Shown: one piece after another, positions 1 to 64,000 of the stretch
Position numbering within the stretch: the first letter of the stretch is position 1
How the letters are laid out: each line of letters begins with the position of its first letter
Source: an uncultured Burkholderiaceae bacterium
Lineage (GTDB): Bacteria; Pseudomonadota; Gammaproteobacteria; Burkholderiales; Burkholderiaceae_B
Direction of reading: 5' to 3'
Length of the DNA stretch: 64,000 nt
Assembly (NCBI GenBank): GCA_934525625.1
Contig: CAKSZL010000006.1
Coordinates: 62,001-126,000, forward strand
Position numbers and translations under genes: made by a program
Notes under the pieces: generated by a model
Told to the model about the DNA's origin: nothing
Seen by the model: only the letters and a program-made list of their open reading frames with translations
Database searches by the model: none

Positions 1-515
1 GGTGGCCCCATTTCCACGCCGGCCTCGCGCAGCGCATGGTTCAGGCGGATGACGAAGTTGAACAGATTGATGTCGTGCTTGACGAACAGATGGTCGGTCA
101 GATCGTCGATGGAAAACGGCTTGAGCGGCGTGGTGGTGATGGGCACCGGCGAATTGGCCGCGATGAAGGCCAGTATCTGCGAGCCCAGATGAAAATGGCG
201 CAAGATGAGCCAGTTGGCCTGCGGGCTGACGTAGCGCTTCAAGCCCCATACTAGCAGGCGATGCAGCACCGCCGAATGCGACCAGCGCTTGGGCAGGAAG
301 GTCTTGATGATCTGGATGACGATGATCAGCGCGCGGCACAGCGGCCGCAGGAAAGGCAGCAGATACTGGCGCGAATTCGAGCTGGAGTCCCGCAGCCAGG
401 CCGTTTTCACATGATCCGGCAGCGGCGTGCTGCGGTCCAGGTACAAGGCCAGCCAGGGGCTGGGGTCGTCGGGGTCGTGGTGGTCGAAACGGAAGTCGGC
501 GGAAGGCTTGCTCAT
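1..515 (-). CDS. Conserved hypothetical protein, N-terminal part (cut by left window edge)
   Basis: An uninterrupted reading frame begins at an ATG whose bases overlap the stop of the upstream ketosynthase fusion (ATGA overlap), so the two are probably translationally coupled. It runs off the left edge after about 171 codons. Third positions are strongly GC-biased, as in real genes here. The visible part is acidic and polar at first (HHDPDDPSPW), then has a hydrophobic stretch around residues 60-75 and a region rich in aromatic and aliphatic residues. I do not recognise the family. It is the last visible gene of a lipid-modification operon, so a role in the same lipid pathway is an inference from context only. 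Confidence 0.75.
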   Translation of the reverse strand, partial: MSKPSADFRFDHHDPDDPSPWLALYLDRSTPLPDHVKTAWLRDSSSNSRQYLLPFLRPLCRALIIVIQIIKTFLPKRWSHSAVLHRLLVWGLKRYVSPQANWLILRHFHLGSQILAFIAANSPVPITTTPLKPFSIDDLTDHLFVKHDINLFNFVIRLNHALREAGVEMGP

Positions 516-2431
516 GCGTCGTGCTCTTTGACGTGCTGGAATTGCATCAGGTAAAGCGCGGCGGTGCGCCGCGCGGTGTCCACGATGGCGCGTTCGGCGC
601 GGCCCTGGCCGTCGCACTCCAGTGCGATGCCGACGGCGGCCAGCCAGCGCGCCAGGTGGTGTTCGTCGTTGTGCCCATGGTATTCCAGGAAGCGGAAGGC
701 GTCCGGCGGCAAGGGCAGGCAGGCTTTCAGCAAGGGCAGCAGCGCGGGCACGATGCGCTGGCCTGTGCCTTCGATGATGTAGATGGCGCCCAGCAGGCCG
801 ATGGGGTCGCGCGTGGCGGCCAGCGCGTGAAGATAGGCGTTGAGCGCTTCGCCGCCCGGATTGCGGCGCAGGTCTTCGACGCGCTCGGCCGCGCCGCCCG
901 CCTGCTTGTAGTCGTTGAACAGAATCTTGAAGTCGTCCTGTTCCTCGCCGGCATGCTGGTTGATCAGCGCGGCCAGCGGGGCGTAGGTGTCCGACAGCGA
1001 AGCCGTGGCTTCGCGCATCCACTTGGCGCCCTCGCGCACCTGCGGTATCCAGTGCGACATCCACTGCACGTAGTCGTCCGTCCGGAAGCGTTTTTCGCGC
1101 AAGGAAAGCACCAGCGGCGTGCGCCAGACGCGCGAGCGGTAATCGTGCCAGATCGTCGCCAGTTCGGTCAGCAGCGGGCCCAGGCCTTGCGGCGCGTGCG
1201 CCGGGTCGTGGGGCGGCGCGATGGCTTCGGCATCCAGCGAAGCGCCGGCTGCAAGGCCAGCCCCGGCCCGGGCGGCTGCGGGCTCACGCGCGCCGTTCGC
1301 GGCGTCTTCCACTTCCAGCAGCATGTAGGCGGTGGTGAAGCGGCCCGATTCGGGAATGTAGCAAAGTATCTGTTCGCCGGGTTGAACCTCGCGCGTTTGC
1401 AGGAACTCGGCCAGCATGATCAGGATGGAAGCCGCGCCCGTGTTGCCGCGCCAGGCCAGGTTGCTGAACCAGTAGGGCTTGGGTATGGACAGCCCGGCCT
1501 TGTCCAGCAGGTCTTCCACCACCGGTATGAATTTCTCCGATGAGTAATGGCACAGGAAGTGGCGGATGCGGCCGGGGTCTACCCATTGGTCGCGCACCAG
1601 TTGCGCGTATTCGTGGATGCCGATGTCGAACAGATGCGGCAGCAAGCGGATGTCCTGGCGCAGCGACAAAGCGCCGTCGGCCTCGGCGTCCGTCCACGAG
1701 GGGTAGTCCAGGTGGCCTTGCTGGCGGTCGTGCGTCAGCCCCAGCTGCATGCACACGGGGTAGTCGCCGGAGAAGGATTTCTGATGGATCCAGCGCAGGC
1801 GCAAACGCCGCCCCGGCAGCATGTCGCCGGGCGCGTCGCGCCGGCCCAGCGTGACCGCGCCCGCGCCGTCGGACAGCATCCAGCGCAGGAAGTGGGCGTC
1901 GAAATCGGCGTCGTAATTGCGCGCCGAGAACCGCGAACGCTTGAACAGCCGCGAAGGCATTTCGCTGGCGACGGCCAGGCCCAGCGCGTGGCCGTCCAGC
2001 TCGACGGCTTGGGCCACCGCCTGGATGGCGCCCACGCCCGCCGCGCAGATGCCGTGCACCGACAGGGTTTCCATCGGCGCGGCCGCCAGTTCACCCTGGA
2101 TCATGTTGGCAAAGCCCGGCATCAGCGTGTCTCCGCCCGACGAGCCGCTGGCCAGCAGCGACACCTGCTCCAGCCCCAGGCCGCCTTTTTCCAGGCAGTC
2201 GTACACGGCGCGCGCGGCCAGCGCGGCATTGCTCATCGTGGTGCCGCCTCGGGCGTCGATGGCGTAATAGCGTTGCTTGATGCCGTTCTCGGCCAATATC
2301 CTTTGCTTGATGCGGCCCGAGATGCGGTTCAGCGGCGCGATGAAAGCGTCCATGCCGGCGTTGTCCACGGGCTCGCCCGGCAGGTGGTAGCCGGCGCTTT
2401 TCAGGTAAACGCGGTCGAAAGCGGTGGGCAT
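512..2431 (-). CDS. FabH-like 3-oxoacyl-ACP synthase III fused to a haem-oxygenase-like diiron (HDO) domain
   Basis: The 639-residue protein has two parts. Residues 1-375 are a thiolase-fold ketosynthase III: the nucleophile is Cys129 in HGICAAG, with candidate His295 (FLCHYSSEK) and Asn330 (WRGNTGAAS) completing a Cys-His-Asn triad. A linker rich in Ala, Gly and Pro (about 378-415) leads to an all-helical domain (about 420-639) with the metal-ligand pattern of the TenA/haem-oxygenase-like iron enzymes: H493/E496/E497, E554 in YIIEGTGQR, and the cluster YHGHNDEHH at 584-592. FabH normally condenses acyl-CoA with malonyl-ACP. HDO enzymes oxidise or decarboxylate acyl chains or amino acids. The gene starts 4 bases after the desaturase stop and overlaps the next gene by ATGA. 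The fusion is unusual and the product is unknown. Confidence 0.82.
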   Translation of the reverse strand: MPTAFDRVYLKSAGYHLPGEPVDNAGMDAFIAPLNRISGRIKQRILAENGIKQRYYAIDARGGTTMSNAALAARAVYDCLEKGGLGLEQVSLLASGSSGGDTLMPGFANMIQGELAAAPMETLSVHGICAAGVGAIQAVAQAVELDGHALGLAVASEMPSRLFKRSRFSARNYDADFDAHFLRWMLSDGAGAVTLGRRDAPGDMLPGRRLRLRWIHQKSFSGDYPVCMQLGLTHDRQQGHLDYPSWTDAEADGALSLRQDIRLLPHLFDIGIHEYAQLVRDQWVDPGRIRHFLCHYSSEKFIPVVEDLLDKAGLSIPKPYWFSNLAWRGNTGAASILIMLAEFLQTREVQPGEQILCYIPESGRFTTAYMLLEVEDAANGAREPAAARAGAGLAAGASLDAEAIAPPHDPAHAPQGLGPLLTELATIWHDYRSRVWRTPLVLSLREKRFRTDDYVQWMSHWIPQVREGAKWMREATASLSDTYAPLAALINQHAGEEQDDFKILFNDYKQAGGAAERVEDLRRNPGGEALNAYLHALAATRDPIGLLGAIYIIEGTGQRIVPALLPLLKACLPLPPDAFRFLEYHGHNDEHHLARWLAAVGIALECDGQGRAERAIVDTARRTAALYLMQFQHVKEHDA

Positions 2432-2435
2432 GGGT

Positions 2436-3374
2436 TCATGTCTCCGGGAAGAGGGATGGCGGGGCGGAGGGCTGGGCCGCCTTCAGGGGCGTGCTGCGAA
2501 AGCGCGGGAGAACGGCGCCCAGCAGGAATACCCGCCCCATGTATGGCAGCAGTCCGGCTTCGTTCAGTTGCGGCGACACGCGGCGCCGGTAGATGCGCCA
2601 ATGCAAAGGTGCCAGTTCGGACCAATGCGCGCGGCTGTGTTCGTGATGCGCGGTGTGATAGCCGATATTGAACAGCAGCGGGTTGACCAGGCCCTCGAAG
2701 TTGCGCGCGTAGTCCAGGCGCGGCTGGCCCAGGCGGCTGGCGCGGCTGCCGTCGGCATGCGCATGCTGCAGATAGTTGGTGGCCAGCAGCCAATGCAGGC
2801 CGTGCAACTGGGGCAGAATCACGTACAGCAGGCCTTTTTGCGCATCCAGCAGCAGCACGCCCAGCCATAGCCCCAGCCACAAGACGTATTGCGCCAGGCA
2901 ATAGCGCCACACGCCGGGCTGGTGGCGGCGCAGCCCTTGCAGCCAGCCGTAGATGTGCGGGTACAGCGCGCCGACGGCCTGCATGGGGTGCAGCAGGTAT
3001 CCCCATAAATGATTCGTGTCGCCGCCGCGAAAGCGGTAGGTGCGCGCGATGTCGCACTCCCCATGTTTATGGCGATGATGGTTGGCGTCGTGGGCGGGCC
3101 AGAACACGCAGGTGGGGTGGCCCTGGCACAGGGTCAGGTAGCAGTCCGTCAGCCGGTTGGCCCGGCGGCCATGCCACATGCGCAAATGGGTGTGGTTGTG
3201 ATGGATGACGCCCACGCCCAGCGTCAGGAACAGCAGCAGTCCGTACAGCAGGTACGAAAAACCATGCGCCCATTGCCAGGCGACGAGGGCCGGGAAAGCC
3301 GCCAGATACAGCAGGCTTTGCAGGTCGCGGCGGTGGCGCAGGCGCGGGAACCAAGGGGTTCGGGGCGTGCTCAT
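2436..3374 (-). CDS. Membrane fatty acid desaturase
   Basis: A 312-residue integral membrane desaturase. The three histidine boxes that hold the diiron site are visible: HHNHTH near residue 58, HDANHHRHKH near 94, and HTAHHEH near 240, between hydrophobic helices such as FSYLLYGLLLFLTLGVGV. The family inserts double bonds into acyl chains at the inner membrane using oxygen and electrons from a carrier; none is encoded in view. The start is the ATG at 3374, overlapping the stop of the upstream hydroxylase (ATGA), which indicates translational coupling. The ketosynthase fusion follows after 4 bases. Substrate and regiochemistry cannot be read from the sequence. A longer open frame through this start is out of frame with the hydroxylase and is not real. 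Confidence 0.9.
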   Translation of the reverse strand: MSTPRTPWFPRLRHRRDLQSLLYLAAFPALVAWQWAHGFSYLLYGLLLFLTLGVGVIHHNHTHLRMWHGRRANRLTDCYLTLCQGHPTCVFWPAHDANHHRHKHGECDIARTYRFRGGDTNHLWGYLLHPMQAVGALYPHIYGWLQGLRRHQPGVWRYCLAQYVLWLGLWLGVLLLDAQKGLLYVILPQLHGLHWLLATNYLQHAHADGSRASRLGQPRLDYARNFEGLVNPLLFNIGYHTAHHEHSRAHWSELAPLHWRIYRRRVSPQLNEAGLLPYMGRVFLLGAVLPRFRSTPLKAAQPSAPPSLFPET

Positions 3375-4156
3375 GGCGGGGCGGCCCTCCCTTGCGCGGC
3401 CTGCTGCGCCATATGCCGGGCGATATGCGGCTGGGCGGCGTCGGCGGTCAGCCGCGTGCGGAACAGGCGGTCCATGAAGGTGAACTGAAAGCCGTAGTTG
3501 CCGTGGTAGCAGGCGTGGTGCAGATGATGCCGGCGGCTGGCGGCGAACCAATGGGCGTACGACACGCGCGGGAAGAAATCGTAGTTGGCGTGGCCCACGC
3601 AATTGAAGAACAGGCTGAATACCGGCACCGACGTCAGCGACCAGAAGCTGAATTCGTGCACCATCATGGGCAGCAGGATGACGTTGCCCAGCATCAGCGC
3701 CTCGATGGGATGAAAGGCGTAGGTGGCGAAGGGCGTGGTTACGACGGAGCGATGATGGGGCGCATGGAAGCGCTTGAGCCAGCGCGTATGCAGCAGGCGG
3801 TGATTGATCCAGAAGTGGATGTCGTTCCAGGCCACCAGCGCGAGTATTTCCAGCGCGATGCGGCCCGCGCTCGCGTGGGGCGTCAGCGTGGCCCAGCCCA
3901 GTTGTATGAGCCCCCACGGGAAGATCATGCCCAGGCCGAAGATCAGGACGGAGACGAAAGACAGGCCGAACTCGCGGCGCAATTGGCCGGGCGCCAGGGG
4001 GCGCGGGTCCAGCGGCCGGCCTATGCCCAGCGCGGGCAGCAGGTGATGCGTCAGCAGCCAGGTGAGCCCGCCGAACAGCAGATAGATGCCGCCGAAGAAA
4101 GCCAGGCCCCACAGCATGATTTCGACGGCGGACAGCGATGCGAAGAGGGCGCCCAC
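3371..4156 (-). CDS. Sterol desaturase / fatty acid hydroxylase superfamily membrane protein
   Basis: About 261 residues with four or more membrane helices and the histidine motifs of the FA_hydroxylase family: HFWINHRLLH, FHAPHHRSV and the C-terminal RRHHLHHACYH. These bind a diiron centre that hydroxylates or desaturates lipids. The upstream gene ends at 4168, and possible starts are TTG at 4171 (overlapping that stop), GTG at 4156 and ATG at 4117. I use GTG 4156, but the TTGA overlap at 4171 would match the coupling style of this operon. The frame stays open far upstream through the helical-repeat gene, but that extension is a GC-rich shadow. The gene ends overlapping the desaturase start. 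Confidence 0.85.
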   Translation of the reverse strand: MGALFASLSAVEIMLWGLAFFGGIYLLFGGLTWLLTHHLLPALGIGRPLDPRPLAPGQLRREFGLSFVSVLIFGLGMIFPWGLIQLGWATLTPHASAGRIALEILALVAWNDIHFWINHRLLHTRWLKRFHAPHHRSVVTTPFATYAFHPIEALMLGNVILLPMMVHEFSFWSLTSVPVFSLFFNCVGHANYDFFPRVSYAHWFAASRRHHLHHACYHGNYGFQFTFMDRLFRTRLTADAAQPHIARHMAQQAAQGRAAPP

Positions 4157-4167
4157 GCCCGCTCCCG

Positions 4168-5526
4168 TCAAGGCGCGGCCTCGTCGCCGGCGTCCAGGCC
4201 GGCCATGCGCGCCGCCATCGCGGCCATCACCATCGCGGCTTGCGCGTCCGGCATCGCGCGCGCAAAGCGCAGCGCGCCGGCATAGTCTTTCCGCAGCGCC
4301 AGCCGGTTCGCGGCGGCGAAGACCGCCAACTCGCGCGTGCCTTCCGCGCCGTCGGCCATGGCCAGTTCGTAGGCATCGTCGGCACGCCCCAGCCTGGCCA
4401 GCTCCGCGGGCGTGTTCATGGCGATCACGCGGATGGCGGGGGTGGTTTGCTTGGCTTGCCTGGATTGCTCCGCCAAAGTCCTGAGTTCGCGCGCGGCGCC
4501 CACCGTATCGCCCATGGCGGCCTGGGCCTTGGCAAGCTCGAACCGCACTCGCATGCGGCTTTCGATTTCCGGCAGATCCTGGGCCTGCTTGCGTACGTCT
4601 TCGAACACGCCTTGGCCTTGTTCGGTTTTGCCGGCCTGGTACAGCAACGCAGCGACTCTGGCCTGCCAAGGCAGGGCCGCCGCGCGTTCGGGTGCTTTTT
4701 CCAGGGCCTTGCGGGCATTGTCCAGCATGCCGGCGGCGGTTTCCCGGCTGGTGCCGGGGGCGGTTGCCGGGCCGGCCCAGACGACGCCCGCATACAGCCA
4801 CGACTGCTCTTCTTCCAGCTCGCGCGCCAGGATGGTCGCGTCGTCGCGCGGCGCCGCGCCGGGGTCGGCCTTGGCCCAGGCCGAATACAGATGGAACAAT
4901 TGTTCGGGCGAGACCGGCATATCGTCTGCGAAGCCTTGGGCGAAGGACGCGCGCGCCAGTTGCGCGGCCTCTTCCCGGTAGCCGATGTCGGCCATGGCCT
5001 GCGCCACTTGCAGCATCAGCGCCAGCATCATGGCGTTCATGGGCATGCCCCGCGTGCGCACTTGGGCAAGCTTGTCCAGCAAGGCCTTGCCTTCCAGCGG
5101 TTCGCCGGCCCGCGCCATCAGCCGCGCCAGCCTCATGTCGGTGCCGGCGTGGTTCAGGCGCTCGACGGGCGTCTGGCTTCCCAGCAGTTCGTTGGCCCGG
5201 CGCAGCGACGCCAGGGCGTCGCGCTTGTTCTCGCGGGTCAGCAGATAAGCGGCTTCGTCCGCCAGGAAAGCCGCCTGTTGCCAGGGTTGCTCCAGTTCGC
5301 CGATGGTGCGCTTGGCTTCGTCCGCCAGGCCGGCCGCCAACTGGGCACGCGCCAAAGACATGCCGATGCGCTGGCGCTCGAAGACGTCCTGAGCGGCTTC
5401 CTGGTAGGCGGCGATTTCGTCGGCCAGGCAGTTGGCGTGGACGGCGTCCGCGCAGGGCGCGGCCCAGAGCCGCAGCGGAAAGCCCAATACCAGCAGCAAG
5501 GCCAGGCAGGTGTGACGGTACGGCAT
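4168..5526 (-). CDS. Secreted alpha-helical repeat (TPR-like) protein
   Basis: From the ATG at 5526 the product is about 452 residues with a clear signal peptide (MPYRHTCLALLLVLGFPLRLWA, shown here only as its span, residues 1-22). An AAGGG ribosome site lies about 10 bases before this ATG, whereas the earlier in-frame ATGs at 5544 and 5628 lack one. The mature protein is a run of Ala/Leu/Arg-rich amphipathic helices with TPR-like spacing and no catalytic motif. Helical-repeat proteins usually scaffold other proteins. Its position as first gene of the lipid operon suggests a periplasmic adaptor or substrate-handling role, which is inference. The stop overlaps or nearly overlaps the hydroxylase start. 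Confidence 0.7.
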   Translation of the reverse strand: MPYRHTCLALLLVLGFPLRLWAAPCADAVHANCLADEIAAYQEAAQDVFERQRIGMSLARAQLAAGLADEAKRTIGELEQPWQQAAFLADEAAYLLTRENKRDALASLRRANELLGSQTPVERLNHAGTDMRLARLMARAGEPLEGKALLDKLAQVRTRGMPMNAMMLALMLQVAQAMADIGYREEAAQLARASFAQGFADDMPVSPEQLFHLYSAWAKADPGAAPRDDATILARELEEEQSWLYAGVVWAGPATAPGTSRETAAGMLDNARKALEKAPERAAALPWQARVAALLYQAGKTEQGQGVFEDVRKQAQDLPEIESRMRVRFELAKAQAAMGDTVGAARELRTLAEQSRQAKQTTPAIRVIAMNTPAELARLGRADDAYELAMADGAEGTRELAVFAAANRLALRKDYAGALRFARAMPDAQAAMVMAAMAARMAGLDAGDEAAP

Positions 5527-5745
5527 GGAAAACAAACCCTTCATGGTTGGAGGACATCTTGGCGGGGATTGTAGGATCGGCCGCGGCGCATGGGCCGGCC
5601 ATGCGGTAACAAAATGGCACGCCTGCATGGTTTCCGGCGTCGGTGTTTACAGTTTGAGACTTTTTGTGCCGGGCCAGAGGCTATCATCATCGGTTGCCGC
5701 GAGCGGGGCCGCCGCGAGTAGCCATGGCAAGAACGAAGGTTGCAT

Positions 5746-7776
5746 ATGTCCAGGGAAGAAGCATATAAGAACATGGCGCAGCCGGCGCCCGGCAGCTCGG
5801 GCGTGACGCTGCGCTGGCCTTGGCTGACCTTGCTGATGACGCTGGCGCTGGTGATCGCCCATGTGTGGATGGCCGGGAAAGCGGGCGGGTATGGGCCTTA
5901 CGACGCCACCACGCTGACCGAGCTGGGCGCCAACGTGGCGCCCTTGTCGGCCACGGGCGACTTCTGGCGCTTGTGGGCCAGCCTATTCCTGCACGAATCA
6001 TGGGGGCATCTGCTGCAGAATGCCGCGGTGCTGCTCATCGTGGGCGCGACGCTGGAATCCCTGACGTCGCGCGGCGTCTGGCTATTCGTATATGCCGTGG
6101 GCGGGCTGTTCGCCGCCTGGATGTCGGCCGTCTGGCATTTCGACTATTCCACGGTTTCGATGCTGGGCGCCGTGCGGCAAATCGTCTACGTCAGCGTGGG
6201 CGCGTCGGGTGCGATACTCAGCTTGGCGGGCGCGGAACTCGTCTTGGCGCTGGCTGTATTTTTGTCGCCGGGCCGCGCCCAGGCAAAAATCGCCGCATTG
6301 GGGAATACCTCGCACGAACACGATACCGCGCGGGCGAGCAGTTTGCTGCGCGGCGCTTTGATGGTGCCGGTGCTGACGCTGGTCTACGGCATGTTCGACG
6401 CCAGCGTGGACAACATCGCGCATGTCGCCGGTTTCGGCTTCGGGCTGGCGGCGGGACTGGCCGTGGCGCTCGTGCACAAGGGTTGGCTGGTATCGGGCGT
6501 GGCCGCGCTCGGCGGGCTGGCGTGCGCCGGCTGGGTTGCATGGGCCGGCTACGTGCGCGTGCATGGCCTGCCCGAACGCGATGCCATACGCGGGATGGCC
6601 GTCACCTTGCAGGACGAGCAGATGGAGGCGCGGCGCCGGGAACAACTGCTGGAGACGGAAGTGCAAAGCCTTCCGCCCGAAGCCACACCCGACGAGGCGC
6701 GCGGCATCGTCATCGCCGAGCCCTTCATCGGCCGCGTCATCCCCACGGCGCAGCCGGGCCGCGTGCAACTGCTCAAGAACTACGACGAAGCCGAGGTCAT
6801 GGAATACGACCTGGAGCAAGGGCGGCGCGTGGCCACCTGGCTCAAGCAGAAGTATCCGGCGGGCAAGACCTGGGGCTGTCCGGCGCCGCAATGCCACGGC
6901 ATAGGCGTGACGGACATGGCGCTGTCTCCCGACCAGAGCAAGGCTTTTTTCAGCAATCTCCAGGCTGGCCGCGTCAGCCGGGTGGACAGGGCGACCGGCA
7001 AGGTGGAGTTCAGCGTGCCTACCGGCAGCTTCCCGGTGCGCCTGCTGGCGCACGAAGGCCGGGTCTACGTCCATGATTGGGTGGATGCGAGCCTGACCGT
7101 GCTGGACGCGCGCGACGGCAAGGTGCTGCAAACCCATCAATTGGATGCCATGGACGAGAACCGTCGCGCCTGGCCGGACGGCGGCACCATGGCGCTGTCC
7201 GCCGATGGGCGGCGCCTGTACGTGGCGAGCCGCCAGGGCAAGGTGACCGTGCTCGACGTCGAGAAAGAGACGACGCAACTGTGGCAGCCCCCGCGGACGG
7301 ACCATGGCAAAGAGCACACCCATCCCCCCGAGCTGGATAGGGTCAGGCGCACAGGCGTGGGGGGCCAAGGCGCGGTGTGGCTGCTACACCCCGACGGCGT
7401 TTCCTATCCCGAAGGCGAAACGCGCCGCCGGCACGTGGTCTACAAGCTGTCCACCACCGGCCGCCCGCCCATGTCTTTCATGCGCGACGCCTATTTGGAC
7501 CTCAGCGGCGAGCACGGCTTGATACTGTTCGTCGTCGACGGCTACGTGCTGGCCAGTTCTTCGCAGACCGGGCAGTTGCTGCGCGTCTACCCGTTGGCTT
7601 TTCCCGAGTCTTCGCTGCTGGTGCTCGACGTGCTGGACGACCGCCGTTTCTACGTGGCGGGCCGCGAGGGCCTGCAGATCTTCGACGTGGACAAGGCGCT
7701 TCGGGTAGACCCGATCGCCACGGACTACCAGCTTCATCTGGATCGCCAGCGCCAGGGCGTGCGCCCGCGCTACTGA
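5746..7776 (+). CDS. Rhomboid-family intramembrane serine protease fused to a C-terminal beta-propeller-like domain
   Basis: The first 260 or so residues are a rhomboid fold: the conserved H-x4-H-L-x2-N segment (HESWGHLLQN, about residues 83-92), the catalytic serine in VGASGAI (near 154) and the catalytic histidine in NIAHVAGFGFG (near 226), each in a predicted membrane helix. After helices at 248-270 comes a soluble region of about 400 residues with repeated strand-turn patterns such as VYVHDWVDASLTVLDARDGKVL and RLYVASRQGKVTVLDV, typical of YVTN/PQQ-type beta-propellers. Rhomboids cleave transmembrane substrates. A propeller would be a substrate-binding or sensing module, by inference. ATG 5746 has GAAGG six bases upstream; TTG 5740 is an alternative. 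It is divergent from the lipid operon with about 220 bases between. Confidence 0.85.
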   Translation: MSREEAYKNMAQPAPGSSGVTLRWPWLTLLMTLALVIAHVWMAGKAGGYGPYDATTLTELGANVAPLSATGDFWRLWASLFLHESWGHLLQNAAVLLIVGATLESLTSRGVWLFVYAVGGLFAAWMSAVWHFDYSTVSMLGAVRQIVYVSVGASGAILSLAGAELVLALAVFLSPGRAQAKIAALGNTSHEHDTARASSLLRGALMVPVLTLVYGMFDASVDNIAHVAGFGFGLAAGLAVALVHKGWLVSGVAALGGLACAGWVAWAGYVRVHGLPERDAIRGMAVTLQDEQMEARRREQLLETEVQSLPPEATPDEARGIVIAEPFIGRVIPTAQPGRVQLLKNYDEAEVMEYDLEQGRRVATWLKQKYPAGKTWGCPAPQCHGIGVTDMALSPDQSKAFFSNLQAGRVSRVDRATGKVEFSVPTGSFPVRLLAHEGRVYVHDWVDASLTVLDARDGKVLQTHQLDAMDENRRAWPDGGTMALSADGRRLYVASRQGKVTVLDVEKETTQLWQPPRTDHGKEHTHPPELDRVRRTGVGGQGAVWLLHPDGVSYPEGETRRRHVVYKLSTTGRPPMSFMRDAYLDLSGEHGLILFVVDGYVLASSSQTGQLLRVYPLAFPESSLLVLDVLDDRRFYVAGREGLQIFDVDKALRVDPIATDYQLHLDRQRQGVRPRY

Positions 7777-7825
7777 TGCGCTGATTCCACAAACCTTGAC
7801 TTTATGCGCCTTCTTGCGTGACGTA

Positions 7826-7870
7826 TTTCTTACCATCGTTATATACTACTAAACATAGCGTTTTATTCTA
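7826..7870 (+). promoter_or_regulatory. AT-rich promoter region of the TonB receptor gene
   Basis: This is a sharp AT-rich island in GC-rich DNA, about 120-160 bases before the receptor start. It contains TTCTTAC at 7827, TATATACTACTA at 7840 and ATTCTAACG near 7865. A similar arrangement (TTCTTAC then TATATCTATTA) occurs on the minus strand before the binding-protein gene at 13048. A match to a canonical Fur box was looked for and not seen. The exact promoter cannot be fixed by eye. Confidence 0.4.
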
Positions 7871-7985
7871 ACGATTGGTTTCAAATGGAAATATGGGGAT
7901 GCGGCTTGCCGCATCATTTTTATGTCTGGAGAAAACCTCGGCATCCGTCCGAGGCATGCATTCCAAAAAAAGTCTGGGGAAACAA

Positions 7986-10112
7986 GTGAAAATTCGACAG
8001 AATCGGCTTAGCCGGGCGCTGAGCCTGGCTGGCGTCTGTGCCATGCTGGGAACAACCGGGGCCGCGCTTGCGCAGCAGAGCAGCGAAGCTGCCAGCGTGT
8101 TCACGCTGGGGACGGTGGACGTTTACGGCGCCAAGGAAAACATCGTCCAGAAATCGGAAACGCGCATCGACCGCGAAGAAATCCAGCTTCTGGAAAAGAA
8201 CGACATCGGCGAGGCGCTCAAGATAGTGCCCGGCGTGCTGTATTCGGCGCCTGGCGGCGGACGCTACGAGTCGACCGTCTCGGTGCGCGGCTACAGCTTG
8301 CGCGAAGTGCCCATCTTCATGGACGGCGTACCCGTCTACATTCCGTACGACGGCTATTCCGACCTGGGCCGCTTCACCACGGCCGACGTCTCCACCATTC
8401 GCGTGGCCAAGGGCTATAGCTCGGTCATGTACGGCCACAACACCATGGGCGGCGTCATCAACATCGTCAGCATGCGGCCGCGTTCCGAACTGGACGTCGA
8501 TGCGACGGCCGGCTTCGGCAGCGGCGGCATGAAGCAGTTGAGCGCCAACGTCGGCACGCTGCAGGACAAATGGTATTTGCAGGCCGGCGTGTCGTACTTC
8601 GAGCGCGATTACGTGCGTCTTTCCGAGAACTTCGTCGGCAAGGAATACACCGGGCGCGACGTCGATTCCGACCGCTACAACTATCACACCCAAGACCGCC
8701 GGGGCAGCGTCAAAATCGGCTTCATTCCCAACGCCACCGACGAATACGTGCTTAGCTACTCGCGCCAGGAAGCCAAGAAATATCCCACCGACGGCGGCGA
8801 CGGCTTCAGGCCCACGCAATGGGAATGGCCGGCCTGGGACCGCGAAACCGTCTCCTTCGTGTCGAACACGCGCTTCCTGAACGACAAGTTTTACATCAAG
8901 CCGCGTATCTACCAAGACAAGTTCAAGAACACCATGGACTGGTGGCGCGGCCAGCCCAAGGGCAGCCACTACGACGACAAAGCCTTCGGCGCGTCGGTCG
9001 AGCTGGGCACCGAGATCATCGACCGCCACGAAATCAAGCTGATGTTCAGCTACAAGAACGAAGAGCACAAGTCCTTCGATACCGACATCTTCACGAACGC
9101 GGTGCTGAACGGCACGCATCAGGTGGTCAAGCAGAAGTTCTACAGCATTGCGCTGGAAGATACCTTCACCATCAACGATCAATGGTCTACCCAACTGGGC
9201 GCCATCTATACCAAGCGCACCGCCGAGGCCATGGGCATAGGTGCGAACACGCGCGACTTCCTGGCTCTGTATCCGCAGAACGGCAACGTGCTGAACCCGG
9301 ACATCGACACCATCGATCCGCAACTGGCCGTGTTCTTCAAACCCTCGCAGGAACACACCTACCGGGCCAGCATCTCGAAGAAGACGCGCTTCCCGTCGTT
9401 CAAGCAGGCGTATTCCAGCTTCGGCGACGAATTCGTCAACTGCCCGAGTAGCATGCCCAATTGCGGCCCCGGCGGCTCCAAGCAGGTGCCCGGCATCGTG
9501 CTGCAGAACCCCGGCCTGAAGCCCGAGCGCGCCATGCACTACGAGTTGGGCTATCAGGGCCGTCCGCTCGAAGGGCTGCACGTCGACGCCAGCATCTACT
9601 ACAGCCGCAGCAAAGACGCGATCAACCGCACGGGCTACGACTTCACGACCTATCCGGGCTTCGCCGTGGACCAAAGCGTGAACGTGCCGGGCATTACCGA
9701 GCGCAAGGGTTTCGACCTGGGCTTGTACTATCAGGCTTCGTCCGAGTTCGGACTGGGCGTGTCGTATGCCTATCTGCACATGCGCAACAAAGACGACCCC
9801 GATTTCCACTTCACCAACATGCCGCGCCACTTCGGCATGGTGTACGCCGATATCCGCCCGACGCACTGGCTGGCCATCGTGCCGTCGGTGGAGTTCCGCA
9901 GCAAGAGCTATGCCGACACCAAGGGCGACAACCGCAACAGCGGCTACGGCATCACGAACCTGAAGTTCGAGCTCACGCCGCCGGCCTGGAAGAACGTCGC
10001 TTTCAACCTGGGCGTGGAAAACCTGTTCAATAAGAACTACCAGGCCTACAACGACCAATACCCCAGCCCCGGCCGCCGCTACTTCGCCAACGTGCGCGTC
10101 AATTACTATTGA
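7986..10112 (+). CDS. TonB-dependent outer-membrane receptor
   Basis: From GTG 7986 the protein is about 708 residues. GGGGA lies seven bases before this start, and the N-terminus becomes a good signal peptide ending ALAQQ; ATG 7956 and the codon at 7875 are in-frame alternatives that would place extra polar residues before it. The plug domain shows the family patterns (IGEALKIVPGV, VSVRGYSLREVPIFMDGVPV, VMYGHNTMGGVINIV), followed by a 22-strand-type barrel and the terminal aromatic signature ANVRVNYY. Such receptors import iron chelates, vitamins or other scarce ligands using TonB energy. The ligand is not evident. A di-haem oxidase and a binding protein lie convergently downstream and may belong to the same uptake system. 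Confidence 0.92.
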   Translation: MKIRQNRLSRALSLAGVCAMLGTTGAALAQQSSEAASVFTLGTVDVYGAKENIVQKSETRIDREEIQLLEKNDIGEALKIVPGVLYSAPGGGRYESTVSVRGYSLREVPIFMDGVPVYIPYDGYSDLGRFTTADVSTIRVAKGYSSVMYGHNTMGGVINIVSMRPRSELDVDATAGFGSGGMKQLSANVGTLQDKWYLQAGVSYFERDYVRLSENFVGKEYTGRDVDSDRYNYHTQDRRGSVKIGFIPNATDEYVLSYSRQEAKKYPTDGGDGFRPTQWEWPAWDRETVSFVSNTRFLNDKFYIKPRIYQDKFKNTMDWWRGQPKGSHYDDKAFGASVELGTEIIDRHEIKLMFSYKNEEHKSFDTDIFTNAVLNGTHQVVKQKFYSIALEDTFTINDQWSTQLGAIYTKRTAEAMGIGANTRDFLALYPQNGNVLNPDIDTIDPQLAVFFKPSQEHTYRASISKKTRFPSFKQAYSSFGDEFVNCPSSMPNCGPGGSKQVPGIVLQNPGLKPERAMHYELGYQGRPLEGLHVDASIYYSRSKDAINRTGYDFTTYPGFAVDQSVNVPGITERKGFDLGLYYQASSEFGLGVSYAYLHMRNKDDPDFHFTNMPRHFGMVYADIRPTHWLAIVPSVEFRSKSYADTKGDNRNSGYGITNLKFELTPPAWKNVAFNLGVENLFNKNYQAYNDQYPSPGRRYFANVRVNYY

Positions 10113-10153
10113 ACGAAATTGCTTACCTGATGCCTGATGGCTGAGGGAAAACG

Positions 10154-10190
10154 AAAGAACTGGGAGCCCAACAGGCTCCCGGTTCTTTTC
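10154..10190. terminator. Bidirectional Rho-independent terminator
   Basis: The stem AAAGAACTGGGAGCC pairs with GGCTCCCGGTTCTTT around the loop CAACA (15 pairs including one G-T). It is followed by T-rich sequence on the plus strand and preceded by A-rich sequence that gives a T-run on the minus strand. It lies between the convergent TonB receptor and di-haem oxidase genes. Confidence 0.85.
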
Positions 10191-10232
10191 ATGTGGATGC
10201 GCTGAAGCCGAAGAAGCGCGAGTCGGGACGCA

Positions 10233-11690
10233 TCAAAGCGATTCAAGAAAACGCAGCAGCGCCTCGCGGTCTTCCGCCGCCATTTCCCGCACGGCTTCGC
10301 GGGCCGGCTCGGCTTCGCCGCCGTGCCACATGACGGCTTCCAGCAGGGTGCGGGCGCGGCCGTCGTGCAGAAAGCCGGCGTCGGGGTTGGCGGTTTTCGC
10401 TAGGCCCACGCCCCATAGCGGCGGCGTGCGCCATTCGCGCCCGGCGGCGCGAAAGTCGGGCCGTCCGTCCGCCAGTGCTTCGCCCATGTCGTGCAGCAGC
10501 AGGTCGGTGTAGGGCTGTATGGCCTGGTCGGACAGCCAGGGCAGAATGGCGTCTTTGCGCGTGCGCAGTTCGGGTATGTGGCAGCTGGCGCAGTGGGCCT
10601 GGCGGAATAGCTTTTCGCCGCGCAGCACCTGCGCGTCGTTCACGTCGCGGCGCGCGGGCACCGCCAGCATGCGGTGATAGAACACCGTGGCGGCGAAGTC
10701 GGCGCGCGACAGTTCCGTAGCCTCGGCTTCCGAGGCCCGGCCCGAGGGCGCTTGCCTACAGGCGGCTTGCGCGGCGCTGCAGTTTTCTTCCGGCGACAGC
10801 GGCGTGGTAATGCCCAGGTCGCCCACGAAGGCGTTCGTCACTTGTTCTTCCAGCGTGGCGACGTTGGCCTTGGCGCCGAAGCGGCCTATGGCTTCGCGCT
10901 GGCCCACGGCGTCCCACACGAGGTTGACGCGGCCACGTATGCCGGCGGGCTTGGGCTGGTCTTGCAGGGCAAGCAGGGTGTCGTCCGCGATGGCTTCCAG
11001 CAGGCCCAGGCCATAGACGGCGGGGCCGATGCGCGGCGACACCATGATGTCGTCGCCCAACGGGCCGTAGGCCAGTTCCTTGAAGCGCACGGCGGGTTTG
11101 CGCAGCGCAACCCGCATGCCGTCGGCCAACGTTTCGGTGTGTTCTTCGTACACCAGATAGCCCACGCCTTCGCCAGGCACGCCCGGCACGCCGAATTCGT
11201 TCAACTGGTCGCCATAAGCGGGGTGCGGCTTGGGCCCGCCGTGGGCGTTCGCACCGGGAATGCTCAGGCGCAGCAGCATGGCGCGCATGGCGCCGTGCTC
11301 GTCTTCGGGGGCTTGGCCCCTGCCGTTCCTGGCGTGGCAGGCGATGCACGAGACGCGGTTGTACAGCGGCCCCAGGCCCGTGGCGCTGGAGCGCGCGGGC
11401 GCGATGACCCACGATTGGCGAAACATGGTGCGTCCGGTCGTGAACTCGCTGTTGCGCATCTCCGGCATGGCCGGGCTGGGTAGCGAGTAGGCATCGCGCG
11501 TGTCGTCGAACACCGTGGACAAGCCGCCGCTGAGCGCGGACGCCTCTGTCGCGTAGGCGCTGTTCATACAGAGCAGCAGGGCGGCTGCCGTCAGGCTCAG
11601 GGCGGGCAAGCGGTGCACCCAGGAGCGCTTGCGCGCGGCGTGGCCTATGCGGGCCTTGCCCGCCTTGGTGTCTCTCTCCCGCCGTTTCAC
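10233..11690 (-). CDS. Di-haem c-type oxidoreductase (DHOR / DUF1111 family)
   Basis: A 485-residue exported protein starting with GTG whose bases overlap the stop of the upstream binding-protein gene (GTGA). A basic N-terminus and the hydrophobic stretch LPALSLTAAALLLCM form an export signal ending near AYATEA. Two haem-c sites are visible: CIACH at 115-119, followed by the family-typical RNGRG, and CASCH at 367-371 followed by IPELRT. Together with the length and the C-terminal FLHDGRARTLLEAVMWHGGEAEPAR, which matches the family, this identifies a periplasmic di-haem oxidase or peroxidase-like protein. DHOR genes often sit with iron-uptake genes; here the binding protein precedes it and a TonB receptor converges on it. 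Confidence 0.9.
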   Translation of the reverse strand: MKRRERDTKAGKARIGHAARKRSWVHRLPALSLTAAALLLCMNSAYATEASALSGGLSTVFDDTRDAYSLPSPAMPEMRNSEFTTGRTMFRQSWVIAPARSSATGLGPLYNRVSCIACHARNGRGQAPEDEHGAMRAMLLRLSIPGANAHGGPKPHPAYGDQLNEFGVPGVPGEGVGYLVYEEHTETLADGMRVALRKPAVRFKELAYGPLGDDIMVSPRIGPAVYGLGLLEAIADDTLLALQDQPKPAGIRGRVNLVWDAVGQREAIGRFGAKANVATLEEQVTNAFVGDLGITTPLSPEENCSAAQAACRQAPSGRASEAEATELSRADFAATVFYHRMLAVPARRDVNDAQVLRGEKLFRQAHCASCHIPELRTRKDAILPWLSDQAIQPYTDLLLHDMGEALADGRPDFRAAGREWRTPPLWGVGLAKTANPDAGFLHDGRARTLLEAVMWHGGEAEPAREAVREMAAEDREALLRFLESL

Positions 11691-13048
11691 TGCCGGGCGC
11701 TCCCGGCGCCGGCCTTGGCGGAAATCACTTGCTGCGCGATCTGCACGGCCTGCCGGCGGTTCTGCGCGACCTGTTCCGCCCAGCCGCGCAGCAGCTCGTC
11801 ATTGGCGTTGGGCTTGTCTTCGAATTCAAAGCTGGAGACGAAGCGGCCGGACAGCTCGTTGGCTTGTTCTTGCGTGATGGGCAATCGGGTAATCAGTTCT
11901 CGCGCCTGATCCACCCGGGCCTTCAGTGCGGCGTCGCCGCCGGCGGCTTGCCCGGCCTGCGCCACGGCGTCCAGCGCCTCGCGCAGTTGCGCATGCGGGT
12001 CGGTCACCATGACGTCGTACAGCGCGATGTTCAGGCCCTGGCGCTTTTGCGCCAGCTTGTTGTCGAACTCGAAGGGCATGGCCTGCGCCGCCGCGAAGGG
12101 ATCGTAATAGCCTTCGGGCTTGTCGGCGTAGACGGAAGGGCGCACCGGCAGCCGCAGCATGTCGGGATGGAACAGCAGCTTTTGCGCATCTTCCGAGAGC
12201 GCGTACCGGGTGAAATTCTTGGCGGCCTCAAGGTTGGGGGCGTCTTTGAACACCGCAATGTGCGCGGGCGAGTAACCCGTTATGCCGGGATAGACGAAGA
12301 CGATGGGCGCGCCCTTTTCCATGGCGGGCTTGATGAAGAAGTCCATCGACACGTTGACGGCAACCTGGCCTCGGGAAAGGCTGTTCGTGCTGTTGGGCGC
12401 ATCGTTGGTGGGCGCGCGCGAGTTGGCGCCGACTTGCTGCAGAATGGCCCAGCCTTTTTCCCAGCCATGGCCCTGGGCGATGATCTCGACGAGCGGGGGC
12501 GAAAAGGCGGCGCGGCTGGGCACCGGGAAGGTCAGCTCGTCGCGCCAGCGTGGTTCGGCCAGGTCGGTCCACTGCATGGGCTTGGGCAGGCCTTGCTCGC
12601 GCAGGCGTTCGGTGTTGACGGCGAAACCGAAGCCGGAGATTTCAAACGCCGCATAAAGCAGGTCGGGGTCGGAAACGGGAAAACCGCCCACCTTGGCCGG
12701 CAGCCCCGTCATGTCCACGGGCAGGCGCTGGAAGGCTCCTTGCTGGGCCAGCATGGCGAAGGTGCGCTGCGAAGGCGTCCAGTAGACGTCGACGTGCCCC
12801 GGGTTGTCTTTCAGGTAGTTCATCGCATCGCCTGAACGGCGCCAGATGATCTCGACGCGCGAGCCCGGATAGGCCTTCTCGAACCCGGCCTCGATCAGCG
12901 ACACCACTTCTTCCGGGTAGCTCGTCATGACGACGACTTTCTTGTTCGAGGGCTGCGCCATGGCGGCGTACGCGGCACAGAGCGTCAGCGCGACGGCGAC
13001 GGCAAGGGACGAGAGCAATGAGCGCAAAGAAGCGTATGCGTGTTTCAT
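11687..13048 (-). CDS. Periplasmic extracellular solute-binding protein (family 1-like), orphan
   Basis: The 453-residue protein has a signal peptide ending at AMA-Q (about residues 1-31) and the architecture of the iron(III)/polyamine-type binding proteins: VVVMTSYPEEVV at the start of the mature chain, DVYWTPSQRTFAML, and FGFAVNTERLREQGLPKPMQWTDL, a signature of that family. The C-terminal 80 residues are an extra helical segment not usual for the family. No importer permease or ATPase is adjacent, since the next gene is an exporter-type ABC protein. It is co-translated with the di-haem oxidase. Ligand unknown; an iron or chelate role is an inference from the TonB receptor nearby. Confidence 0.85.
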   Translation of the reverse strand: MKHAYASLRSLLSSLAVAVALTLCAAYAAMAQPSNKKVVVMTSYPEEVVSLIEAGFEKAYPGSRVEIIWRRSGDAMNYLKDNPGHVDVYWTPSQRTFAMLAQQGAFQRLPVDMTGLPAKVGGFPVSDPDLLYAAFEISGFGFAVNTERLREQGLPKPMQWTDLAEPRWRDELTFPVPSRAAFSPPLVEIIAQGHGWEKGWAILQQVGANSRAPTNDAPNSTNSLSRGQVAVNVSMDFFIKPAMEKGAPIVFVYPGITGYSPAHIAVFKDAPNLEAAKNFTRYALSEDAQKLLFHPDMLRLPVRPSVYADKPEGYYDPFAAAQAMPFEFDNKLAQKRQGLNIALYDVMVTDPHAQLREALDAVAQAGQAAGGDAALKARVDQARELITRLPITQEQANELSGRFVSSFEFEDKPNANDELLRGWAEQVAQNRRQAVQIAQQVISAKAGAGSARQ

Positions 13049-13118
13049 GGGCGGCCAGTTCCGGAAGCAATGACGAAGCCGGGCGCCGCGGGAGACAGAA
13101 ATGCCCGTGGCACCCGAA

Positions 13119-13160
13119 AGAATCGATATATTCTAATAGATATAGCGTAAGAATACGGCG
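13119..13160 (-). promoter_or_regulatory. AT-rich promoter/operator region of the binding-protein/di-haem oxidase operon
   Basis: The 164-base gap before the binding-protein gene holds an AT-rich patch with three half-sites: AGAAT(6)ATTCT at 13120-13135 and a further AGAAT at 13150, forming overlapping inverted repeats. Read on the minus strand it gives TTCTTAC, GC, then TATATCTATTA, resembling the patch before the TonB receptor at 7827. This suggests, but does not prove, shared control. Confidence 0.4.
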
Positions 13161-13212
13161 GAATGCTGGATGGCCGAGTCCGTTATTGCGCGCCCGGCGG
13201 AGGACACGGCCG

Positions 13213-15048
<1,836 letters not shown>

Positions 15049-15073
15049 GATGATCTCCGAAAGATCGCCGGCT

Positions 15074-15283
15074 TCAGTCGACGGCGATCATCACGCTGGA
15101 CGCCTTGATGACGCCGTAGGCCTGATCGCCCACTTTCAGACTCAGGGCGTCGGCGGAATGCGTGGTGATCGACGATGCAATCTGTACGCCGGGGGCGATT
15201 TCCAGCACCACTTCGGTGGACACCGGGCCTTTGTTGATGGACAAGACTTTGCCTTGGAGGACGTTGCGTGCGCTGATTTTCAT
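15074..15283 (-). CDS. Molybdopterin/molybdate-binding (Mop/TOBE domain) protein
   Basis: The 69-residue product is a single TOBE/Mop domain: MKISARNVLQGKV, VSTEVVLEIAPGVQIASSIT and LKVGDQAYGVIKASSVMIAVD match the molbindin pattern closely along the whole length. These small cytoplasmic proteins oligomerise and store or buffer molybdate. An AAAGGAG ribosome site lies 6 bases upstream of the ATG at 15283, which excludes the longer frame from 15346. It stands alone between the ABC exporter and the divergent DUF4139 gene, with no modABC genes in view. Confidence 0.92.
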   Translation of the reverse strand: MKISARNVLQGKVLSINKGPVSTEVVLEIAPGVQIASSITTHSADALSLKVGDQAYGVIKASSVMIAVD

Positions 15284-15505
15284 GACAATCTCCTTTGAGG
15301 GCTGCTCATTATATAAGGCCGATGCAAGGCTGATTCCGGCAAGCATGGCGCAAGAGCCATGCTGCCCGCATGGCGCCGCGCAAACGTAAAACGCTTGCTG
15401 GATTTTGCATCCAGATGTTCCAGCGGTACGGCTTTGCTGGTCGCCGCCTGGAGCCGTTGTGTATCATGCGCGCACGGACATCCACTATCCAGGAGGCATG
15501 GCCCT

Positions 15506-17485
15506 ATGCGTACGGCGATTGTGTTCAAACCTTTGGCGGCTGGGCTCATGGCCGCGTTTTCGGCCTGGCAGGGAGCGGCAATGGCGGCTCAGGACGGCGA
15601 CCGCATCACTTCCTTCATCCTTTCCTCCGGCGGGCTGGCGCAGATCGAGCGCCAGGTGCGCGTGGGGCAGGAGTCCGCCGTCAAGCTGCCCGTGCCGCTG
15701 GATCAGATAGACGACGTGCTCAAGAGCCTGGTCGTGCGCGACCCCGGCGGGCACGCCACCGGCATCGTGCTGGACGGCGAAGCGCCTGTACAAGAGGCCT
15801 TTGCCCGCCTGCCTTTCGGCCCCGAGGCGCTCGCCTCGCCGGCCAGCTTGGCCGCCGCCTTGCAAGGCATGCCCGTGCGCGCGTCTTCGGGCGGCCGCAC
15901 GGTGCAAGGCCGAGTGCTGGGCGTGGAGCCCTGGCAAGAGGAAGACGCCAGCGGCCACTTGTTGTCCGTGATGACGGAGGACGGCCAGGCGCAAGCCTTG
16001 CGTCTGGGCGCCGACGCCGTGCTGGAGATTCTGGACGACGCCTTGCAAAACCGCCTGCGGCAGGCCTTGCAGGCTAGTGGCCAGCGCCAGGCCGACACCA
16101 TGCGCACGCTGCAAGTGGGCTTGTCCGGCAAGGGCGAGCGCGACGTCAATTTCACCTACGTGGTGGCGGCGCCCGTCTGGAAAAGCGCTTATCGCCTGTC
16201 CGCCGGCCAGGACGGCAAGGCGCGCTTGCAGGCATGGGCGGTATTGGAAAACGCCAGCGGCCAGGATTGGGATGCGGTCAAGGTCACATTGGTGTCGGGC
16301 GCGCCGGTTACCTTGTCGCAAAGGCTGTACCAGCGTTATTGGCATACCCGGCCGGAACTGCCGGTGGCGGTCGGCGCGGCCGAAGCGCCGCAAGCGGATA
16401 CTTCGGTCATGATGGACGTGGTGGCTGAACAGGCGGCGCCGGCTCCCGCTGCGGTAGCGGCTGGCGCACAGATGCGTCTTGCGGCGCGCCAGCGCTCCGC
16501 GCCCAGGCCCGCGCCGGCTCCGCCGCCCGCCATGGCGACCGAGGGGCAAACCAACGTGCGCTACGAACTGCCCGGATCCGTGACGGTGGCGGCGGGGCAG
16601 ACCGCCTCCGTGCCGTTCATCGACACGCAAGTGCAGGCCGAGCAAGTGGCCGTGTTCCAGCCGCAGCGCGGCGGCCTGCACCCGGTGGCGGCGGTATGGC
16701 TGAAGAACACCACCCAGGGCAGCTTGCCGCCCGGCATCCTGACGGTTTACGACGAGCAGTCGGGGCACTTGGGCGACGCCCAACTGGCCTCCATTCCGGT
16801 CGGCGAAAGCCGGTTTCTGTATTTCGCCGAAGACGGCAAGGTGGAGGTTCGGGCCGAGCAGCATCCCCAAGAACGCTTGTCCGAACTCAGCGTCAGCCAA
16901 GGCGTGCTGCGCGCGCAGCGCACCGTACGCAACGAAACCGTCTACACCCTCAAAGGCGCGCCGGATGCGCCTCGCACCGTCATCATCGAACACCCGCGCC
17001 GCCCGGGCTGGAAGTTCGAATCCAAAGAGCTGGCCGGCGAAACCGCCACGCATTACCGCTTGAGAGTGACGGTGCCGGCGGCCGGCAGCGCCATCGTAAA
17101 CGCCGTGCTGACACGCCAGGAACAGCAAGCCGTCGCCCTGCTGGACGCCGACGAAAACACCTTGGCCGCATGGAGCACGAACGCGGCGGACGACCGCACC
17201 CGGCGCGATCTGCAGCGCCTGGCCGAGCTGCGCCGTGCCCTGGCCAGCGCGCAGCGGCAAGAACAAACGCTGGACGAGCAGCTGGAGAGCGCGGCGCAGA
17301 ACCAGGCCCGCATCCGCGAGAACCTGGCGGCGGTGCCCGGCGACAGCACGCTGGGCAAGCGCTACCTGGCCATGCTGGAAAAAGAGGAAGACGGCATAGA
17401 CGCCTTGCGCCAGCGCAAGCAGGCCGCCCAGGAGGAAACCGCCAAGCGCCGCAAGGCCATGGAGGACGCGCTGGCGGCGCGCTAG
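15506..17485 (+). CDS. DUF4139-domain exported protein
   Basis: About 659 residues from ATG 15506, which has AGGAGG nine bases upstream; the frame is open to 15359 but lacks a ribosome site there. A signal peptide ends near AMAAQDG. The chain has the DUF4140/DUF4139 pattern: beta-rich regions with FTYVVAAPVWKSAYRLS, KAPDAPRTVIIEHPRRPGWKF-like segments, a Pro/Ala-rich linker near residues 325-350, and a coiled-coil C-terminus (QRLAELRRALASAQRQEQTLDEQLESAAQ). The family is widespread in envelopes and has no settled function. It reads toward dodecin but is probably a separate unit with 148 bases between. Confidence 0.8.
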   Translation: MRTAIVFKPLAAGLMAAFSAWQGAAMAAQDGDRITSFILSSGGLAQIERQVRVGQESAVKLPVPLDQIDDVLKSLVVRDPGGHATGIVLDGEAPVQEAFARLPFGPEALASPASLAAALQGMPVRASSGGRTVQGRVLGVEPWQEEDASGHLLSVMTEDGQAQALRLGADAVLEILDDALQNRLRQALQASGQRQADTMRTLQVGLSGKGERDVNFTYVVAAPVWKSAYRLSAGQDGKARLQAWAVLENASGQDWDAVKVTLVSGAPVTLSQRLYQRYWHTRPELPVAVGAAEAPQADTSVMMDVVAEQAAPAPAAVAAGAQMRLAARQRSAPRPAPAPPPAMATEGQTNVRYELPGSVTVAAGQTASVPFIDTQVQAEQVAVFQPQRGGLHPVAAVWLKNTTQGSLPPGILTVYDEQSGHLGDAQLASIPVGESRFLYFAEDGKVEVRAEQHPQERLSELSVSQGVLRAQRTVRNETVYTLKGAPDAPRTVIIEHPRRPGWKFESKELAGETATHYRLRVTVPAAGSAIVNAVLTRQEQQAVALLDADENTLAAWSTNAADDRTRRDLQRLAELRRALASAQRQEQTLDEQLESAAQNQARIRENLAAVPGDSTLGKRYLAMLEKEEDGIDALRQRKQAAQEETAKRRKAMEDALAAR

Positions 17486-17633
17486 GAGACTTTGCCTTCG
17501 GTAAACGTTTCCTACCGCCGTGTAGGCAAGCGGGGGCGCTCGTGTCACAATGGTTTCAAGCGTAGGCCGCTTCGGCCGAGTCGGCGGTAGGCGGTTACGC
17601 ACGAGTTTTTCAACCGTTGTCAGGAGATCAGCG

Positions 17634-17849
17634 ATGTCCAGTCATGTCTACAAGAAAATCGAACTGGTGGGTTCTTCCACCAAGTCGTCCGACGACGCCA
17701 TCGAGCAAGCCATTGCCCGCGCGTCGCAAACACTGCGCAATATCGACTGGTTCGAGGTCGTCGAAACACGCGGTCACATCAAAGACGGAAAAATCGCCCA
17801 TTGGCAGGTCACCTTGAGGGTGGGCATACGTCTGGAAGATGGCGATTGA
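17634..17849 (+). CDS. Dodecin family flavin-binding protein
   Basis: A 71-residue protein matching dodecin along its length: SSHVYKKIELVGSS, SSDDAIEQAIARASQTLRNIDWFEVVETRGHI and the C-terminal WQVTLRVGIRLED. Dodecins form hollow dodecamers that sequester flavins such as riboflavin or FMN. The conserved Trp (DWFEV) that stacks on the flavin is present. Start ATG 17634 has CAGGAG eight bases upstream. It is a single-gene unit. Confidence 0.95.
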   Translation: MSSHVYKKIELVGSSTKSSDDAIEQAIARASQTLRNIDWFEVVETRGHIKDGKIAHWQVTLRVGIRLEDGD

Positions 17850-17880
17850 AGCCGGCATAGATATCCACGCAGCCAACAGC

Positions 17881-17902
17881 ACCCGGCCGTAGTGCGCCGG
17901 GT
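17881..17902 (+). terminator. Hairpin after dodecin, possible terminator
   Basis: ACCCGGC and GCCGGGT form a perfect 7-bp stem with an 8-base loop, 31 bases after the dodecin stop. There is no T-run after it, so Rho-independent termination is uncertain. Confidence 0.4.
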
Positions 17903-18363
17903 CTAGCATTGCGCGGCGCGCCGAGGCAGGCACCGCCTGTTTCGCGCGCCCGTCCGCCGTATCGCTTCAAGCGGGTCTAGTTCCATTTCCCTATCAAATT
18001 ACTTTGTCGGCTGTGCTTGCCGTACCGATTGCGCCGCCTGCGCTTTGCCGTCGCGTACTCGCTCGGACTGGAAATGGAATCAGCACACTGGCGTGGCGCC
18101 CAGCCGTTGCAAATATTGGGGCTGAGGTAACCTAAATAATGTAATTGACCCTCAAATTGGCGCTACCTATCATGGCACAACACCCTAACAAGAAGCAGGG
18201 TGGCGCCCAGGAATGACTAGCTGTTGAATCGAAGAAGGCGGCGTCTGCTTGTTGGCTGGACGCCCGGGGAACGCTGTTTTTCCGCAAACCGCGGGAGCCC
18301 GGGAAAAGGGTGTGGCCAAGGACCGAAATATAAGCGTCACAAACCAAATAACCGGAGACAAAC
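17903..18363. other. Non-coding stretch before the catabolic island, with a distant inverted repeat
   Basis: No convincing gene is present; an antisense frame from 18689 is a shadow of the binding-protein gene that runs into it. TTCCATTTCC at 17981-17990 is exactly inverted as GGAAATGGAA at 18070-18079. AT-rich sequence around 18130 (CCTAAATAATG) is a plausible promoter for the next operon. GC content is lower and more mixed than in the flanks. Confidence 0.5.
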
Positions 18364-19413
18364 GTGGAAACAAAAGCCTCGGTGTGCCGTCGTGTGGGCG
18401 GCGCTCTGGTAAGTTTAGTTTTTTCGATGACGGCAGCGCATGCGGCCACACCCGTCAAGTTCACCATGGATTGGGCCTGGCAAGGGTCCCAGGTCATGTG
18501 GCTGGTTGCCCAGGACAAGGGCTGTTTCAAGGATGAAGGGCTTAATGTCAGGATAGACCGCGGCTTTGGCGGCGGCGACGTGCTGACCAAGGTTTCCGCG
18601 GGGGCGACCGATATAGGCTTCAGCGACTTCAGCACCTTGATCGAGTTCAACGGAAAACATCCCAACAACAAACTGCAGTCCGTTTTCATCGTTTATGACG
18701 TAGTGCCTTCTTCGATTGCCTATTTCAAGAACAAGGGCATCGAGCAATTGAAGGATCTGGAAGGCAAGACGATAGCTAGCCCGGTGACGGACGTCGGCCG
18801 CGTGCTGTTTCCCCAGCTTGCGAAGATGAACGGTTTCGATCCCACGAAGGTTAAGTGGTCGAGCGTCGCTCCCGAGCTGAGGGAGCCCATGCTGCTGCGT
18901 GGGGATGCCGACGCCATCGTCGGCCACGTCTGGACGCAGGCGATAGGCTTGCAAGCCGCGGGCGCCAAGATGGAAAACGTGGCTGTACTGCCTTATGCGG
19001 AACATGGCATCGATACGCTGGGCAGCCTGCTCGTGGTGCGGCCGGAGTGGGCTGAAAAGAACGGCGACGCCATCCGTTCGTTCATCCGATGTGTGGCGCT
19101 GGGAATCAACGAGACGATCAAGGATCCGGATGCGGCTATCGCGTCATTGAAGAAACAGGACCCGCTGATAAGGCCGCAGGTCGAAATGGACAGGCTGCTC
19201 TATTCGTTCAGTTTTGCCATCTTGACGGAAAACGTCAAACGGAATGGGCTGCATTCCTTGGACGAGGAGCGCTTCGAAAGAATCGCGAAAGTGAGCGCCG
19301 AGGCCTACAACGTTCCCGTGCCCAAGCGTTCGGATGTCTTCGACGAGCGTTATCTTCCGCCTCGCGAAGCGCTGGCCATCGTCAACGAGCTAAGCAGAAA
19401 GCCTGGGCAATAG
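18364..19413 (+). CDS. Periplasmic binding protein, NMT1/TauA/SsuA-like ABC importer subunit
   Basis: 349 residues from GTG 18364 (GGAG eight bases upstream), with a signal peptide ending at AHAATP. The NMT1/THI5-like pattern is clear: VKFTMDWAWQGSQVMWLVAQDKGCFKDEGLNV, then GGGDVLTKVSAGATDIGFSDFSTLIE and a C-terminal domain. Such proteins deliver sulfonates, nitrate, pyrimidine precursors or aromatic acids to an ABC importer. The matching permease and ATPase genes are about 6 kb away on the other strand (25408-26981), with catabolic genes between. It is the first gene of the plus-strand operon with the lyase, hydantoinase and SDR. Confidence 0.9.
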   Translation: METKASVCRRVGGALVSLVFSMTAAHAATPVKFTMDWAWQGSQVMWLVAQDKGCFKDEGLNVRIDRGFGGGDVLTKVSAGATDIGFSDFSTLIEFNGKHPNNKLQSVFIVYDVVPSSIAYFKNKGIEQLKDLEGKTIASPVTDVGRVLFPQLAKMNGFDPTKVKWSSVAPELREPMLLRGDADAIVGHVWTQAIGLQAAGAKMENVAVLPYAEHGIDTLGSLLVVRPEWAEKNGDAIRSFIRCVALGINETIKDPDAAIASLKKQDPLIRPQVEMDRLLYSFSFAILTENVKRNGLHSLDEERFERIAKVSAEAYNVPVPKRSDVFDERYLPPREALAIVNELSRKPGQ

Positions 19414-19436
19414 TGAACATTCAATTGGAGGGAGCC

Positions 19437-20357
19437 ATGCCAGCCAGCGAAGTCAAAGGTATTTTTTCCATCTGCCCCACGCCGTTCGACGACAAGGAAA
19501 ACATAGATTTCGACAGCATAGAAAGCCTGGTCGATTTCAAAGTCGAGGTGGGCGTCGACGGCCTGGCCATCCTGGGCTTTCTGGGCGAACTGCACAAGCT
19601 TTCGGACAGCGAGCGCAAGGCGGTCGCCAGGAAATTCCTTGAGTGCGCGGCGGGAAGGCTGCCCGTCTGGGTGGGGATAAGGGCGCTGGGGCTGGCCGGT
19701 GCGATCGAACAAGCCGCGCAGGCTCAGGAGTTCGGCGCGCAGGCGGTGTTCGTCGCGCCGCCCGACGCGGGAAGCGACGAATATCTCTTCCAATACTATT
19801 CCGCGATTGCCAAGGCTATCGATATCCCAGTGGTGATTCATGATTTTCCCGCTTCCTTCGGAACGGAGGTCAGCGCTTCCGTGGTGGCGCGCCTGGGCCG
19901 CGAGGGCGGTGTGCACGTCATCAAGATGGAAGAGCAGCCGGTTGCCCAGAAGATCAGCAGTATTCTGGACCAACTGGACGACCCGTCCCAGATGTCGGTT
20001 TTTGGCGGGCTGGGTGGAGTCTACTTTCTTGAAGAGCTGCAGCGCGGCGCGGTCGGCACCATGACGGGGTTCGCCTTCCCGGAAATCCTCATCGCCATCT
20101 ACCAGCGCTACGTGGCCGGCGATGAGGCCGGCGCGGCCCTGGTCTTCGACAAGTATTTGCCCCTGATCCGCTATGAGTTCCAGCCCAAGCTGGGGCTGGC
20201 CCTGAGAAAGCACATTTACCAAAAGCGCGGAGCCATCAAGCACGCGAACATCCGCTCGCCCGGCATGCGCATGGATGCGAAGACGGCTGCCGAACTCGAG
20301 GCCATCGTGCGGCGGGTGGGGCTTTCCCTGGATAGGCGCGGCCGCCAGGATGTCTGA
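19437..20357 (+). CDS. Dihydrodipicolinate synthase (DapA)-family lyase/aldolase
   Basis: 306 residues of TIM-barrel type. The N-terminus GIFSICPTPFDDKENID and the region GVDGLAILGFLGELHKLSDSERK match the family, and the Schiff-base lysine is in VHVIKMEEQP (near 165). The usual active-site tyrosine motif YN-x-P is replaced by HDFP (VVIHDFPASFG), as in some divergent catabolic members. The family catalyses reversible pyruvate or semialdehyde aldol reactions or decarboxylating dehydrations. The ATG at 19437 has a strong GGAGGGAG site. The gene sits between binding protein and hydantoinase, so a role in processing a ring-opened intermediate is likely; true DapA function is unlikely. Confidence 0.85.
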   Translation: MPASEVKGIFSICPTPFDDKENIDFDSIESLVDFKVEVGVDGLAILGFLGELHKLSDSERKAVARKFLECAAGRLPVWVGIRALGLAGAIEQAAQAQEFGAQAVFVAPPDAGSDEYLFQYYSAIAKAIDIPVVIHDFPASFGTEVSASVVARLGREGGVHVIKMEEQPVAQKISSILDQLDDPSQMSVFGGLGGVYFLEELQRGAVGTMTGFAFPEILIAIYQRYVAGDEAGAALVFDKYLPLIRYEFQPKLGLALRKHIYQKRGAIKHANIRSPGMRMDAKTAAELEAIVRRVGLSLDRRGRQDV

Positions 20358-20376
20358 AGCGGCAAAGGTTCGAGCG

Positions 20377-21831
20377 ATGGAATACGACTTGACGATCCGC
20401 CATGGCCAGGTTCATACCCCCGAGGGACTGCGGCATCTGGATATCGGCGTCGTGGATGGCCGTATCGCCGAGTTGGCGCTCGGCCTGAGTCCGGGCGTTC
20501 GTGATGTGGATGCCTCCGGCCTGTATGTGCTGCCGGGGGGCATAGATAGCCACTGCCATATCGAGCAGTTGTCCGGCATGGGCGTCATGTGCGCCGATGA
20601 TTTCTACACCGCGACCTGTTCGGCCGCTTTTGGCGGCACGACCACGGTAATACCGTTTGCCGCGCAGCATCGCGGCAACGACCTGCTGGAAGTGGTCGAG
20701 GATTACGCACGGTGCGCGCGGGAAAAGGCCGTTATCGATTATGGGTTCCATCTCATTCTGACGGACCCCACCGAAACTGCTCTCGACGTTCATTTGCCCA
20801 AGCTGATCAGCGAAGGCATCACGTCGTTCAAGGTTTTCATGACCTACGAGGCGCTCAAGCTCGACGATCACCAGATTCTGGACGTGCTGCATGCCGCCGA
20901 CAAACATGGGGCGCTCGTCATGGTGCATGCCGAAAACAATGACATCATCCGATGGGTGACGCGCAAACTGCTGGAGAGCAAACGCACTCATCCGAAATAT
21001 CATGCGGTCGCGCACGCCCCTTTGGCCGAAGCCGAAGCCACGAATCGTGCGATTACTTTCTCCCGTCTCTTGAATGTGCCGCTGCTGATCGTCCATGTGG
21101 CCGGCAAGGAAACCGTGGGAGTGATACGGGCCGCCCAGCGCCTGGGAGCTTTGGTGTACGCCGAGAGCTGTCCGCAGTATCTGTTTCTGACCGCACAGGA
21201 CATAGACTTGCCTGGAGTCGAGGGGGCGAAATACTGTTGCAGCCCGCCACCCCGCGACCCCGAGTCGCAACGAGCGGTCTGGGAAGGCTTGCTCGATGGG
21301 AGCCTGGCGCTGTTTTCCTCGGACCACGCTCCTTTCCGGTTCGATGAGTCGGGCAAGTTGCCGTTTGGTGAAGAAACCACTTTCAAGCAGATGGCCAACG
21401 GCGTGCCCGGCATAGAGCTTCGCATGCCGCTGCTTTTCTCGGAGATTGAAAACGGGCGGCTCACACTCGACCAGTTCGTGCGGCTGACGGCCACCAATCA
21501 TGCCGTCATGTATGGACTGTATCCACGTAAAGGGGTGATCGCGCCAGGCAGCGATGCGGACCTTGCCTTGTGGGATCCGGCCGCGTGCCGCACGATAAGT
21601 TGGGACATGCTGCATGACAACGTCGGCTACACCCCATATGAAGGCCGGCAAGTTCGGGGTTGGCCGGTCATGGTTTTCTGCCGGGGCAAGCTGGTGGTAG
21701 AGCATGGACGATTGCACGCCCAGCCGGGAGATGGCCAATTCATCGAGCGGACACGGCCCGAACCCATAGAGGAACAGCGCCGCAAGCTTGCCGCAGGGCA
21801 GCTGGGCAAACCCGCGTTCTGCGCCTTCTGA
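20377..21831 (+). CDS. Dihydropyrimidinase / hydantoinase-family cyclic amidohydrolase
   Basis: About 484 residues from ATG 20377, which gives the family-typical start MEYDLTIRHG and has AAAGG upstream; ATG 20350, overlapping the lyase stop, is an alternative. Binuclear metal ligands are visible: HCH in GGIDSHCHIEQ, the lysine to be carbamylated in SFKVFMTYEAL, a His in MVHAEN, a His in VHVAGKE, and Asp in FSSDHAPF. The family opens hydantoins, dihydropyrimidines and cyclic imides to N-carbamoyl or amido acids. The amidase pair on the opposite strand could act on the product. Length is normal and nothing is broken. Confidence 0.92.
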   Translation: MEYDLTIRHGQVHTPEGLRHLDIGVVDGRIAELALGLSPGVRDVDASGLYVLPGGIDSHCHIEQLSGMGVMCADDFYTATCSAAFGGTTTVIPFAAQHRGNDLLEVVEDYARCAREKAVIDYGFHLILTDPTETALDVHLPKLISEGITSFKVFMTYEALKLDDHQILDVLHAADKHGALVMVHAENNDIIRWVTRKLLESKRTHPKYHAVAHAPLAEAEATNRAITFSRLLNVPLLIVHVAGKETVGVIRAAQRLGALVYAESCPQYLFLTAQDIDLPGVEGAKYCCSPPPRDPESQRAVWEGLLDGSLALFSSDHAPFRFDESGKLPFGEETTFKQMANGVPGIELRMPLLFSEIENGRLTLDQFVRLTATNHAVMYGLYPRKGVIAPGSDADLALWDPAACRTISWDMLHDNVGYTPYEGRQVRGWPVMVFCRGKLVVEHGRLHAQPGDGQFIERTRPEPIEEQRRKLAAGQLGKPAFCAF

Positions 21832-21880
21832 GGGAAGGGCGGACAGGGTATTCATGGTTCATAAACAGGAGGATGTGGTC

Positions 21881-22669
21881 ATGGATCTCGGATTGGAAAA
21901 CAAAACGGCGCTGGTCTTCGGTGCGGGCGGCGGGCTGGGCGGCGCGATTGCCCGGGCGCTTGCCCGGGAAGGCTGTCGGGTGGTGGCCGCGGACGCCAAT
22001 CCGGAGGCGGCAAAGAAAACGGCGGACGATATCAATGACGGGAAAAGCGGGCGGGCGTTGAGCCTGGAGTGGGAACTAAGCCAGCTGGAACTGATTCCGT
22101 CCCACATCGCGCGGATAGAGCGGGATTATGGCCGCGTCGAGATCCTGGTGAACAATACCGGCGGCCCCCCGCCCACCCCTGTCGCCGGGCAGAACCCGCA
22201 AGTATGGGAAACGTATTTCCGCAGCATGGTGCTGTCCGTCATCGCGATCACGGATCACGTGCTGCTCGGCATGAAGGAAGCCGGGTGGGGACGCATCATT
22301 ACGTCCACTTCCTCGGGCATTCTGACGCCTATCCCTAATCTTGGCCTTTCGAACGCCTTGCGCGTTTCCCTGGCGGGCTGGTCCAAGACGCTGGCCGGTG
22401 AAATCGGCTCGTACGGCATTACGTCGAACATCCTGGTGCCGGGCCGGATCGCCACCGGCCGCATCGAATTCCTGGACGAGCAGAAAGCGGCGCGTGAAAA
22501 CCGCAGCGTGGACGAGGTCAGGCAGGAAAGTACGCGCTCCATCCCATTGCGTCGTTATGGCAGGCCGCAGGAGTATGCGAACGCGGCGGTGTTTCTGGCC
22601 AGCGAGTCGGCTTCATACATCACGGGGTCCATCCTGCGTGTGGACGGCGGGCTCGTTCCGTCCATATGA
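21881..22669 (+). CDS. Short-chain dehydrogenase/reductase (SDR), tyrosine-less variant
   Basis: 262 residues from ATG 21881, with CAGGAGG eight bases upstream; ATG 21854 is in frame but lacks a site. The nucleotide-binding motif is GAGGGLGGAIAR and the NAG-like motif is VNNTGGPPP. The catalytic serine region STSSG is present, but the usual Y-x3-K is replaced by LSNALR in the same place, a known variant subgroup, so classical proton transfer is not possible. C-terminal YITGSILRVDGGL is typical. It closes the catabolic part of the plus-strand operon, followed by the LysR gene. Confidence 0.88.
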   Translation: MDLGLENKTALVFGAGGGLGGAIARALAREGCRVVAADANPEAAKKTADDINDGKSGRALSLEWELSQLELIPSHIARIERDYGRVEILVNNTGGPPPTPVAGQNPQVWETYFRSMVLSVIAITDHVLLGMKEAGWGRIITSTSSGILTPIPNLGLSNALRVSLAGWSKTLAGEIGSYGITSNILVPGRIATGRIEFLDEQKAARENRSVDEVRQESTRSIPLRRYGRPQEYANAAVFLASESASYITGSILRVDGGLVPSI

Positions 22670-22837
22670 GGTCCGTATGACGGCGAGGGTGGGCTTCGCG
22701 CACGTACGAGTTCCGTTCCTGGTGGCTGGAAAGCATATGTTTTATAGTTGCGGATAATACGTTTGGCCAATGTTCCGCCGGCCTTGCCAGAGGCATGGGT
22801 CCCCCGCTTTAGCGCTTCTTCAAGTCATCGACCTGCC

Positions 22838-23815
22838 GTGTTTCTAAAGCATCTGTCCAAGCTCGCCAATCTTTCCGCGCTGCGCTACTTTTACGAAGTG
22901 GCGCGGGCGGGTTCCATACGGGGCGCGGCAGAGGCCATGTTCATCGCGCCGTCCGCGGTAAGCCGCCAGATCCGGCTGCTGGAGGACGATCTGGGCGTGG
23001 CGCTGCTGGTGCGCCACCCGGGGGGAGTAACGCTGACGCCCTCCGGAGAGGTGCTACTCCACCATACCTTGCGCGCCATGAAGGAATTGGCGCATGCCCG
23101 TACCGAGATGGAAGCCCTGACGGGCGGCCACCGCGGCAGCGTACTGATTGGCGTCAATGAAACCATAGGCCGCGAGTTCATGACGCAGTTCCTGCTGGAT
23201 TTCTACGAGAAGCAGCCCGACATCGTGCCGCACGTGACGGTGGGCAACACGGCCACGCTGGTGGAAATGCTGCTGCGAAAAAAGCTGGACATCTTGCTGG
23301 GGTATGGCGTTCAAGATCATCCGGAGCTGACCCGCCTGAACTCTTATACCTTGACGGTCTGTGCCATGCTGAACAGCGGACATCCCCTGGCATCGAAGCC
23401 CTCCGTCACCGTTCTCGAGTTGAGCGAAGAAAAGTTCATCATGCCGGATTGCACGTTGAGTCTCAGGCGCACGATAGACAACATATTCAGCGCGCAAGCG
23501 CTGCGGCCGCGCGCAATAATGGAAACCAATTCATTCGAGATGATGGCGAACCTGGTGGCGGCGGGCCATGCGGTGGGGGTGCAGATACGGCTGGGCATCG
23601 GGCCCGATCAGATCCGGCCCAGCATCGTGTACGTACCCATACGCGAGGCGACGACACAGCCGGTGGCTTTGGCCTCCTGTATGCTCAGAGGCAGCATTCC
23701 CAGCGTGCCGGCGGAGATTTTCGCGCAAGAGCTCAGCGCCACGCTTTCCCATTGGATGGACAGGCTGCAAGGCGTTTCCTGTTCCGGGGCATGCGGCCCC
23801 GCGTCAGGCGGGTAG
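22838..23815 (+). CDS. LysR-type transcriptional regulator
   Basis: About 325 residues from GTG 22838; the earlier in-frame TTG at 22748 would add a non-conserved tail. The winged HTH is clear (LSALRYFYEVARAGSIRGAAEAMFIAPSAVSRQIRLLEDDLGVALLVR) and the effector domain follows (GHRGSVLIGVNETIG, DILLGYGV). LysR proteins usually activate adjacent operons on binding a pathway intermediate. The gene lies exactly where the two catabolic half-operons converge, and its 3' end overlaps the amidase 3' end by 12 bases, so it is well placed to control both halves. No ribosome site is obvious. Confidence 0.92.
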   Translation: MFLKHLSKLANLSALRYFYEVARAGSIRGAAEAMFIAPSAVSRQIRLLEDDLGVALLVRHPGGVTLTPSGEVLLHHTLRAMKELAHARTEMEALTGGHRGSVLIGVNETIGREFMTQFLLDFYEKQPDIVPHVTVGNTATLVEMLLRKKLDILLGYGVQDHPELTRLNSYTLTVCAMLNSGHPLASKPSVTVLELSEEKFIMPDCTLSLRRTIDNIFSAQALRPRAIMETNSFEMMANLVAAGHAVGVQIRLGIGPDQIRPSIVYVPIREATTQPVALASCMLRGSIPSVPAEIFAQELSATLSHWMDRLQGVSCSGACGPASGG

Positions 23816-25201
23816 TGGGGGGCGCCGGAGGTGCCACCCGGTTTCCCGTTCATACATATGGGCGGCTTGTAGAAGCAGGTTTTCCTGGAATGGCTTGGCC
23901 ACCAGTTGCAGGCCCAGGGGCATGCCATGAGGCCCGAAGCCGGCGCAAATGGATACTGCCGGATAGCCGGTCAGATTGAAGAGCACGCAGTAGCTCGGTA
24001 TCTCGAAGCTTGCCCATTTCTCCACGCGTTCCATTTGTGGGGCTTCGCCGTACTGCGTCGGGCTGATCAGGAGGTCGAGGTCCGCCATTGCCTGTTCAAG
24101 CTCGCCGCACAGGGTGCTGCGCCGGCACAAGGCATCCAGGTAGTCGGCGGCCGAAATGAAAGCACCCATCGTTATCCGGTCGCGCATGGATGCGCCATAC
24201 TGTTCCGGCGCCTCCCGCAGCGTCTTGCGATGCAAGGCGTAAGCTTCCGCTAGCAAGATGACGGAGCCGGCCGCATCCCATTCCTGCAAGGCGGAGAGGC
24301 GGACATCCCGAACTGCCGCTCCCAGGTTCATGAAGACCGCCAGCATGCCGTCCAGGGCCGCTAGCGTATCTTGGGAAACCGGCAGATCGGCTTCGAAGAA
24401 GTGGCGTACGACGCCGATCTTGAGCGGTTTCGGGAGAGCCGCGCCGTCTTGATGGAAGCTGCCGTCCGGACGGAAAACGCTGGCGGGGTCGCGCGGGTCG
24501 TGGCCGGCAATGGCATCAAGCAGAATCGCGCAGTCTTGCGCGGTACGGGCCATGGGGCCCACGTGATCCAGGCTGTGGGCCAGGGGGAGGCAGCCGCGCC
24601 GGCTCACGAGCCCATAGGTGGGCTTCAGCCCGGCAATCCCGCATAGCGAAGCGGGGCTGCGTACTGAACCGCTCGTGTCGGTGCCGATGCCGCCCGGCAT
24701 GACGCCAGCGGCGATGGCGGCCGCATTGCCGCTGGACGATCCCCCTGTGAAGCGGCTCGTATCCCACGGGTTCCTCGCCGGAGGCCAGGGCAGATCGAAT
24801 GAAGGGCCGCCGTAGGCGAACTCATGCGTGTTGGTTTTGCCCAGGATGACGGCGCCGCTGGCTTTCAGTTTATCGACGACGGCCGCGTCGCGCTTGGCTA
24901 CGTGGCTGCGGCGGAGTGCGGAAGCGGCGGTCGTGCCCATGTCCTCGACGTGCACTACGTCCTTGATTCCAAGCGGGATGCCATGCAAAGGGCCTCTCGC
25001 GCCGTTCTTCATGATCTCCGCTTCGGCCCGCTTTGCAGCCGCGATGGCGGACTCGGCTTCAAGCGTAATGAAACTGTGGATATGGGCTTCCCACAGCGCG
25101 GCTTGCGCCAGGCATTGCTCCACCAGCTCGACAGGTGAGATTTGCCTGCGCGCGATGAGCCCGGCCGTCTGTGCGATGGTGTGCGCCGCGTCAGCTTGCA
25201 T
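23804..25201 (-). CDS. Amidase-signature hydrolase (GatA/AtzE-like)
   Basis: About 465 residues. The Ser-cisSer-Lys triad of the amidase signature is intact: Lys in GIPLGIKD (near 80), cis-Ser in GGSSSGNAAAIAAG (near 155) and the nucleophile in GTDTSGSVRSPAS (near 179). The family hydrolyses amides, including 1-carboxybiuret (AtzE) and glutaminyl-tRNA (GatA). The ATG at 25201 overlaps the stop of the 67-residue upstream gene, which looks like its small partner subunit. With the hydantoinase opposite, hydrolysis of a ureido or amido acid formed from a cyclic imide is the attractive reading, but this is inference. The 3' end overlaps the LysR gene. Confidence 0.9.
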   Translation of the reverse strand: MQADAAHTIAQTAGLIARRQISPVELVEQCLAQAALWEAHIHSFITLEAESAIAAAKRAEAEIMKNGARGPLHGIPLGIKDVVHVEDMGTTAASALRRSHVAKRDAAVVDKLKASGAVILGKTNTHEFAYGGPSFDLPWPPARNPWDTSRFTGGSSSGNAAAIAAGVMPGGIGTDTSGSVRSPASLCGIAGLKPTYGLVSRRGCLPLAHSLDHVGPMARTAQDCAILLDAIAGHDPRDPASVFRPDGSFHQDGAALPKPLKIGVVRHFFEADLPVSQDTLAALDGMLAVFMNLGAAVRDVRLSALQEWDAAGSVILLAEAYALHRKTLREAPEQYGASMRDRITMGAFISAADYLDALCRRSTLCGELEQAMADLDLLISPTQYGEAPQMERVEKWASFEIPSYCVLFNLTGYPAVSICAGFGPHGMPLGLQLVAKPFQENLLLQAAHMYERETGWHLRRPPLPA

Positions 25202-25394
25202 GCCGCGCAACCTGAAAAATCAGCGCGGGCTCCGTGTCGGGCTCGCGATGCCTGTGGACCAATGCCGCTTGCGCGCGGAGCTTCCGGTAGGCCGCCTGCA
25301 TGGGTTTGGCCTGGGATGTGGACAGGGCATGGCCAGCCAGCCGGGCCAGGGCCACGAATTCCTCCAGCGAAAGATCGTCAAGGTTCTCTTGCAT
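25191..25394 (-). CDS. AtzG/GatC-like small amidase subunit
   Basis: A 67-residue, largely helical protein (LSLEEFVALARLAGHALSTSQ, PMQAAYRKLRAQAALVHRHREPDTEPALIFQ) whose stop overlaps the amidase start. Size, position and composition match the AtzG-type small subunit that wraps around AtzE, as GatC does with GatA. The identification rests mainly on context and pattern and would need a profile search. It lies between the ABC permease gene (13 bases after that gene's stop) and the amidase, all on one strand. Confidence 0.7.
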   Translation of the reverse strand: MQENLDDLSLEEFVALARLAGHALSTSQAKPMQAAYRKLRAQAALVHRHREPDTEPALIFQVARHAS

Positions 25395-25407
25395 GGCGGT
25401 GAAATGT

Positions 25408-26187
25408 TCAGCCTTGGGATTCTTCGGCCCGCAGAGCCCAGAAGGTGACGCGTTTCTCGATCTTGGCGAATATCTGGTACATCGTGATCCCCATGGCCGC
25501 CACGACCACCAGGCCCGCGAACACCAGCGGCACGTTGAAGCTGCCGCTGGCCGACATCATCAGATAGCCTATGCCGGAGTTGGAGGCGATGGTTTCGGCG
25601 GTGACGGTGCCGATGAAGGCCAGGCCTATGGATATCTTGAGCGCGGCGAAGAAATAGGGCATGGTGCGCGGCAAGCCGATTTTCATGAGGATCTGGTAGC
25701 GGTGCGCCCCCAGGGAGCGCAGTACGTCCATGAGTTCGGGCTCTATGGTGGCCAGGCCGGCGGCCACGTTGACCACGATCGGAAAGAAAGACAAGGTGAA
25801 CGCCGTAATGACGGCGGGTACTGTGCCTATGCCGAACCAGATCACCAGGATGGGGATGATGGCGACCTTGGGAATGGAGTTGAAGGAAATCATCAAGGGA
25901 TACATGGCGTCGTAGACGAGACGGATTGAACCCAGAAGCAACCCCATCACGACGCCGAAGACAACGGCGATGGCAAAGCCGATGAGCGTGGCTATCAGCG
26001 TCTGTCCGGCATTCAGCAAGATGCCGTCCATGTTCTCCACCAGGGCGGCTAGTACCTGGGTGGGCGAGGGCAGGATGAAGATGTCGATGTCGAATATCCG
26101 ACAGGACAGCTCCCATATGATGAAGAAGGAGGCGGTTGCGATCCAGGGCGCCAGGCGGTTGCGGTATCTTCTTTTCATGTCGTTCAA
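25408..26187 (-). CDS. ABC importer permease (SsuC/TauC type)
   Basis: 259 residues with six predicted membrane helices and the cytoplasmic EAA loop in ELMDVLRSLGAHRYQILMKIGLPRTMPYFFAALKISIGLAFIG, typical of nitrate/sulfonate/taurine importers. It should form a homodimer that works with the ATPase encoded just upstream (the genes overlap by 4 bases) and with the NMT1-like binding protein at 18364-19413 on the other strand. Substrate unknown, presumably the compound catabolised by this island. Confidence 0.92.
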   Translation of the reverse strand: MNDMKRRYRNRLAPWIATASFFIIWELSCRIFDIDIFILPSPTQVLAALVENMDGILLNAGQTLIATLIGFAIAVVFGVVMGLLLGSIRLVYDAMYPLMISFNSIPKVAIIPILVIWFGIGTVPAVITAFTLSFFPIVVNVAAGLATIEPELMDVLRSLGAHRYQILMKIGLPRTMPYFFAALKISIGLAFIGTVTAETIASNSGIGYLMMSASGSFNVPLVFAGLVVVAAMGITMYQIFAKIEKRVTFWALRAEESQG

Positions 26188-26981
26188 TGCGGCAGAATCT
26201 GTTCACGGAGGGAATGGGTAAGCTCGACGAATTCCGGCAAATACATGGTTTGCGCCTGGCGTGGGCGCGGCAGCGGTATCGGCGTGCGAGACAGAATGCG
26301 GCCTGGGCGAGGGCTGAAGACGTAGACAGTGTCTGCAAGATAAACCGCCTCGCGCAAGTCGTGCGTGACGAGGATGACGGTGGGCTTTTTCTCAAGCCAC
26401 AGGTTCTGCATGATGTTCCAAAGATCTTCCCGGGTGAACTGATCCAGGGCGCCGAAAGGCTCGTCCAGCAGCAATTGCTGGGGGTCATGGACCAGCGCCC
26501 GGCACAGGGAAGCGCGCTGCTGCATGCCGCCGGAAAGCTCCCAGGGATACTTGGACGAGAATTCGCCCAGGCCGACCGTCTTCAGCAGGGCCTGCGCCAT
26601 GTCTTCATATTTTTTCCGGTTTTTATGAAAATCCCTGGCATAGGGCTGGACGATTTCCAGCGGCAACAGAACGTTGTCCAGCAAGGTGCGCCATGGCAAT
26701 AGCGTGGAGTTCTGGAAGGCCATGCCGCTGACTTTCAGGGGAGCCTTCACTTGCGCGCCGCCGACGCTTACCACACCCTCGCCGGGCATGCGCAGGCCGG
26801 ACATCAATTTGAGCAAAGAGGACTTTCCGCACCCGCTGGGTCCGACGACGGCGACGAATTCTCCCTTGGCTATTTCCATGTCGGTTTGGGCCAGCGCCAG
26901 GGCCTTGCCGTCCCCCTGGCCATAGCTGAGCGTGACCCCTTCGAGCCTGATGTAGGGCTCGGCCGGCATCGCAGCGTTCAT
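26184..26981 (-). CDS. ABC importer ATPase (SsuB/TauB type)
   Basis: 265 residues with Walker A GPSGCGKSS, Q-loop in MAFQNSTLLPW, signature LSGGMQQRASLCRAL, Walker B LLLDEPFGALD and H-loop VTHDLREAVYLAD. It belongs to the nitrate/sulfonate/taurine ATPase group and overlaps its permease gene. The usual partner is the NMT1-type binding protein, here on the opposite strand at 18364. The start ATG at 26981 is preceded by a weak GGAG-like site. Confidence 0.93.
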   Translation of the reverse strand: MNAAMPAEPYIRLEGVTLSYGQGDGKALALAQTDMEIAKGEFVAVVGPSGCGKSSLLKLMSGLRMPGEGVVSVGGAQVKAPLKVSGMAFQNSTLLPWRTLLDNVLLPLEIVQPYARDFHKNRKKYEDMAQALLKTVGLGEFSSKYPWELSGGMQQRASLCRALVHDPQQLLLDEPFGALDQFTREDLWNIMQNLWLEKKPTVILVTHDLREAVYLADTVYVFSPRPGRILSRTPIPLPRPRQAQTMYLPEFVELTHSLREQILPH

Positions 26982-27065
26982 GATGGTTTGTCTCCTTCGT
27001 AATCGTGTTGATTATCGGATAGGAACGTCTCCGCTCGAATGCTTTTTTGTGGAGACAGGGGCAAG

Positions 27066-27791
27066 CTAGCTTTTCTTTGCCGTGCGCCAGCTGGAAAATT
27101 CCGCGCGCGATCGTTCGTCCGACGGATAGAGGCCGAATATCGGGCGGCCTTCGGCGATTTTTTCGGTCGCGAATTCGTCGTACAGAGTCATGTCGTACGC
27201 CTCGACGGCGACGTCGTTTGCTATTGCGGACGGAAGCACCACCACACCTTCATCGTCACCGACGACGATATCGCCGGGATAGACGGGTACTCCGGCGCAG
27301 CCTATCGGGACGTTGAGGTCGACGGCATGCAGGCGGCTGAAGCTAGCCGGAGGGATGGGGCGCATGTGGTAGGCAGGATAATCCAGCTTGGCGATATCCG
27401 TCGAATCACGGAAGCCGCCGTCCGTAACGATGCCTGCGCAGCCTCTACGCTTCAGGCGCGCGATGAGCAGGTCGCCATTCGTGCACGAGCGTTCCTCGCG
27501 CTGGGTGTCTATTACCAGTACGTGTCCACTGGGGCATTCCTCTATCGCCCGGCGATGCACGTTTTCGTTGCTTGCATAGGCGTGCGGGCCATCCAGGTCT
27601 TCCCTGGCTGGAATGAACCTGAGCGTATATGCCTCTCCCACCATGCGCGGCAGGCCAAGGCGAACCGGGGCAACGCCGTTCAGCCAGATGTTCCGGAGTC
27701 CGCGCTTGAACATGCAGGTTGTCAGGGTTGCAATGCTGACCTTGCGCAGCAGTTCCCTGTTTTCTCCGCTCAACATGCTTTCCATTTGCAT
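27066..27791 (-). CDS. RraA-like aldolase (4-hydroxy-4-methyl-2-oxoglutarate/oxaloacetate-type)
   Basis: 241 residues with the RraA-like fold: GEAYTLRFIP, GHVLVIDTQREERSCTNGDLLIARLKRRGCAGIVTDGGFRDSTDIAKLDYPAY and GVPVYPGDIVVGDDEGVVVLP. The G-D-x20-R-D metal/substrate motif is present (NGDLL then GGFRD). Catabolic members cleave 4-hydroxy-4-methyl-2-oxoglutarate or 4-carboxy-4-hydroxy-2-oxoadipate to pyruvate, and some decarboxylate oxaloacetate. Position between the ABC ATPase and the Rieske oxygenase genes argues for a late catabolic step rather than RNase E regulation. Start ATG could be 27791 or 27785. Confidence 0.88.
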   Translation of the reverse strand: MQMESMLSGENRELLRKVSIATLTTCMFKRGLRNIWLNGVAPVRLGLPRMVGEAYTLRFIPAREDLDGPHAYASNENVHRRAIEECPSGHVLVIDTQREERSCTNGDLLIARLKRRGCAGIVTDGGFRDSTDIAKLDYPAYHMRPIPPASFSRLHAVDLNVPIGCAGVPVYPGDIVVGDDEGVVVLPSAIANDVAVEAYDMTLYDEFATEKIAEGRPIFGLYPSDERSRAEFSSWRTAKKS

Positions 27792-27874
27792 TTTCCTCTG
27801 TGCTTTGGTCGGGACAGTTCTTTGGCTTCATGGCTGGTTGGCGTAGCGCGATGGCATGGGCTTGGCCGCGGAAG

Positions 27875-28360
27875 TCAAATAGGTATGGCAATCAAGGTGT
27901 CGATCTTGGATTGATCGAGTACTACCCACTTGGAGCGGAACAGGCATTGGCTGCCCTGCGTCACGATCTCGTCGATGTATTGCCCAGTGACGAACAGCAT
28001 GCTGTCGCCGTTCATCATCGTGCGCATGCAAAAGAAGTTGGTCGTCAACTCCAGCGCGCCGTCGTCTTTCTCGCCGGTGACGATGCTGTCGGACAAGACG
28101 TGCCGATAATAATGAGGTTCGAACAGGTTCGCTTCCTGAGTCGCCTCGACCCTGTCGAACAGCATCCCTTTGCTCGTGCAAAGCATGATGGACAGCGACT
28201 GGCCCAGGCTGACGATTTCCCGGGTGGTGATGCGGTAACAGCACTCGTCGGTGAAAAGGAGCGGCCACTGGTCCAGTTTGCCGTCGTCTATCAAGTGCGT
28301 ATAGCGGCAGAGTAATTGCCGGGCTTGCTCCACGTACGTGGCATGGCTTGTTGCCGACAT
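27875..28360 (-). CDS. Aromatic-ring-hydroxylating dioxygenase, small (beta) subunit
   Basis: 161 residues with the NTF2-like fold of Rieske oxygenase beta subunits: ARQLLCRYTHLIDDGKLDQWPLLFTDECCYRITTRE near the N-terminus, then YRHVLSDSIVTG and FFCMRTMMNGDSMLFVTGQYID. It stabilises the alpha3beta3 hexamer and lacks cofactors of its own. It lies 21 bases after the alpha gene. No reductase or ferredoxin gene accompanies it. Confidence 0.9.
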   Translation of the reverse strand: MSATSHATYVEQARQLLCRYTHLIDDGKLDQWPLLFTDECCYRITTREIVSLGQSLSIMLCTSKGMLFDRVEATQEANLFEPHYYRHVLSDSIVTGEKDDGALELTTNFFCMRTMMNGDSMLFVTGQYIDEIVTQGSQCLFRSKWVVLDQSKIDTLIAIPI

Positions 28361-28381
28361 GGCGTTGTTCTCCCTTTTCGT

Positions 28382-29641
28382 CTATAGCTGCATCAGATGG
28401 CGGTAGGCCGTCCAGAAGCCGCGCACGCTGCCCTCGGAGGCGCGCGAACCTTCTATCGGTTCGATGCCTTGTCCTCCCAGCTCCAGCACCGAGGCCTTGT
28501 CCTTGTCGCCCTCTATGCCTTGCTGGACCAGCGATCCGACCATGCCGTCCTCCATGGCGATCAGTCCAGCCGGCCCCATGAAGTTGGCTTGCTTCAGGCG
28601 TCCTTCCCGCTTGGCGTGATCGTCGTCCGCATAACCGAACGCCATCCAGTGCAGCTCCGCGCTGCGGGGGCCGGTCGGTACGATGGTGCGTACCGCCAGG
28701 CTGTTGCGCAGCTGCTGCAAGACGAAATTGGGAAATATGGTTTGTATGGCAAGCGTGATTCCGTCTCCGCAGTCGTCCCAGAACGCCACCATGGAGCGGT
28801 CCCGCAGGCCTTGTCCATATACGTTGAGTGCGGCGGAGCGCAAGTCTTTTTCTTCTTTGTAGATATCACCGCCGGGGTCGATTCCCATCTTGGAATAGCT
28901 GATATGGTGCCAGCCGCGCGCGCCCATCTTGATGCCGCCTTCCATGGTAAGGCGATCCATCTTCATGTAGCCATTGAAAGAATGGAGAATCGAAGCGTGA
29001 TAGGGGTCCTTCACGTTCTCCATGTACATCTTCCAGTTGTAGTGCAGTATCTGGGTGTATTGGCCCAGAACGACCAAGGGACGTCCGCACAGCCTTTTCA
29101 TGTTCTGGAGGAACTCGTCGCCGATATAGTCTTCAAAGGCCGGGGTGTCGGGATTCAAGGTGCCGAAAATGAGGCCGTGCACCCTGTGCAGGCGCACCGG
29201 CGCCAGATTGTGCTCTTCCCTGCGGAAGGTGGACGTCATTCCGCCCTTGCCGGCTATGCCGCGTTCGAACGCGACAGCCCTGAGCTTTCCCTTGAGATCG
29301 AAGCACCAGTTGTGATAGATGCACATGAACTGCTTGATCTTGCCTCGGGGCTCATAGACGAGCAGGGTGCCTTTGTGCGCACATCGGTTGACGACAGCAT
29401 AGAATTCGTCGTCGTCGCCTCGTACCACCACTACCGGAGTGTCTCCCAGGCGTGCGCGTAGATAGTCGCCCTTTTCCGGCAGTTGAGCTTCCAGCGCCAG
29501 GAACTGCCATGTGGGGCCGCGAAAAATCTTTTCTTGTTCGTGTTCGTAGACGTCGTCGCCGGAAAATACCCGATAGGGTACGCGGGCAACACCTTCCTTG
29601 GGCCATTGGATGTCTTCGAGCGTGCCAGGGCGATTCAGCAT
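28382..29641 (-). CDS. Rieske aromatic-ring-hydroxylating dioxygenase, alpha subunit
   Basis: 419 residues from ATG 29641, which has GGAGG ten bases upstream; the open frame back to 29800 is not conserved in style. The Rieske [2Fe-2S] ligands are C87/H89 (CAHKG) and C107/H110 (CIYHNW), and the mononuclear iron site is in ENVKDPYHASILHSF. The enzyme would insert both atoms of oxygen into an aromatic or heteroaromatic ring, or hydroxylate or demethylate it. It is the first gene of the minus-strand half of the island (alpha, beta, RraA-like, ABC ATPase, permease, small subunit, amidase). The electron-transfer partners are missing and must be encoded elsewhere. Confidence 0.93.
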   Translation of the reverse strand: MLNRPGTLEDIQWPKEGVARVPYRVFSGDDVYEHEQEKIFRGPTWQFLALEAQLPEKGDYLRARLGDTPVVVVRGDDDEFYAVVNRCAHKGTLLVYEPRGKIKQFMCIYHNWCFDLKGKLRAVAFERGIAGKGGMTSTFRREEHNLAPVRLHRVHGLIFGTLNPDTPAFEDYIGDEFLQNMKRLCGRPLVVLGQYTQILHYNWKMYMENVKDPYHASILHSFNGYMKMDRLTMEGGIKMGARGWHHISYSKMGIDPGGDIYKEEKDLRSAALNVYGQGLRDRSMVAFWDDCGDGITLAIQTIFPNFVLQQLRNSLAVRTIVPTGPRSAELHWMAFGYADDDHAKREGRLKQANFMGPAGLIAMEDGMVGSLVQQGIEGDKDKASVLELGGQGIEPIEGSRASEGSVRGFWTAYRHLMQL

Positions 29642-29765
29642 GGTTTGTCCACCTCCTGTTGGCTGTGTGAAGCTAGTATAGGAAGCGGCTTCTCGAGCTG
29701 TAAAACACCGTTTTTGCTCCACTGGTAATGTAATTTTTGCTACACCTTCGGCATGGCCTGCAGCG
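29642..29765 (-). promoter_or_regulatory. Probable promoter region of the Rieske/amidase operon
   Basis: AT-rich sequence upstream of the alpha-subunit gene includes TATACTAGC on the minus strand (about 29673-29682) and further T/A-rich bases to 29745. The promoter elements cannot be assigned precisely. No long palindrome was seen. Confidence 0.35.
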
Positions 29766-29981
29766 TTGGCCGGTTGGTGTTTAGTTCTCCCTGGCGACAT
29801 CAGCTACAGTTTCCATTCGCTGCATATCGGCTTACGGCGGCGTTGCCACGCGCTGGGCGTGGACATCACGGCCTTCGTCGGCGGCTTGTGCTTCGTCTGG
29901 ATGGCGCGCGCCACGGCGCGGCGGGTGAACAACGGGCCGGCGGACAGCATATGGTCGGTGCGCCGGCCCGTAGTCGCTTAG
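29766..29981 (+). pseudogene. C-terminal remnant of a truncated gene
   Basis: An open frame of about 71 codons whose last 45 show strong GC third positions, like real genes here (HALGVDITAFVGGLCFVWMARATARR, then a polar tail ending PVVA). It contains one predicted membrane helix and looks like the last helix and tail of an inner-membrane protein. The upstream codons are irregular and no ribosome site is visible, so the 5' part seems lost. It sits at the boundary between the catabolic island and the stress cluster, as expected if the island replaced the front of this gene. The parent family is not recognised. Confidence 0.45.
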
Positions 29982-29994
29982 CCCTGGGGCTTTA

Positions 29995-31263
29995 TCAAGC
30001 GTCTGCGTCGTCGCGCGGCGCGGCTTGCGTGTCTTTCTTGATGCTCAGCTTGCCCTGCGCCAGCCATTTTTGCAGAAGCTGATGCGCGGTTTCGCGTCCG
30101 CCCAGGCCGAAGGCCAGTGCGCAAGCCACGGCGGCCGAGCCTAGAATCAGGCCGAACGCCAGATTGACGATCTCGTTGGCCAAGCCCATGAAGCGCAGGC
30201 CGATGGCGATGGCAAGCGCGATGATGGCGTACTTCAGGATGGAAGGCAGGCCGCTTTCGCCGATGGAGTCGCCGACGATACGGGCGACGATGCGGCCCAT
30301 GATGACGCCGACGAGAATAATGACGCTGCCGAAGATGACTTGCCCGCCCAGTTCAGTGGCCTGGGTCAGCATGATCGCCACGAGGCCGAAGTCCAGCAGG
30401 CTGGCCGCTTCGATGGCTGCGAACAGCATGATGGCCACCAGCGTGATCATGCCGGCGACGGAAGACGGCTTGGTCGACGGGTTGAAGCCGCAGATGTTTT
30501 CCAGCGAGCGGTCCAGGCCCAACGCGGCCAGGGTATTGGAAACCAATTGCCGCACCCATTGCGCGATGGCGAAGGCGATCGCCAGCAACAGGCCCGCCGC
30601 CAGTACGCGCGGTATGGCTTGCAGCACGGTTTCAAGCACGGCTACCGTGGGCTCGACGATGGACGAGATGCCCAGCGTCTGCAATGCGGCGATGGACACC
30701 GGGATGATGACCAGCGTAAACACGATGGCGCCGCATGCGCGGATCAGCGTGGCGCAAGGGGTCGCGGCGATGACGGGTTCGCCGGGCGCGGCGGCGGGCT
30801 GCTCGCTTTTGCACAGGCCCAGGCGCGACGCGATGCGTCCCGGGTTGAGAACGGAAAGCGCGGTCTCCACGATGTTGCGCGCAATGCGGGCGAAGATCAG
30901 CCCCACGAAGAAAATAAGCGCGGCGCCCAGTATGCGCGGGGCATACAGGAAGACTTCGTTGGTCAGTGCATTGATGGGCTGCATGGCTTGCACCAGCCCC
31001 AACGGCTGCATGGCGATGAGCAGGCCGAACAGCCACACCAGCCAGTAGGCAAGCGTTGAAATCGATTTGGCCAGGGTTTCGCCGGGCCTGACGGTATCGC
31101 GGGTAAAGAATGGGATGCCGCCGACAACTTTTGCAACGCCCCAGCGGACGGCCTTGGCCACGAAGTAGGTGGCGATCAGTACGACGATCGCCAACAGGAT
31201 GCGCGGCCCCCATAGTACGGCTTGGTCGCTTAGATACGCGAGCCTGGGTGTGCGTTCGAACAT
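29995..31263 (-). CDS. Mechanosensitive ion channel-like multi-helix membrane protein (conserved TM helix repeats)
   Basis: About 422 residues from ATG 31263, which has AAGGAG seven bases upstream. It contains repeated hydrophobic helices with the small-channel pattern: ILLAIVVLIATYFVAKAVRWGVAKV, YAPRILGAALIFFVGLIFARIARNIVETAL, IPRVLAAGLLLAIAFAIAQWVRQLVS and VIFGSVIILVGVIMGRIVARIVGD. These repeats, each ending in Arg-rich caps, match the TM-helix-repeat group related to MscS. The soluble MscS beta domain is not evident. A channel or osmotic-stress role is suggested by family and by the neighbouring envelope-stress genes. Confidence 0.8.
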   Translation of the reverse strand: MFERTPRLAYLSDQAVLWGPRILLAIVVLIATYFVAKAVRWGVAKVVGGIPFFTRDTVRPGETLAKSISTLAYWLVWLFGLLIAMQPLGLVQAMQPINALTNEVFLYAPRILGAALIFFVGLIFARIARNIVETALSVLNPGRIASRLGLCKSEQPAAAPGEPVIAATPCATLIRACGAIVFTLVIIPVSIAALQTLGISSIVEPTVAVLETVLQAIPRVLAAGLLLAIAFAIAQWVRQLVSNTLAALGLDRSLENICGFNPSTKPSSVAGMITLVAIMLFAAIEAASLLDFGLVAIMLTQATELGGQVIFGSVIILVGVIMGRIVARIVGDSIGESGLPSILKYAIIALAIAIGLRFMGLANEIVNLAFGLILGSAAVACALAFGLGGRETAHQLLQKWLAQGKLSIKKDTQAAPRDDADA

Positions 31264-31378
31264 CGGCTTCTCCTTGAGTTGTATTGAATGGCGCAACAAA
31301 ACCGCTCATTGCTTTTCAAGGGTAAAACACATGTCCGCCCGGTACAAGCTCGCGCGAGCGTTTGAAATGTGCGGCGTC

Positions 31379-32317
31379 TTATACGGCGGTGGCGTTATCC
31401 GCCGGATACCGCTCCATGTCCTCGTCCAGTTCGGCGTCGGGCCGGTTGTCGCGGGCGCGGCCTCCTATCGTGGCGGCGAAGCTGGCGACAAAGGCGCCGA
31501 TAAGCAGAGATGCAAACGCCCATAGCGAAAAGGACATCGCCGCTTTTCGCGCCGCATCGGCCGCCTCGCGGCCCCGGTATTCCGCTTGCCTGGCCAGCTC
31601 TTCGACATACGATATGCGTTCCTCGGCGACCGCATCGTCCACGCGGGCCTGCTGGGCGATCAGCCTGGTCAGGTAGGGCCGGTCGGCATCGGGAATGCGG
31701 CCATTGGCGAGGCTGTGCGCCAGCATGCGATGCACCTCGGGCTGCGTGCCGCTCTGCGCGCGCGGGGCGGCCGGACCGTCCGTGCGCAGCAGCATGTCCG
31801 TGAAGTATTCCAGGTTCAGCACAGGCTCCTGCGGCGACGGATTGAGGGATGGGGACGAAGTGCTCACGCCGGCCAGCACGGCGCCCGCCCGGACGGTGCC
31901 GGATACGATGGAAGCGGCCATGGCGCCCAGCAGCACCAGCCCGGCCAACGCGCTCAAGGCCCAGACCAGAAAGCCGTGGGCGGTATCGCGAAAGTAGATT
32001 TCATCGACTTCGGCATCCGTCCATTTGGTGCGCAGCCGGCCTGCGACGTATCCGCCTATGGCGTAGGCGATGATCTGCGTCAACAGCATCCATACGATGG
32101 ATGCGACGGCAAGAGACGCGCCCGACAGGCTTTCATGATGCCAGGGCGACAGGAACAGGAAGCCGAATCCCGAACCTCCCGTGATCAGCATCGCCGAGAC
32201 GGACGCCGCGATGACGGCGCCGGCGATGACTGCGCTCCACGAGACGGCGGAAGCGGAAGGCTCCGCAACGCCGGGAGGGTTGTCGAGGGCGAGAGGTGGT
32301 GGCTGGGTATGCTGCAT
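31379..32317 (-). CDS. Hypothetical multi-pass membrane protein
   Basis: 312 residues with four or more hydrophobic helices (VSWSAVIAGAVIAASVSAMLITG, LAVASIVWMLLTQIIAYAIGGYVAGRL, LVWALSALAGLVLLGAMAASIVSG and a C-terminal SFSLWAFASLLIGAFVASFAA) and a soluble segment of about 90 residues between the third and fourth. The N-terminus is proline-rich and cytoplasmic. I recognise no catalytic motif. It is widespread as a hypothetical in this group of organisms, as far as the pattern suggests. It lies in the stress cluster, on the same strand as its neighbours. Confidence 0.8.
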   Translation of the reverse strand: MQHTQPPPLALDNPPGVAEPSASAVSWSAVIAGAVIAASVSAMLITGGSGFGFLFLSPWHHESLSGASLAVASIVWMLLTQIIAYAIGGYVAGRLRTKWTDAEVDEIYFRDTAHGFLVWALSALAGLVLLGAMAASIVSGTVRAGAVLAGVSTSSPSLNPSPQEPVLNLEYFTDMLLRTDGPAAPRAQSGTQPEVHRMLAHSLANGRIPDADRPYLTRLIAQQARVDDAVAEERISYVEELARQAEYRGREAADAARKAAMSFSLWAFASLLIGAFVASFAATIGGRARDNRPDAELDEDMERYPADNATAV

Positions 32318-32360
32318 GATGATTCCTTATGCTTTTGTTCGATGGAGCCGTATCCGGCGC

Positions 32361-32435
32361 TCAATGCCAGAACAGCGCGAGCAGGATGATGATGGGAATA
32401 GGCACACCCAGCAGCCATAGCAATATGGATCGCAT
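32361..32435 (-). CDS. 24-residue hydrophobic membrane peptide
   Basis: A tiny gene with an excellent ribosome site (AAGGAGA, 6 bases before the ATG at 32435). It encodes one membrane helix: MRSILLWLLGVPIPIIILL then ALFWH. A helix broken by PIP and ending in aromatic residues resembles the small hydrophobic stress-induced peptides of proteobacteria. Function unknown; it may insert in the inner membrane and modulate a neighbour. It lies between the entericidin and membrane-protein genes, all on the minus strand. Confidence 0.65.
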   Translation of the reverse strand: MRSILLWLLGVPIPIIILLALFWH

Positions 32436-32547
32436 GATGTCTCCTTGTCTTGGGGCCGGCGCCGCGCGGGGCGGTACGGCGATTCGAGAATTGGGCCGCC
32501 GGCCCGCACACTACGGAAAGTGCGGGCCGGCGGCGGCGCCAGCTTGT

Positions 32548-32679
32548 TTACTTGGCCTGTTGCTGGATTTTTTCGCCGCCACGTTCGATGTCCTTGCCGG
32601 CGCCTTCGACCGTATGGCAGCCTGCGGACAGGCTGGCGGCAAACAGCGCCGCCGTCAGGACCCATATTCTGGTTTTCAT
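32548..32679 (-). CDS. Entericidin A/B family lipoprotein
   Basis: A 43-residue lipoprotein: MKTRIWVLTAALFAASL followed by the lipobox LSAGC (Cys21) and a short mature peptide HTVEGAGKDIERGGEKIQQQ ending AK. Length, lipobox and the G-K-D-I-E-R-G-G-E-K-I core are those of the entericidin family, which is linked to stationary-phase and osmotic stress and to membrane lysis/antidote balance. An ATG at 32679 is followed by an uninterrupted frame. Confidence 0.9.
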   Translation of the reverse strand: MKTRIWVLTAALFAASLSAGCHTVEGAGKDIERGGEKIQQQAK

Positions 32680-32706
32680 AATTCGTCCTTGTGGTGAGGC
32701 AGATGC

Positions 32707-33075
32707 TTACTTGCCGAAACGCGTCTTGACGTCGGCTTCGCACTTGTCCTGTGCATCGCCGGACAAGGCGTCGCACTTTTTCATCTCCACGTCGTAATCG
32801 GCTTCCTGCCGGGTCTTGGCGGCGTCACGGTCGGCCTCGGCCTTCTCCTTGCCGGCCTTGGCTTGCGCTTCGGCCTTGTCCTTTTCCGCATCGGCCTGTT
32901 TGAGGCAGACGCTCTTTTGGTCGCCACTCATGGCGTCGCATTGTTCTTTGGCGGCCTTGTGGCGAGCATCGATCTGATCAGGAGCCATCACGGCGCCTTG
33001 CTGCGCATGCGCGGTCAACGATGCGCCCATCATCAAGGTCAAGGCGGCCAGCAGGGTAGAGGTGCGTTTGTTCAT
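32707..33075 (-). CDS. Periplasmic repeat protein with two CDAxSGD motifs
   Basis: 122 residues with a signal peptide ending AHAQQ. The mature chain has two similar blocks, CDAMSGDQKSVCLKQAD near residue 46 and CDALSGDAQDKCEADVK near 101, separated by a charged Lys/Glu/Ala helix (EKDKAEAQAKAGKEKAEADRDAAKT). The paired cysteines, ten or so residues apart, could form disulfides. Family not recognised with certainty, but similar small exported proteins accompany CsbD and entericidin genes. No enzyme motif. Confidence 0.75.
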   Translation of the reverse strand: MNKRTSTLLAALTLMMGASLTAHAQQGAVMAPDQIDARHKAAKEQCDAMSGDQKSVCLKQADAEKDKAEAQAKAGKEKAEADRDAAKTRQEADYDVEMKKCDALSGDAQDKCEADVKTRFGK

Positions 33076-33146
33076 GTTCTTCTCCAGTGAATGTGATGCG
33101 GCGGCGCCAGGAGGCGGTTCCCGGCGCGCATGGGCGTTCGGGGGAA

Positions 33147-33335
33147 TTACTTTCTGTCTTTCAGCGCGTCGCGCACTTCGTCCTTGGCTTCACCGACTTT
33201 GCGTTGCACTTTGCCGACGGCCTGTTCGGCCTTGCCTTCGGCTTCGGTCTGCGGATTGCCCGTTACCTTGCCGGCGGCTTCCTTGACGTTGCCCTTGACT
33301 TCTTTCGCTGCGCCTTTGATACGGTCTTTATCCAT
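33147..33335 (-). CDS. CsbD family stress protein
   Basis: 62 residues, MDKDRIKGAAKEVKGNVKEAA onward with GKVTGNPQTEAEGKAEQAVGKVQ: the CsbD signature over the whole length. CsbD-like proteins are small, highly charged and induced by general stress; molecular function is unsettled. The ATG at 33335 has a good ribosome site (GGAG). The longer frame upstream is a shadow. Confidence 0.95.
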   Translation of the reverse strand: MDKDRIKGAAKEVKGNVKEAAGKVTGNPQTEAEGKAEQAVGKVQRKVGEAKDEVRDALKDRK

Positions 33336-33451
33336 GGTGCTCTCCTTAATGCGTTCAAGAAGCATCCGGTACCGTGCCCCGGCAGGGGAAGCAAAGCAGT
33401 ACCGGATGTCTGCACTATAGGGAGCGTTATTTGCCGTTAGAAGCGAAAGAA

Positions 33452-33470
33452 ATACTAATTCTTCTAGTAT
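33452..33470. promoter_or_regulatory. Small inverted repeat upstream of csbD
   Basis: ATACTA, 7 bases, TAGTAT, in an AT-rich patch immediately after the PAS-LuxR stop and about 117 bases before csbD. The same ATACTAGAA string occurs before the PAS-LuxR gene (35025). Possible promoter or operator for csbD; weak evidence. Confidence 0.35.
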
Positions 33471-33474
33471 GGAA

Positions 33475-34977
33475 CTACCGTTTGGGGCGCCTGCCGCGAG
33501 CGGGCTTCTCGTGGCCGACGATGCCGCGTTCGCGGGCCCACACAATCGCCGCGCTGCGCCGATGCACTTGCAGCTTGCTGTACAGCGACGCGATGTGATT
33601 GCGCACCGTATGGCGGGATACTGAAAGCGTCTGGGCGATGTCAGGGTCGTTCAGGCCCTGGCACATCAGGCCGAGAATCTCGCGCTCTCTGGGAGTCAGG
33701 TCGGCCAGTTGCGCGTCCGTATTCGAGACGCCTTGCGGCTGGCGGATCTGAGCGAGCTTTTCGATGACCATCTGGCTGAACCAGGAGGTGTCCTGCATTG
33801 CCGTGTCGATGGCGGCCATCAGCTCGGTCTCGCTGCGCTTGCGTTCCGTGATGTCCTGGAACGCCACGAGAATGTAGTCCTGGCTCTGTATGGCGACCCG
33901 CTCGGCAGACACCAGGCAGTCGAGCAGCAGGCCATCCCGCGTGCGCAGCATGAGATCCTGATTGCGCACGCTGTTGCCGTCCCGCAAGGCGGCCAGGGTT
34001 TCTTCGTAGTCCTTGGGCTCGGTGCACAGATGGGCCAGCGCGTTGCCGTCCTCGTTCAGCGTCTCCGGCGTATGGCCGGTGGTCTCGATGAAGGTTTCGT
34101 TGGCTTCGAGCACCCTGCCTTCCAGGGTGCTGAGCGCCATCGATACCGGCGCCAGCCTGAACGCCTTCGAGAAACGCTCTTCGCTTTCACGCAGCGCGTT
34201 CTCGGCCTTGCGCCGCGGTTCGAGATCGTTGAAAGTGAAAAGCATGCAGGCGGCGTCGCCGACTTCTATGGGCTGGCCCGCCAGAACCACCAGCTTGTCG
34301 CTGCCGTCGGGCAAAACGATGTAGGTTTCCATTTGCGGAATGCTGCGGTTTTCGGCTATGCGCGCCTGCGCGTCGGCGCGATGCGGCGAGTCGCCCAGCA
34401 CGTCCACTTCCTTCATGCTGTGGTCCAGCACGTCCCGGCGGTCGTAGCCCGTCATTTTCAGGAAGCCGGGGTTGACCTTGATGTAGCGCTCATCTTCCAG
34501 CGCATAGATGATCGCCGGAGCGGGATTGGCCTTGAATGCGTTTTCGAAGCGTTCTTCGGCGTCGAAGCGGTCGGTGACGTCCATCACGACCAGCACCACG
34601 CCTTCGGGCTTGCCTTGCGCGTCGTTGAGCGCCAGGCTTCTGACCTGATGGACACGATGAAAACCAGGATCGTCCTTACGGGATACTTCCACGACCAGAT
34701 CCTTGACCGCTTCTCCCTCCAGCGCGCGGTCCAACGGGTACTGCCTGGCAGTCAGCTTGCGCTGGTTGCGGTACCGAAGCGCATAGCGCTTGCGATAGCC
34801 GGCGGCCGTTCCGCCGAGGTCCGCCAGCCCGGCCGCACCATGCATTTCCAGTGCGGTATCGTTGGCCCATGCAATATGGCGGTTCATGTCCAGCAGGATG
34901 ATGCCTTCTATCAAGCCGTCGATGATTTCAAGAAGGTGCCGACGTTCCGTCGTGAAGACGGTGGATACTTGCTTCAC
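33475..34977 (-). CDS. Multi-PAS sensor with LuxR-type HTH (one-component regulator)
   Basis: 500 residues from GTG 34977, which has AAAGGAGA seven bases upstream; the frame is open further but without a site. Three PAS-like domains follow one another (about 10-130, 135-260, 265-385; motifs EGIILLDMNRHIAWAN, PAPAIIYALEDERYIKVNPGFLKMTGYD, APVSMALSTLEGRVLEANETFIETTGH). The C-terminus has a classic LuxR HTH (LTPREREILGLMCQGLNDPDIAQTLSVSRHTVRNHIASLYSKL). No histidine kinase or receiver domain is present, so it probably senses directly a cytoplasmic ligand or redox state and regulates transcription. The adjacent stress genes are likely targets. Confidence 0.92.
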   Translation of the reverse strand: MKQVSTVFTTERRHLLEIIDGLIEGIILLDMNRHIAWANDTALEMHGAAGLADLGGTAAGYRKRYALRYRNQRKLTARQYPLDRALEGEAVKDLVVEVSRKDDPGFHRVHQVRSLALNDAQGKPEGVVLVVMDVTDRFDAEERFENAFKANPAPAIIYALEDERYIKVNPGFLKMTGYDRRDVLDHSMKEVDVLGDSPHRADAQARIAENRSIPQMETYIVLPDGSDKLVVLAGQPIEVGDAACMLFTFNDLEPRRKAENALRESEERFSKAFRLAPVSMALSTLEGRVLEANETFIETTGHTPETLNEDGNALAHLCTEPKDYEETLAALRDGNSVRNQDLMLRTRDGLLLDCLVSAERVAIQSQDYILVAFQDITERKRSETELMAAIDTAMQDTSWFSQMVIEKLAQIRQPQGVSNTDAQLADLTPREREILGLMCQGLNDPDIAQTLSVSRHTVRNHIASLYSKLQVHRRSAAIVWARERGIVGHEKPARGRRPKR

Positions 34978-35130
34978 TATGTCTCCTTTGCGACAAGTCT
35001 TGGTGGATTTGTCGGGATCAAAAAATACTAGAAAAACCGGTACGGCATGATCTGTCCGATTCGTGGTTTCTCTATTTAGGATGAAAGCGCAGCCTGGAGC
35101 TGCTTTCCCATAGGCAGAAAGGAGATGTTC

Positions 35131-35343
35131 ATGAGCACGAATCCGCAAAGAGACTATCAGAATAATCAGCCCGGCGGTGTAGACCCCGACCGCCCCAATC
35201 AGGCGCCCGGCACCCCTCCCGACAAGGAGCTGCCCGGCCATCGGCAGCCTGAGCCTGGCCAGCCGCCCAATCCGGACCGCAACAATCCCGACGGCGAACC
35301 GCCGCAGCGCGAGCCCGGCCAAAAGCCGCAGGTTGGGGCGTAA
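35131..35343 (+). CDS. Small proline-rich, low-complexity hypothetical protein
   Basis: 70 residues, almost all Pro, Gly, Asn, Gln, Asp and Arg (for example NQPGGVDPDRPNQAPGTPPDK). No signal or helix; it is likely disordered. ATG 35131 has AAAGGAG seven bases upstream, which favours it over ATG 35125. It is divergent from the PAS-LuxR gene. Similar proline-rich small proteins occur next to stress genes, but I do not recognise a named family. Confidence 0.65.
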   Translation: MSTNPQRDYQNNQPGGVDPDRPNQAPGTPPDKELPGHRQPEPGQPPNPDRNNPDGEPPQREPGQKPQVGA

Positions 35344-35570
35344 TCGGGCTCCGGCGCCCAGCGGTTCAGGGCGCGGCGGGCAAGCCGACGCGGGGGGCGT
35401 TTTCAGCTCTCGCCGCTCGGGCGGCGGATGGTGTAGTTCGGGCGCGTGTTTGGCGATTACTCGCCGGTGCTTCGCGCCTACGATGCGTGGAAGAGCGGGT
35501 TCGCGTCGCGGCGATGTGGCCGGACGCGCAACCGGATCTTGGGAAGGGGAATGAACGGCGAAGCGTGCCT

Positions 35571-35981
35571 TCAGCTTTCTATGCGAAAACCGCGTGCGTC
35601 GGTCTTGACGTCGGGCTTGTAGTTCACGATGCGTTCGGAAGAGAGGTGTATCCCCATCAACTGGGTCACCTCTGTCGGGCTGGTGGTGAAGGCATGCCAT
35701 ACGCCCGGACGCAGTTCCACCGTATCGCCCTTGTGCAGCACCACCGTCCGCAGGCCGTCGGCCTCGATGCGGAACTCGGCCGAGCCTTCCAGAACGATGA
35801 GGTACTCGGTGTAGGGATGGCAGTGGAACGGCACGTCGTATCCGGGTTGGCAGGTTTGCAGCGCAGTGCGAATCGGCGTGCTTTGCTCGTTGTCGCCAAT
35901 CAGCACGCGCAAGTCGCTTTTGGCGCCGTATGACACGTATTCGGCGTCCTCTGATCGTTTTACGTTGAAGAAGCTGCTCAC
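35571..35981 (-). CDS. Cupin-domain protein
   Basis: About 136 residues from GTG 35981, whose bases overlap the stop of the binding-protein gene upstream (GTGA). Cupin motif 1 is visible as FHCHPYTEYLIVLEGSAEFRIE and motif 2 as LRPGVWHAFTTSP; they supply His-x-His, Glu and His metal ligands. Small single-domain cupins serve as dioxygenases, isomerases or ligand sensors. Coupling to a LIV-type binding protein and proximity to the aromatic cluster make a catabolic role plausible. Confidence 0.85.
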   Translation of the reverse strand: MSSFFNVKRSEDAEYVSYGAKSDLRVLIGDNEQSTPIRTALQTCQPGYDVPFHCHPYTEYLIVLEGSAEFRIEADGLRTVVLHKGDTVELRPGVWHAFTTSPTEVTQLMGIHLSSERIVNYKPDVKTDARGFRIES

Positions 35982-37123
35982 TGTTTTCCCCCGTTCTCGT
36001 CGAGAATTTTCCATTCGCCGTTTTCGACCTGGACGAGCACGCGCGCGCGTTCGTCCACGCCGTAGTGATCTTCCGAGGTCATGCTGTAGACGGCATGCGT
36101 TCCTTTGACTTCCTTGTTGCTTTCGATGGCGTCGCGCAAAGCCTTGCGAAACTCGGGCGTGCCGGGTTTTGCTGTCTTCAGAGCCACCGGAATCGCCGCC
36201 TGGATGATGAGGCCGGCGTCCCAGGCATAGGCGGCGAAGGCATTGCGGCTGCCTGCGCCATACGCGCCTTCGTAGCGTTTGAGGAAGTCCATGCCCGTCG
36301 CTTTCAAGGGGTGGTCGTCGGGAAGCTGTTCGGCCACGACGACGGCGCCGGTTGGTGCAATGACGCCTTCGGCGCTTTTATCCGCGATGCGGGTGAAGTC
36401 GCGATTGACCACGCCATGGGTGTGATAGATCTGCTGGCGGTAGCCGCGCTCGCGCGCCGCAACCTGGGGAAGCGCGGCGGGCGTTCCGGAGGCGCCCACG
36501 AATATCGCATCGGGTTTCGATGAAACCACTTTGAGAACCTGCGAATTCACCGTCGTGTCGTTTCGGGCGTAGCGTTCGTTGGTGGTGATCGTGATGCCCA
36601 GCGCCTCGCCGCCGCTCTTGGCGTGGTTGTAGTTCATGTCGCCCCAGGAATCCGAGAAGCCGATGTAGCCCAGGTTTTTGACGCCTTGGGCGTGCATGTG
36701 CTTGAGTAGCGCGCTGAGCATCAGCGGAATGGGCTGCGGCACCGCGAACGAGTAAGACTGCTTTGCGGGGTTGAGCGGTATGGGACAGATGGCGATGATG
36801 GGAATACCCACTTCGTTGGCCACGTTGCTTTGGGCGATGGCCACCGGCACTGTGCTGGAGCCGATGATGACGTCCACCTTTTCTTCGGTAATCAGCTTGC
36901 GGGCGTTGCGCGCCCCGACGGTGGGGTCGCTGCCGTCGTCCAGCATGACGTAGCGGACGGGCTCCCCGGCTACCGTTTTCGGCAACAGAGGTATGACGTT
37001 GGCGATGTGCGTGCCCAGCGAAGAGCCCGAACCCGTGGAACTGACCGAAACGCCGACGACCACTTCGGCGCAGACAGCCCCCGACCATGCCGCCAGCAAT
37101 ACAGCCAAAAGTCTTTTTTTCAT
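35978..37123 (-). CDS. LIV-type (Leu/Ile/Val) ABC importer binding protein, orphan
   Basis: About 381 residues from ATG 37123 (AGGAG six bases upstream), with signal peptide ending VCAEVV. The Peripla_BP_6 pattern is clear: GSSLGTHIANVIPLLPKTV, VIIGSSTVPVAIAQSNVANEVGIPIIAICPI and YAWDAGLIIQAAIPVAL. Members bind branched-chain amino acids, amides or aromatic acids. No permease or ATPase genes of the LIV type are adjacent, so it must share those or be a sensor. Located beside a Rieske/extradiol dioxygenase cluster, an aromatic acid is a likely ligand (inference). Confidence 0.9.
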   Translation of the reverse strand: MKKRLLAVLLAAWSGAVCAEVVVGVSVSSTGSGSSLGTHIANVIPLLPKTVAGEPVRYVMLDDGSDPTVGARNARKLITEEKVDVIIGSSTVPVAIAQSNVANEVGIPIIAICPIPLNPAKQSYSFAVPQPIPLMLSALLKHMHAQGVKNLGYIGFSDSWGDMNYNHAKSGGEALGITITTNERYARNDTTVNSQVLKVVSSKPDAIFVGASGTPAALPQVAARERGYRQQIYHTHGVVNRDFTRIADKSAEGVIAPTGAVVVAEQLPDDHPLKATGMDFLKRYEGAYGAGSRNAFAAYAWDAGLIIQAAIPVALKTAKPGTPEFRKALRDAIESNKEVKGTHAVYSMTSEDHYGVDERARVLVQVENGEWKILDENGGKQ

Positions 37124-37183
37124 GCTGTTCTCCTGTGATGTGCTTAGATGGGCAGGGATCGTTTTCATCTTTTTCCCGCCGTC

Positions 37184-37220
37184 GTAGAATACTAATGTAG
37201 AATACTACGGTAGAATACTA
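37184..37220. repeat. Three perfect direct repeats of GTAGAATACTA at 13-bp period (operator-like)
   Basis: GTAGAATACTA occurs at 37184, 37197 and 37210, each separated by 2 bases (AT, CG). Each unit contains the near-palindrome GTAG-AATA-CTAC or GTAG-AATA-CTAG. It lies in the intergenic region between the divergent binding-protein (minus) and SDR (plus) genes, so it can control both. Tandem identical sites at constant spacing suggest cooperative binding by a regulator; which one is unknown. Confidence 0.75.
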
Positions 37221-37313
37221 GAACTGAATGGAAGATACGTCAATAAAAAGCGGCGACCCCTCGCGGGATGCCGCAGCCTCCCTTGCGGGAGACCCTCCAG
37301 GAGTGAAGAGGCG

Positions 37314-38084
37314 ATGTCATTTCAGCTGGAAAACAAAGTTGCACTCATCACCGGCGCGGCCAGCGGCATAGGCCTTGCGGTGGCGCGGCGTTTCCTGGCC
37401 GAAGGCGCGAACGTCGTTGCGTTCGACCGGAGCCAGGCGGCGTTGGAAAAGGAGTTCGGCGGCAGTGACGTGGCGTATTGCGAGGGCGACGTGCGTTCGT
37501 TCAGCGACAACCAGCGCGCGGTGCAACTGGCCGAAGAACGCTTCGGCAGGCTCGACGTACTGGTCGCGAACGCCGGGGTCTACGACAACCGCAGGCCTTT
37601 CCTGTCGTTCTCGGGCGGCGAACTCGATGCCGCTTTCGACGAACTGTTCGCCATCAACGTCAAGGGCTACATGTTTGGCGCGCGCGCGGCGGCGCAGGCG
37701 CTGGCGCGCAGCCGGGGCGCCATCATCTTCACCAGTTCGGTGTCAGGCGCCCATGCGGGTTTCGGCGGCGCGCTTTACGTGGCCGCCAAGCATGCCGTCA
37801 ACGGCTTGACGAAGCAACTGGCGCTGGAGCTGGCGCCGCACGTGCGCGTCAATGCGGTCGCGCCGGGCTATGCGCCCACCGACCTGAGCGGCTTGAAAAG
37901 CCTGGGCCAGGGCGCCGACGCCAATGCGCCGTCAAGCCAAGCCCTTCCTTTGCAGACCATCGCAACGCCGCAGGACTACGCGGCGGCGTATGTCTTCCTG
38001 GCGTCGGACGCGGCTGCGAGCATGGCCGCGGGAAGCATTCTCGCGCTGGATGGCGGAACCGCGCTGCGCGGCCCCAGGGTTTGA
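37314..38084 (+). CDS. Short-chain dehydrogenase/reductase, probable cis-dihydrodiol or alcohol dehydrogenase
   Basis: 256 residues with TGAASGIGLAVARR (NAD(P) binding), NAG (VANAGVYDN), catalytic serine in TSSVSG and complete Y-x3-K in LYVAAKHAV, so catalytically competent. Asp in VAFDRSQ at the end of the second strand suggests NAD preference. C-terminus MAAGSILALDGGTALRGP. As first gene before Rieske oxygenase alpha/beta it probably oxidises the cis-diol formed by that enzyme to a catechol; the specific substrate is unknown. Confidence 0.9.
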   Translation: MSFQLENKVALITGAASGIGLAVARRFLAEGANVVAFDRSQAALEKEFGGSDVAYCEGDVRSFSDNQRAVQLAEERFGRLDVLVANAGVYDNRRPFLSFSGGELDAAFDELFAINVKGYMFGARAAAQALARSRGAIIFTSSVSGAHAGFGGALYVAAKHAVNGLTKQLALELAPHVRVNAVAPGYAPTDLSGLKSLGQGADANAPSSQALPLQTIATPQDYAAAYVFLASDAAASMAAGSILALDGGTALRGPRV

Positions 38085-38139
38085 AGCATCGGGCATTCGA
38101 GTATTTCTCTTCAGAGGACCCAGAGTTAGAGGACAAAGC

Positions 38140-39501
38140 ATGAGTGATGCAAATATCTTGAACGCGCACCCGAGTCTTGGCGACACGCCGCTGCCACCAC
38201 TGATAGACGCCGGCGCCACGATGGGCGCGTACCGTGCCGGAGACCTGCTGGCGCCGGACGGCGCTTACGTCGACCGCCGCCTTTTCGTCGACGAGGGCCT
38301 CTATCGCCTGGAGCAGGAACGCATCTTCGCCAGATGCTGGCTGTATCTCACCCACGAAAGCGCCTTGCCCGAGAAGGGTTCGTTCGTCACCACGACCATG
38401 GGCGAAGATCCCGTGATCGTCGTGCGCGACCAGACGGGCCGCCTGAGGGTGTACCTGAATAGCTGCAGCCACCGCGGCGCTAAAGTGTGCCGCGTCGACT
38501 CCGGCGTGGCGAAGATGTTCAGGTGTCCCTACCATGCCTGGACGTTCAGCACCGAAGGCAAGCTGGCATCCGTGCCGCGCCAGGGGCCGGTTTACGGAGA
38601 CCAGCTCGACCGCGATCTGCTCGGCCTGCGGGAAGCGCCCCACGTGGACAGCTTCGGCGGCATGATCTTCGCCTGTTGGGATCCGCATGCGCCGACCCTG
38701 CGCGAGTACCTGGGCGACATGGCGTTCTATCTGGACCTGATGCTGAACCGCATGGAAGGCGGCACCGAATTGATCGGCGGCGTTCACAAGTGGACCATCG
38801 ACGTCAACTGGAAGATTCCGTCGGAAAACTTCGCCGGCGACCATTATCACGTCTCGTCCACGCACGGCGCCGGCGTCGAGATGGGCTATCGAAGCCGCTT
38901 GAGCAACGATGGCTATTGCATTCAAACCGGCAACGGCCATTCCATCGGCAGCGAACGCGGCGGCGCGCAGCAGGGTACGGCGGTCAAGACCGACTACGAC
39001 GGCTTCATCGCGCAGATGCGCCGCGAACTGACGGAAAGATACGGCGAGTCCGCCTCGGCCTTCGTGCCCATCGGCGTGGGAACGATATTCCCCAATATGT
39101 CGTTTCTGGACAGCGCGCGCTTCCGCTCGTTCCGGGTCTGGCATCCGCGCGGCGTGGACAAGATAGAAGTGCACTCCTGGTGCGTGGTCGACAAGGCCAT
39201 GCCGCCCGAACTGAAAGCGGCGATTCGCAAGCAATACTCTCTGGCCTTCGGGCCCGGCGGCATCTTCGAGCAGGACGACGGGGACGTCTGGCAAAGCGTG
39301 CAGGACAGCCTGCGCGGCCATATCGGACGGCAGGGCAGGTTCAACTATCAAATGGGCCTGGGCCGCGAAGCGCCGACTTCTTCCAGGTACGGTGAACCTT
39401 TCCCGGGCAGCACCAGCGACATGCTGATGACCGAAGCCAACCAGCGCGCGTTCTACAGGCACTACGCCACGCTGATGACGGACCGTGCAGGCCAACCCTG
39501 A
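38140..39501 (+). CDS. Rieske aromatic-ring-hydroxylating dioxygenase, alpha subunit
   Basis: 453 residues from ATG 38140 (AGAGGA upstream). Rieske ligands: C109/H111 (CSHRG) and C129/H132 (CPYHAW). The mononuclear iron site is in NFAGDHYHVSSTHGAG (D-x2-H-x4-H). C-terminal region matches the biphenyl/benzoate/naphthalene oxygenase group. The alpha gene is preceded by an SDR and followed 14 bases later by the beta gene. No electron-transfer proteins are encoded nearby. Confidence 0.94.
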   Translation: MSDANILNAHPSLGDTPLPPLIDAGATMGAYRAGDLLAPDGAYVDRRLFVDEGLYRLEQERIFARCWLYLTHESALPEKGSFVTTTMGEDPVIVVRDQTGRLRVYLNSCSHRGAKVCRVDSGVAKMFRCPYHAWTFSTEGKLASVPRQGPVYGDQLDRDLLGLREAPHVDSFGGMIFACWDPHAPTLREYLGDMAFYLDLMLNRMEGGTELIGGVHKWTIDVNWKIPSENFAGDHYHVSSTHGAGVEMGYRSRLSNDGYCIQTGNGHSIGSERGGAQQGTAVKTDYDGFIAQMRRELTERYGESASAFVPIGVGTIFPNMSFLDSARFRSFRVWHPRGVDKIEVHSWCVVDKAMPPELKAAIRKQYSLAFGPGGIFEQDDGDVWQSVQDSLRGHIGRQGRFNYQMGLGREAPTSSRYGEPFPGSTSDMLMTEANQRAFYRHYATLMTDRAGQP

Positions 39502-39515
39502 GCCGGGGAGCAACG

Positions 39516-40016
39516 ATGACAGACATAATGAATACCCAACTGTGGACCGCGGTGGAAAGCTTCTATCGCCGCGAAACCCTGCTCTTGCAGGATCGACGCT
39601 ATCGGGAATGGCTGGCGCTGATGGATGCGCAGATCAGCTACCGGGTTCCCGTAACGACCTCCACGATGGACGGCCTGATGAGCAGCGAAGACGAACTCGG
39701 CTACTACGATGAAGATCAGGAATTGCTCAATGCGCGCGTCGCCAAGCTGGAGAGCAAGCAATCCTGGGTGGAACAGCCGCCGTCGCGCTTGCGCTATTTC
39801 ATCCAGGTCGTGGACGTTGCCCGCCAGGACGATGGGCTGGTCGTCGCCCGCAGCAATATTCTGCTCTTGCAATACCGCTGGAATATGGAGCAGCAGTTCA
39901 GCGGCGGACGTACGGATCTGCTCGTGCCGACGGACGACGCCTTTCTTCTGCGCAGCCGCCGTGTCGTCCTGGATAGGCAAGCGCTGGGCAACCAGGGCTT
40001 GAGCGTCTTCTTCTGA
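39516..40016 (+). CDS. Aromatic-ring-hydroxylating dioxygenase, beta subunit
   Basis: 166 residues with the beta-subunit pattern: WTAVESFYRRETLLLQDRRYREWLALMDAQISYRVPVTT, RLRYFIQVVDVARQDDGLVVARSNILLLQYRWNMEQQ and LLRSRRVVLDRQALGNQGLSVFF, which is the conserved C-terminus. It completes the oxygenase with the alpha subunit 14 bases upstream. The next gene (LigB-type extradiol dioxygenase) starts 13 bases downstream. Confidence 0.93.
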   Translation: MTDIMNTQLWTAVESFYRRETLLLQDRRYREWLALMDAQISYRVPVTTSTMDGLMSSEDELGYYDEDQELLNARVAKLESKQSWVEQPPSRLRYFIQVVDVARQDDGLVVARSNILLLQYRWNMEQQFSGGRTDLLVPTDDAFLLRSRRVVLDRQALGNQGLSVFF

Positions 40017-40029
40017 AACGGGACATCTC

Positions 40030-40845
40030 ATGTTAGCCGCCGCTACCGTTCATTTTCCCTATATGACCGCCTGGCCGGAGCAGGCCCAGGCCAGCCATCG
40101 TGAAGCGACAGAGCGGGGTTTCGCCCGCATCGGCAAGGCTTTCACGGACGCGGGTATCGAGACGCTGGTTGTTTTTACCAGCGAGCACATCGTGAACCTT
40201 GAACCACGGATGGCGCCGCCTTTCCTGATAGGTACGGGCTACGCGCACCAGGCCTTTCCCGAGCCGCAGTTCAAGCTCGATCCCGTGGCGCGGCCGGGTG
40301 ATCCGGACCTGGCCCATCGCCTGGTGCGGCACCTTTATGAGAACGGCATGGACCCGGCCCACTCCATCGAGCTGCGCCTGGACCACGGCACGACGCTGCC
40401 CTTGCAGCAACTGAAAATCGCCGCCGACGTGCGTATCGTGCCCGTCATCATCAATACGCTTTTTCCGCCGCTGCCCACGCTAGAGCGATGCCGGCGACTC
40501 GGCGCCCTGATCGGCGAGGCGCTGCGCAAGACGGGCCAGGATGGCCGCGTCGGCCTGCTGGCGACGGGGGGCATTTCACATGCGGTCGGCGAGCCGGGCA
40601 TGGACCGCAACGACGCGCAGTTCGATGCGCAGTTCCTGGATGCGCTGGCCACGGGCGACTTGGACCAGGCTTGCGCGTATTCCGACAGCGCACTCGATGC
40701 CCTGGGTAACGGTACGCACGAGATCCGCAGCTGGATTGCGGTCGCCGCGGCCGCGCACCCCGTCCGGCCCGAGGTGGTGACGTGCATTTCCTATGCGCCG
40801 GGCTGGTACACGGGCGTTCATCAGATGTTGTGGGAGGCTGCATGA
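40030..40845 (+). CDS. Class III (LigB-type) extradiol ring-cleavage dioxygenase
   Basis: 271 residues. LigB-superfamily signatures: PRMAPPFLIGTGYAHQ near 58, LDHGTTLPLQQLKIAADVRIVPVII near 117, GLLATGGISHAVGEPG near 175, and TCISYAPGWYTGVHQML at the C-terminus. The family cleaves catechols beside the hydroxyls using Fe(II) and O2. In this cluster it would cleave the catechol made by the Rieske oxygenase and SDR. The separate LigA gene follows with an ATGA overlap, as in protocatechuate 4,5-dioxygenase (LigAB). Confidence 0.9.
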   Translation: MLAAATVHFPYMTAWPEQAQASHREATERGFARIGKAFTDAGIETLVVFTSEHIVNLEPRMAPPFLIGTGYAHQAFPEPQFKLDPVARPGDPDLAHRLVRHLYENGMDPAHSIELRLDHGTTLPLQQLKIAADVRIVPVIINTLFPPLPTLERCRRLGALIGEALRKTGQDGRVGLLATGGISHAVGEPGMDRNDAQFDAQFLDALATGDLDQACAYSDSALDALGNGTHEIRSWIAVAAAAHPVRPEVVTCISYAPGWYTGVHQMLWEAA

Positions 40846-41159
40846 TGCACGCCGTTGTCACGCAGTTCCTGATAGACATCACGCGCGGGCGCTTGAAGGA
40901 GTCTTATGCCCAGAACCGCGAGGCGGTCATCGCCGCTTCGCCGCTGCCCGAAGCCATGCGTGCGGCGGTACGCGATCAGGACATCGCCGCCTTGTGGCGG
41001 GCGGGGGTGTCGCCTATGGCGCTGCTTTATTTTTCGCGCTTATGCGGGTGGCCGATGGAGCGCTACTACGCCTGCGTCGCCGATGCCGAGCTCAAGATAG
41101 CCGATCGAGACGGCTCTGCTCGATCAGCTCGGCGCGAGCCTCGACAAACGCATCGATAG
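40842..41159 (+). CDS. LigA-type small subunit of extradiol dioxygenase
   Basis: About 105 residues, starting at ATG 40842 or 40845 and overlapping the LigB stop. The helical LigA pattern (TQFLIDITRGRLKESYAQNREAVIAAS, LWRAGVSPMALLYFSRLCGWPMERYYACV) covers residues 1-90. LigA lines the substrate pocket of LigAB enzymes. The final 20 or so residues (SARSARREPRQTHR-like, Arg-rich) are read out of the GntR gene, tail to tail, and probably are not conserved. The frame therefore overlaps GntR by 68 bases. Confidence 0.85.
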   Translation: MMHAVVTQFLIDITRGRLKESYAQNREAVIAASPLPEAMRAAVRDQDIAALWRAGVSPMALLYFSRLCGWPMERYYACVADAELKIADRDGSARSARREPRQTHR

Positions 41160-41772
41160 AGCGCTCCACATGATTGGTGATGAGACGGCGGGCTTTTCTG
41201 CGATCGCCTTGTTCCAGGGCATCGACCAGTTCGGCATGCTCTTGGGCGACGTGCTCGTCGCGCAGCGAGGTCAGGCGCGCGCCGCTGGCGATCAGGTACA
41301 TCTTGCCCCGTACGCTCAGCAATTCCTGGCGTATCTGATGCAGGCCGGCCATTTCGGCCATGCGGATATGGAAGGTTTCGTCGATGGTGTACATGTCTTC
41401 CCGGCTTTCTCCGGCGCCGTTCAGAATGGCGCGCAGTTCCTTGATGTTCTCGGGAGTCGCCGTTGCGCAAAGTCGATCCACGACGATCTGTTCCAGCGCG
41501 ACGCGCAGCAGCCGGATTTCGCTGATGGCCGCTTCGTCCAGGTCGACGAGGCGATACCCCCGCTTGGGAACGATTTCGACGACGCCGTCGCGATACAGGT
41601 TCAGCAACGCTTCGCGGACGGGGGTGCGGGAAACGCCGAGCGATTCGGCCAACGTGGTTTCGGAAAAGAATTGCCCCCTGGGAATCTTGCCGTCGCGAAT
41701 GGCGCGGCGGATGGCCTTGTAGCCTTGCTGGGCAAGGGATTCAGAGCGAACCAGGTTGTGTAGCTTTGACAT
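41092..41772 (-). CDS. GntR-family (FadR/FCD subgroup) regulator
   Basis: 226 residues with a winged HTH (YKAIRRAIRDGKIPRGQFFSETTLAESLGVSRTPVREALLNLYRDGVVEIVPKRGYRL) followed by an all-helical FCD ligand domain, with the metal-binding Asp and His residues in FHIRMAEM and HAELVDAL. It should bind a pathway acid or its CoA ester. It is divergent from the second SDR gene, with a long palindrome in the shared promoter, and convergent with LigA. Most likely it controls the aromatic cluster. Confidence 0.93.
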   Translation of the reverse strand: MSKLHNLVRSESLAQQGYKAIRRAIRDGKIPRGQFFSETTLAESLGVSRTPVREALLNLYRDGVVEIVPKRGYRLVDLDEAAISEIRLLRVALEQIVVDRLCATATPENIKELRAILNGAGESREDMYTIDETFHIRMAEMAGLHQIRQELLSVRGKMYLIASGARLTSLRDEHVAQEHAELVDALEQGDRRKARRLITNHVERSIDAFVEARAELIEQSRLDRLS

Positions 41773-41802
41773 CGAAAATGCATCAACTGGAAGTCTTGTA
41801 AT

Positions 41803-41831
41803 GGTACGTAGTATGTCACATTCTACGTACC
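41803..41831. promoter_or_regulatory. 29-bp near-perfect palindrome: GntR operator
   Basis: GGTACGTAG and CTACGTACC are exact inverted arms, and the centre TATGTCACATT is itself nearly palindromic (ATGT-C-ACAT), so the whole 29 bp reads the same on both strands except the central base and one pair. It lies between the divergent GntR (start 41772) and SDR (start 41854) genes, the expected position for autoregulation. Confidence 0.85.
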
Positions 41832-41853
41832 CGCGGACCTCAAAGGGAGACTC

Positions 41854-42567
41854 ATGGATCTCGGACTAAAAGACAAAGTCGCTTTGATTACCGGGGCGTC
41901 GCGCGGGCTGGGCCGCGCCACCGCCGATGCCTTGGCGGCCGAAGGCGCAAGAATAATCGTCGTCGCGCGCCCCAGCGCTGCGCTGGATGCCATCGAGGCG
42001 GCCTATCCCGGCCGCTGCAAGGCGGTGGCCGGCGACCTGAAAGACCCCGATTTGCCGCAAAGGGCGGTCGATGCGGCGCTGGCGCAGTTCGGACGCCTGG
42101 ACGTGGCCATCGTCAATACGCCCGGCCCGCGCGCGCTGTTGCCCATGGAGGCCGGCGACGCGGATTTCGCCGCCGCCTTCGAGTCGACTTTCTATCCGGC
42201 CGTCAGGCTGATAAGGGCTGCCCGCCTGGCGATGCGAGACGGCGATGGGGGGCGCATCGTCATCGTTTCCTCGACCAGCGTCAAGGCGCCCAAGCCTTTT
42301 CTATGTCTGTCGGCCGCCGCTCGCAGCGCCTTGTGGGCCTGGGCCAAAAGCGCCGCCCCCGAACTGTACGAGAGCGGCGTCACCATCAACGCGGTGTTTG
42401 CCGGCCCGCACGCCACCGACCGCGCGCTCGAACTGGGCGTCAAGGATAGGGTGATCGGCCAGCCGGAGGATTTCGGACGGTTCGTGGCGTCGTTGTGCGG
42501 CGATGCGACGCGCTACGTGACCGGAACCGGGTTTCTTGTCGATGGCGGCGAACTGACGGGTATTTGA
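41854..42567 (+). CDS. SDR-family protein lacking the catalytic Tyr/Lys
   Basis: 237 residues, ribosome site AAGGGAG. Nucleotide motif TGASRGLGRATADAL is intact and the C-terminus YVTGTGFLVDGGELTGI is typical. The catalytic serine region is VSSTSV, but at the Y-x3-K place the chain reads CLSAAARSALWAWAK, so both Tyr and Lys are missing (Ser and Arg instead). A non-classical mechanism, or a decayed or regulatory role, must be considered. NAG is also changed (VNTPGPR). Adjacent to the hydrolase gene 2 bases downstream; both lie behind the GntR operator. Confidence 0.88.
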   Translation: MDLGLKDKVALITGASRGLGRATADALAAEGARIIVVARPSAALDAIEAAYPGRCKAVAGDLKDPDLPQRAVDAALAQFGRLDVAIVNTPGPRALLPMEAGDADFAAAFESTFYPAVRLIRAARLAMRDGDGGRIVIVSSTSVKAPKPFLCLSAAARSALWAWAKSAAPELYESGVTINAVFAGPHATDRALELGVKDRVIGQPEDFGRFVASLCGDATRYVTGTGFLVDGGELTGI

Positions 42568-42569
42568 GT

Positions 42570-43322
42570 ATGAAGACACTACACATTCTGCGCGCCGGGC
42601 AGGGGCCGCGGCTGCTTCTGCTGCATGGCATAGGCGCAAGCGCGACGACCTGGAACCAGCAGATGGCCAGGCTGGGCGCGCATTTCACCTGCCTTGCGCC
42701 CGACCTGCCGGGCTACGGCGATTCTCCGGCCCTCGCCAGCGAGGGCCTCATGGCTATTCTCGAAGCCGTGGCGAACGTGGTGCGCGACGAACCGGCACAC
42801 GTAGTGGGCGTTTCGTTCGGCGCCTTGCTGGCGCTTGCGCTGGCGCGCCATTACCCGCAACGCGTCGTTTCGCTGGTGCTGGCGGACGCGACGCTGGGCC
42901 GGGCCGGCCTGCCGGACCCCGAGCGCAAGCAGTGGCTGCAAAACCGGCTTGATCTGTCCCGCAACCTCCAGGGCGTGAGCTTGGATAGAGCCGCCAAGAT
43001 CGCCGCGCCGGGCGCGCCGGCGCATGTCGTCGAGGAAATCGCGCGGCACATGCGGCGCGCGCGCCCCGAAGGGTATATGGCGGTCGCCAACGCCATTGCG
43101 GCCACGGATGCGCGCCCCTGGCTCCCGGCCATTACGACGCCCGCTCTCGTTTTGTGCGGCGAGGACGACCGCGTTACGGGAACGGACGTATCGCGCACCC
43201 TGGCCGATGCATTGCCGCAGGCCAGTTTGCACGTCATTCCCAAGGCGGGGCATGCGCCCCACATCGAACAAGCCGACGAGTTCGCCCGGCTGGTGCGGGG
43301 ATTTTTGCTCGATCGGAAGTGA
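42570..43322 (+). CDS. Alpha/beta hydrolase (probable C-C bond or ester hydrolase of the ring-cleavage pathway)
   Basis: 250 residues from ATG 42570, 2 bases after the SDR stop. Oxyanion loop LLLHGIGASATTWNQQ, nucleophile elbow GVSFGALLAL, acid in CGEDDRVTG and catalytic His in PKAGHAPHIEQADE form a complete triad. Size and motifs match meta-cleavage product hydrolases and related enol-lactone or ester hydrolases. It would act on the product of the LigB-type dioxygenase; specific substrate unknown. It ends the cluster, 20 bases before the convergent MATE gene. Confidence 0.88.
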   Translation: MKTLHILRAGQGPRLLLLHGIGASATTWNQQMARLGAHFTCLAPDLPGYGDSPALASEGLMAILEAVANVVRDEPAHVVGVSFGALLALALARHYPQRVVSLVLADATLGRAGLPDPERKQWLQNRLDLSRNLQGVSLDRAAKIAAPGAPAHVVEEIARHMRRARPEGYMAVANAIAATDARPWLPAITTPALVLCGEDDRVTGTDVSRTLADALPQASLHVIPKAGHAPHIEQADEFARLVRGFLLDRK

Positions 43323-43341
43323 TGGCGACCGGGTCTATGCT

Positions 43342-44667
43342 TCAAGGCGTTTTCCCCATCGCCAAAGGCCGGTATATCGTCGGCCGCAGCGCCAAGGCCA
43401 GCCCGGCCCCGCGCAAGCCGTTGAATATCAGGAACGACAGCCACAGGCCGTGATTAGCCCAGAGCGGCAGCAGCGTGAGCGACAGGGCCAGGAAGGCCAG
43501 CGAGCAGGCCACCATGATCAGCATCAACGGCCGCGTGCGGGTGGCGCCCATGAAGACGCCGTCGTACAGATAGGCGGGCATGGACACCAATGGGGCGAGC
43601 ACGGCCCAGACCAGGTAATGGGAGGCCAGGTTCGCGATGTCCGCCTGGTCGGTCAGCAGCCCGATCAATTGGGCGCCGGCCACGCCGTAGACCAGCGTGT
43701 AGAGCAGCGAGCCTATCAGGCCCCACACCATGCAGACGCGGATCACTCGCGCCAGCCGGCCTGGGTTGCGCTGGCCCACCGCCGCGCCGCTCAGCGTTTC
43801 GGCGGCATGGGCGAAGCCGTCCAGGCCGTAGGCGGTGAAGCTGAGGAAGTTCAGCAGGATGGCGTTGGCGGCCAGCAGGGCGTCTCCTTGCTTGGCGCCC
43901 AGATGCGTGAACCAGGCCATGGTGCCCAGCAGGCAGGCGGTGCGAATAAAGATGTGGCCGTTGATTTGAATCAGCCGGCGCAAGGCGGCGGTTTCGATAA
44001 GCTCGGCCCAGCGCAGGGTTTTGATTTGCGCATGGTAGCTGCGCCACACCAGCCACGCGCCCACCGTGGCGCCGCTGAGGTCGGCCAGGGCGGTGGCCCG
44101 GCCTATGCCGCTGACGCCCCAGCCCAGGCCGTAGACGAAGCCCAGCACCGCTAGCAGATTGACGGCGTTGATGAGTATCTGGATGGCCAAGGCGATGCGC
44201 ACGCGCTGGCAGCCCAGCAGCCAGCCCAGTATGACGTAGTTGATGAGGGTGAACGGCGCCGACCAGACCCTGCCCGCGGCATACAGGTGCGCCTGCTCGG
44301 CGGCCGCGTTCGAGGCTCCCAGCAAGGCCAGCCCGGCGCTGATCAAGGGCTGCTGCAGCGCCAATATGCAAAGGCCGATGGCGCAGGCGATGAGCACGCC
44401 GCGCCCCACAGTCAGCACGACGGACTCCGCCTTGCCGGCCCCGAAGTATTGGGCCACCACGCCGGTGGTGCCCATGCGCAGAAAGCCGAATCCCCAGAAC
44501 AGCAGGTTGAAGAAGAGGCTGCCCAAGGCCACGCCCGCCAGGTGCTGCGCGCCGGGCAGGTGGCCGGCGACGGCGGTGTCCACCGCCGACATCAGCGGCT
44601 GGGTCAAGTTGGCCAGGATGATGGGGATGGCCAGGAACAGCACTTGCCGGTAGCCGATGGTCTGCAT
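43342..44667 (-). CDS. MATE-family (DinF-like) efflux transporter
   Basis: 441 residues with 12 predicted helices and the two-lobed repeat of MATE transporters: IPIILANLTQPLMSAVDTAVAGHL at the N-terminus (TAVAGHL typical of DinF), GFLRMGTTGVVAQYFGAGK, and the second lobe around LDGFAHAAETLSGAAVGQRNP. It exports cationic drugs or metabolites by H+ or Na+ antiport. The start is ATG 44667. It stands alone between the hydrolase and the SLC13 gene. Confidence 0.93.
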   Translation of the reverse strand: MQTIGYRQVLFLAIPIILANLTQPLMSAVDTAVAGHLPGAQHLAGVALGSLFFNLLFWGFGFLRMGTTGVVAQYFGAGKAESVVLTVGRGVLIACAIGLCILALQQPLISAGLALLGASNAAAEQAHLYAAGRVWSAPFTLINYVILGWLLGCQRVRIALAIQILINAVNLLAVLGFVYGLGWGVSGIGRATALADLSGATVGAWLVWRSYHAQIKTLRWAELIETAALRRLIQINGHIFIRTACLLGTMAWFTHLGAKQGDALLAANAILLNFLSFTAYGLDGFAHAAETLSGAAVGQRNPGRLARVIRVCMVWGLIGSLLYTLVYGVAGAQLIGLLTDQADIANLASHYLVWAVLAPLVSMPAYLYDGVFMGATRTRPLMLIMVACSLAFLALSLTLLPLWANHGLWLSFLIFNGLRGAGLALALRPTIYRPLAMGKTP

Positions 44668-44712
44668 AAAAAGTTTGTCGCGTAAAAGCTTGCGGTGTTG
44701 CGGCGGCAGTGC

Positions 44713-46479
44713 TTAGAAAGGCCAAAAGATGGGAATGAAGATCACGCCCAGCACCCAGAAAATCAGGTTCAAGGGCAGGCCGACCTTGACGAAATCGGTG
44801 AAGCGATAGCCGCCCGCGCCGTACACCATGGTGTTGGTCTGATAGCCCACCGGCGTGGCGAAACTGGTGGAGGCGGCAAAGGTTACCGCAATCAGAAAAG
44901 GCGTGGCGTCCACGTCCATCATCTTGGCGGTGGACATGCCTATGGGCGTCAGCAACACGGCCGCCGCCGCGTTGCTCATGAACTCGGTGAGCAGCAGCGC
45001 CATCAAGTACAGCACCGCCAGCACCGTCGCCGGCCCCAGCGCGCTCACCAGCCCGATGGTGTGCTTGACGAGGAACTCGGCCGCGCCGCTCTGGCTCATC
45101 GCCACGCCCAGCGGCAGCAGCCCGGCCATCAGAATGATGATGCGCCAGTCTATGGATTCGTAGACGTCTTCGGCATCCAGGCATCCGGCCAGCGTCATCG
45201 CCACGGCGCCGATGAGGGAGGTAATGTGGATGGGCATCCAGCCGACGGCGGAAACGCCGATGACCAGCGCCATCGTGACCAGGGCGAACGGCGCGCGCCA
45301 TCCGCCGGATTTGTCGGGCTGGCGCTCGGACAGCACGATCACGTTCTTGTCCTTGCGCAGCGCGGGCATCTCGGCTTCGGGGATGAGCATCAGTAGAATG
45401 TCGCCGACCCTCAGCCGCACGTTGCGCAGTTCCTCGCGCAGTATCTGGCCGCGCCGCAGTATGCCCAGCGACGTCGTGTTGTGGTGCCAGCCCGGGTCCA
45501 GCATGCCCAGCGTGCTGCCGATGATGCGCGAACGCGGGGCGATCATTACTTCGGCCAGCACCTGTTCGACCTCTTCGAAAGAGCGCTGCTTGAGCTTGAA
45601 CTCGGCGTTCACTTCCAGCCCGGTGTTCTTGCGCAATTCATCCAACTGCGACCAATCGCCGCGCGCCAGCAGAACATCCCCTTCCTGCAGCGTTTGCGAC
45701 TTGGGCGACCAGACTTTCTCGTCTCCGCGCAGCAGTTCCAGCACGTAGACGCCGAACTCCTCGCTGAGCTTGGCTTCGCCGACCGAGGTGCCGATCAGCG
45801 AAGAATCCGGCATTACCCGCAACTCGGTAATGTATTTGCCCAGCTCGTAGTGTTCGACCAGTTCCGCGCCGCGCGCATCGGGCAGCAGCCAGCGGCCTAC
45901 CGTCAGCAAGTACAGGCAGCCCGCTGCAAAGCAGATGACGCCCAGCGAGGTGAATTCGAACATGCTGAAGCCCGGGTGGCCCAGGTCTTTGGCCATGCCG
46001 TTCACCAGCAGGTTGGTCGAGGTGCCCACCAGCGTGCACACGCCGGCCATCTGCGACACGTAGGACAAGGGAATGAGCGCCTTGGAGGCCGACATGCCTA
46101 TGCTGGCCGTGGCCGCCAGCACGATGGGCATGAAGACAGCCACCACCGCCGTATTGTTGACGAAGGGCGCGATCACCGCCAGCACGAGAAACAGAATGAG
46201 CAGAAACTGCACCGGCGACTTGGCGCGCCCCAGCAGATTGCCTATGCCCGAGAGCGCGCCGCTGTTCTGCAGGCCGGCTGCCAGCACGAACATCGCCGCC
46301 ACGGTAATGGTGGCGGGGTTGCTGAACCCGCTGAGCGCTTGCCCGGTATCCACCAGGCCGGTTACCGCCAGGCCGCTCAAGACCAGCAAGGCGATGGTAT
46401 CCATAGGCAGCTTTTCCGTGGCGAACAGCGCCACGGCAAGCACGGCGATGAAAAGAACCGTGATGATCTCTAGGGTCAT
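44713..46479 (-). CDS. SLC13-family anion permease with two central RCK_C (TrkA-C) domains
   Basis: 588 residues. Membrane halves at 1-200 and 400-588 contain the divalent anion symporter pattern (SGFSNPATITVAAMFVLAAGL, VNNTAVVAVFMPIVLA and LTEFMSNAAAAVLLTPIGMSTA, the SNT-like motifs). Between them are two TrkA-C-like regulatory domains (about 205-290 and 300-380). This build is common in bacterial sulfate/dicarboxylate-like permeases; substrate not assignable. It is divergent from the THI5-like gene, 89 bases away. Confidence 0.92.
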   Translation of the reverse strand: MTLEIITVLFIAVLAVALFATEKLPMDTIALLVLSGLAVTGLVDTGQALSGFSNPATITVAAMFVLAAGLQNSGALSGIGNLLGRAKSPVQFLLILFLVLAVIAPFVNNTAVVAVFMPIVLAATASIGMSASKALIPLSYVSQMAGVCTLVGTSTNLLVNGMAKDLGHPGFSMFEFTSLGVICFAAGCLYLLTVGRWLLPDARGAELVEHYELGKYITELRVMPDSSLIGTSVGEAKLSEEFGVYVLELLRGDEKVWSPKSQTLQEGDVLLARGDWSQLDELRKNTGLEVNAEFKLKQRSFEEVEQVLAEVMIAPRSRIIGSTLGMLDPGWHHNTTSLGILRRGQILREELRNVRLRVGDILLMLIPEAEMPALRKDKNVIVLSERQPDKSGGWRAPFALVTMALVIGVSAVGWMPIHITSLIGAVAMTLAGCLDAEDVYESIDWRIIILMAGLLPLGVAMSQSGAAEFLVKHTIGLVSALGPATVLAVLYLMALLLTEFMSNAAAAVLLTPIGMSTAKMMDVDATPFLIAVTFAASTSFATPVGYQTNTMVYGAGGYRFTDFVKVGLPLNLIFWVLGVIFIPIFWPF

Positions 46480-46568
46480 GGGCGGAAGCTCCGGCTTCTT
46501 GGTGTTATTGAGCTTGTGTCATCAAGACGCAAGCCCCCCAAGGTTAAACTTGTCGCTTCTGTTCTTCA

Positions 46569-47486
46569 ATGGTGTCTCCCATGCAGCAATCCAATAGCGT
46601 TCCGTCCATTCGCATTGCGCTTGAATGGTATCTCAACCCCGATCATTTGCCTTTGCTTCACGCACAGGAACAGGCTCGCGCCGATGGCGCCCTGGATATC
46701 GAGCTTGTCGTGCCCGACGATCATTACGACGGTTTTGCCGCCCTGGCCGAGGGACAGGTGCAGGCGGTGGTCAACGAGCCGCTGCATCTGCTGGAAAAGC
46801 ACGGCGGCCACGCCAGGCTGCAATCCCTGGGAACCTTCTTCCATACCGACGGCGGGGTGCTCATCACCCATGATGCGCAGGCTAGGCTGAAAGCCGGCGG
46901 CTGCATCCGGGTGGCTTCGCCGGTTTCCAACCCCGTTACCGACGGCTTGTGCCGGGATATCTTGATCGGCTGGATGAGCAAGCAATCGGCGGCTGTCGAG
47001 CCCGAACAGATATCCGTGTACGAGGCTGGCTTCGACCACGTGGCCAACCTCGCCAACGGCGCCGACGCCGCCTGGCTGGCCTTCGCCAACATCGAAGGCG
47101 TGCACGCCCGCGAACTGGGCCTGCCCGTCGACATGTGCCGCACCTCCGATGGCGACGTGCCCGGGTTTTCGGCACTCGAACTGATCGCCGACCGCGATGC
47201 CGGGCCGGCGGTCAAGCAGGCCTTGGCTGCTTTGGTGAAATACCTGGACGCGGCCGTGCCGGCTTTGCAGGCCGATCCGCAAGCGGCAATGGATCTTTGG
47301 CGCCGCGCCAGCGGCGAGGAGCCGTCAAGCCTTACCCGCGCCATGGTCGCCGACACGCTGAGCCGCTTTATTGCGCCGGTTCAGCCCGACGCCGCGCGCT
47401 GGCGCCCGGTGTGGGCCTACATGCGCGACCGTGGCTCCGACGTGGTGGATGCAGCGGCCTTCGACGAGATCTTCCGCGAAGACTAA
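46569..47486 (+). CDS. NMT1/THI5-like protein without signal peptide
   Basis: 305 residues (ATG 46569; ATG 46581 is an alternative, neither with a clear ribosome site). The region IRIALEWYLNPDHLPLLHAQEQ, then DFAAL AEGQVQAVVNEP and PVSNPVTDGLCRDILIGW, follows the THI5/NMT1-like fold used both by periplasmic binding proteins and by pyrimidine-synthesis enzymes. There is no export signal, so this one is cytoplasmic. The suicidal THI5 Cys motif was not seen. Function uncertain; a binding protein or enzyme in pyrimidine/thiamine-type metabolism is possible. Confidence 0.7.
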   Translation: MVSPMQQSNSVPSIRIALEWYLNPDHLPLLHAQEQARADGALDIELVVPDDHYDGFAALAEGQVQAVVNEPLHLLEKHGGHARLQSLGTFFHTDGGVLITHDAQARLKAGGCIRVASPVSNPVTDGLCRDILIGWMSKQSAAVEPEQISVYEAGFDHVANLANGADAAWLAFANIEGVHARELGLPVDMCRTSDGDVPGFSALELIADRDAGPAVKQALAALVKYLDAAVPALQADPQAAMDLWRRASGEEPSSLTRAMVADTLSRFIAPVQPDAARWRPVWAYMRDRGSDVVDAAAFDEIFRED

Positions 47487-47552
47487 AAGCCGCGGCGTAA
47501 AGCGGAGTGCGAAGATGGCGCTCCGCTTTACGTGCAAGCGTTCCGGCTGGCT

Positions 47553-49508
47553 TTACGGCTGCGCGGCTGGCCCGATGTACGATTTCGTGCTGTACAGTGA
47601 ATGATCCAGGCGCTCCAGCGCCGGCAGCCCGGTGGCATCCGGCGGCAGGCCGTCGATGTAGTTGAGAAACATGTCGGCGTCCTGCACGCCCACGTCGTAG
47701 CGGCGCTCGGCGGGCACCTGGGCCAGCGTGGCGTAGCCGTCCCCGCCCATGGCGTTGAAGTGCAGCGTAAACAGGCTATAAAGGCCGGCGTCGTCCAGCG
47801 GCAGCCACGCGCCGGTGGCGCGGTCGAATCTTTCAAAATTGCTGGCGCGCACACCCTTGGGGCGGTTGGCGTCGACATCCCAGCGTAGGCCGCCGGTGTA
47901 GGGGTAGGGCCCTGTGCCGCCGCCCGGCCCGAACACGGCTTCAAGACCGTCTTCCACCATGGCCTTGGCCTCGACCCCCGTAATGTTCAGTTTCCACAGC
48001 TTGTTGTCGAAGGGTATGACTTCGATGACGTCGGCCGCCGTGACCCGGCCTTGCAGCGGAATGCGCGCGCTGCCGCCGCCTTGCAGGGTGAAGTCGGCGC
48101 CGCCGTATTGCTGGTTCGCGACTTCAAGATAGGCTTGTACGACGAGCTGCTGGATGTCGCCGCCGCGCATGTTGACGCTGCCTTCGTCATTGCACGCGAC
48201 GCTGGAGCGGTCGTAGTCGGCCGTGCCGGGCCCACCCGGTAGACGGCGCGAACATAGCTCCAGCGGCGCGTTGGCAACTTCGGTTTGCTTGTAGATTTCC
48301 ACGCTTTGCGCATAGGGTTGCAGCACGCCGGAGGCATGGGCGTCGGGGGCAGTCAGGCGCAGAAAGCCGCTGGCCGCGACGTCGGCCTCGAAGGCTGCGT
48401 GGTCGGCGGGGCCGGCCGGCGCATTGCCTATCTGGAAGTCGTCGCCTATGAGCACGTGCGGCGTGCCATGGCAGGCCGTGACGCGGCCGTCCTTGTCGAA
48501 GCTGACTTTCAGTTCGCCCACCACCTGCGAGTATTCCCAGGCCTGGGCCAGGCAAACGGTATCGCCGTCGCGGTTTTTCAGGGCCTGGCCGTAGGGGCCG
48601 GCCGGCGAGCCGACGCCATACTCGGCAAGGCTTTCCGGGCCCAGCAAGGTGTGCGAGTCGCCGCCGATGATGACGTCCGCGCCTGAGAGTTCGGCCAGCA
48701 CGCGCTTGTCGTAGTCGTAGCCTATGTGGCTTAGCAGCACGATCTTGTCGATGTTCCGGCCGCGCAGTTCGTCGATGGCGCGTTGGGCGGCCACGGTTTC
48801 GTTTTCGAAGGTGGTGCCGGGGTCGGGGCTGGAAGACGTCTTGGTTTTCTCGGCGATGGTCAGGCCCACGACGCCTATCTTCTGGCCGCCGCGCTCGACG
48901 ATGGCATAGGGCTGCACGGCGCCCTCGGCGCGGCTGGGGTGCAGCGCCGAGTCGGCGCCGAAGCGCACGTTGGCGCTGAGTATCGGCGTCCGGCATTCGC
49001 CCGAATTCAGCAAATCCAGCCATTGCTTGAGGCTGGTGTCGCCCTTGTCGAACTCGTGGTTGCCCAGCGTAAAGGCGTCGAAGCAGACGGTGTTCATCAT
49101 GGCCGCATCGGCTTCGCCGCGCTCGCCCGCGCGGCTGAAATACAGCGTACCCGTCAGCGCATCGCCGGCGTGCAGCTTGAGCACATGTTCGGATTCGGCC
49201 GCCAGTTCGGCGAACGCCGACGTCACCCTGGGAAAGCCACCCGCATCCACCGTGACGCCCACGCGCTTGCCGCCGGCGTCGAGCAATTGCAGGGTTTTGC
49301 GCTTGCTGTCGAGGTTGGAGTGATGGTCGTTGACGTGCAGTATGGTCAGCTCCAGCGGCTGCGGGCCGGGGGAGGGTTCCGTAGAAGAGCCGTCGCCGCC
49401 GCAGGCGGCCAGTGTGACTGCGGCCAGCAGGGCAAGCGCCCAATGACGCATGTTGCTCAATGAAGCGAGCGCGCTGGCTTTCTGCCTTGGATTCTGATTA
49501 TTCTTCAT
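47553..49508 (-). CDS. 5'-nucleotidase/metallophosphatase lipoprotein (UshA-like)
   Basis: 651 residues. A lipoprotein signal ends LAACGGDGS. Metallophosphatase motifs: LTILHVNDHHSNLD, HAGDALTGT, TLGNHEFDKGD, and the His-containing LLSHIGYDYDK and GGDSHTLLG. A C-terminal 5'-nucleotidase domain (GADFTLQGGGSARIPLQGRVTAADVIEVIPF) follows. It would dephosphorylate nucleotides in the periplasm or at the outer membrane. It is a single gene convergent with the THI5-like gene. Confidence 0.92.
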   Translation of the reverse strand: MKNNQNPRQKASALASLSNMRHWALALLAAVTLAACGGDGSSTEPSPGPQPLELTILHVNDHHSNLDSKRKTLQLLDAGGKRVGVTVDAGGFPRVTSAFAELAAESEHVLKLHAGDALTGTLYFSRAGERGEADAAMMNTVCFDAFTLGNHEFDKGDTSLKQWLDLLNSGECRTPILSANVRFGADSALHPSRAEGAVQPYAIVERGGQKIGVVGLTIAEKTKTSSSPDPGTTFENETVAAQRAIDELRGRNIDKIVLLSHIGYDYDKRVLAELSGADVIIGGDSHTLLGPESLAEYGVGSPAGPYGQALKNRDGDTVCLAQAWEYSQVVGELKVSFDKDGRVTACHGTPHVLIGDDFQIGNAPAGPADHAAFEADVAASGFLRLTAPDAHASGVLQPYAQSVEIYKQTEVANAPLELCSRRLPGGPGTADYDRSSVACNDEGSVNMRGGDIQQLVVQAYLEVANQQYGGADFTLQGGGSARIPLQGRVTAADVIEVIPFDNKLWKLNITGVEAKAMVEDGLEAVFGPGGGTGPYPYTGGLRWDVDANRPKGVRASNFERFDRATGAWLPLDDAGLYSLFTLHFNAMGGDGYATLAQVPAERRYDVGVQDADMFLNYIDGLPPDATGLPALERLDHSLYSTKSYIGPAAQP

Positions 49509-49618
49509 GCGCTGCCATTAGCATCTTCGCCGAGGGTTTTGCGGTGGGTTGTCAGGTGCTTCTGTACGATGTGGTGGAAGGCCATACCGTCAACGGACGT
49601 AATTCTGCTTCAGGAAAG

Positions 49619-49936
49619 TCAGAACGCGCCGAATAAGCGATCCAAGGCCGCAACAATGTTGTCCTGCCGGTCGCGGAGCGAACCAAGCGCCTGGCCCAGC
49701 TCGCGTTGCGGCACGGCTGCCAGCTTGGGCGTATCGAGAAAACACGCTTGGCCTTCGATATGAAATACCGGCATCAAATCTTGGGGCAGGCGTACGGGCG
49801 GAAAGCTCTCCACCAGACGCAGCGGAATCACGACGCGGGTAACCAGGCTCGACAAATGCTCGCTTTGCACATCAACGAGGAACGGCGTGGTTGCGGCATG
49901 TGTACCTGGATTGCGATAGATGTCGAAGCGGGCCAT
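49619..49936 (-). CDS. ccdB: CcdB-type toxin
   Basis: 105 residues from ATG 49936, five bases after the antitoxin stop. The chain follows CcdB: MARFDIYRNP, FLVDVQSEHLSSLVTRVVIPL, MPVFHIEGQACFLDTPKLAAVP and the C-terminus ending LDRLFGAF, with Trp in canonical CcdB replaced by Leu near the end. CcdB poisons DNA gyrase. The gyrase-contact C-terminal tail (normally GW-[GA]-x) is only partly conserved, so toxicity should be confirmed. It forms an operon with the antitoxin upstream. Confidence 0.88.
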   Translation of the reverse strand: MARFDIYRNPGTHAATTPFLVDVQSEHLSSLVTRVVIPLRLVESFPPVRLPQDLMPVFHIEGQACFLDTPKLAAVPQRELGQALGSLRDRQDNIVAALDRLFGAF

Positions 49937-49941
49937 GGTGG

Positions 49942-50190
49942 CTAGAAACTGCGCCACTGGTCCAGCGGGAGCTCTTCGGCCGCCGAGACCCGGTTATAGG
50001 CTTCAATGAATTGCGCGTTCTCGATCGCCCAGCGCCTTGCCTTCTCTTGCTGGATCACGCTGCGCAGCAACTGATCGCACGTCTGCGACAGGTTGATGCC
50101 CAGTTGCTTTGCCTCGTCGTAGACGTCGGGCGAGAGCGATATGTTCGTCGGCCTTTTTGGTGCCGGTTTGTTGGCTGCGGTGCGGATCAT
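49942..50190 (-). CDS. ccdA: CcdA-type antitoxin
   Basis: 82 residues from ATG 50190. The N-terminal ribbon-helix-helix (KRPTNISLSPDVYDEAKQLGINLSQTCDQLLRSV) is the CcdA DNA-binding domain, followed by a short acidic toxin-binding tail (RWAIENAQFIEAYNRVSA) ending WRSF. It binds DNA and neutralises CcdB. The operator is in the promoter just upstream. Confidence 0.92.
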   Translation of the reverse strand: MIRTAANKPAPKRPTNISLSPDVYDEAKQLGINLSQTCDQLLRSVIQQEKARRWAIENAQFIEAYNRVSAAEELPLDQWRSF

Positions 50191-50201
50191 GTGGCCTCTG
50201 G

Positions 50202-50249
50202 TGCGCATTAGTATGCGCAGTATCCATGCGCATTCCTTTAAGTATTATA
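50202..50249 (-). promoter_or_regulatory. ccdAB promoter and operator
   Basis: TGCGCAT at 50202 and ATGCGCA at 50213 form an inverted repeat with a 4-base spacer; a third ATGCGCA lies at 50226. On the minus strand TATAAT (50244-50249) is a perfect -10 box, so the operator covers the transcription start. This is the usual autoregulatory arrangement of ribbon-helix-helix antitoxins. Confidence 0.7.
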
Positions 50250-50285
50250 CCGAGCGACTTCAGGTTCGGACACCCTGCACCGCCT

Positions 50286-50912
50286 TCAATGCATGATGCA
50301 ATGGCAGTAGACGAACTGCTGTATCGCGCCCGCCGGCGTATGATGCGCTTCCGCCGAATGCTCTACCAACTCGAAAGCCGCGCCGAACTCGCCGTGCAAG
50401 GCGTCGGGCGAGTAGCGCACCACCGGCAGGCCGCTGCATTGCAAAGGACCGTCGGGGCCGAAAGCCGCCACGATGACGTGGCCGCCGGGGCGAACGGTGC
50501 GGCGCACCTGGGCGACGTAAGCCGCCCGTTGCTCGGGTTCGGTCAGGAAATGGAATACCGCGCGATCGTGCCAGATGTCGTAGGCATTGGCCGGCAGTTC
50601 GAGTTCGGTAACGTCGCCCGTCAGCCAATGCACGCGTGCGGCTTGCTTCTTGCCCAGCCGTTCGCGGGCTACTTGTAGCGCAGCTTCCGATAAATCCAGC
50701 ACGGTGACGTCGAAGCGCGCGTGCGCCAGCAAATCGTCAACCAATGTAGACGCGCCGCCGCCCACGTCTATCACGCGGCATGGCTCGTCGTCAGCGATGC
50801 GATTGATCAGCGCCAGCGACTGTTCGGCATGTGGCTGATACCAACTGACTTCCTGGGCATCTCGCGTCGTATAAACCTTTTCCCAATGGGTGCGTTGATC
50901 CGTTGCCGTCAT
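50286..50912 (-). CDS. SAM-dependent methyltransferase
   Basis: 208 residues with the class I SAM-binding motif VIDVGGGASTLVDDLL and motif IV in GDVTELELPANAYDIWHDRAVFHFL. The N-terminus (THWEKVYTTRDAQEVSWYQPHAEQSLALI) matches the thiopurine/arsenite-type small-molecule methyltransferase subgroup. It starts immediately after the stop of the ArsR-rhodanese gene (no gap), so they are translationally coupled. Methylation of a sulfur, selenium or metalloid compound is an attractive inference from the partner gene. Confidence 0.85.
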   Translation of the reverse strand: MTATDQRTHWEKVYTTRDAQEVSWYQPHAEQSLALINRIADDEPCRVIDVGGGASTLVDDLLAHARFDVTVLDLSEAALQVARERLGKKQAARVHWLTGDVTELELPANAYDIWHDRAVFHFLTEPEQRAAYVAQVRRTVRPGGHVIVAAFGPDGPLQCSGLPVVRYSPDALHGEFGAAFELVEHSAEAHHTPAGAIQQFVYCHCIMH

Positions 50913-51584
50913 TTACGCTACCTCCACGGCCAAGCCGGCCGCCTGCCATTCCGGAAAGCCGTCTTCCAGGCGGTGCGCCGTATAGCCCTCGGCGCGCAGC
51001 GCCGCGACTGCCTCGAATGACATCACGCAATACGGGCCGCGGCAGTACGCCACGACTTCGCGGTTCTTGGGCAAGCCGGCCAGACGCCGTTGCAGTTCGC
51101 CGGCAGGAATGTTGATGGCGCCGGGCAAATGCCCCAGCGCATATTCCTCCGGCGGGCGAACGTCCAGCACCGTGACCGCGCCGTCGTTCAAGCGCGCCAA
51201 TAGGTCTTCGCGCGAAACGGCTTCCAGCGCGTCGCGGTCGTCGAAGAAATCGCGCATGACGTCGCGCACCTCCGCCAGATTGCTTTTGCCCACATGCCCC
51301 AGCGCCTTGAGCAGGTTCACCACCTCGGCCTCGCCCGCCAGCCGGTAGAAGACGCGCTTGCCCTGACGCTTGGTATCCACCAGCCGTGCGCGCCGCAGCA
51401 TTTGCAGATGGCGCGACGCATTGGCCATGGTTAGCCCCGTCGTCTCGGCCAATTTCTCCACGCTGCGCGCGCCTTGCGCCACGCTTTCGAGCAGGGCCAG
51501 CCGATGTGCGTGGCCCAATGCTTGGGCGACAGCCGCCAGGTTTTCGAAGATAGTGAGTTTGGGGTTGGAGGAGGAAGGCGGCAT
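50913..51584 (-). CDS. ArsR-type HTH regulator fused to a rhodanese domain
   Basis: About 223 residues from ATG 51584. The N-terminal winged HTH (LAAVAQALGHAHRLALLESVAQGARSVEKLAETTGLTMANASRHLQMLRRARLV) is ArsR-type. The C-terminal half (about 130-223) is a rhodanese with active-site loop CRGPYC, so both Cys residues can carry persulfide. Such fusions sense reactive sulfur or metalloid species. The operator is a perfect palindrome just upstream. Paired with a methyltransferase gene. Confidence 0.9.
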   Translation of the reverse strand: MPPSSSNPKLTIFENLAAVAQALGHAHRLALLESVAQGARSVEKLAETTGLTMANASRHLQMLRRARLVDTKRQGKRVFYRLAGEAEVVNLLKALGHVGKSNLAEVRDVMRDFFDDRDALEAVSREDLLARLNDGAVTVLDVRPPEEYALGHLPGAINIPAGELQRRLAGLPKNREVVAYCRGPYCVMSFEAVAALRAEGYTAHRLEDGFPEWQAAGLAVEVA

Positions 51585-51593
51585 AGGATTTTT

Positions 51594-51611
51594 ATCAATC
51601 AGCAGATTGAT
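51594..51611. promoter_or_regulatory. Palindromic operator of the ArsR-rhodanese gene
   Basis: ATCAATC and GATTGAT flank AGCA, giving a perfect 7-bp inverted repeat of ArsR/SmtB type. It lies 10-27 bases before the ATG at 51584; this supports the 51584 start over the in-frame ATG at 51638, which would put the operator inside the coding sequence. Confidence 0.7.
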
Positions 51612-51714
51612 TGAATGATGGCATGTCGAACTGACCATGACAAGCTGTTTTTCGTACGGCTGTGTCGTTTAATAATTGGGACGTATGGCCAGTACCCCCG
51701 ATATCGCGGTTACC

Positions 51715-52950
51715 TCACTCCGCGGCGGCCTGCTTATCGGGCTTTTTCGAAAAATCCGTACGCTCCAGTATTAGGCTTGCCGCAACACCGAACACGATGC
51801 CCCAGAACGGCGCTCCGATTCCCAGTATCGACGAACCGCCCAGCGTTACCAGGAAGGCAACCAGCGCTCCCAATGAGAACGGTTGGCGAAAGGCGGTCTG
51901 GAACGTTGCTTGCAGAACACGCAGAAGCGCCAGGCCGGCCAGCGCAGCGACGAACGCCGCAGGGGTTTCCAGAATCAATTGCGTGACCAGCGGCGAGAAA
52001 ACGCCGAACAGAATCGTCAGGACGCCCAAAGCGACGCCGGCTATCCAATGCCGTTTCGTCTCTGTGCTGGAGGCAAGCACGGCGCTGGACGGGCCGGCCA
52101 GGCAGGTCGATACGCAGCCAAAGCACGCCACTATTGCGGAGAACACGCCGCAGACGTTGGTGATGGCATTGACAGGTGGCTGATGGCCGGCGCTTCTTAG
52201 AATTGCAATGCCCTGAGGCTGATAGACCGCAACCACCGTAATCGCCAAGGGAAGAACCAACTCAAAGGCCGCGGACAACGAGAATACCGGCATGTAGAAC
52301 TGCGGCGTGGCAACTGCGGTGGAGAATGCCACGTACTCAATGGAAGGCGCTCTGTCGCCGAATACAAGCATGCCCAAGCCGACGATCAGCACGCCTATCA
52401 TGGGCGGAAACCATCGCTGAATAGATGCAAATGACGATAGTGCGAAGAACGTGACTGTCATGGCGGTGACGAGCCATGGGTCCGACGTGAACGACTTGAT
52501 CCAGTCCAGGCCGAATCCCAGGAAAACCCCTGCAACCATGCCCATGACGATAGGCATGGGGATGCGGTCCATCACGATTCTTACCCAACCGGTTAGCCCC
52601 AGCAAGAGTATGGTGGCGGCCGTCAGAAAATACGCCCCGATTACCTCGGCGAACGAGAGGTGCTGCAAGGCGTTGGCGACGAGCACGGTTCCCGGAATCG
52701 TCCAGAAGAACGCAAGCGGCTGTCGGTACAGAATGGACATGGCGATGGTCAGCACGCCGTTGATGGCAAACGCGGCAAAAATCCACGATGACAGATCGGC
52801 TGGCGCAAGCCCGCCTTTTACGCCGGCGCTCAGGATGATGGCTACAGGCGCCGATGCGGCGAACAGAAAAGCGACAAAGGCGTTTGCCAGTTCGGCGGCC
52901 GGAAAGCTGCCAGCCGACGTGATCGTTGTGGTGTCGTTTGGTGTGGTCAT
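51715..52950 (-). CDS. benE: BenE-family benzoate/aromatic acid:H+ symporter
   Basis: 411 residues from ATG 52950. Helix-rich and with the family-typical segments FAASAPVAIILSAGVKGGLAPADLSSWIFAAF, FFWTIPGTVLVANALQHLSFAEVIGAYFLT and ALLRVLQATFQTAF. BenE transporters import benzoate-like acids with protons. The longer frame to 53184 is not supported. It is divergent from the AraC regulator gene 207 bases away. No benzoate degradation genes are adjacent; the aromatic cluster at 37-43 kb could supply the pathway. Confidence 0.9.
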   Translation of the reverse strand: MTTPNDTTTITSAGSFPAAELANAFVAFLFAASAPVAIILSAGVKGGLAPADLSSWIFAAFAINGVLTIAMSILYRQPLAFFWTIPGTVLVANALQHLSFAEVIGAYFLTAATILLLGLTGWVRIVMDRIPMPIVMGMVAGVFLGFGLDWIKSFTSDPWLVTAMTVTFFALSSFASIQRWFPPMIGVLIVGLGMLVFGDRAPSIEYVAFSTAVATPQFYMPVFSLSAAFELVLPLAITVVAVYQPQGIAILRSAGHQPPVNAITNVCGVFSAIVACFGCVSTCLAGPSSAVLASSTETKRHWIAGVALGVLTILFGVFSPLVTQLILETPAAFVAALAGLALLRVLQATFQTAFRQPFSLGALVAFLVTLGGSSILGIGAPFWGIVFGVAASLILERTDFSKKPDKQAAAE

Positions 52951-53017
52951 TGCAGAGCGTGTCCTTGCTATGGCTGTGAAAACCGCGATCAATACGCGAG
53001 TTGAGTGCTGACGCCGT

Positions 53018-53032
53018 ACTTGTATGGCAAGT
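53018..53032. promoter_or_regulatory. Small inverted repeat between benE and the AraC gene
   Basis: ACTTG, TATGG, CAAGT: a perfect 5-bp inverted repeat in the 207-base divergent promoter. It could be an operator for the AraC-type regulator; evidence is weak because the arms are short. Confidence 0.3.
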
Positions 53033-53157
53033 GCGGTTTCCGGTCTTGAATGAAATTGCGAAGTGGCTCTGCGGCTACAGTATCGGCAGTGAAGGACGTG
53101 CCGGAGGACTACCGTGAAAAAATGATCTATAAAAGAAAAATTGGATCGGAGGTGAGA

Positions 53158-53964
53158 ATGACAGGGCACGCATTCAGGGTGCAAAGAATCACCGAGCTAG
53201 GCATGGAAATCGTCGAGGCCGATTCGGCGCGGGCGTTTGCCCGACACATGCATGATCAATTCGGTATCGGCTTGATCGTGCGCGGCGCGCAAGGCTCGGC
53301 CAGCGGCCGGGGCCAAGTGGAGGCGCGCGCGGGCGATCTCATCTCGGTCAACCCCGCCGAAGTGCACGATGGCAAACCTATTGGGGATAAGGCGCGCCGC
53401 TGGCATATGCTTTACTTCGACCCTTGGCGTATTGCAGACGTCTTCAAGGACATGGCGGCGGATACGAGCGCGACGCCATGCGAGTTTGCGTATCCGGTAT
53501 TGCAAAATCCGCGGGCTGTAGCGTTGTTCCAAAGCTTGTATCAAGCCGTCGCTCAGGCCGGGCAACGTGATGATGTCCTGGAGGTCGACGAGGCGCTTTC
53601 TTTGTTGCTGGAGTGCTTCCTGGATCGGCCGATGCCGTCATCGTCGATGCCTGGAACTGCGGCCAGCAGGGCCAAAGCGATGATCGATGATGACCCATTG
53701 GCGCCGATATCGTTGGCATTGCTGGCACAAGAGTCGGGTCTTAGCCGGTTTCAACTGGTACGCGCCTTTGCGCGTTTGACGGGGCTTACGCCGCATGCCT
53801 ATCTGGTGCAATGCCGTATCCAGCGGGCAAGGCGTCTTATCGCCGCCGGCGTGCGGCTTGCCGAGGCTTCCCATGCCAGCGGCTTTGCGGATCAAAGCCA
53901 CATGACGCGGTACTTCGTGCGCAGCTTTGGATTCTCGCCGGGAATGTACGCAAGGTGCAGTTAG
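53158..53964 (+). CDS. AraC-family transcriptional regulator
   Basis: 268 residues from ATG 53158 with a strong GGAGGTGAG site six bases upstream. The N-terminal cupin-like ligand domain (GIGLIVRGAQGSASGRGQVEARAGDLISVNPAEVHDG) is followed by two HTH motifs (ISLALLAQESGLSRFQLVRAFARLTGLTPHAYLVQCRIQRARRLI and EASHASGFADQSHMTRYFVRSFGFSPGMY). It is divergent from benE. Followed by a LysE-type exporter gene after 157 bases; either neighbour may be its target. Confidence 0.92.
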   Translation: MTGHAFRVQRITELGMEIVEADSARAFARHMHDQFGIGLIVRGAQGSASGRGQVEARAGDLISVNPAEVHDGKPIGDKARRWHMLYFDPWRIADVFKDMAADTSATPCEFAYPVLQNPRAVALFQSLYQAVAQAGQRDDVLEVDEALSLLLECFLDRPMPSSSMPGTAASRAKAMIDDDPLAPISLALLAQESGLSRFQLVRAFARLTGLTPHAYLVQCRIQRARRLIAAGVRLAEASHASGFADQSHMTRYFVRSFGFSPGMYARCS

Positions 53965-54121
53965 TGCGGGGCCGCAATTTCGTTCAAGAAGGGGCGGCAT
54001 GCAAAGGGCATAGTGTTCGAAAATACTTTGAGCCCTAAGCCATGGTCTTCCCGTTCCGCTGCGTTTGCGTTCTCCAGATGCTTTCCTGGCCCGTTCGCCC
54101 GGCCAAAGAGGTGGCATTGCA

Positions 54122-54733
54122 ATGAGCCTGGAATTTCTGCTGACTTCTCTGGTCATCATTGCCTCGCCGGGGACGGGCGCCATCTACACCGTCGCCGTGG
54201 CGCTCTCGGATGGCATGCGTGCGAGCACCATTGCGGCCTTGGGCTGCACGCTGGGCATCGTTCCGCATATGCTGGCGGCAATCAGCGGGTTGGCGGTGTT
54301 GTTTCATACCAGTGCCATGGCCTTCCAGATTCTCAAATACCTTGGCGTTGCGTATCTGCTTTACATGGCGTGGGCGATGATGCGTCAACGCGGGGTGTTG
54401 AGCCTGAATGGCCAGTCGAAGGCCAAAAGCTTCCGGCACGTCATCGTGTCAGCGGTCTTGATCAATTTGTTGAACCCGAAGCTGTCTATCTTCTTTTTCG
54501 CTTTCCTGCCTCAATTCGTCAGCCTTGAAGAGGGCAGCCCCATGGGCAGAATGCTGGCGTTAAGCCTGGTGTTCATGGCCCTGACCTTCGTGGTTTTCGC
54601 GCTCTATGGTGTTTTTGCCGCCGCCGTTCGGCGGTACGTTCTTGGCAAACCAGCCGCCCAGTTATGGATGCGGTACGGCTTTGCGGCAGCGTTCACAGGC
54701 TTGGCGCTACAACTGGCCCTGGCGCAGCGGTAG
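54122..54733 (+). CDS. LysE/RhtB-family amino acid exporter
   Basis: 203 residues with six predicted helices and the family signature at the N-terminus: SLVIIASPGTGAIYTVAVALSDGMRASTIAALGCTLGIVPHM, and VINLLNPKLSIFFFAFLPQFV in the middle. These export amino acids or related small acids. The start at 54122 follows a weak site. No clear partner other than the AraC gene upstream. Confidence 0.93.
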   Translation: MSLEFLLTSLVIIASPGTGAIYTVAVALSDGMRASTIAALGCTLGIVPHMLAAISGLAVLFHTSAMAFQILKYLGVAYLLYMAWAMMRQRGVLSLNGQSKAKSFRHVIVSAVLINLLNPKLSIFFFAFLPQFVSLEEGSPMGRMLALSLVFMALTFVVFALYGVFAAAVRRYVLGKPAAQLWMRYGFAAAFTGLALQLALAQR

Positions 54734-54803
54734 GCTGTCAGTGGGCGGTGTGATCTACGAAACTGCACGCTGATGTACGCGGGCTCTGTCAGGGCTTGAG
54801 GAT

Positions 54804-55643
54804 TCAGTTCCCCGCCTCTTGCGACGGCTGAAAGAAATCGCGCACCAGCCGGCAGAACGCCGGGCCTTTCTCTATCTGCGTCCAGTGGCCGCATCGCCCG
54901 AACAAATGCACCTGGCTGTCGTCTATCCATTGGTGCAGCGTCAGCGAGTTTGCCACGGGTATCACCTTGTCGTCGCGCCCATGCACCATCAATGTGGGGT
55001 GCTTGATGCCGCGGATGTCTTCTTCGCTATGCGCCATGGCGTCCACCCAGCGCTGGCGCGGCGCGGGAAACATGGCTGCAAAGGCCTGCTGCGTGCGCAA
55101 GCTGGCTTGATAGCGGGATTCGACCAGTTGATCGTTGATGAGGCCGGGGTCGTAGGCGAAGGTGTCGCGCATGAGAGACTGCATGCCCTCGAACGAGGGC
55201 TGGTATCCCCACACGGCGTCCAAGCCGGCCGTCAACTCGAACGGCACGCCCACGCTGCCCATCAGCACGATCTTTTCGACTCTTTCCGGGTACTGGATAG
55301 CCAATGCCAAGGCCAGAGAGCCGCCAAAGGAGTTACCCACCAGATGCACTTTCTTCAGCTTCAGCGCATCCAGGAAATCAATGATCTGGCGCACCCAGAC
55401 CGCACGCGAGTAGTCGATGTCTTGCGGCGTCTCGGTGTAGCCGAAGCCCGCCATGTCCGGCGCCAGCAATTGAAACTCGCCGCTCAAGGAAGCCAGCACG
55501 CCGCGCCAATTGACCCAGGCGCTGACGCCCGGCCCCGAGCCGTGCAGAAGCAGCACCGGCGCGCCCTCGCCCACGTCGTGGTAGTTCGTCAGGATGTCTC
55601 CGGTTTGAATGTGCTTGCCGATTTCGGGGTTGGAGCTGCTCAT
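54804..55643 (-). CDS. Alpha/beta hydrolase of the meta-cleavage product hydrolase type
   Basis: 279 residues with LLLHGSGPGVSAWVNWRGVL (oxyanion loop of DmpD/XylF/MhpC-type C-C hydrolases), nucleophile elbow GNSFGGSLAL, acid in GRDDKVIP and catalytic His in FGRCGHWTQIEKGPAF. The triad is complete and the pattern HGSGPGVSAW is characteristic of hydrolases acting on 2-hydroxy-6-oxo-dienoates. No dioxygenase is adjacent, so it is an orphan here; the ring-cleavage clusters at 28-29 kb or 37-43 kb lack such a type except the hydrolase at 42570. Confidence 0.9.
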   Translation of the reverse strand: MSSSNPEIGKHIQTGDILTNYHDVGEGAPVLLLHGSGPGVSAWVNWRGVLASLSGEFQLLAPDMAGFGYTETPQDIDYSRAVWVRQIIDFLDALKLKKVHLVGNSFGGSLALALAIQYPERVEKIVLMGSVGVPFELTAGLDAVWGYQPSFEGMQSLMRDTFAYDPGLINDQLVESRYQASLRTQQAFAAMFPAPRQRWVDAMAHSEEDIRGIKHPTLMVHGRDDKVIPVANSLTLHQWIDDSQVHLFGRCGHWTQIEKGPAFCRLVRDFFQPSQEAGN

Positions 55644-55651
55644 GATCTTCC

Positions 55652-55745
55652 TCTCCTTAATAGGTATGTTGCGGTTTTATAATAGTCCGTCTCTTTCCCG
55701 TAGGCTGGTGAAAAAAGAGTTCTATACGGAACTGGCGCAGTGAGA
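55652..55745 (+). pseudogene. Scar of an internally deleted tandem duplicate of the gene at 56213
   Basis: Bases 55652-55704 match the upstream region at 56155-56207 (promoter and ribosome-site segment, 47 of 53 identical). Bases 55704-55745 match the last 42 bases of the intact gene at 57175-57216 (39 of 42 identical), including the ORF end and its stop. So a second copy of the gene was present and lost everything between its ribosome site and last 13 codons. This is read directly from the sequence. Confidence 0.85.
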
Positions 55746-55839
55746 GTGCTTCGTCGAAAGACTACAAACATTGAGATTCTTGCCTACCGCTAGGTGCAGC
55801 GTCTGGTAGTGCCTGGGACAGCAACAAACTGGAGCAAAA

Positions 55840-56133
55840 ATGCCTTCATCTGTAGTGCTGGTAGATCAGAGCCTTTTGTGGTTTAAAGTCTGCTGGCTGC
55901 TAGTTTCTCTAGCCCTCGCCTCGGTATTTCTGCAGGCCCCAAGTGTTGTGATGCTTATCTTATACGGTGCAGCGGCCCTGTCAGGCGCGGTTTCCGCGGC
56001 GTATCTTGAGCGGGTCAAGCCAACCGTATTAACTGACTTTGTCTGGTCCTTGACGCCGGTTGCACTATTCTTATTCCCGATTGCCCTGGTGCTCCACAGC
56101 GTTCGAATTTATCGAACTCGCTCTAGCTTCTGA
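55840..56133 (+). CDS. Small AT-rich membrane protein, hypothetical
   Basis: 97 residues, mostly hydrophobic, with three predicted helices (WFKVCWLLVSLALASVFLQA, VVMLILYGAAALSGAVSAAYL, LTPVALFLFPIALVLHSVRIY). Codon use is clearly less GC-biased than the neighbours, which suggests acquired DNA. No ribosome site of strength was seen (GGAGCAAAA precedes). It lies between the duplicate scar and the intact gene, so it may be a passenger of the duplication. Function unknown. Confidence 0.6.
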   Translation: MPSSVVLVDQSLLWFKVCWLLVSLALASVFLQAPSVVMLILYGAAALSGAVSAAYLERVKPTVLTDFVWSLTPVALFLFPIALVLHSVRIYRTRSSF

Positions 56134-56212
56134 AGGAAATGAAGCTTTTTTTCTTCTCCTTAATAGGTGTGCCGCAGTTTTATAATAGGCCGTCTCTTTC
56201 CCGGAGGTTGTC

Positions 56213-57214
56213 ATGTACCGCCACCCTGGCAACGCGCTGGATTCCGCCCAGGCGCAGCAACGCCCAAGCCTTCGGGACCGCACGACGGCGCTCAAAACGT
56301 GTTTCCTGGCCTTCCTTCTGATATTCGCGGCCGCCTGTATGTCCGCTCCGTCGTGGGCGCGCGACGTACCGTACCCTGCGGCGCAGGCCGAACTCGAAAC
56401 CCTGAACAGCGATTTCCGCGCCCTCTACCATGAGCGCACCCGGCAAGTGCTGGAAGCCCTGCCGCTGGTGCTGGTGGTGCAGAACAGCACCATCACGGCG
56501 GTGCGAGGCGCGCAGCGCCGGCTTTACCCGGTGCCGCTGCAACGCTACAACGAGGCGCGCGCCATCGTGCACGCGGCGCTGGGCTTTCATGGGCTCATGG
56601 GCAGCCTGGCCCATGCCGGCGAGGGTGCCGACTGGGCGCGGGTCGAATCCTTCTTGCTGCACCTCGAACGCACGCGGCTCGCCGCCGAGCACAGCACGCT
56701 GATCCGGGCCGAAAAAGCCCAGGCCGCGCAGGTGCTGGACATTCTGCGCCGCGCCAGCAGTGAAGCGCTGGCCAAGCGCACCATAGACGAAAACACCATC
56801 GCCAGCACGCTGCGGCATACCGAACCCTTGCTGTTGGCCATGACCGATTCCGTGGGCCAGGCCCATGCCGAAGCCATGCTGGCTGTGCTGCGGCGCATCC
56901 AGTCGGACGCCACCGAGCAGGAATGGCAAAACGTAGTGGCCGTGGTAACCGGGCCGACGACGCCTCGCCGCAACAATCTGGAAACCGCCATCACGGCGGC
57001 GGCGCTTGGCGCGCAGCATCTGGGCTCGCGCATCTTCTATTCGGAGAACATCTTTTCCGTCGACGGCGCTCTGGCTTATCTGCAGACCTTGGTTGGCGAT
57101 CGTGAACTTTCGCAGCATGTCTTCGGCACTCCGCATCGGATGTGGGAAGACCTGTTCACACCAGTGTCCCGCAAGCTGGTCGAACAAGAGTTCTATACGG
57201 AACTGGCGCAGTGA
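56213..57214 (+). CDS. Exported hypothetical protein (intact member of a duplicated pair)
   Basis: 333 residues with GGAGG upstream of the ATG. A basic N-terminus and the hydrophobic TCFLAFLLIFAAACMSAPSWA form an export signal; AAAC could also be a lipobox. The mature part is helical and soluble (LETLNSDFRALYHERTRQVLEALPLVLVVQNSTITAV, ARAIVHAALGFHGLMGSLAHAG) with no catalytic motif seen. The C-terminus VEQEFYTELAQ is repeated in the scar at 55704. I do not recognise the family. Confidence 0.75.
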   Translation: MYRHPGNALDSAQAQQRPSLRDRTTALKTCFLAFLLIFAAACMSAPSWARDVPYPAAQAELETLNSDFRALYHERTRQVLEALPLVLVVQNSTITAVRGAQRRLYPVPLQRYNEARAIVHAALGFHGLMGSLAHAGEGADWARVESFLLHLERTRLAAEHSTLIRAEKAQAAQVLDILRRASSEALAKRTIDENTIASTLRHTEPLLLAMTDSVGQAHAEAMLAVLRRIQSDATEQEWQNVVAVVTGPTTPRRNNLETAITAAALGAQHLGSRIFYSENIFSVDGALAYLQTLVGDRELSQHVFGTPHRMWEDLFTPVSRKLVEQEFYTELAQ

Positions 57215-57243
57215 GAAACGGTCCGGCGCATGCTGCTCACCCC

Positions 57244-57639
57244 ATGATGAGAATGAGCGTGTCAGTGCGGCGCCGGACGTGCTGGTTCTTGCTGATTGCG
57301 TTTCTGTGCGCTGTTCTGTCGCCTTCGCTTGGGCAGGCGGCGGGTAGGCAGGCGGCTGCCGGCCCGATGCTCATGCCGTTCTGCACCGAGCACGGCGAGC
57401 AGTTTATCGAAGTCGATCTGCTGGATGCCGGCGACAAGTCTAGTGCCGTTCCTGAATCGCAGCATAGCGGTTTTTGCCTGCTGTGCTTCTCTCCCGCCAC
57501 GCCAGGCAAGATCGGCATCGCGGGCGTCCTGTCCGATCTTGCCCGTTCTGTTCCAACCCTCGCATGGAATGACCCCGAGCTACACGTCTCGCGGGCCTGG
57601 ACTCCCGTTCTTGCGCGTGCGCCGCCTGCTGGTGCCTGA
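57244..57639 (+). CDS. DUF2946-like protein
   Basis: 131 residues from ATG 57244 (or 57247). A TM/signal segment (CWFLLIAFLCAVLSPSLG) is followed by a mature part with CLLC near residue 80 (SGFCLLCFSPA) and the C-terminal ARAPP signature (VLARAPPAGA) seen in DUF2946. DUF2946 genes are commonly found before metal (copper or iron) TonB receptors, as here. Function unknown; metal sensing or delivery is proposed for the group. Confidence 0.7.
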   Translation: MMRMSVSVRRRTCWFLLIAFLCAVLSPSLGQAAGRQAAAGPMLMPFCTEHGEQFIEVDLLDAGDKSSAVPESQHSGFCLLCFSPATPGKIGIAGVLSDLARSVPTLAWNDPELHVSRAWTPVLARAPPAGA

Positions 57640-57775
57640 CGCTTTCATTGTTGTGTGGCCGCCGCCTGCGTCAAGGCGGCATGGCTTTTCGACATAGTCA
57701 GTCATTGACCAGCAGACCTGCGCGGCCGGACGGCTGCCGGCTGCGCGTCGATGCGCATATTCCGGGAACAGACCC

Positions 57776-59923
57776 ATGCCATTTTTCCTTTCTACAAGGC
57801 GGCGTTGCCTGCGCAACGCCTTGCGCTGCGCGGCCGTGCCGCTTTCTTCGAGCCTGATCGCCATGCCCGTGCCGGCTCAGGAAGCGCCCGCCGCGCTTGC
57901 TCCCATCGTCGTTACCGGGGGCGGCCAGCACTCCCTGCTCGACGCACCCGTCGCGGCCGGCTCCAATCTTGGCCTGACCTCCAGGCAGACGCCGGCGAGC
58001 GTGGAGACCATCAACCGCGAACAGTTGGAAGAGCGTGGCGACGCCAGCGTGATCGATGCGGTGACGCGGGCCGCCGGCATCAGCGCCTCGCCTCATCCCG
58101 GCAACGGCTTGAGCGAGCTATCGTCACGCGGCTTTACCGGCGGCTCGTCGGTGATGTGGCTGTACGACGGCACGCGGCAGTACGGCGGCGTGGGCATTAC
58201 CTTTCCTTTCGATACCTGGTCGGTCGAGCGCATCGAGGTGCTGCGCGGGCCGGCCTCGGTGATTCATGGCGACGGCGCCATCGGCGGCGTGGTCAACGTG
58301 GTGCCCAAGAAGCCTACGCAAGGTTCGATCGAAAACGAGCTGCAAGCCACCGTCGGCACGGATGACACCCAGCGCCTTGGGCTGGGCAGCGGCGGCGCCC
58401 TCAACGACCGGCTGTCCTACCGGCTCGACCTGAGCGGCAATCGCAGCGACGGCTGGGTGGACCGTGGCGACAATCACAACGCGACCTTCTCGGGCGCGCT
58501 GCAATTCGAGGCTACGCGCGACCTGAGCCTGAAACTCAGCCATTCCTATGGCTATCAGCGGCCGATGCGCTACTTCGGAACGCCATTGGTCGAAGGCCGC
58601 CAGCTCGACGCCCTGCGCGAGCAGAACTACAACGTGAAAGACAGCTTCATGCGTTTTCGCGACCACTGGACCGAATTGGCCGCGACCTGGACGCCCAGCG
58701 AGACCGCCACGGTACGGGCGCGCCTGTATCACATCGGCAGCAAGCGCGATTGGCGCAATGCCGAGTATTACGACTACAACCCGGCCACCCATCTGATCGA
58801 CAGGTCGGGCAATACGCAGATATCGCACGATCAGAAACAGACGGGCCTTGCCGCCGACGCAAGCTTCAAGGGTACGCTCGCCGGCCTGGACAACACCTTG
58901 TCGGTGGGCTTCGACGTCAACCGCGGCAGCTTCCGCCACGCCAACAACACCTATGTCGGCAGCTCCGGCCCGGTCGATATGTACGATCCGGCACCTGGGT
59001 ATTTCCAGAGCGATTTTCCATTCATCCCGCGTTATCGCAACGAGGCCGATCAGTACGCCTTGTTCATGGAGAATCGCATCGCCTTGACTCCCGCATGGTC
59101 GGTGGTGGGCGGCTTGCGCTACGACCGGGCCCGCGTGAAGCGCGAGGATCTGGTAACGGGCGAGCGCAATTTCACGCGCAGCTTTTCAGACGTGGGATGG
59201 CGCCTTGGCACGGTTTACGAGGTAACGCCCGACCTGGCGGTGTACGCGCAGTATTCCCAGGCCGCCGATCCGGTCAGCGGTTTGCTGATGCTTAGCCCGG
59301 CCAACGCCGATTTCGACATGGCCAAGGGCCGTCAGGCCGAGATCGGACTGAAGCAGAGCTTTTGGGACGGGCGCGGCGAATGGACGCTGGCCGCCTACCA
59401 GATCCTCAAGACCAATCTGATCTCCCGAGATCCGGCCGACCCCAGCCGGAGCGTGCAGGTGGGTGAACGATCCTCGCGCGGCATCGAGGCGACGCTGGCG
59501 CTGGATTTTGCGCCGGGTTGGCGGGTGGAAGCCAATGCGACGATGCTCCGGGCCAAGTTCGATGACTTCTCGGAATCGGTCGGCGGCATGATCGTCTCGC
59601 GCAAGGGCAAGGTGCCGCCCAACGTGCCGGAGCGCTTGGCCAATGTGTGGCTGAGCTGGAACTTCCAGCCGAACTGGACGGCGATGGCGGGCCTGCGCTA
59701 TGTGGGCAAGCGCTACGCCGACAATGCCAATACGCTGGAGCTGCCGTCCTACACGACGACCGACCTGGCCTTGCGTTGGGACGTGAACGAGGATACGTCC
59801 ATCACGGCGCGCGGCTACAACGTGTTCGACAAGGCGTATTTCACGAGCGCCTACTACAGCCCGACCCAGTGGCTGTACGGCCCGGGGCGGCGGTTCGAGT
59901 TGACGCTGAATCATCGCTTCTAA
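57776..59923 (+). CDS. TonB-dependent siderophore-type receptor
   Basis: 715 residues. Signal peptide ending MPVPAQE. TonB box-like IVVTGGGQ, plug motifs (TPASVETINREQLEERGDASVIDAVTRAAGIS, SSRGFTGGSSVMWLYDGTRQYG, IEVLRGPASVIHGDGAIGGVVNVVPKKP) and barrel with terminal FELTLNHRF. The plug follows the ferric-siderophore receptor pattern. It imports an iron chelate or perhaps a copper compound. Next to a PepSY membrane protein 16 bases downstream, likely a reductase or helper. No Fur box was recognised upstream. Confidence 0.93.
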   Translation: MPFFLSTRRRCLRNALRCAAVPLSSSLIAMPVPAQEAPAALAPIVVTGGGQHSLLDAPVAAGSNLGLTSRQTPASVETINREQLEERGDASVIDAVTRAAGISASPHPGNGLSELSSRGFTGGSSVMWLYDGTRQYGGVGITFPFDTWSVERIEVLRGPASVIHGDGAIGGVVNVVPKKPTQGSIENELQATVGTDDTQRLGLGSGGALNDRLSYRLDLSGNRSDGWVDRGDNHNATFSGALQFEATRDLSLKLSHSYGYQRPMRYFGTPLVEGRQLDALREQNYNVKDSFMRFRDHWTELAATWTPSETATVRARLYHIGSKRDWRNAEYYDYNPATHLIDRSGNTQISHDQKQTGLAADASFKGTLAGLDNTLSVGFDVNRGSFRHANNTYVGSSGPVDMYDPAPGYFQSDFPFIPRYRNEADQYALFMENRIALTPAWSVVGGLRYDRARVKREDLVTGERNFTRSFSDVGWRLGTVYEVTPDLAVYAQYSQAADPVSGLLMLSPANADFDMAKGRQAEIGLKQSFWDGRGEWTLAAYQILKTNLISRDPADPSRSVQVGERSSRGIEATLALDFAPGWRVEANATMLRAKFDDFSESVGGMIVSRKGKVPPNVPERLANVWLSWNFQPNWTAMAGLRYVGKRYADNANTLELPSYTTTDLALRWDVNEDTSITARGYNVFDKAYFTSAYYSPTQWLYGPGRRFELTLNHRF

Positions 59924-59939
59924 GCCCGGAGGGCCGGAG

Positions 59940-61454
59940 ATGAGTATCCGAACCCGCGCGAAAAGGCTTACCTATCTCGTCCACCGCTGGACGGGGGTGG
60001 TTGGCTGCGTGCTGATGGCGTTGTGGTTCTTCAGCGGCGTGGTCATGCTCTACGTCGGCTATCCCAAGCTTACGCCTTGGGAGCGGCTAGGCCCGCTGCC
60101 AATGCTGGCTGCGGACTGCTGCAAGCCGCTTGGGGGTCTGTTGAACGGCGCATCGCCCTCGGCTGCCGGGCTGGTGCTGACCTCCATCGGTGGTGAGCCC
60201 AGCTACGTGTTGCACGACGACCGGCATCGCCTGCGCGTACTGGCCGCCGCCGACGGCATGCCCCAGCAGCCCGTTACGCCCGAGCGCACCCTTGCCGAAG
60301 CGCGCGCCTTCGCGCCGACGGCAACGCTGCGCTACGCGGGTGAAATCCACGAGGACAGATGGACGCACTCGCTTGGCCTGAATCCCCACCGCCCCTTGCA
60401 TCGCGTTCAGCTCGAAGGCGATTCGCCGGGCCTGCTGTACGTCTCTTCCGCGACGGGCCAGGTGGTGATGGACGCGCCGCGCTATCAGCAGCGCTGGAAT
60501 TACGTGGGTGCCTGGCTGCACTGGCTGTACCTGTTCCGTGACCGTCCGATCGACCCGTTCTGGTCGTGGCTGGTCATCGTGCTCTCGGCGGCGGGCACGG
60601 TAACAGCCGTCACCGGCGTAACGGTGGGCGTGTGGCGCTGGCGATTCCGCGGCCGCTACAAGTCGGGGGCGCAAACGCCTTATCAGGAAGGCTGGATGCG
60701 CTGGCACCATCTCACCGGCCTGCTGTTCAGCGCTTTCGTATGCACCTGGATATTCAGCGGGCTGATGTCCATGAACCCGCTCGGCATCTTCTCGCCGGCG
60801 CACGGGCGGCCGGACGTCGCCGCCTACCGTGGCGAACCCGTCGCCGTCGCCGATATGCTGATGCAGCCGGCCCGTATCGTCCAGGCCCTGGAGCAGACGG
60901 AGTTCACGCCGGTGGAGTTGAGTTGGCGCCGCCTGGGGGGCGAGGAATTCGTGCTTGCCTACGATGCCCGCGCCCAGACCCGCATCGTCAGGGCGGGCCC
61001 GAACGGAACGCTAAGCGTGGCCGCCGCGTGGCGGCCCAGCGAAGTCATGCCGGCCGCGCAGCGACTGTTTGCCCAACCGCCGGCGGCTAATCAAGTGCTG
61101 GCTCGATACGATGCCTATTATTACCAGCGCCATCCCGAAGCCATGAACGGCGCCCGGATTCTCGGCTTGCCCGCACTGCGGATCGACTACGAGGATGCCG
61201 GCGATACGCGTGTCTACATCGACCTGCCGACCGGAGAAATGGCCATGAGCCTGGATCGCTCGCAACGGGCCAGCCGCTGGCTGTTCTACTTTCTACACAG
61301 CTGGGACACGCCGGCATTGCTGCGCACGGGCCCGGCGCGCGACCTGATCATCATCGTGCTGAGCGTAGGCGGATTGGCCGTCTCGTTGACCGGCGTGGTC
61401 ATAGGCTGGCGTCGATTACGCGGCAAGGTGCCATGGCGCAAGCGAGTCAGGTGA
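59940..61454 (+). CDS. PepSY-domain inner-membrane protein (iron/copper uptake helper or reductase)
   Basis: 504 residues with GGAGG-like site before ATG 59940. At least four membrane helices, including YLVHRWTGVVGCVLMALWFFSGVVMLYV, WSWLVIVLSAAGTVTAVTGVTVGVW, LTGLLFSAFVCTWIFSGLMSMNP and a C-terminal LIIIVLSVGGLAVSLTGVVIGWRRLR, with large periplasmic loops. Conserved His residues in the first and third helices (HRWTG, WHHLTG) could hold haem or a metal. PepSY-TM proteins next to siderophore receptors are thought to reduce or release the metal. Confidence 0.88.
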   Translation: MSIRTRAKRLTYLVHRWTGVVGCVLMALWFFSGVVMLYVGYPKLTPWERLGPLPMLAADCCKPLGGLLNGASPSAAGLVLTSIGGEPSYVLHDDRHRLRVLAAADGMPQQPVTPERTLAEARAFAPTATLRYAGEIHEDRWTHSLGLNPHRPLHRVQLEGDSPGLLYVSSATGQVVMDAPRYQQRWNYVGAWLHWLYLFRDRPIDPFWSWLVIVLSAAGTVTAVTGVTVGVWRWRFRGRYKSGAQTPYQEGWMRWHHLTGLLFSAFVCTWIFSGLMSMNPLGIFSPAHGRPDVAAYRGEPVAVADMLMQPARIVQALEQTEFTPVELSWRRLGGEEFVLAYDARAQTRIVRAGPNGTLSVAAAWRPSEVMPAAQRLFAQPPAANQVLARYDAYYYQRHPEAMNGARILGLPALRIDYEDAGDTRVYIDLPTGEMAMSLDRSQRASRWLFYFLHSWDTPALLRTGPARDLIIIVLSVGGLAVSLTGVVIGWRRLRGKVPWRKRVR

Positions 61455-61495
61455 AAATGGTGATATTCAGATTCTCCGCCTGTTCGAGGGAATGC

Positions 61496-62335
61496 ATGCA
61501 GACACGATTGAAAAGACTGCTGTTCTTTTTCGCGGCGCCATTATGCGCAACGATGATGGCTCAAGCAGCGCCGAAACCGTTTAATGAGGCGGGCGTCACC
61601 GCTTCATCGACGCCGCCTGCTGCGATGCGGATGGACGAGGCCTGCGCATTTCCCTCTGAAGCAAAAATTCTGGCGGACGACAATGGCGCGGTGCTCAAAG
61701 TATGGCGATTCATGGCTGCACCACGATTCTCGGCCCCCGTCTTACCCCATGATGCCGGCTTGCTCGAATACCAAAGGTATATCGCATCGTTAAGGGCAGA
61801 CGTAAAAAAACCCCCCTTGAAGGTGCCCGCCAATTTGAACGATGAGCAAAGGCAAATATGGGAGGCGGAGATTCGCAACGACGAAGCGATTTATCGTTTG
61901 GAAATAGGGGAAATTGAACCGATCAGTTGCCTGGATGCACTGTTATTTGCAGAGCAGAATCGGCGTGTCTCTCAAATCGAGACCCCAACGGAATTCATTG
62001 CATCCGTTCTGTCGCGGGCCCGGGCAGGGCATCATGAGCTATTGGTAATTTTTGGCGCCGGGCTCGACACGTTCCCACCCAAATCTGCTTACGGCCTGAA
62101 GGTAGTGCAAGAGGCTGTCGAGGACGGATGGGAATATAGCTACATGATTCACAACCACACCATACAGAATCATTTGGATGACCCTGTTCCTGGTGTCCCG
62201 ATACCCAGCACAACGGATATCGGCTTTGCCAGAAGCTTGGCGAATACCTATGGTTTGAAAGCCATCCGGGTTACCAACGGCGTCTATACGTTTTCTTCGT
62301 CCATCGCCGAGCTGAGTGGGCTGGGCGCGCGGTAG
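61496..62335 (+). CDS. Secreted hypothetical protein with a C-terminal JAMM/JAB-like motif
   Basis: About 279 residues from ATG 61496. Signal peptide RLKRLLFFFAAPLCATMMAQA. Middle region acidic and soluble. The C-terminus has YMIHNHTIQNH, then PSTTDIGFARSLANTYGLKAIRVTNGVYTF; the H-x-H ... S-x2-D arrangement resembles the zinc-binding motif of JAMM/MPN metalloproteases (E, H-x-H, S-x2-D), with a longer than usual gap. Glutamates upstream (EIRNDEAIYRLEIGEIE) could supply the catalytic Glu. This is a pattern call only. AT-richer codon use than its neighbours. Confidence 0.6.
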   Translation: MQTRLKRLLFFFAAPLCATMMAQAAPKPFNEAGVTASSTPPAAMRMDEACAFPSEAKILADDNGAVLKVWRFMAAPRFSAPVLPHDAGLLEYQRYIASLRADVKKPPLKVPANLNDEQRQIWEAEIRNDEAIYRLEIGEIEPISCLDALLFAEQNRRVSQIETPTEFIASVLSRARAGHHELLVIFGAGLDTFPPKSAYGLKVVQEAVEDGWEYSYMIHNHTIQNHLDDPVPGVPIPSTTDIGFARSLANTYGLKAIRVTNGVYTFSSSIAELSGLGAR

Positions 62336-62367
62336 CGATGCGGGGCGGGTGCGTTGGGCCAAAACAA

Positions 62368-62400
62368 AAAGGGCTGCGCAATCGCGTAGCCCTTTGATAT
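62368..62400 (-). terminator. Rho-independent terminator
   Basis: AAAGGGCT and AGCCCTTT are inverted, with inner pairs (CGC/GCG) giving about 12 pairs with an AATC loop. On the minus strand the stem is followed by TTTTTGTTTT, a strong terminator tail, while on the plus strand the tail is weaker. It separates the secreted-protein gene from the accessory segment. Confidence 0.8.
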
Positions 62401-62416
62401 TCTTGGTGGCTGGGGC

Positions 62417-62435
62417 ACGATCATAAAATGATCGT
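62417..62435. repeat. Perfect 8-bp palindromic hairpin
   Basis: ACGATCAT, AAA, ATGATCGT: an exact inverted repeat, nested in flanking GGCT ... AGCC. It lies just after the terminator, at the edge of the accessory segment. A tRNA-like or attachment-site meaning could not be shown. Confidence 0.6.
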
Positions 62436-62532
62436 AAGCCAGCATAGACATTGAACCTTTTCAAAAGTGGTTGGTGCTCAGGGACCAGTTTAGGGAACAA
62501 GGCTGCGGTAAGCAAGTTGCGGTGTGTTCATG

Positions 62533-62557
62533 GTTTCGAGCGTTTCGATAGTTTCGA
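62533..62557. repeat. Three tandem GTTTCGA repeats at 9-bp period (operator-like)
   Basis: GTTTCGA occurs at 62533, 62542 and 62551, exactly 9 bases apart, 22-46 bases before the start of the antitoxin-like gene. Such iterons in a toxin-antitoxin promoter often bind the antitoxin. Confidence 0.55.
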
Positions 62558-62578
62558 GTTGGTGTTAACGTGCGAATC

Positions 62579-63070
62579 ATGAAATCCAAGCAGATATCTT
62601 CTCCTTCGGGCGAACGGCGGGCTGCTCTGGCGTCTCGCCGGGTGGCCATGAAACATGCGCAGGCCGCTCCGCCAATGGTCGAGTTGTCGTTTGACGTGGA
62701 GCCTGTCATGTCCATTGTGCGTCGTCACGTCAAGCTCAGTAAAGCGGCTGACAAGGCTATTACGAACGAACTGATCGAAATGCTAGAGCGCGCTATCGTG
62801 CAATTGCGGATCGCAGATCATAAGGCAGAGGTTCGTGAAGCCGCTCAGGTTCTCACCACGGAGCAGGCGGCGCAGTTGGCTAACGTCAGCCGGCCCTACA
62901 TGGTCAAGCTGATCGACGCTGGCACAGTGTCGCTGCACCAGAAGGTCGGCAATCAGCGCCGCGTGCTGCGCAGCGCAGTGACGCGCTGGCTGGAGGAAGA
63001 GCGGCAGCGCCAAGCCAAGGCGCTCAAGCGCTTGTCCAAAGATCTCGATGAGGAAATCCTCTCGTCGTGA
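62579..63070 (+). CDS. HTH-domain antitoxin of a PIN toxin pair (excisionase-like)
   Basis: About 163 residues (ATG 62579, or GTG 62570). N-terminal part polar; residues about 90-135 form an excisionase-type winged HTH: LTTEQAAQLANVSRPYMVKLIDAGTVSLHQKVGNQRRVLRSAVTRWLEEE. The charged C-terminus (LKRLSKDLDEE) would bind the toxin. Its stop overlaps a GTG start of the next gene (GTGA), as in TA pairs. The pairing with a PIN-domain fragment supports the call. Confidence 0.8.
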   Translation: MKSKQISSPSGERRAALASRRVAMKHAQAAPPMVELSFDVEPVMSIVRRHVKLSKAADKAITNELIEMLERAIVQLRIADHKAEVREAAQVLTTEQAAQLANVSRPYMVKLIDAGTVSLHQKVGNQRRVLRSAVTRWLEEERQRQAKALKRLSKDLDEEILSS

Positions 63071-63473
63071 ACGTGCCTGTCGTTGCCGATGCCGATACGC
63101 TGTTTGCCGCCACGGCGCGCGCATGTGCGGCTCCTTGCCCAACGCGCTGGTGTCGGCGGCCGATGTGCAGGCTCAGTTCACGGCCGTGGCATCTGCAGTT
63201 CGCTCCGCGAAGGGCACGCATGTTGCGGCCTGCGCGCATTACCTGATCGCGGATAACGCGTACCCCGGTGCATCGGCGGTCGCGCTGGTGTTACGCAATA
63301 CCAAGGATTTCAAAAGAGCCGCGCTCGCCAGAATTGGCATCGCTTCGCAAAAGTCGGGCGTCTTCCTCGACGGACTGACCCCCGCTCAGCCAGTCGAGGT
63401 CGCAGTAGGCCTACCTGTCTGGCGGCACCTTCTGTCAAAGGGTGTTATTCGGTTGACAGTGCATAAATTATAA
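63067..63473 (+). pseudogene. Broken PIN-domain toxin
   Basis: The frame from GTG 63067 begins VPVVADADTLFAATAR, a PIN N-terminus with the first Asp pair, then is lost. The PIN C-terminal part continues in another frame from about 63125: CGSLPNALVSAADVQAQFTAV, AVALVLRNTKDFKRAALARIGIASQ (PIN core with NTKDF) and FLDGLTPAQPVEVAVG. So the middle, with the acidic active site, is deleted or frameshifted. The tail after 63415 (LPVWRHLLSKG...) is unrelated AT-rich DNA. It cannot give a functional toxin. Confidence 0.75.
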
Positions 63474-63510
63474 AGATTTTGGTTGGATTTTGTGTTGACA
63501 AATCTCGTAT

Positions 63511-63548
63511 ACTGATTGACAATATTGAAAACTATATTGCCAATCAGT
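63511..63548. promoter_or_regulatory. 15-bp inverted-repeat operator before the AAA ATPase gene
   Basis: ACTGATTGACAATAT (63511-63525) and ATATTGCCAATCAGT (63534-63548) are inverted with 14 of 15 matches and an 8-base spacer. TATACT at 63509 overlaps the left arm and TTGACA occurs at 63494 and 63516, so binding here would block transcription of the downstream gene. DNA from about 63440 on is distinctly AT-rich. Confidence 0.8.
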
Positions 63549-63573
63549 CTTTGTTTTGTTGATGTGTCATTGA

Positions 63574-64000
63574 ATGAACCTGCCCGTTCCTGATCTTGTT
63601 GAGTTTGCTGACGCGGCCCTGGCTGCTGACTACAGCCGTTTGCGCCGCGTTGGTCAGCGTTTATCGAAAGCCATTGAGGTGGACGATCCGGAAGGTGCCC
63701 GCCGATTTCGTCTTGTTCTGAATAAAAAGGGCGTTCCATTGCAGGCATCCGGTTTTACCGAGATGCTCCCGATAGACCATAAATCCCGATTGCCACTGAT
63801 TGAAGAGCAACCGTGGCCGGATGCTCCACTTTTCCTGGATGAGGTCGGTAAGGAGCAATTCACATCGTTCCTCATAGATATTCAGAATCATGAGAAGTTG
63901 GCTGCTGCGGGCATCGCGTCCAAACATTCTTTGATGCTCTCTGGCCCGCCGGGAACTGGTAAGACATTACTTGCTGGACACATAGCGTCTCAACTTGGGC
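63574..64000 (+). CDS. AAA-family ATPase, N-terminal part (cut by right window edge)
   Basis: The frame starts at ATG 63574 and is open to the edge. Residues 1-120 or so are a helical/mixed N-terminal region (ADAALAADYSRLRRVGQRLSKAIEV; PLFLDEVGKEQFTSFL), followed near residue 130 by Walker A GPPGTGKT. This resembles ATPases paired with subtilisin-like proteases in defence/stability modules (for example IetAS), but the partner is outside the window, so this is a suggestion only. It stands behind the inverted-repeat operator. Confidence 0.75.
   Translation, partial: MNLPVPDLVEFADAALAADYSRLRRVGQRLSKAIEVDDPEGARRFRLVLNKKGVPLQASGFTEMLPIDHKSRLPLIEEQPWPDAPLFLDEVGKEQFTSFLIDIQNHEKLAAAGIASKHSLMLSGPPGTGKTLLAGHIASQLG

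Follow-up and report, generated by a model that had tools for sequence, protein, structure and literature searches.

A StlD/DarB-like ketosynthase, a fused heme-oxygenase-like domain and a DUF6999 partner: an uncommon gene module that probably makes a lipid-like compound

What might be made by an operon whose central gene joins a ketosynthase to a heme-oxygenase-like (HDO) domain, with two membrane enzymes encoded on one side and a protein of the DUF6999 family on the other? The question is raised by a locus at one end of a 64,000-nucleotide stretch of DNA from an uncultured Burkholderiaceae bacterium (the window, i.e. the whole stretch analysed). The original prediction was that a FabH-HDO fusion condenses and then oxidises or decarboxylates an acyl chain that the membrane enzymes modify. 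We computed protein families, gene order, co-occurrence, fusion and fission, and conserved residues. Our answer, which we place somewhat short of an even chance, is a lipid/polyketide-type pathway in which the ketosynthase would carry out a condensation, the HDO domain would oxidise its product and the chains would be tailored. According to the ORF coordinates all five genes lie on the minus strand of the window, with the following features:

4168..5526, minus strand: secreted helical protein; ATG at 5526 or 5544, signal-peptide-like start
3371..4171, minus strand: membrane protein of the FA_hydroxylase superfamily (PF04116); TTG start
2436..3374, minus strand: membrane FA_desaturase (PF00487)
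512..2431, minus strand: ketosynthase-HDO fusion, 639 aa
1307..2431, minus strand: StlD/DarB-like ketosynthase domain, residues 1-375, from NCBIfam scores and the match to StlD 5GK0
2045..2047, minus strand: ketosynthase active-site Cys129, its triad completed by His295 and Asn330
1202..1306, minus strand: interdomain linker, variable in length and sequence (alignment of 29)
512..1201, minus strand: heme-oxygenase-like (HDO) domain, residues 411-639 plus stop
932..955, minus strand: HDO helix with H493, E497 and D500 (E-x-x-D for E-x-x-H)
770..772, minus strand: E554, predicted HDO metal ligand
656..679, minus strand: HDO motif H-x3-D-x2-H (H585, D589, H592)
1..515, minus strand: DUF6999 protein (PF22523), starting at 515 and running off the window at base 1

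The coordinates confirm both the predicted junction of ketosynthase and HDO domain in one protein and the tight packing of the five genes. The TTG start of the hydroxylase at 4171 overlaps the stop of the secreted-protein gene (TTGA), the desaturase start overlaps the hydroxylase stop (ATGA), 4 bases separate desaturase and fusion, and the DUF6999 start again lies in an ATGA. No sigma-70-like promoter was found in positions 5300-5900 of the window, and a search of the whole window for tRNA and for non-coding RNA at gathering scores was negative.

The neighbourhood expected to be conserved was one of five genes, and this held for four of them. In 78 of the 80 best genome loci, hydroxylase, desaturase, fusion and DUF6999 are arranged in this order on a single strand, and the grouping thus exceeds chance. 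The secreted protein, in contrast, has no counterpart at any of the 80 related loci (tblastn, E 1e-5) and was rejected as an operon partner; its gene is real and TTGA-coupled here, and its product matched no Pfam or NCBIfam profile over cut-off. The predicted link between the two membrane enzymes and the fusion is borne out by the presence of each in 79/80 loci. The desaturase is missing in locus L001. The hydroxylase matches PF04116 at 75.9 bits (cut-off 31; 5e-21), and 14 of its His residues are conserved in 77-79 of the 79 rows of the alignment. The desaturase matches PF00487, also at 75.9 bits (cut-off 29.7; 5.5e-21), and here 18 His residues are conserved in 78-79 of the 79 rows.

The constant partner of the module is DUF6999, which the original prediction did not single out. 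It was found in 79/80 loci, and among 18 genomes examined the ketosynthase and HDO adjoin it in 17, as a fusion in eight and as separate genes in nine. Because of this adjacency we regard ketosynthase, HDO and DUF6999 as the core of the module; the Burkholderiales form is the one in which the first two are fused and the membrane desaturase and hydroxylase are added. The part of the DUF6999 protein inside the window scores 242.2 bits on PF22523 over 158 of 275 positions, and the copies scanned with Pfam score from 162.6 to 321.9 bits (cut-off 27 in both cases). Three His, four Asp and one Glu are among its invariant residues. A sequence search of the PDB gave no significant relative, and neither a mention nor a described function of DUF6999 turned up in the open-licence PMC literature searched. 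The idea that it is a remote HDO gained no support (hhalign probability 0.1, from a shallow alignment with Neff 1.7).

The module is uncommon, being present in 9 of the 398 genomes sampled across the phylum. It occurs in Achromobacter, Bordetella, Variovorax and Alcaligenes and on one Pseudoalteromonas plasmid, and the named sources of HDO relatives include Colwellia, Shewanella and Halomonas. A search that covered DUF6999 by itself detected it in Caulobacter vibrioides. By megablast the window DNA has no close relative among plasmids, and in a protein search of 72,556 plasmids a single one covered most of the fusion.

The ketosynthase had been described as a FabH carrying a Cys-His-Asn triad. 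The triad (C129, H295, N330) is there, in 80/80 loci and in alignment with StlD 5GK0. The FabH identity was discarded, with 42 bits on TIGR00747 against a cut-off of 292.1; a separate FabH gene exceeds that cut-off in three of four module genomes tested. As judged from its sequence the domain is instead a divergent StlD/DarB-like enzyme. It scores 302.3 bits on NF005293 (StlD/DarB family), under the 450-bit cut-off, and 234.5 bits on NF053539 (DarB), under the 550-bit cut-off, which none of eight module genomes passed. StlD 5GK0 matches it at 4.4e-55 alone and at 1.2e-111 with a profile of seven. The Pfam scan of the operon proteins also returned PF08541 at 28.7 bits (cut-off 26.6). In a tree of 23 rows the module enzymes, StlD and the DarB-like rows split from FabH (100/100), the fused ketosynthases form one clade (100/100), and StlD and two Bacteroidota enzymes form their own (95/99). 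The base of the module and StlD/DarB group lacks resolution, so that the module ketosynthases as a whole do not emerge as one clade. One homologue (P0092) bears the label 'PQB biosynthetic 3-oxoacyl-[acyl-carrier-protein] synthase III', which we consider unsupported, the phrase being absent from the papers checked.

Both the scores under the StlD/DarB cut-offs and the base of the tree leave room for a ketosynthase that joins two acyl chains without ring closure, in the manner of OleA or the pyrone synthases, after which the HDO would hydroxylate or cleave the diketone. We consider this unlikely, as the closest solved ketosynthase, by a wide margin, is StlD (376.7 bits, the next molecule having 91), whereas CorB reaches 29.5 bits and the PDB entries that we take to be OleA at most 47.7.

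The C-terminal half was correctly foreseen as an HDO domain. PF14518 (Haem_oxygenas_2) matches it at 42.7 bits (cut-off 28.9), and a heme-oxygenase-like fold is seen in the structure model (VIA-align), for which the closest solved folds among the 50 matches listed are 3DDE and CADD, both above UndA (26.4 and 24.4). SznF is not among these 50. The ligands, however, are not intact in the canonical sense: E-x-x-D replaces E-x-x-H in 80/80 fusions and in 119 of the 120 HDO relatives listed, one canonical His thereby becoming Asp, whereas five of five control HDOs from other clusters keep E-x-x-H. Both E554 and the H-x3-D-x2-H motif are found in 80/80 fusions and 120/120 listed relatives, and among those relatives the candidate metal ligands are invariant except for one Glu. 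On sequence grounds the domain thus falls outside the 3H/3C subgroup, which includes E-x-x-H. The substitution predicts a 2-His/4-carboxylate (2H/4C) site, or a 3H/4C site if the nearby invariant H493 binds, and the domain is probably an iron-dependent oxidase.

Sites of the 2H/4C type are characteristic of the diiron desaturases and monooxygenases of the ferritin-like class. This likeness suits a reverse order of events in which the HDO would act first, desaturating or hydroxylating an acyl thioester and making it usable by the ketosynthase, and a fusion allows channelling either way. We nevertheless find it distinctly unlikely, since the operon already holds a membrane desaturase, kept almost throughout the loci, and docking of acyl-ACP is without support. 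Oxidative decarboxylation of the acyl chain by an UndA-like HDO, giving an alkene or methyl ketone from a beta-keto acid supplied by the ketosynthase, is possible but not specifically favoured, and we judge it quite improbable. UndA shares only the fold with this HDO, is outscored by 3DDE and CADD, and has E-x-x-H where E-x-x-D stands here; moreover, StlD/DarB-type ketosynthases are not known to release simple beta-keto acids. That the loss of a canonical His has left the HDO inactive as an oxidase, a structural or binding domain, is very improbable, as sequence drift would be expected at a dead site, whereas the substitute is a ligand-type residue fixed almost without exception and the other candidate ligands are invariant.

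We therefore return to the lipid/polyketide-type pathway, in which metal binding, substrates, all reactions and the product are what we infer. Cys129 would be loaded with an acyl group, which the ketosynthase would join to a beta-ketoacyl thioester to give a beta-dicarbonyl; on the StlD/DarB pattern this may cyclise to a 1,3-cyclohexanedione. The tethered HDO would use O2 to oxidise the ketosynthase product, by dehydrogenation or aromatisation or by hydroxylation, taking the place of DarA or another partner found elsewhere. DUF6999 may act on or hold the same intermediate as the HDO, and the alkyl chains would be tailored by the desaturase and hydroxylase. This is the best explanation because it accommodates the gene set, fusion and fission, a ketosynthase nearest to StlD, the triad throughout the 80 loci, the HDO fold and the near-invariant candidate ligands. 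The product of the module is probably a lipid-like compound. A wider proposal, doubtful as a whole, is that a new HDO class with a 2H/4C site acts together with a StlD/DarB-like ketosynthase, that DUF6999 is a second undescribed metalloenzyme, and that a new lipid class is made in Burkholderiales, marine Gammaproteobacteria and one more group, probably of Alphaproteobacteria.

The module combines, in a single chain, an enzyme that forms carbon-carbon bonds and one that probably activates O2, and it offers a direct route to asking what DUF6999 does. Its natural His-to-Asp ligand swap provides a handle on how HDOs select their chemistry. As the original prediction had supposed, no described pathway for this gene set came to light in the open-licence PMC literature covered by our search, which took in the combination, DUF6999, ketosynthases with an HDO, and StlD/DarB; nor did a described product of the module.

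Among known systems, the StlD/DarB ketosynthases are the best sequence relatives of the module ketosynthase, over the full length and with Cys-His-Asn aligned, but the latter remains under both curated cut-offs. Expression of darB with darA yields a dialkylresorcinol, according to an excerpt of PMC3992019, and Pseudomonas chlororaphis darA and darB mutants make no dialkylresorcinol, according to one of PMC6403133. The module differs in that its ketosynthase, fused in one lineage, neighbours an HDO and DUF6999 and no recognised DarA. As for HDOs, section 4 of a review (PMC13108848) names 3H/3C, 3H/4C and one mononuclear variant, and the review gives the ligand range of the ferritin-like diiron class as 4C/2H to 1C/9H. 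From UndA, CADD, HrmI and SznF the module HDO differs by E-x-x-D in place of E-x-x-H, with a predicted 2H/4C site, or 3H/4C with H493. 3DDE (Sden_3740 of Shewanella denitrificans), whose title calls it a domain of unknown function, carries His in the alignment column where the module HDO has D500.

The ketosynthase, the HDO (heme-oxygenase-like oxidase domain) and DUF6999 (PF22523) constitute a real biosynthetic module that is widely distributed without being common and has apparently not been described. It is represented in the window by an operon at the left edge, on the minus strand, listed here in order of transcription:

5526-4168 (-), secreted helical protein, first gene
4171-3371 (-), membrane FA_hydroxylase; its TTG start overlaps the stop of the secreted-protein gene
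3374-2436 (-), membrane FA_desaturase, third gene
2431-512 (-), ketosynthase-HDO fusion, 639 aa, fourth gene
515 to beyond base 1 (-), DUF6999, last gene

The gene contacts named in the original prediction (TTGA, ATGA and a 4-base gap) were confirmed in the window, and a further ATGA contact joins the fusion to DUF6999. Among named relatives, a Pusillimonas (Mesopusillimonas) protein is closest to the fusion (83%). The neighbouring genes encode a rhomboid with a PQQ-like domain (5740-7776, +), a TonB-dependent receptor (7875-10112, +), a di-haem oxidoreductase (10233-11690, -) and an extracellular solute-binding protein (11687-13048, -).

Conservation was assessed in the best 80 of 245 relatives from genome contigs, all full-length fusions, by seeking partner genes with tblastn (E 1e-5, up to 4.5 kb from the ketosynthase start). 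Hydroxylase, desaturase, ketosynthase, HDO and DUF6999 occurred in the same order on one strand at 78 of these loci, and the genes flanking this set varied from group to group. At locus L001 hydroxylase and fusion are present without a desaturase between them (L001:9149-11926 (+), rechecked), hence that lineage has no strict requirement for the desaturase; at L080 hydroxylase and DUF6999 were not detected at E 1e-5. The secreted protein, previously proposed as an operon partner, must be dropped from the set, since the same tblastn search found it at none of the 80 loci.

Beyond these close relatives, DUF6999 matched 9 of 398, 7 of 369 and 6 of 289 genomes in even draws from the phylum, one class and another class, respectively, and thus occurs in about 2% of genomes; a few genomes were drawn twice, leaving 19 distinct ones. 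It also matched one of 14 control genomes, Caulobacter vibrioides. Neighbourhoods were inspected in 18 of the 19 (all except G450, with three partial matches), and ketosynthase and HDO adjoined DUF6999 in 17, as one fused ORF in eight and as two ORFs in nine. The sole exception, L109 (genome G470; DUF6999 at 9138-10034 (-), transposase-like ORFs close by), had neither within about 10 kb. Both membrane enzymes accompanied five of the eight fused copies; G001 had the hydroxylase only, G320 the desaturase only and G417 neither. Neither was found beside any of the nine separate copies (E 1e-4), two of which lie on contigs <6 kb. Consequently, ketosynthase, HDO and DUF6999 form the core, to which the membrane enzymes appear to have been added. 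A 1133-aa MFS, acyltransferase and AMP-ligase protein adjoins the module at L099 (5724-9125, -); among the six modules from the class concerned, of which one lies on a contig <6 kb, it was found next to one.

At three loci, L100, L110 and L112 (Pseudoalteromonas plasmid), a His-rich membrane protein of 185-188 aa replaces the hydroxylase/desaturase, directly upstream of the ketosynthase:

L112:11436-11993 (+), His-rich membrane protein
L100:11809-12375 (-), His-rich membrane protein
L110:2623-3189 (+), His-rich membrane protein

It has conserved His residues; none of the three copies had a Pfam match above cut-off, nor the L112 copy an NCBIfam match. Possibly it is a di-metal oxidase of the membrane, not described so far, that substitutes for the desaturase/hydroxylase.

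The predicted model of DUF6999 consists entirely of helices (mean pLDDT 82.2). Twelve polar residues (D27, R49, R106, H107, N121, H147, D148, D199, N225, D230, H271 and E276, in P0276 numbering) were kept in all 120 close copies and all 13 more distant ones. Since they are invariant despite identity down to 24-30% in the most distant copies, they may mark the site of an enzyme, possibly one that binds metal. Profile comparison gave no sign that DUF6999 is a remote HDO, and no PDB sequence relative was significant.

The ketosynthase had been labelled FabH. The FabH model gives 42 bits against a cut-off of 292.1, which rules out this identity, and the enzyme is instead StlD/DarB-like. The StlD/DarB family model and the DarB model score it at 302.3 and 234.5 bits, both under their curated cut-offs (450 and 550), and a profile of seven module ketosynthases scores StlD at 376.7 bits versus 90.9 for the next molecule. 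A separate FabH above cut-off occurs elsewhere in three of four genomes tested. Cys129, His295 and Asn330 are present at 80/80 loci. In a 23-row tree with three FabH as outgroup, the module, StlD, DarB-like and one Streptomyces enzyme form a single group (100/100), the basal branching of which is without resolution; within it, StlD groups with two Bacteroidota enzymes (95/99). All six fused rows fall into one clade (100/100), consistent with a single origin of the fusion.

Other clusters were also encountered. A Streptomyces plasmid (L124:5703-13027 (+)) carries a ketosynthase of the same superfamily with an ACP, FAD monooxygenase, SCP2 protein, FabF and P450. Plasmid loci L125, L126, L129 and L130 carry a different HDO cluster, in which the HDO is grouped with an AMP-binding protein and an SDR oxidoreductase; three of the stretches also have an annotated 'thermostable hemolysin' (the fourth stops short of that place), and two have a TPR protein.

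Ketosynthases of the DarB/StlD type join a beta-ketoacyl thioester to an acyl or enoyl thioester. By analogy, the module ketosynthase probably performs the same condensation; because the HDO is its fused or adjacent partner, oxidation of the condensation product would be the simplest HDO role, and desaturase and hydroxylase would tailor the chains. The core idea of the original prediction, condensation followed by oxidation, survives as a proposed set of reactions; its claim of intact HDO ligands does not, and for that reason the original observation counts as confirmed in part. In PMC3992019, a dialkylresorcinol was obtained on expressing darA with darB.
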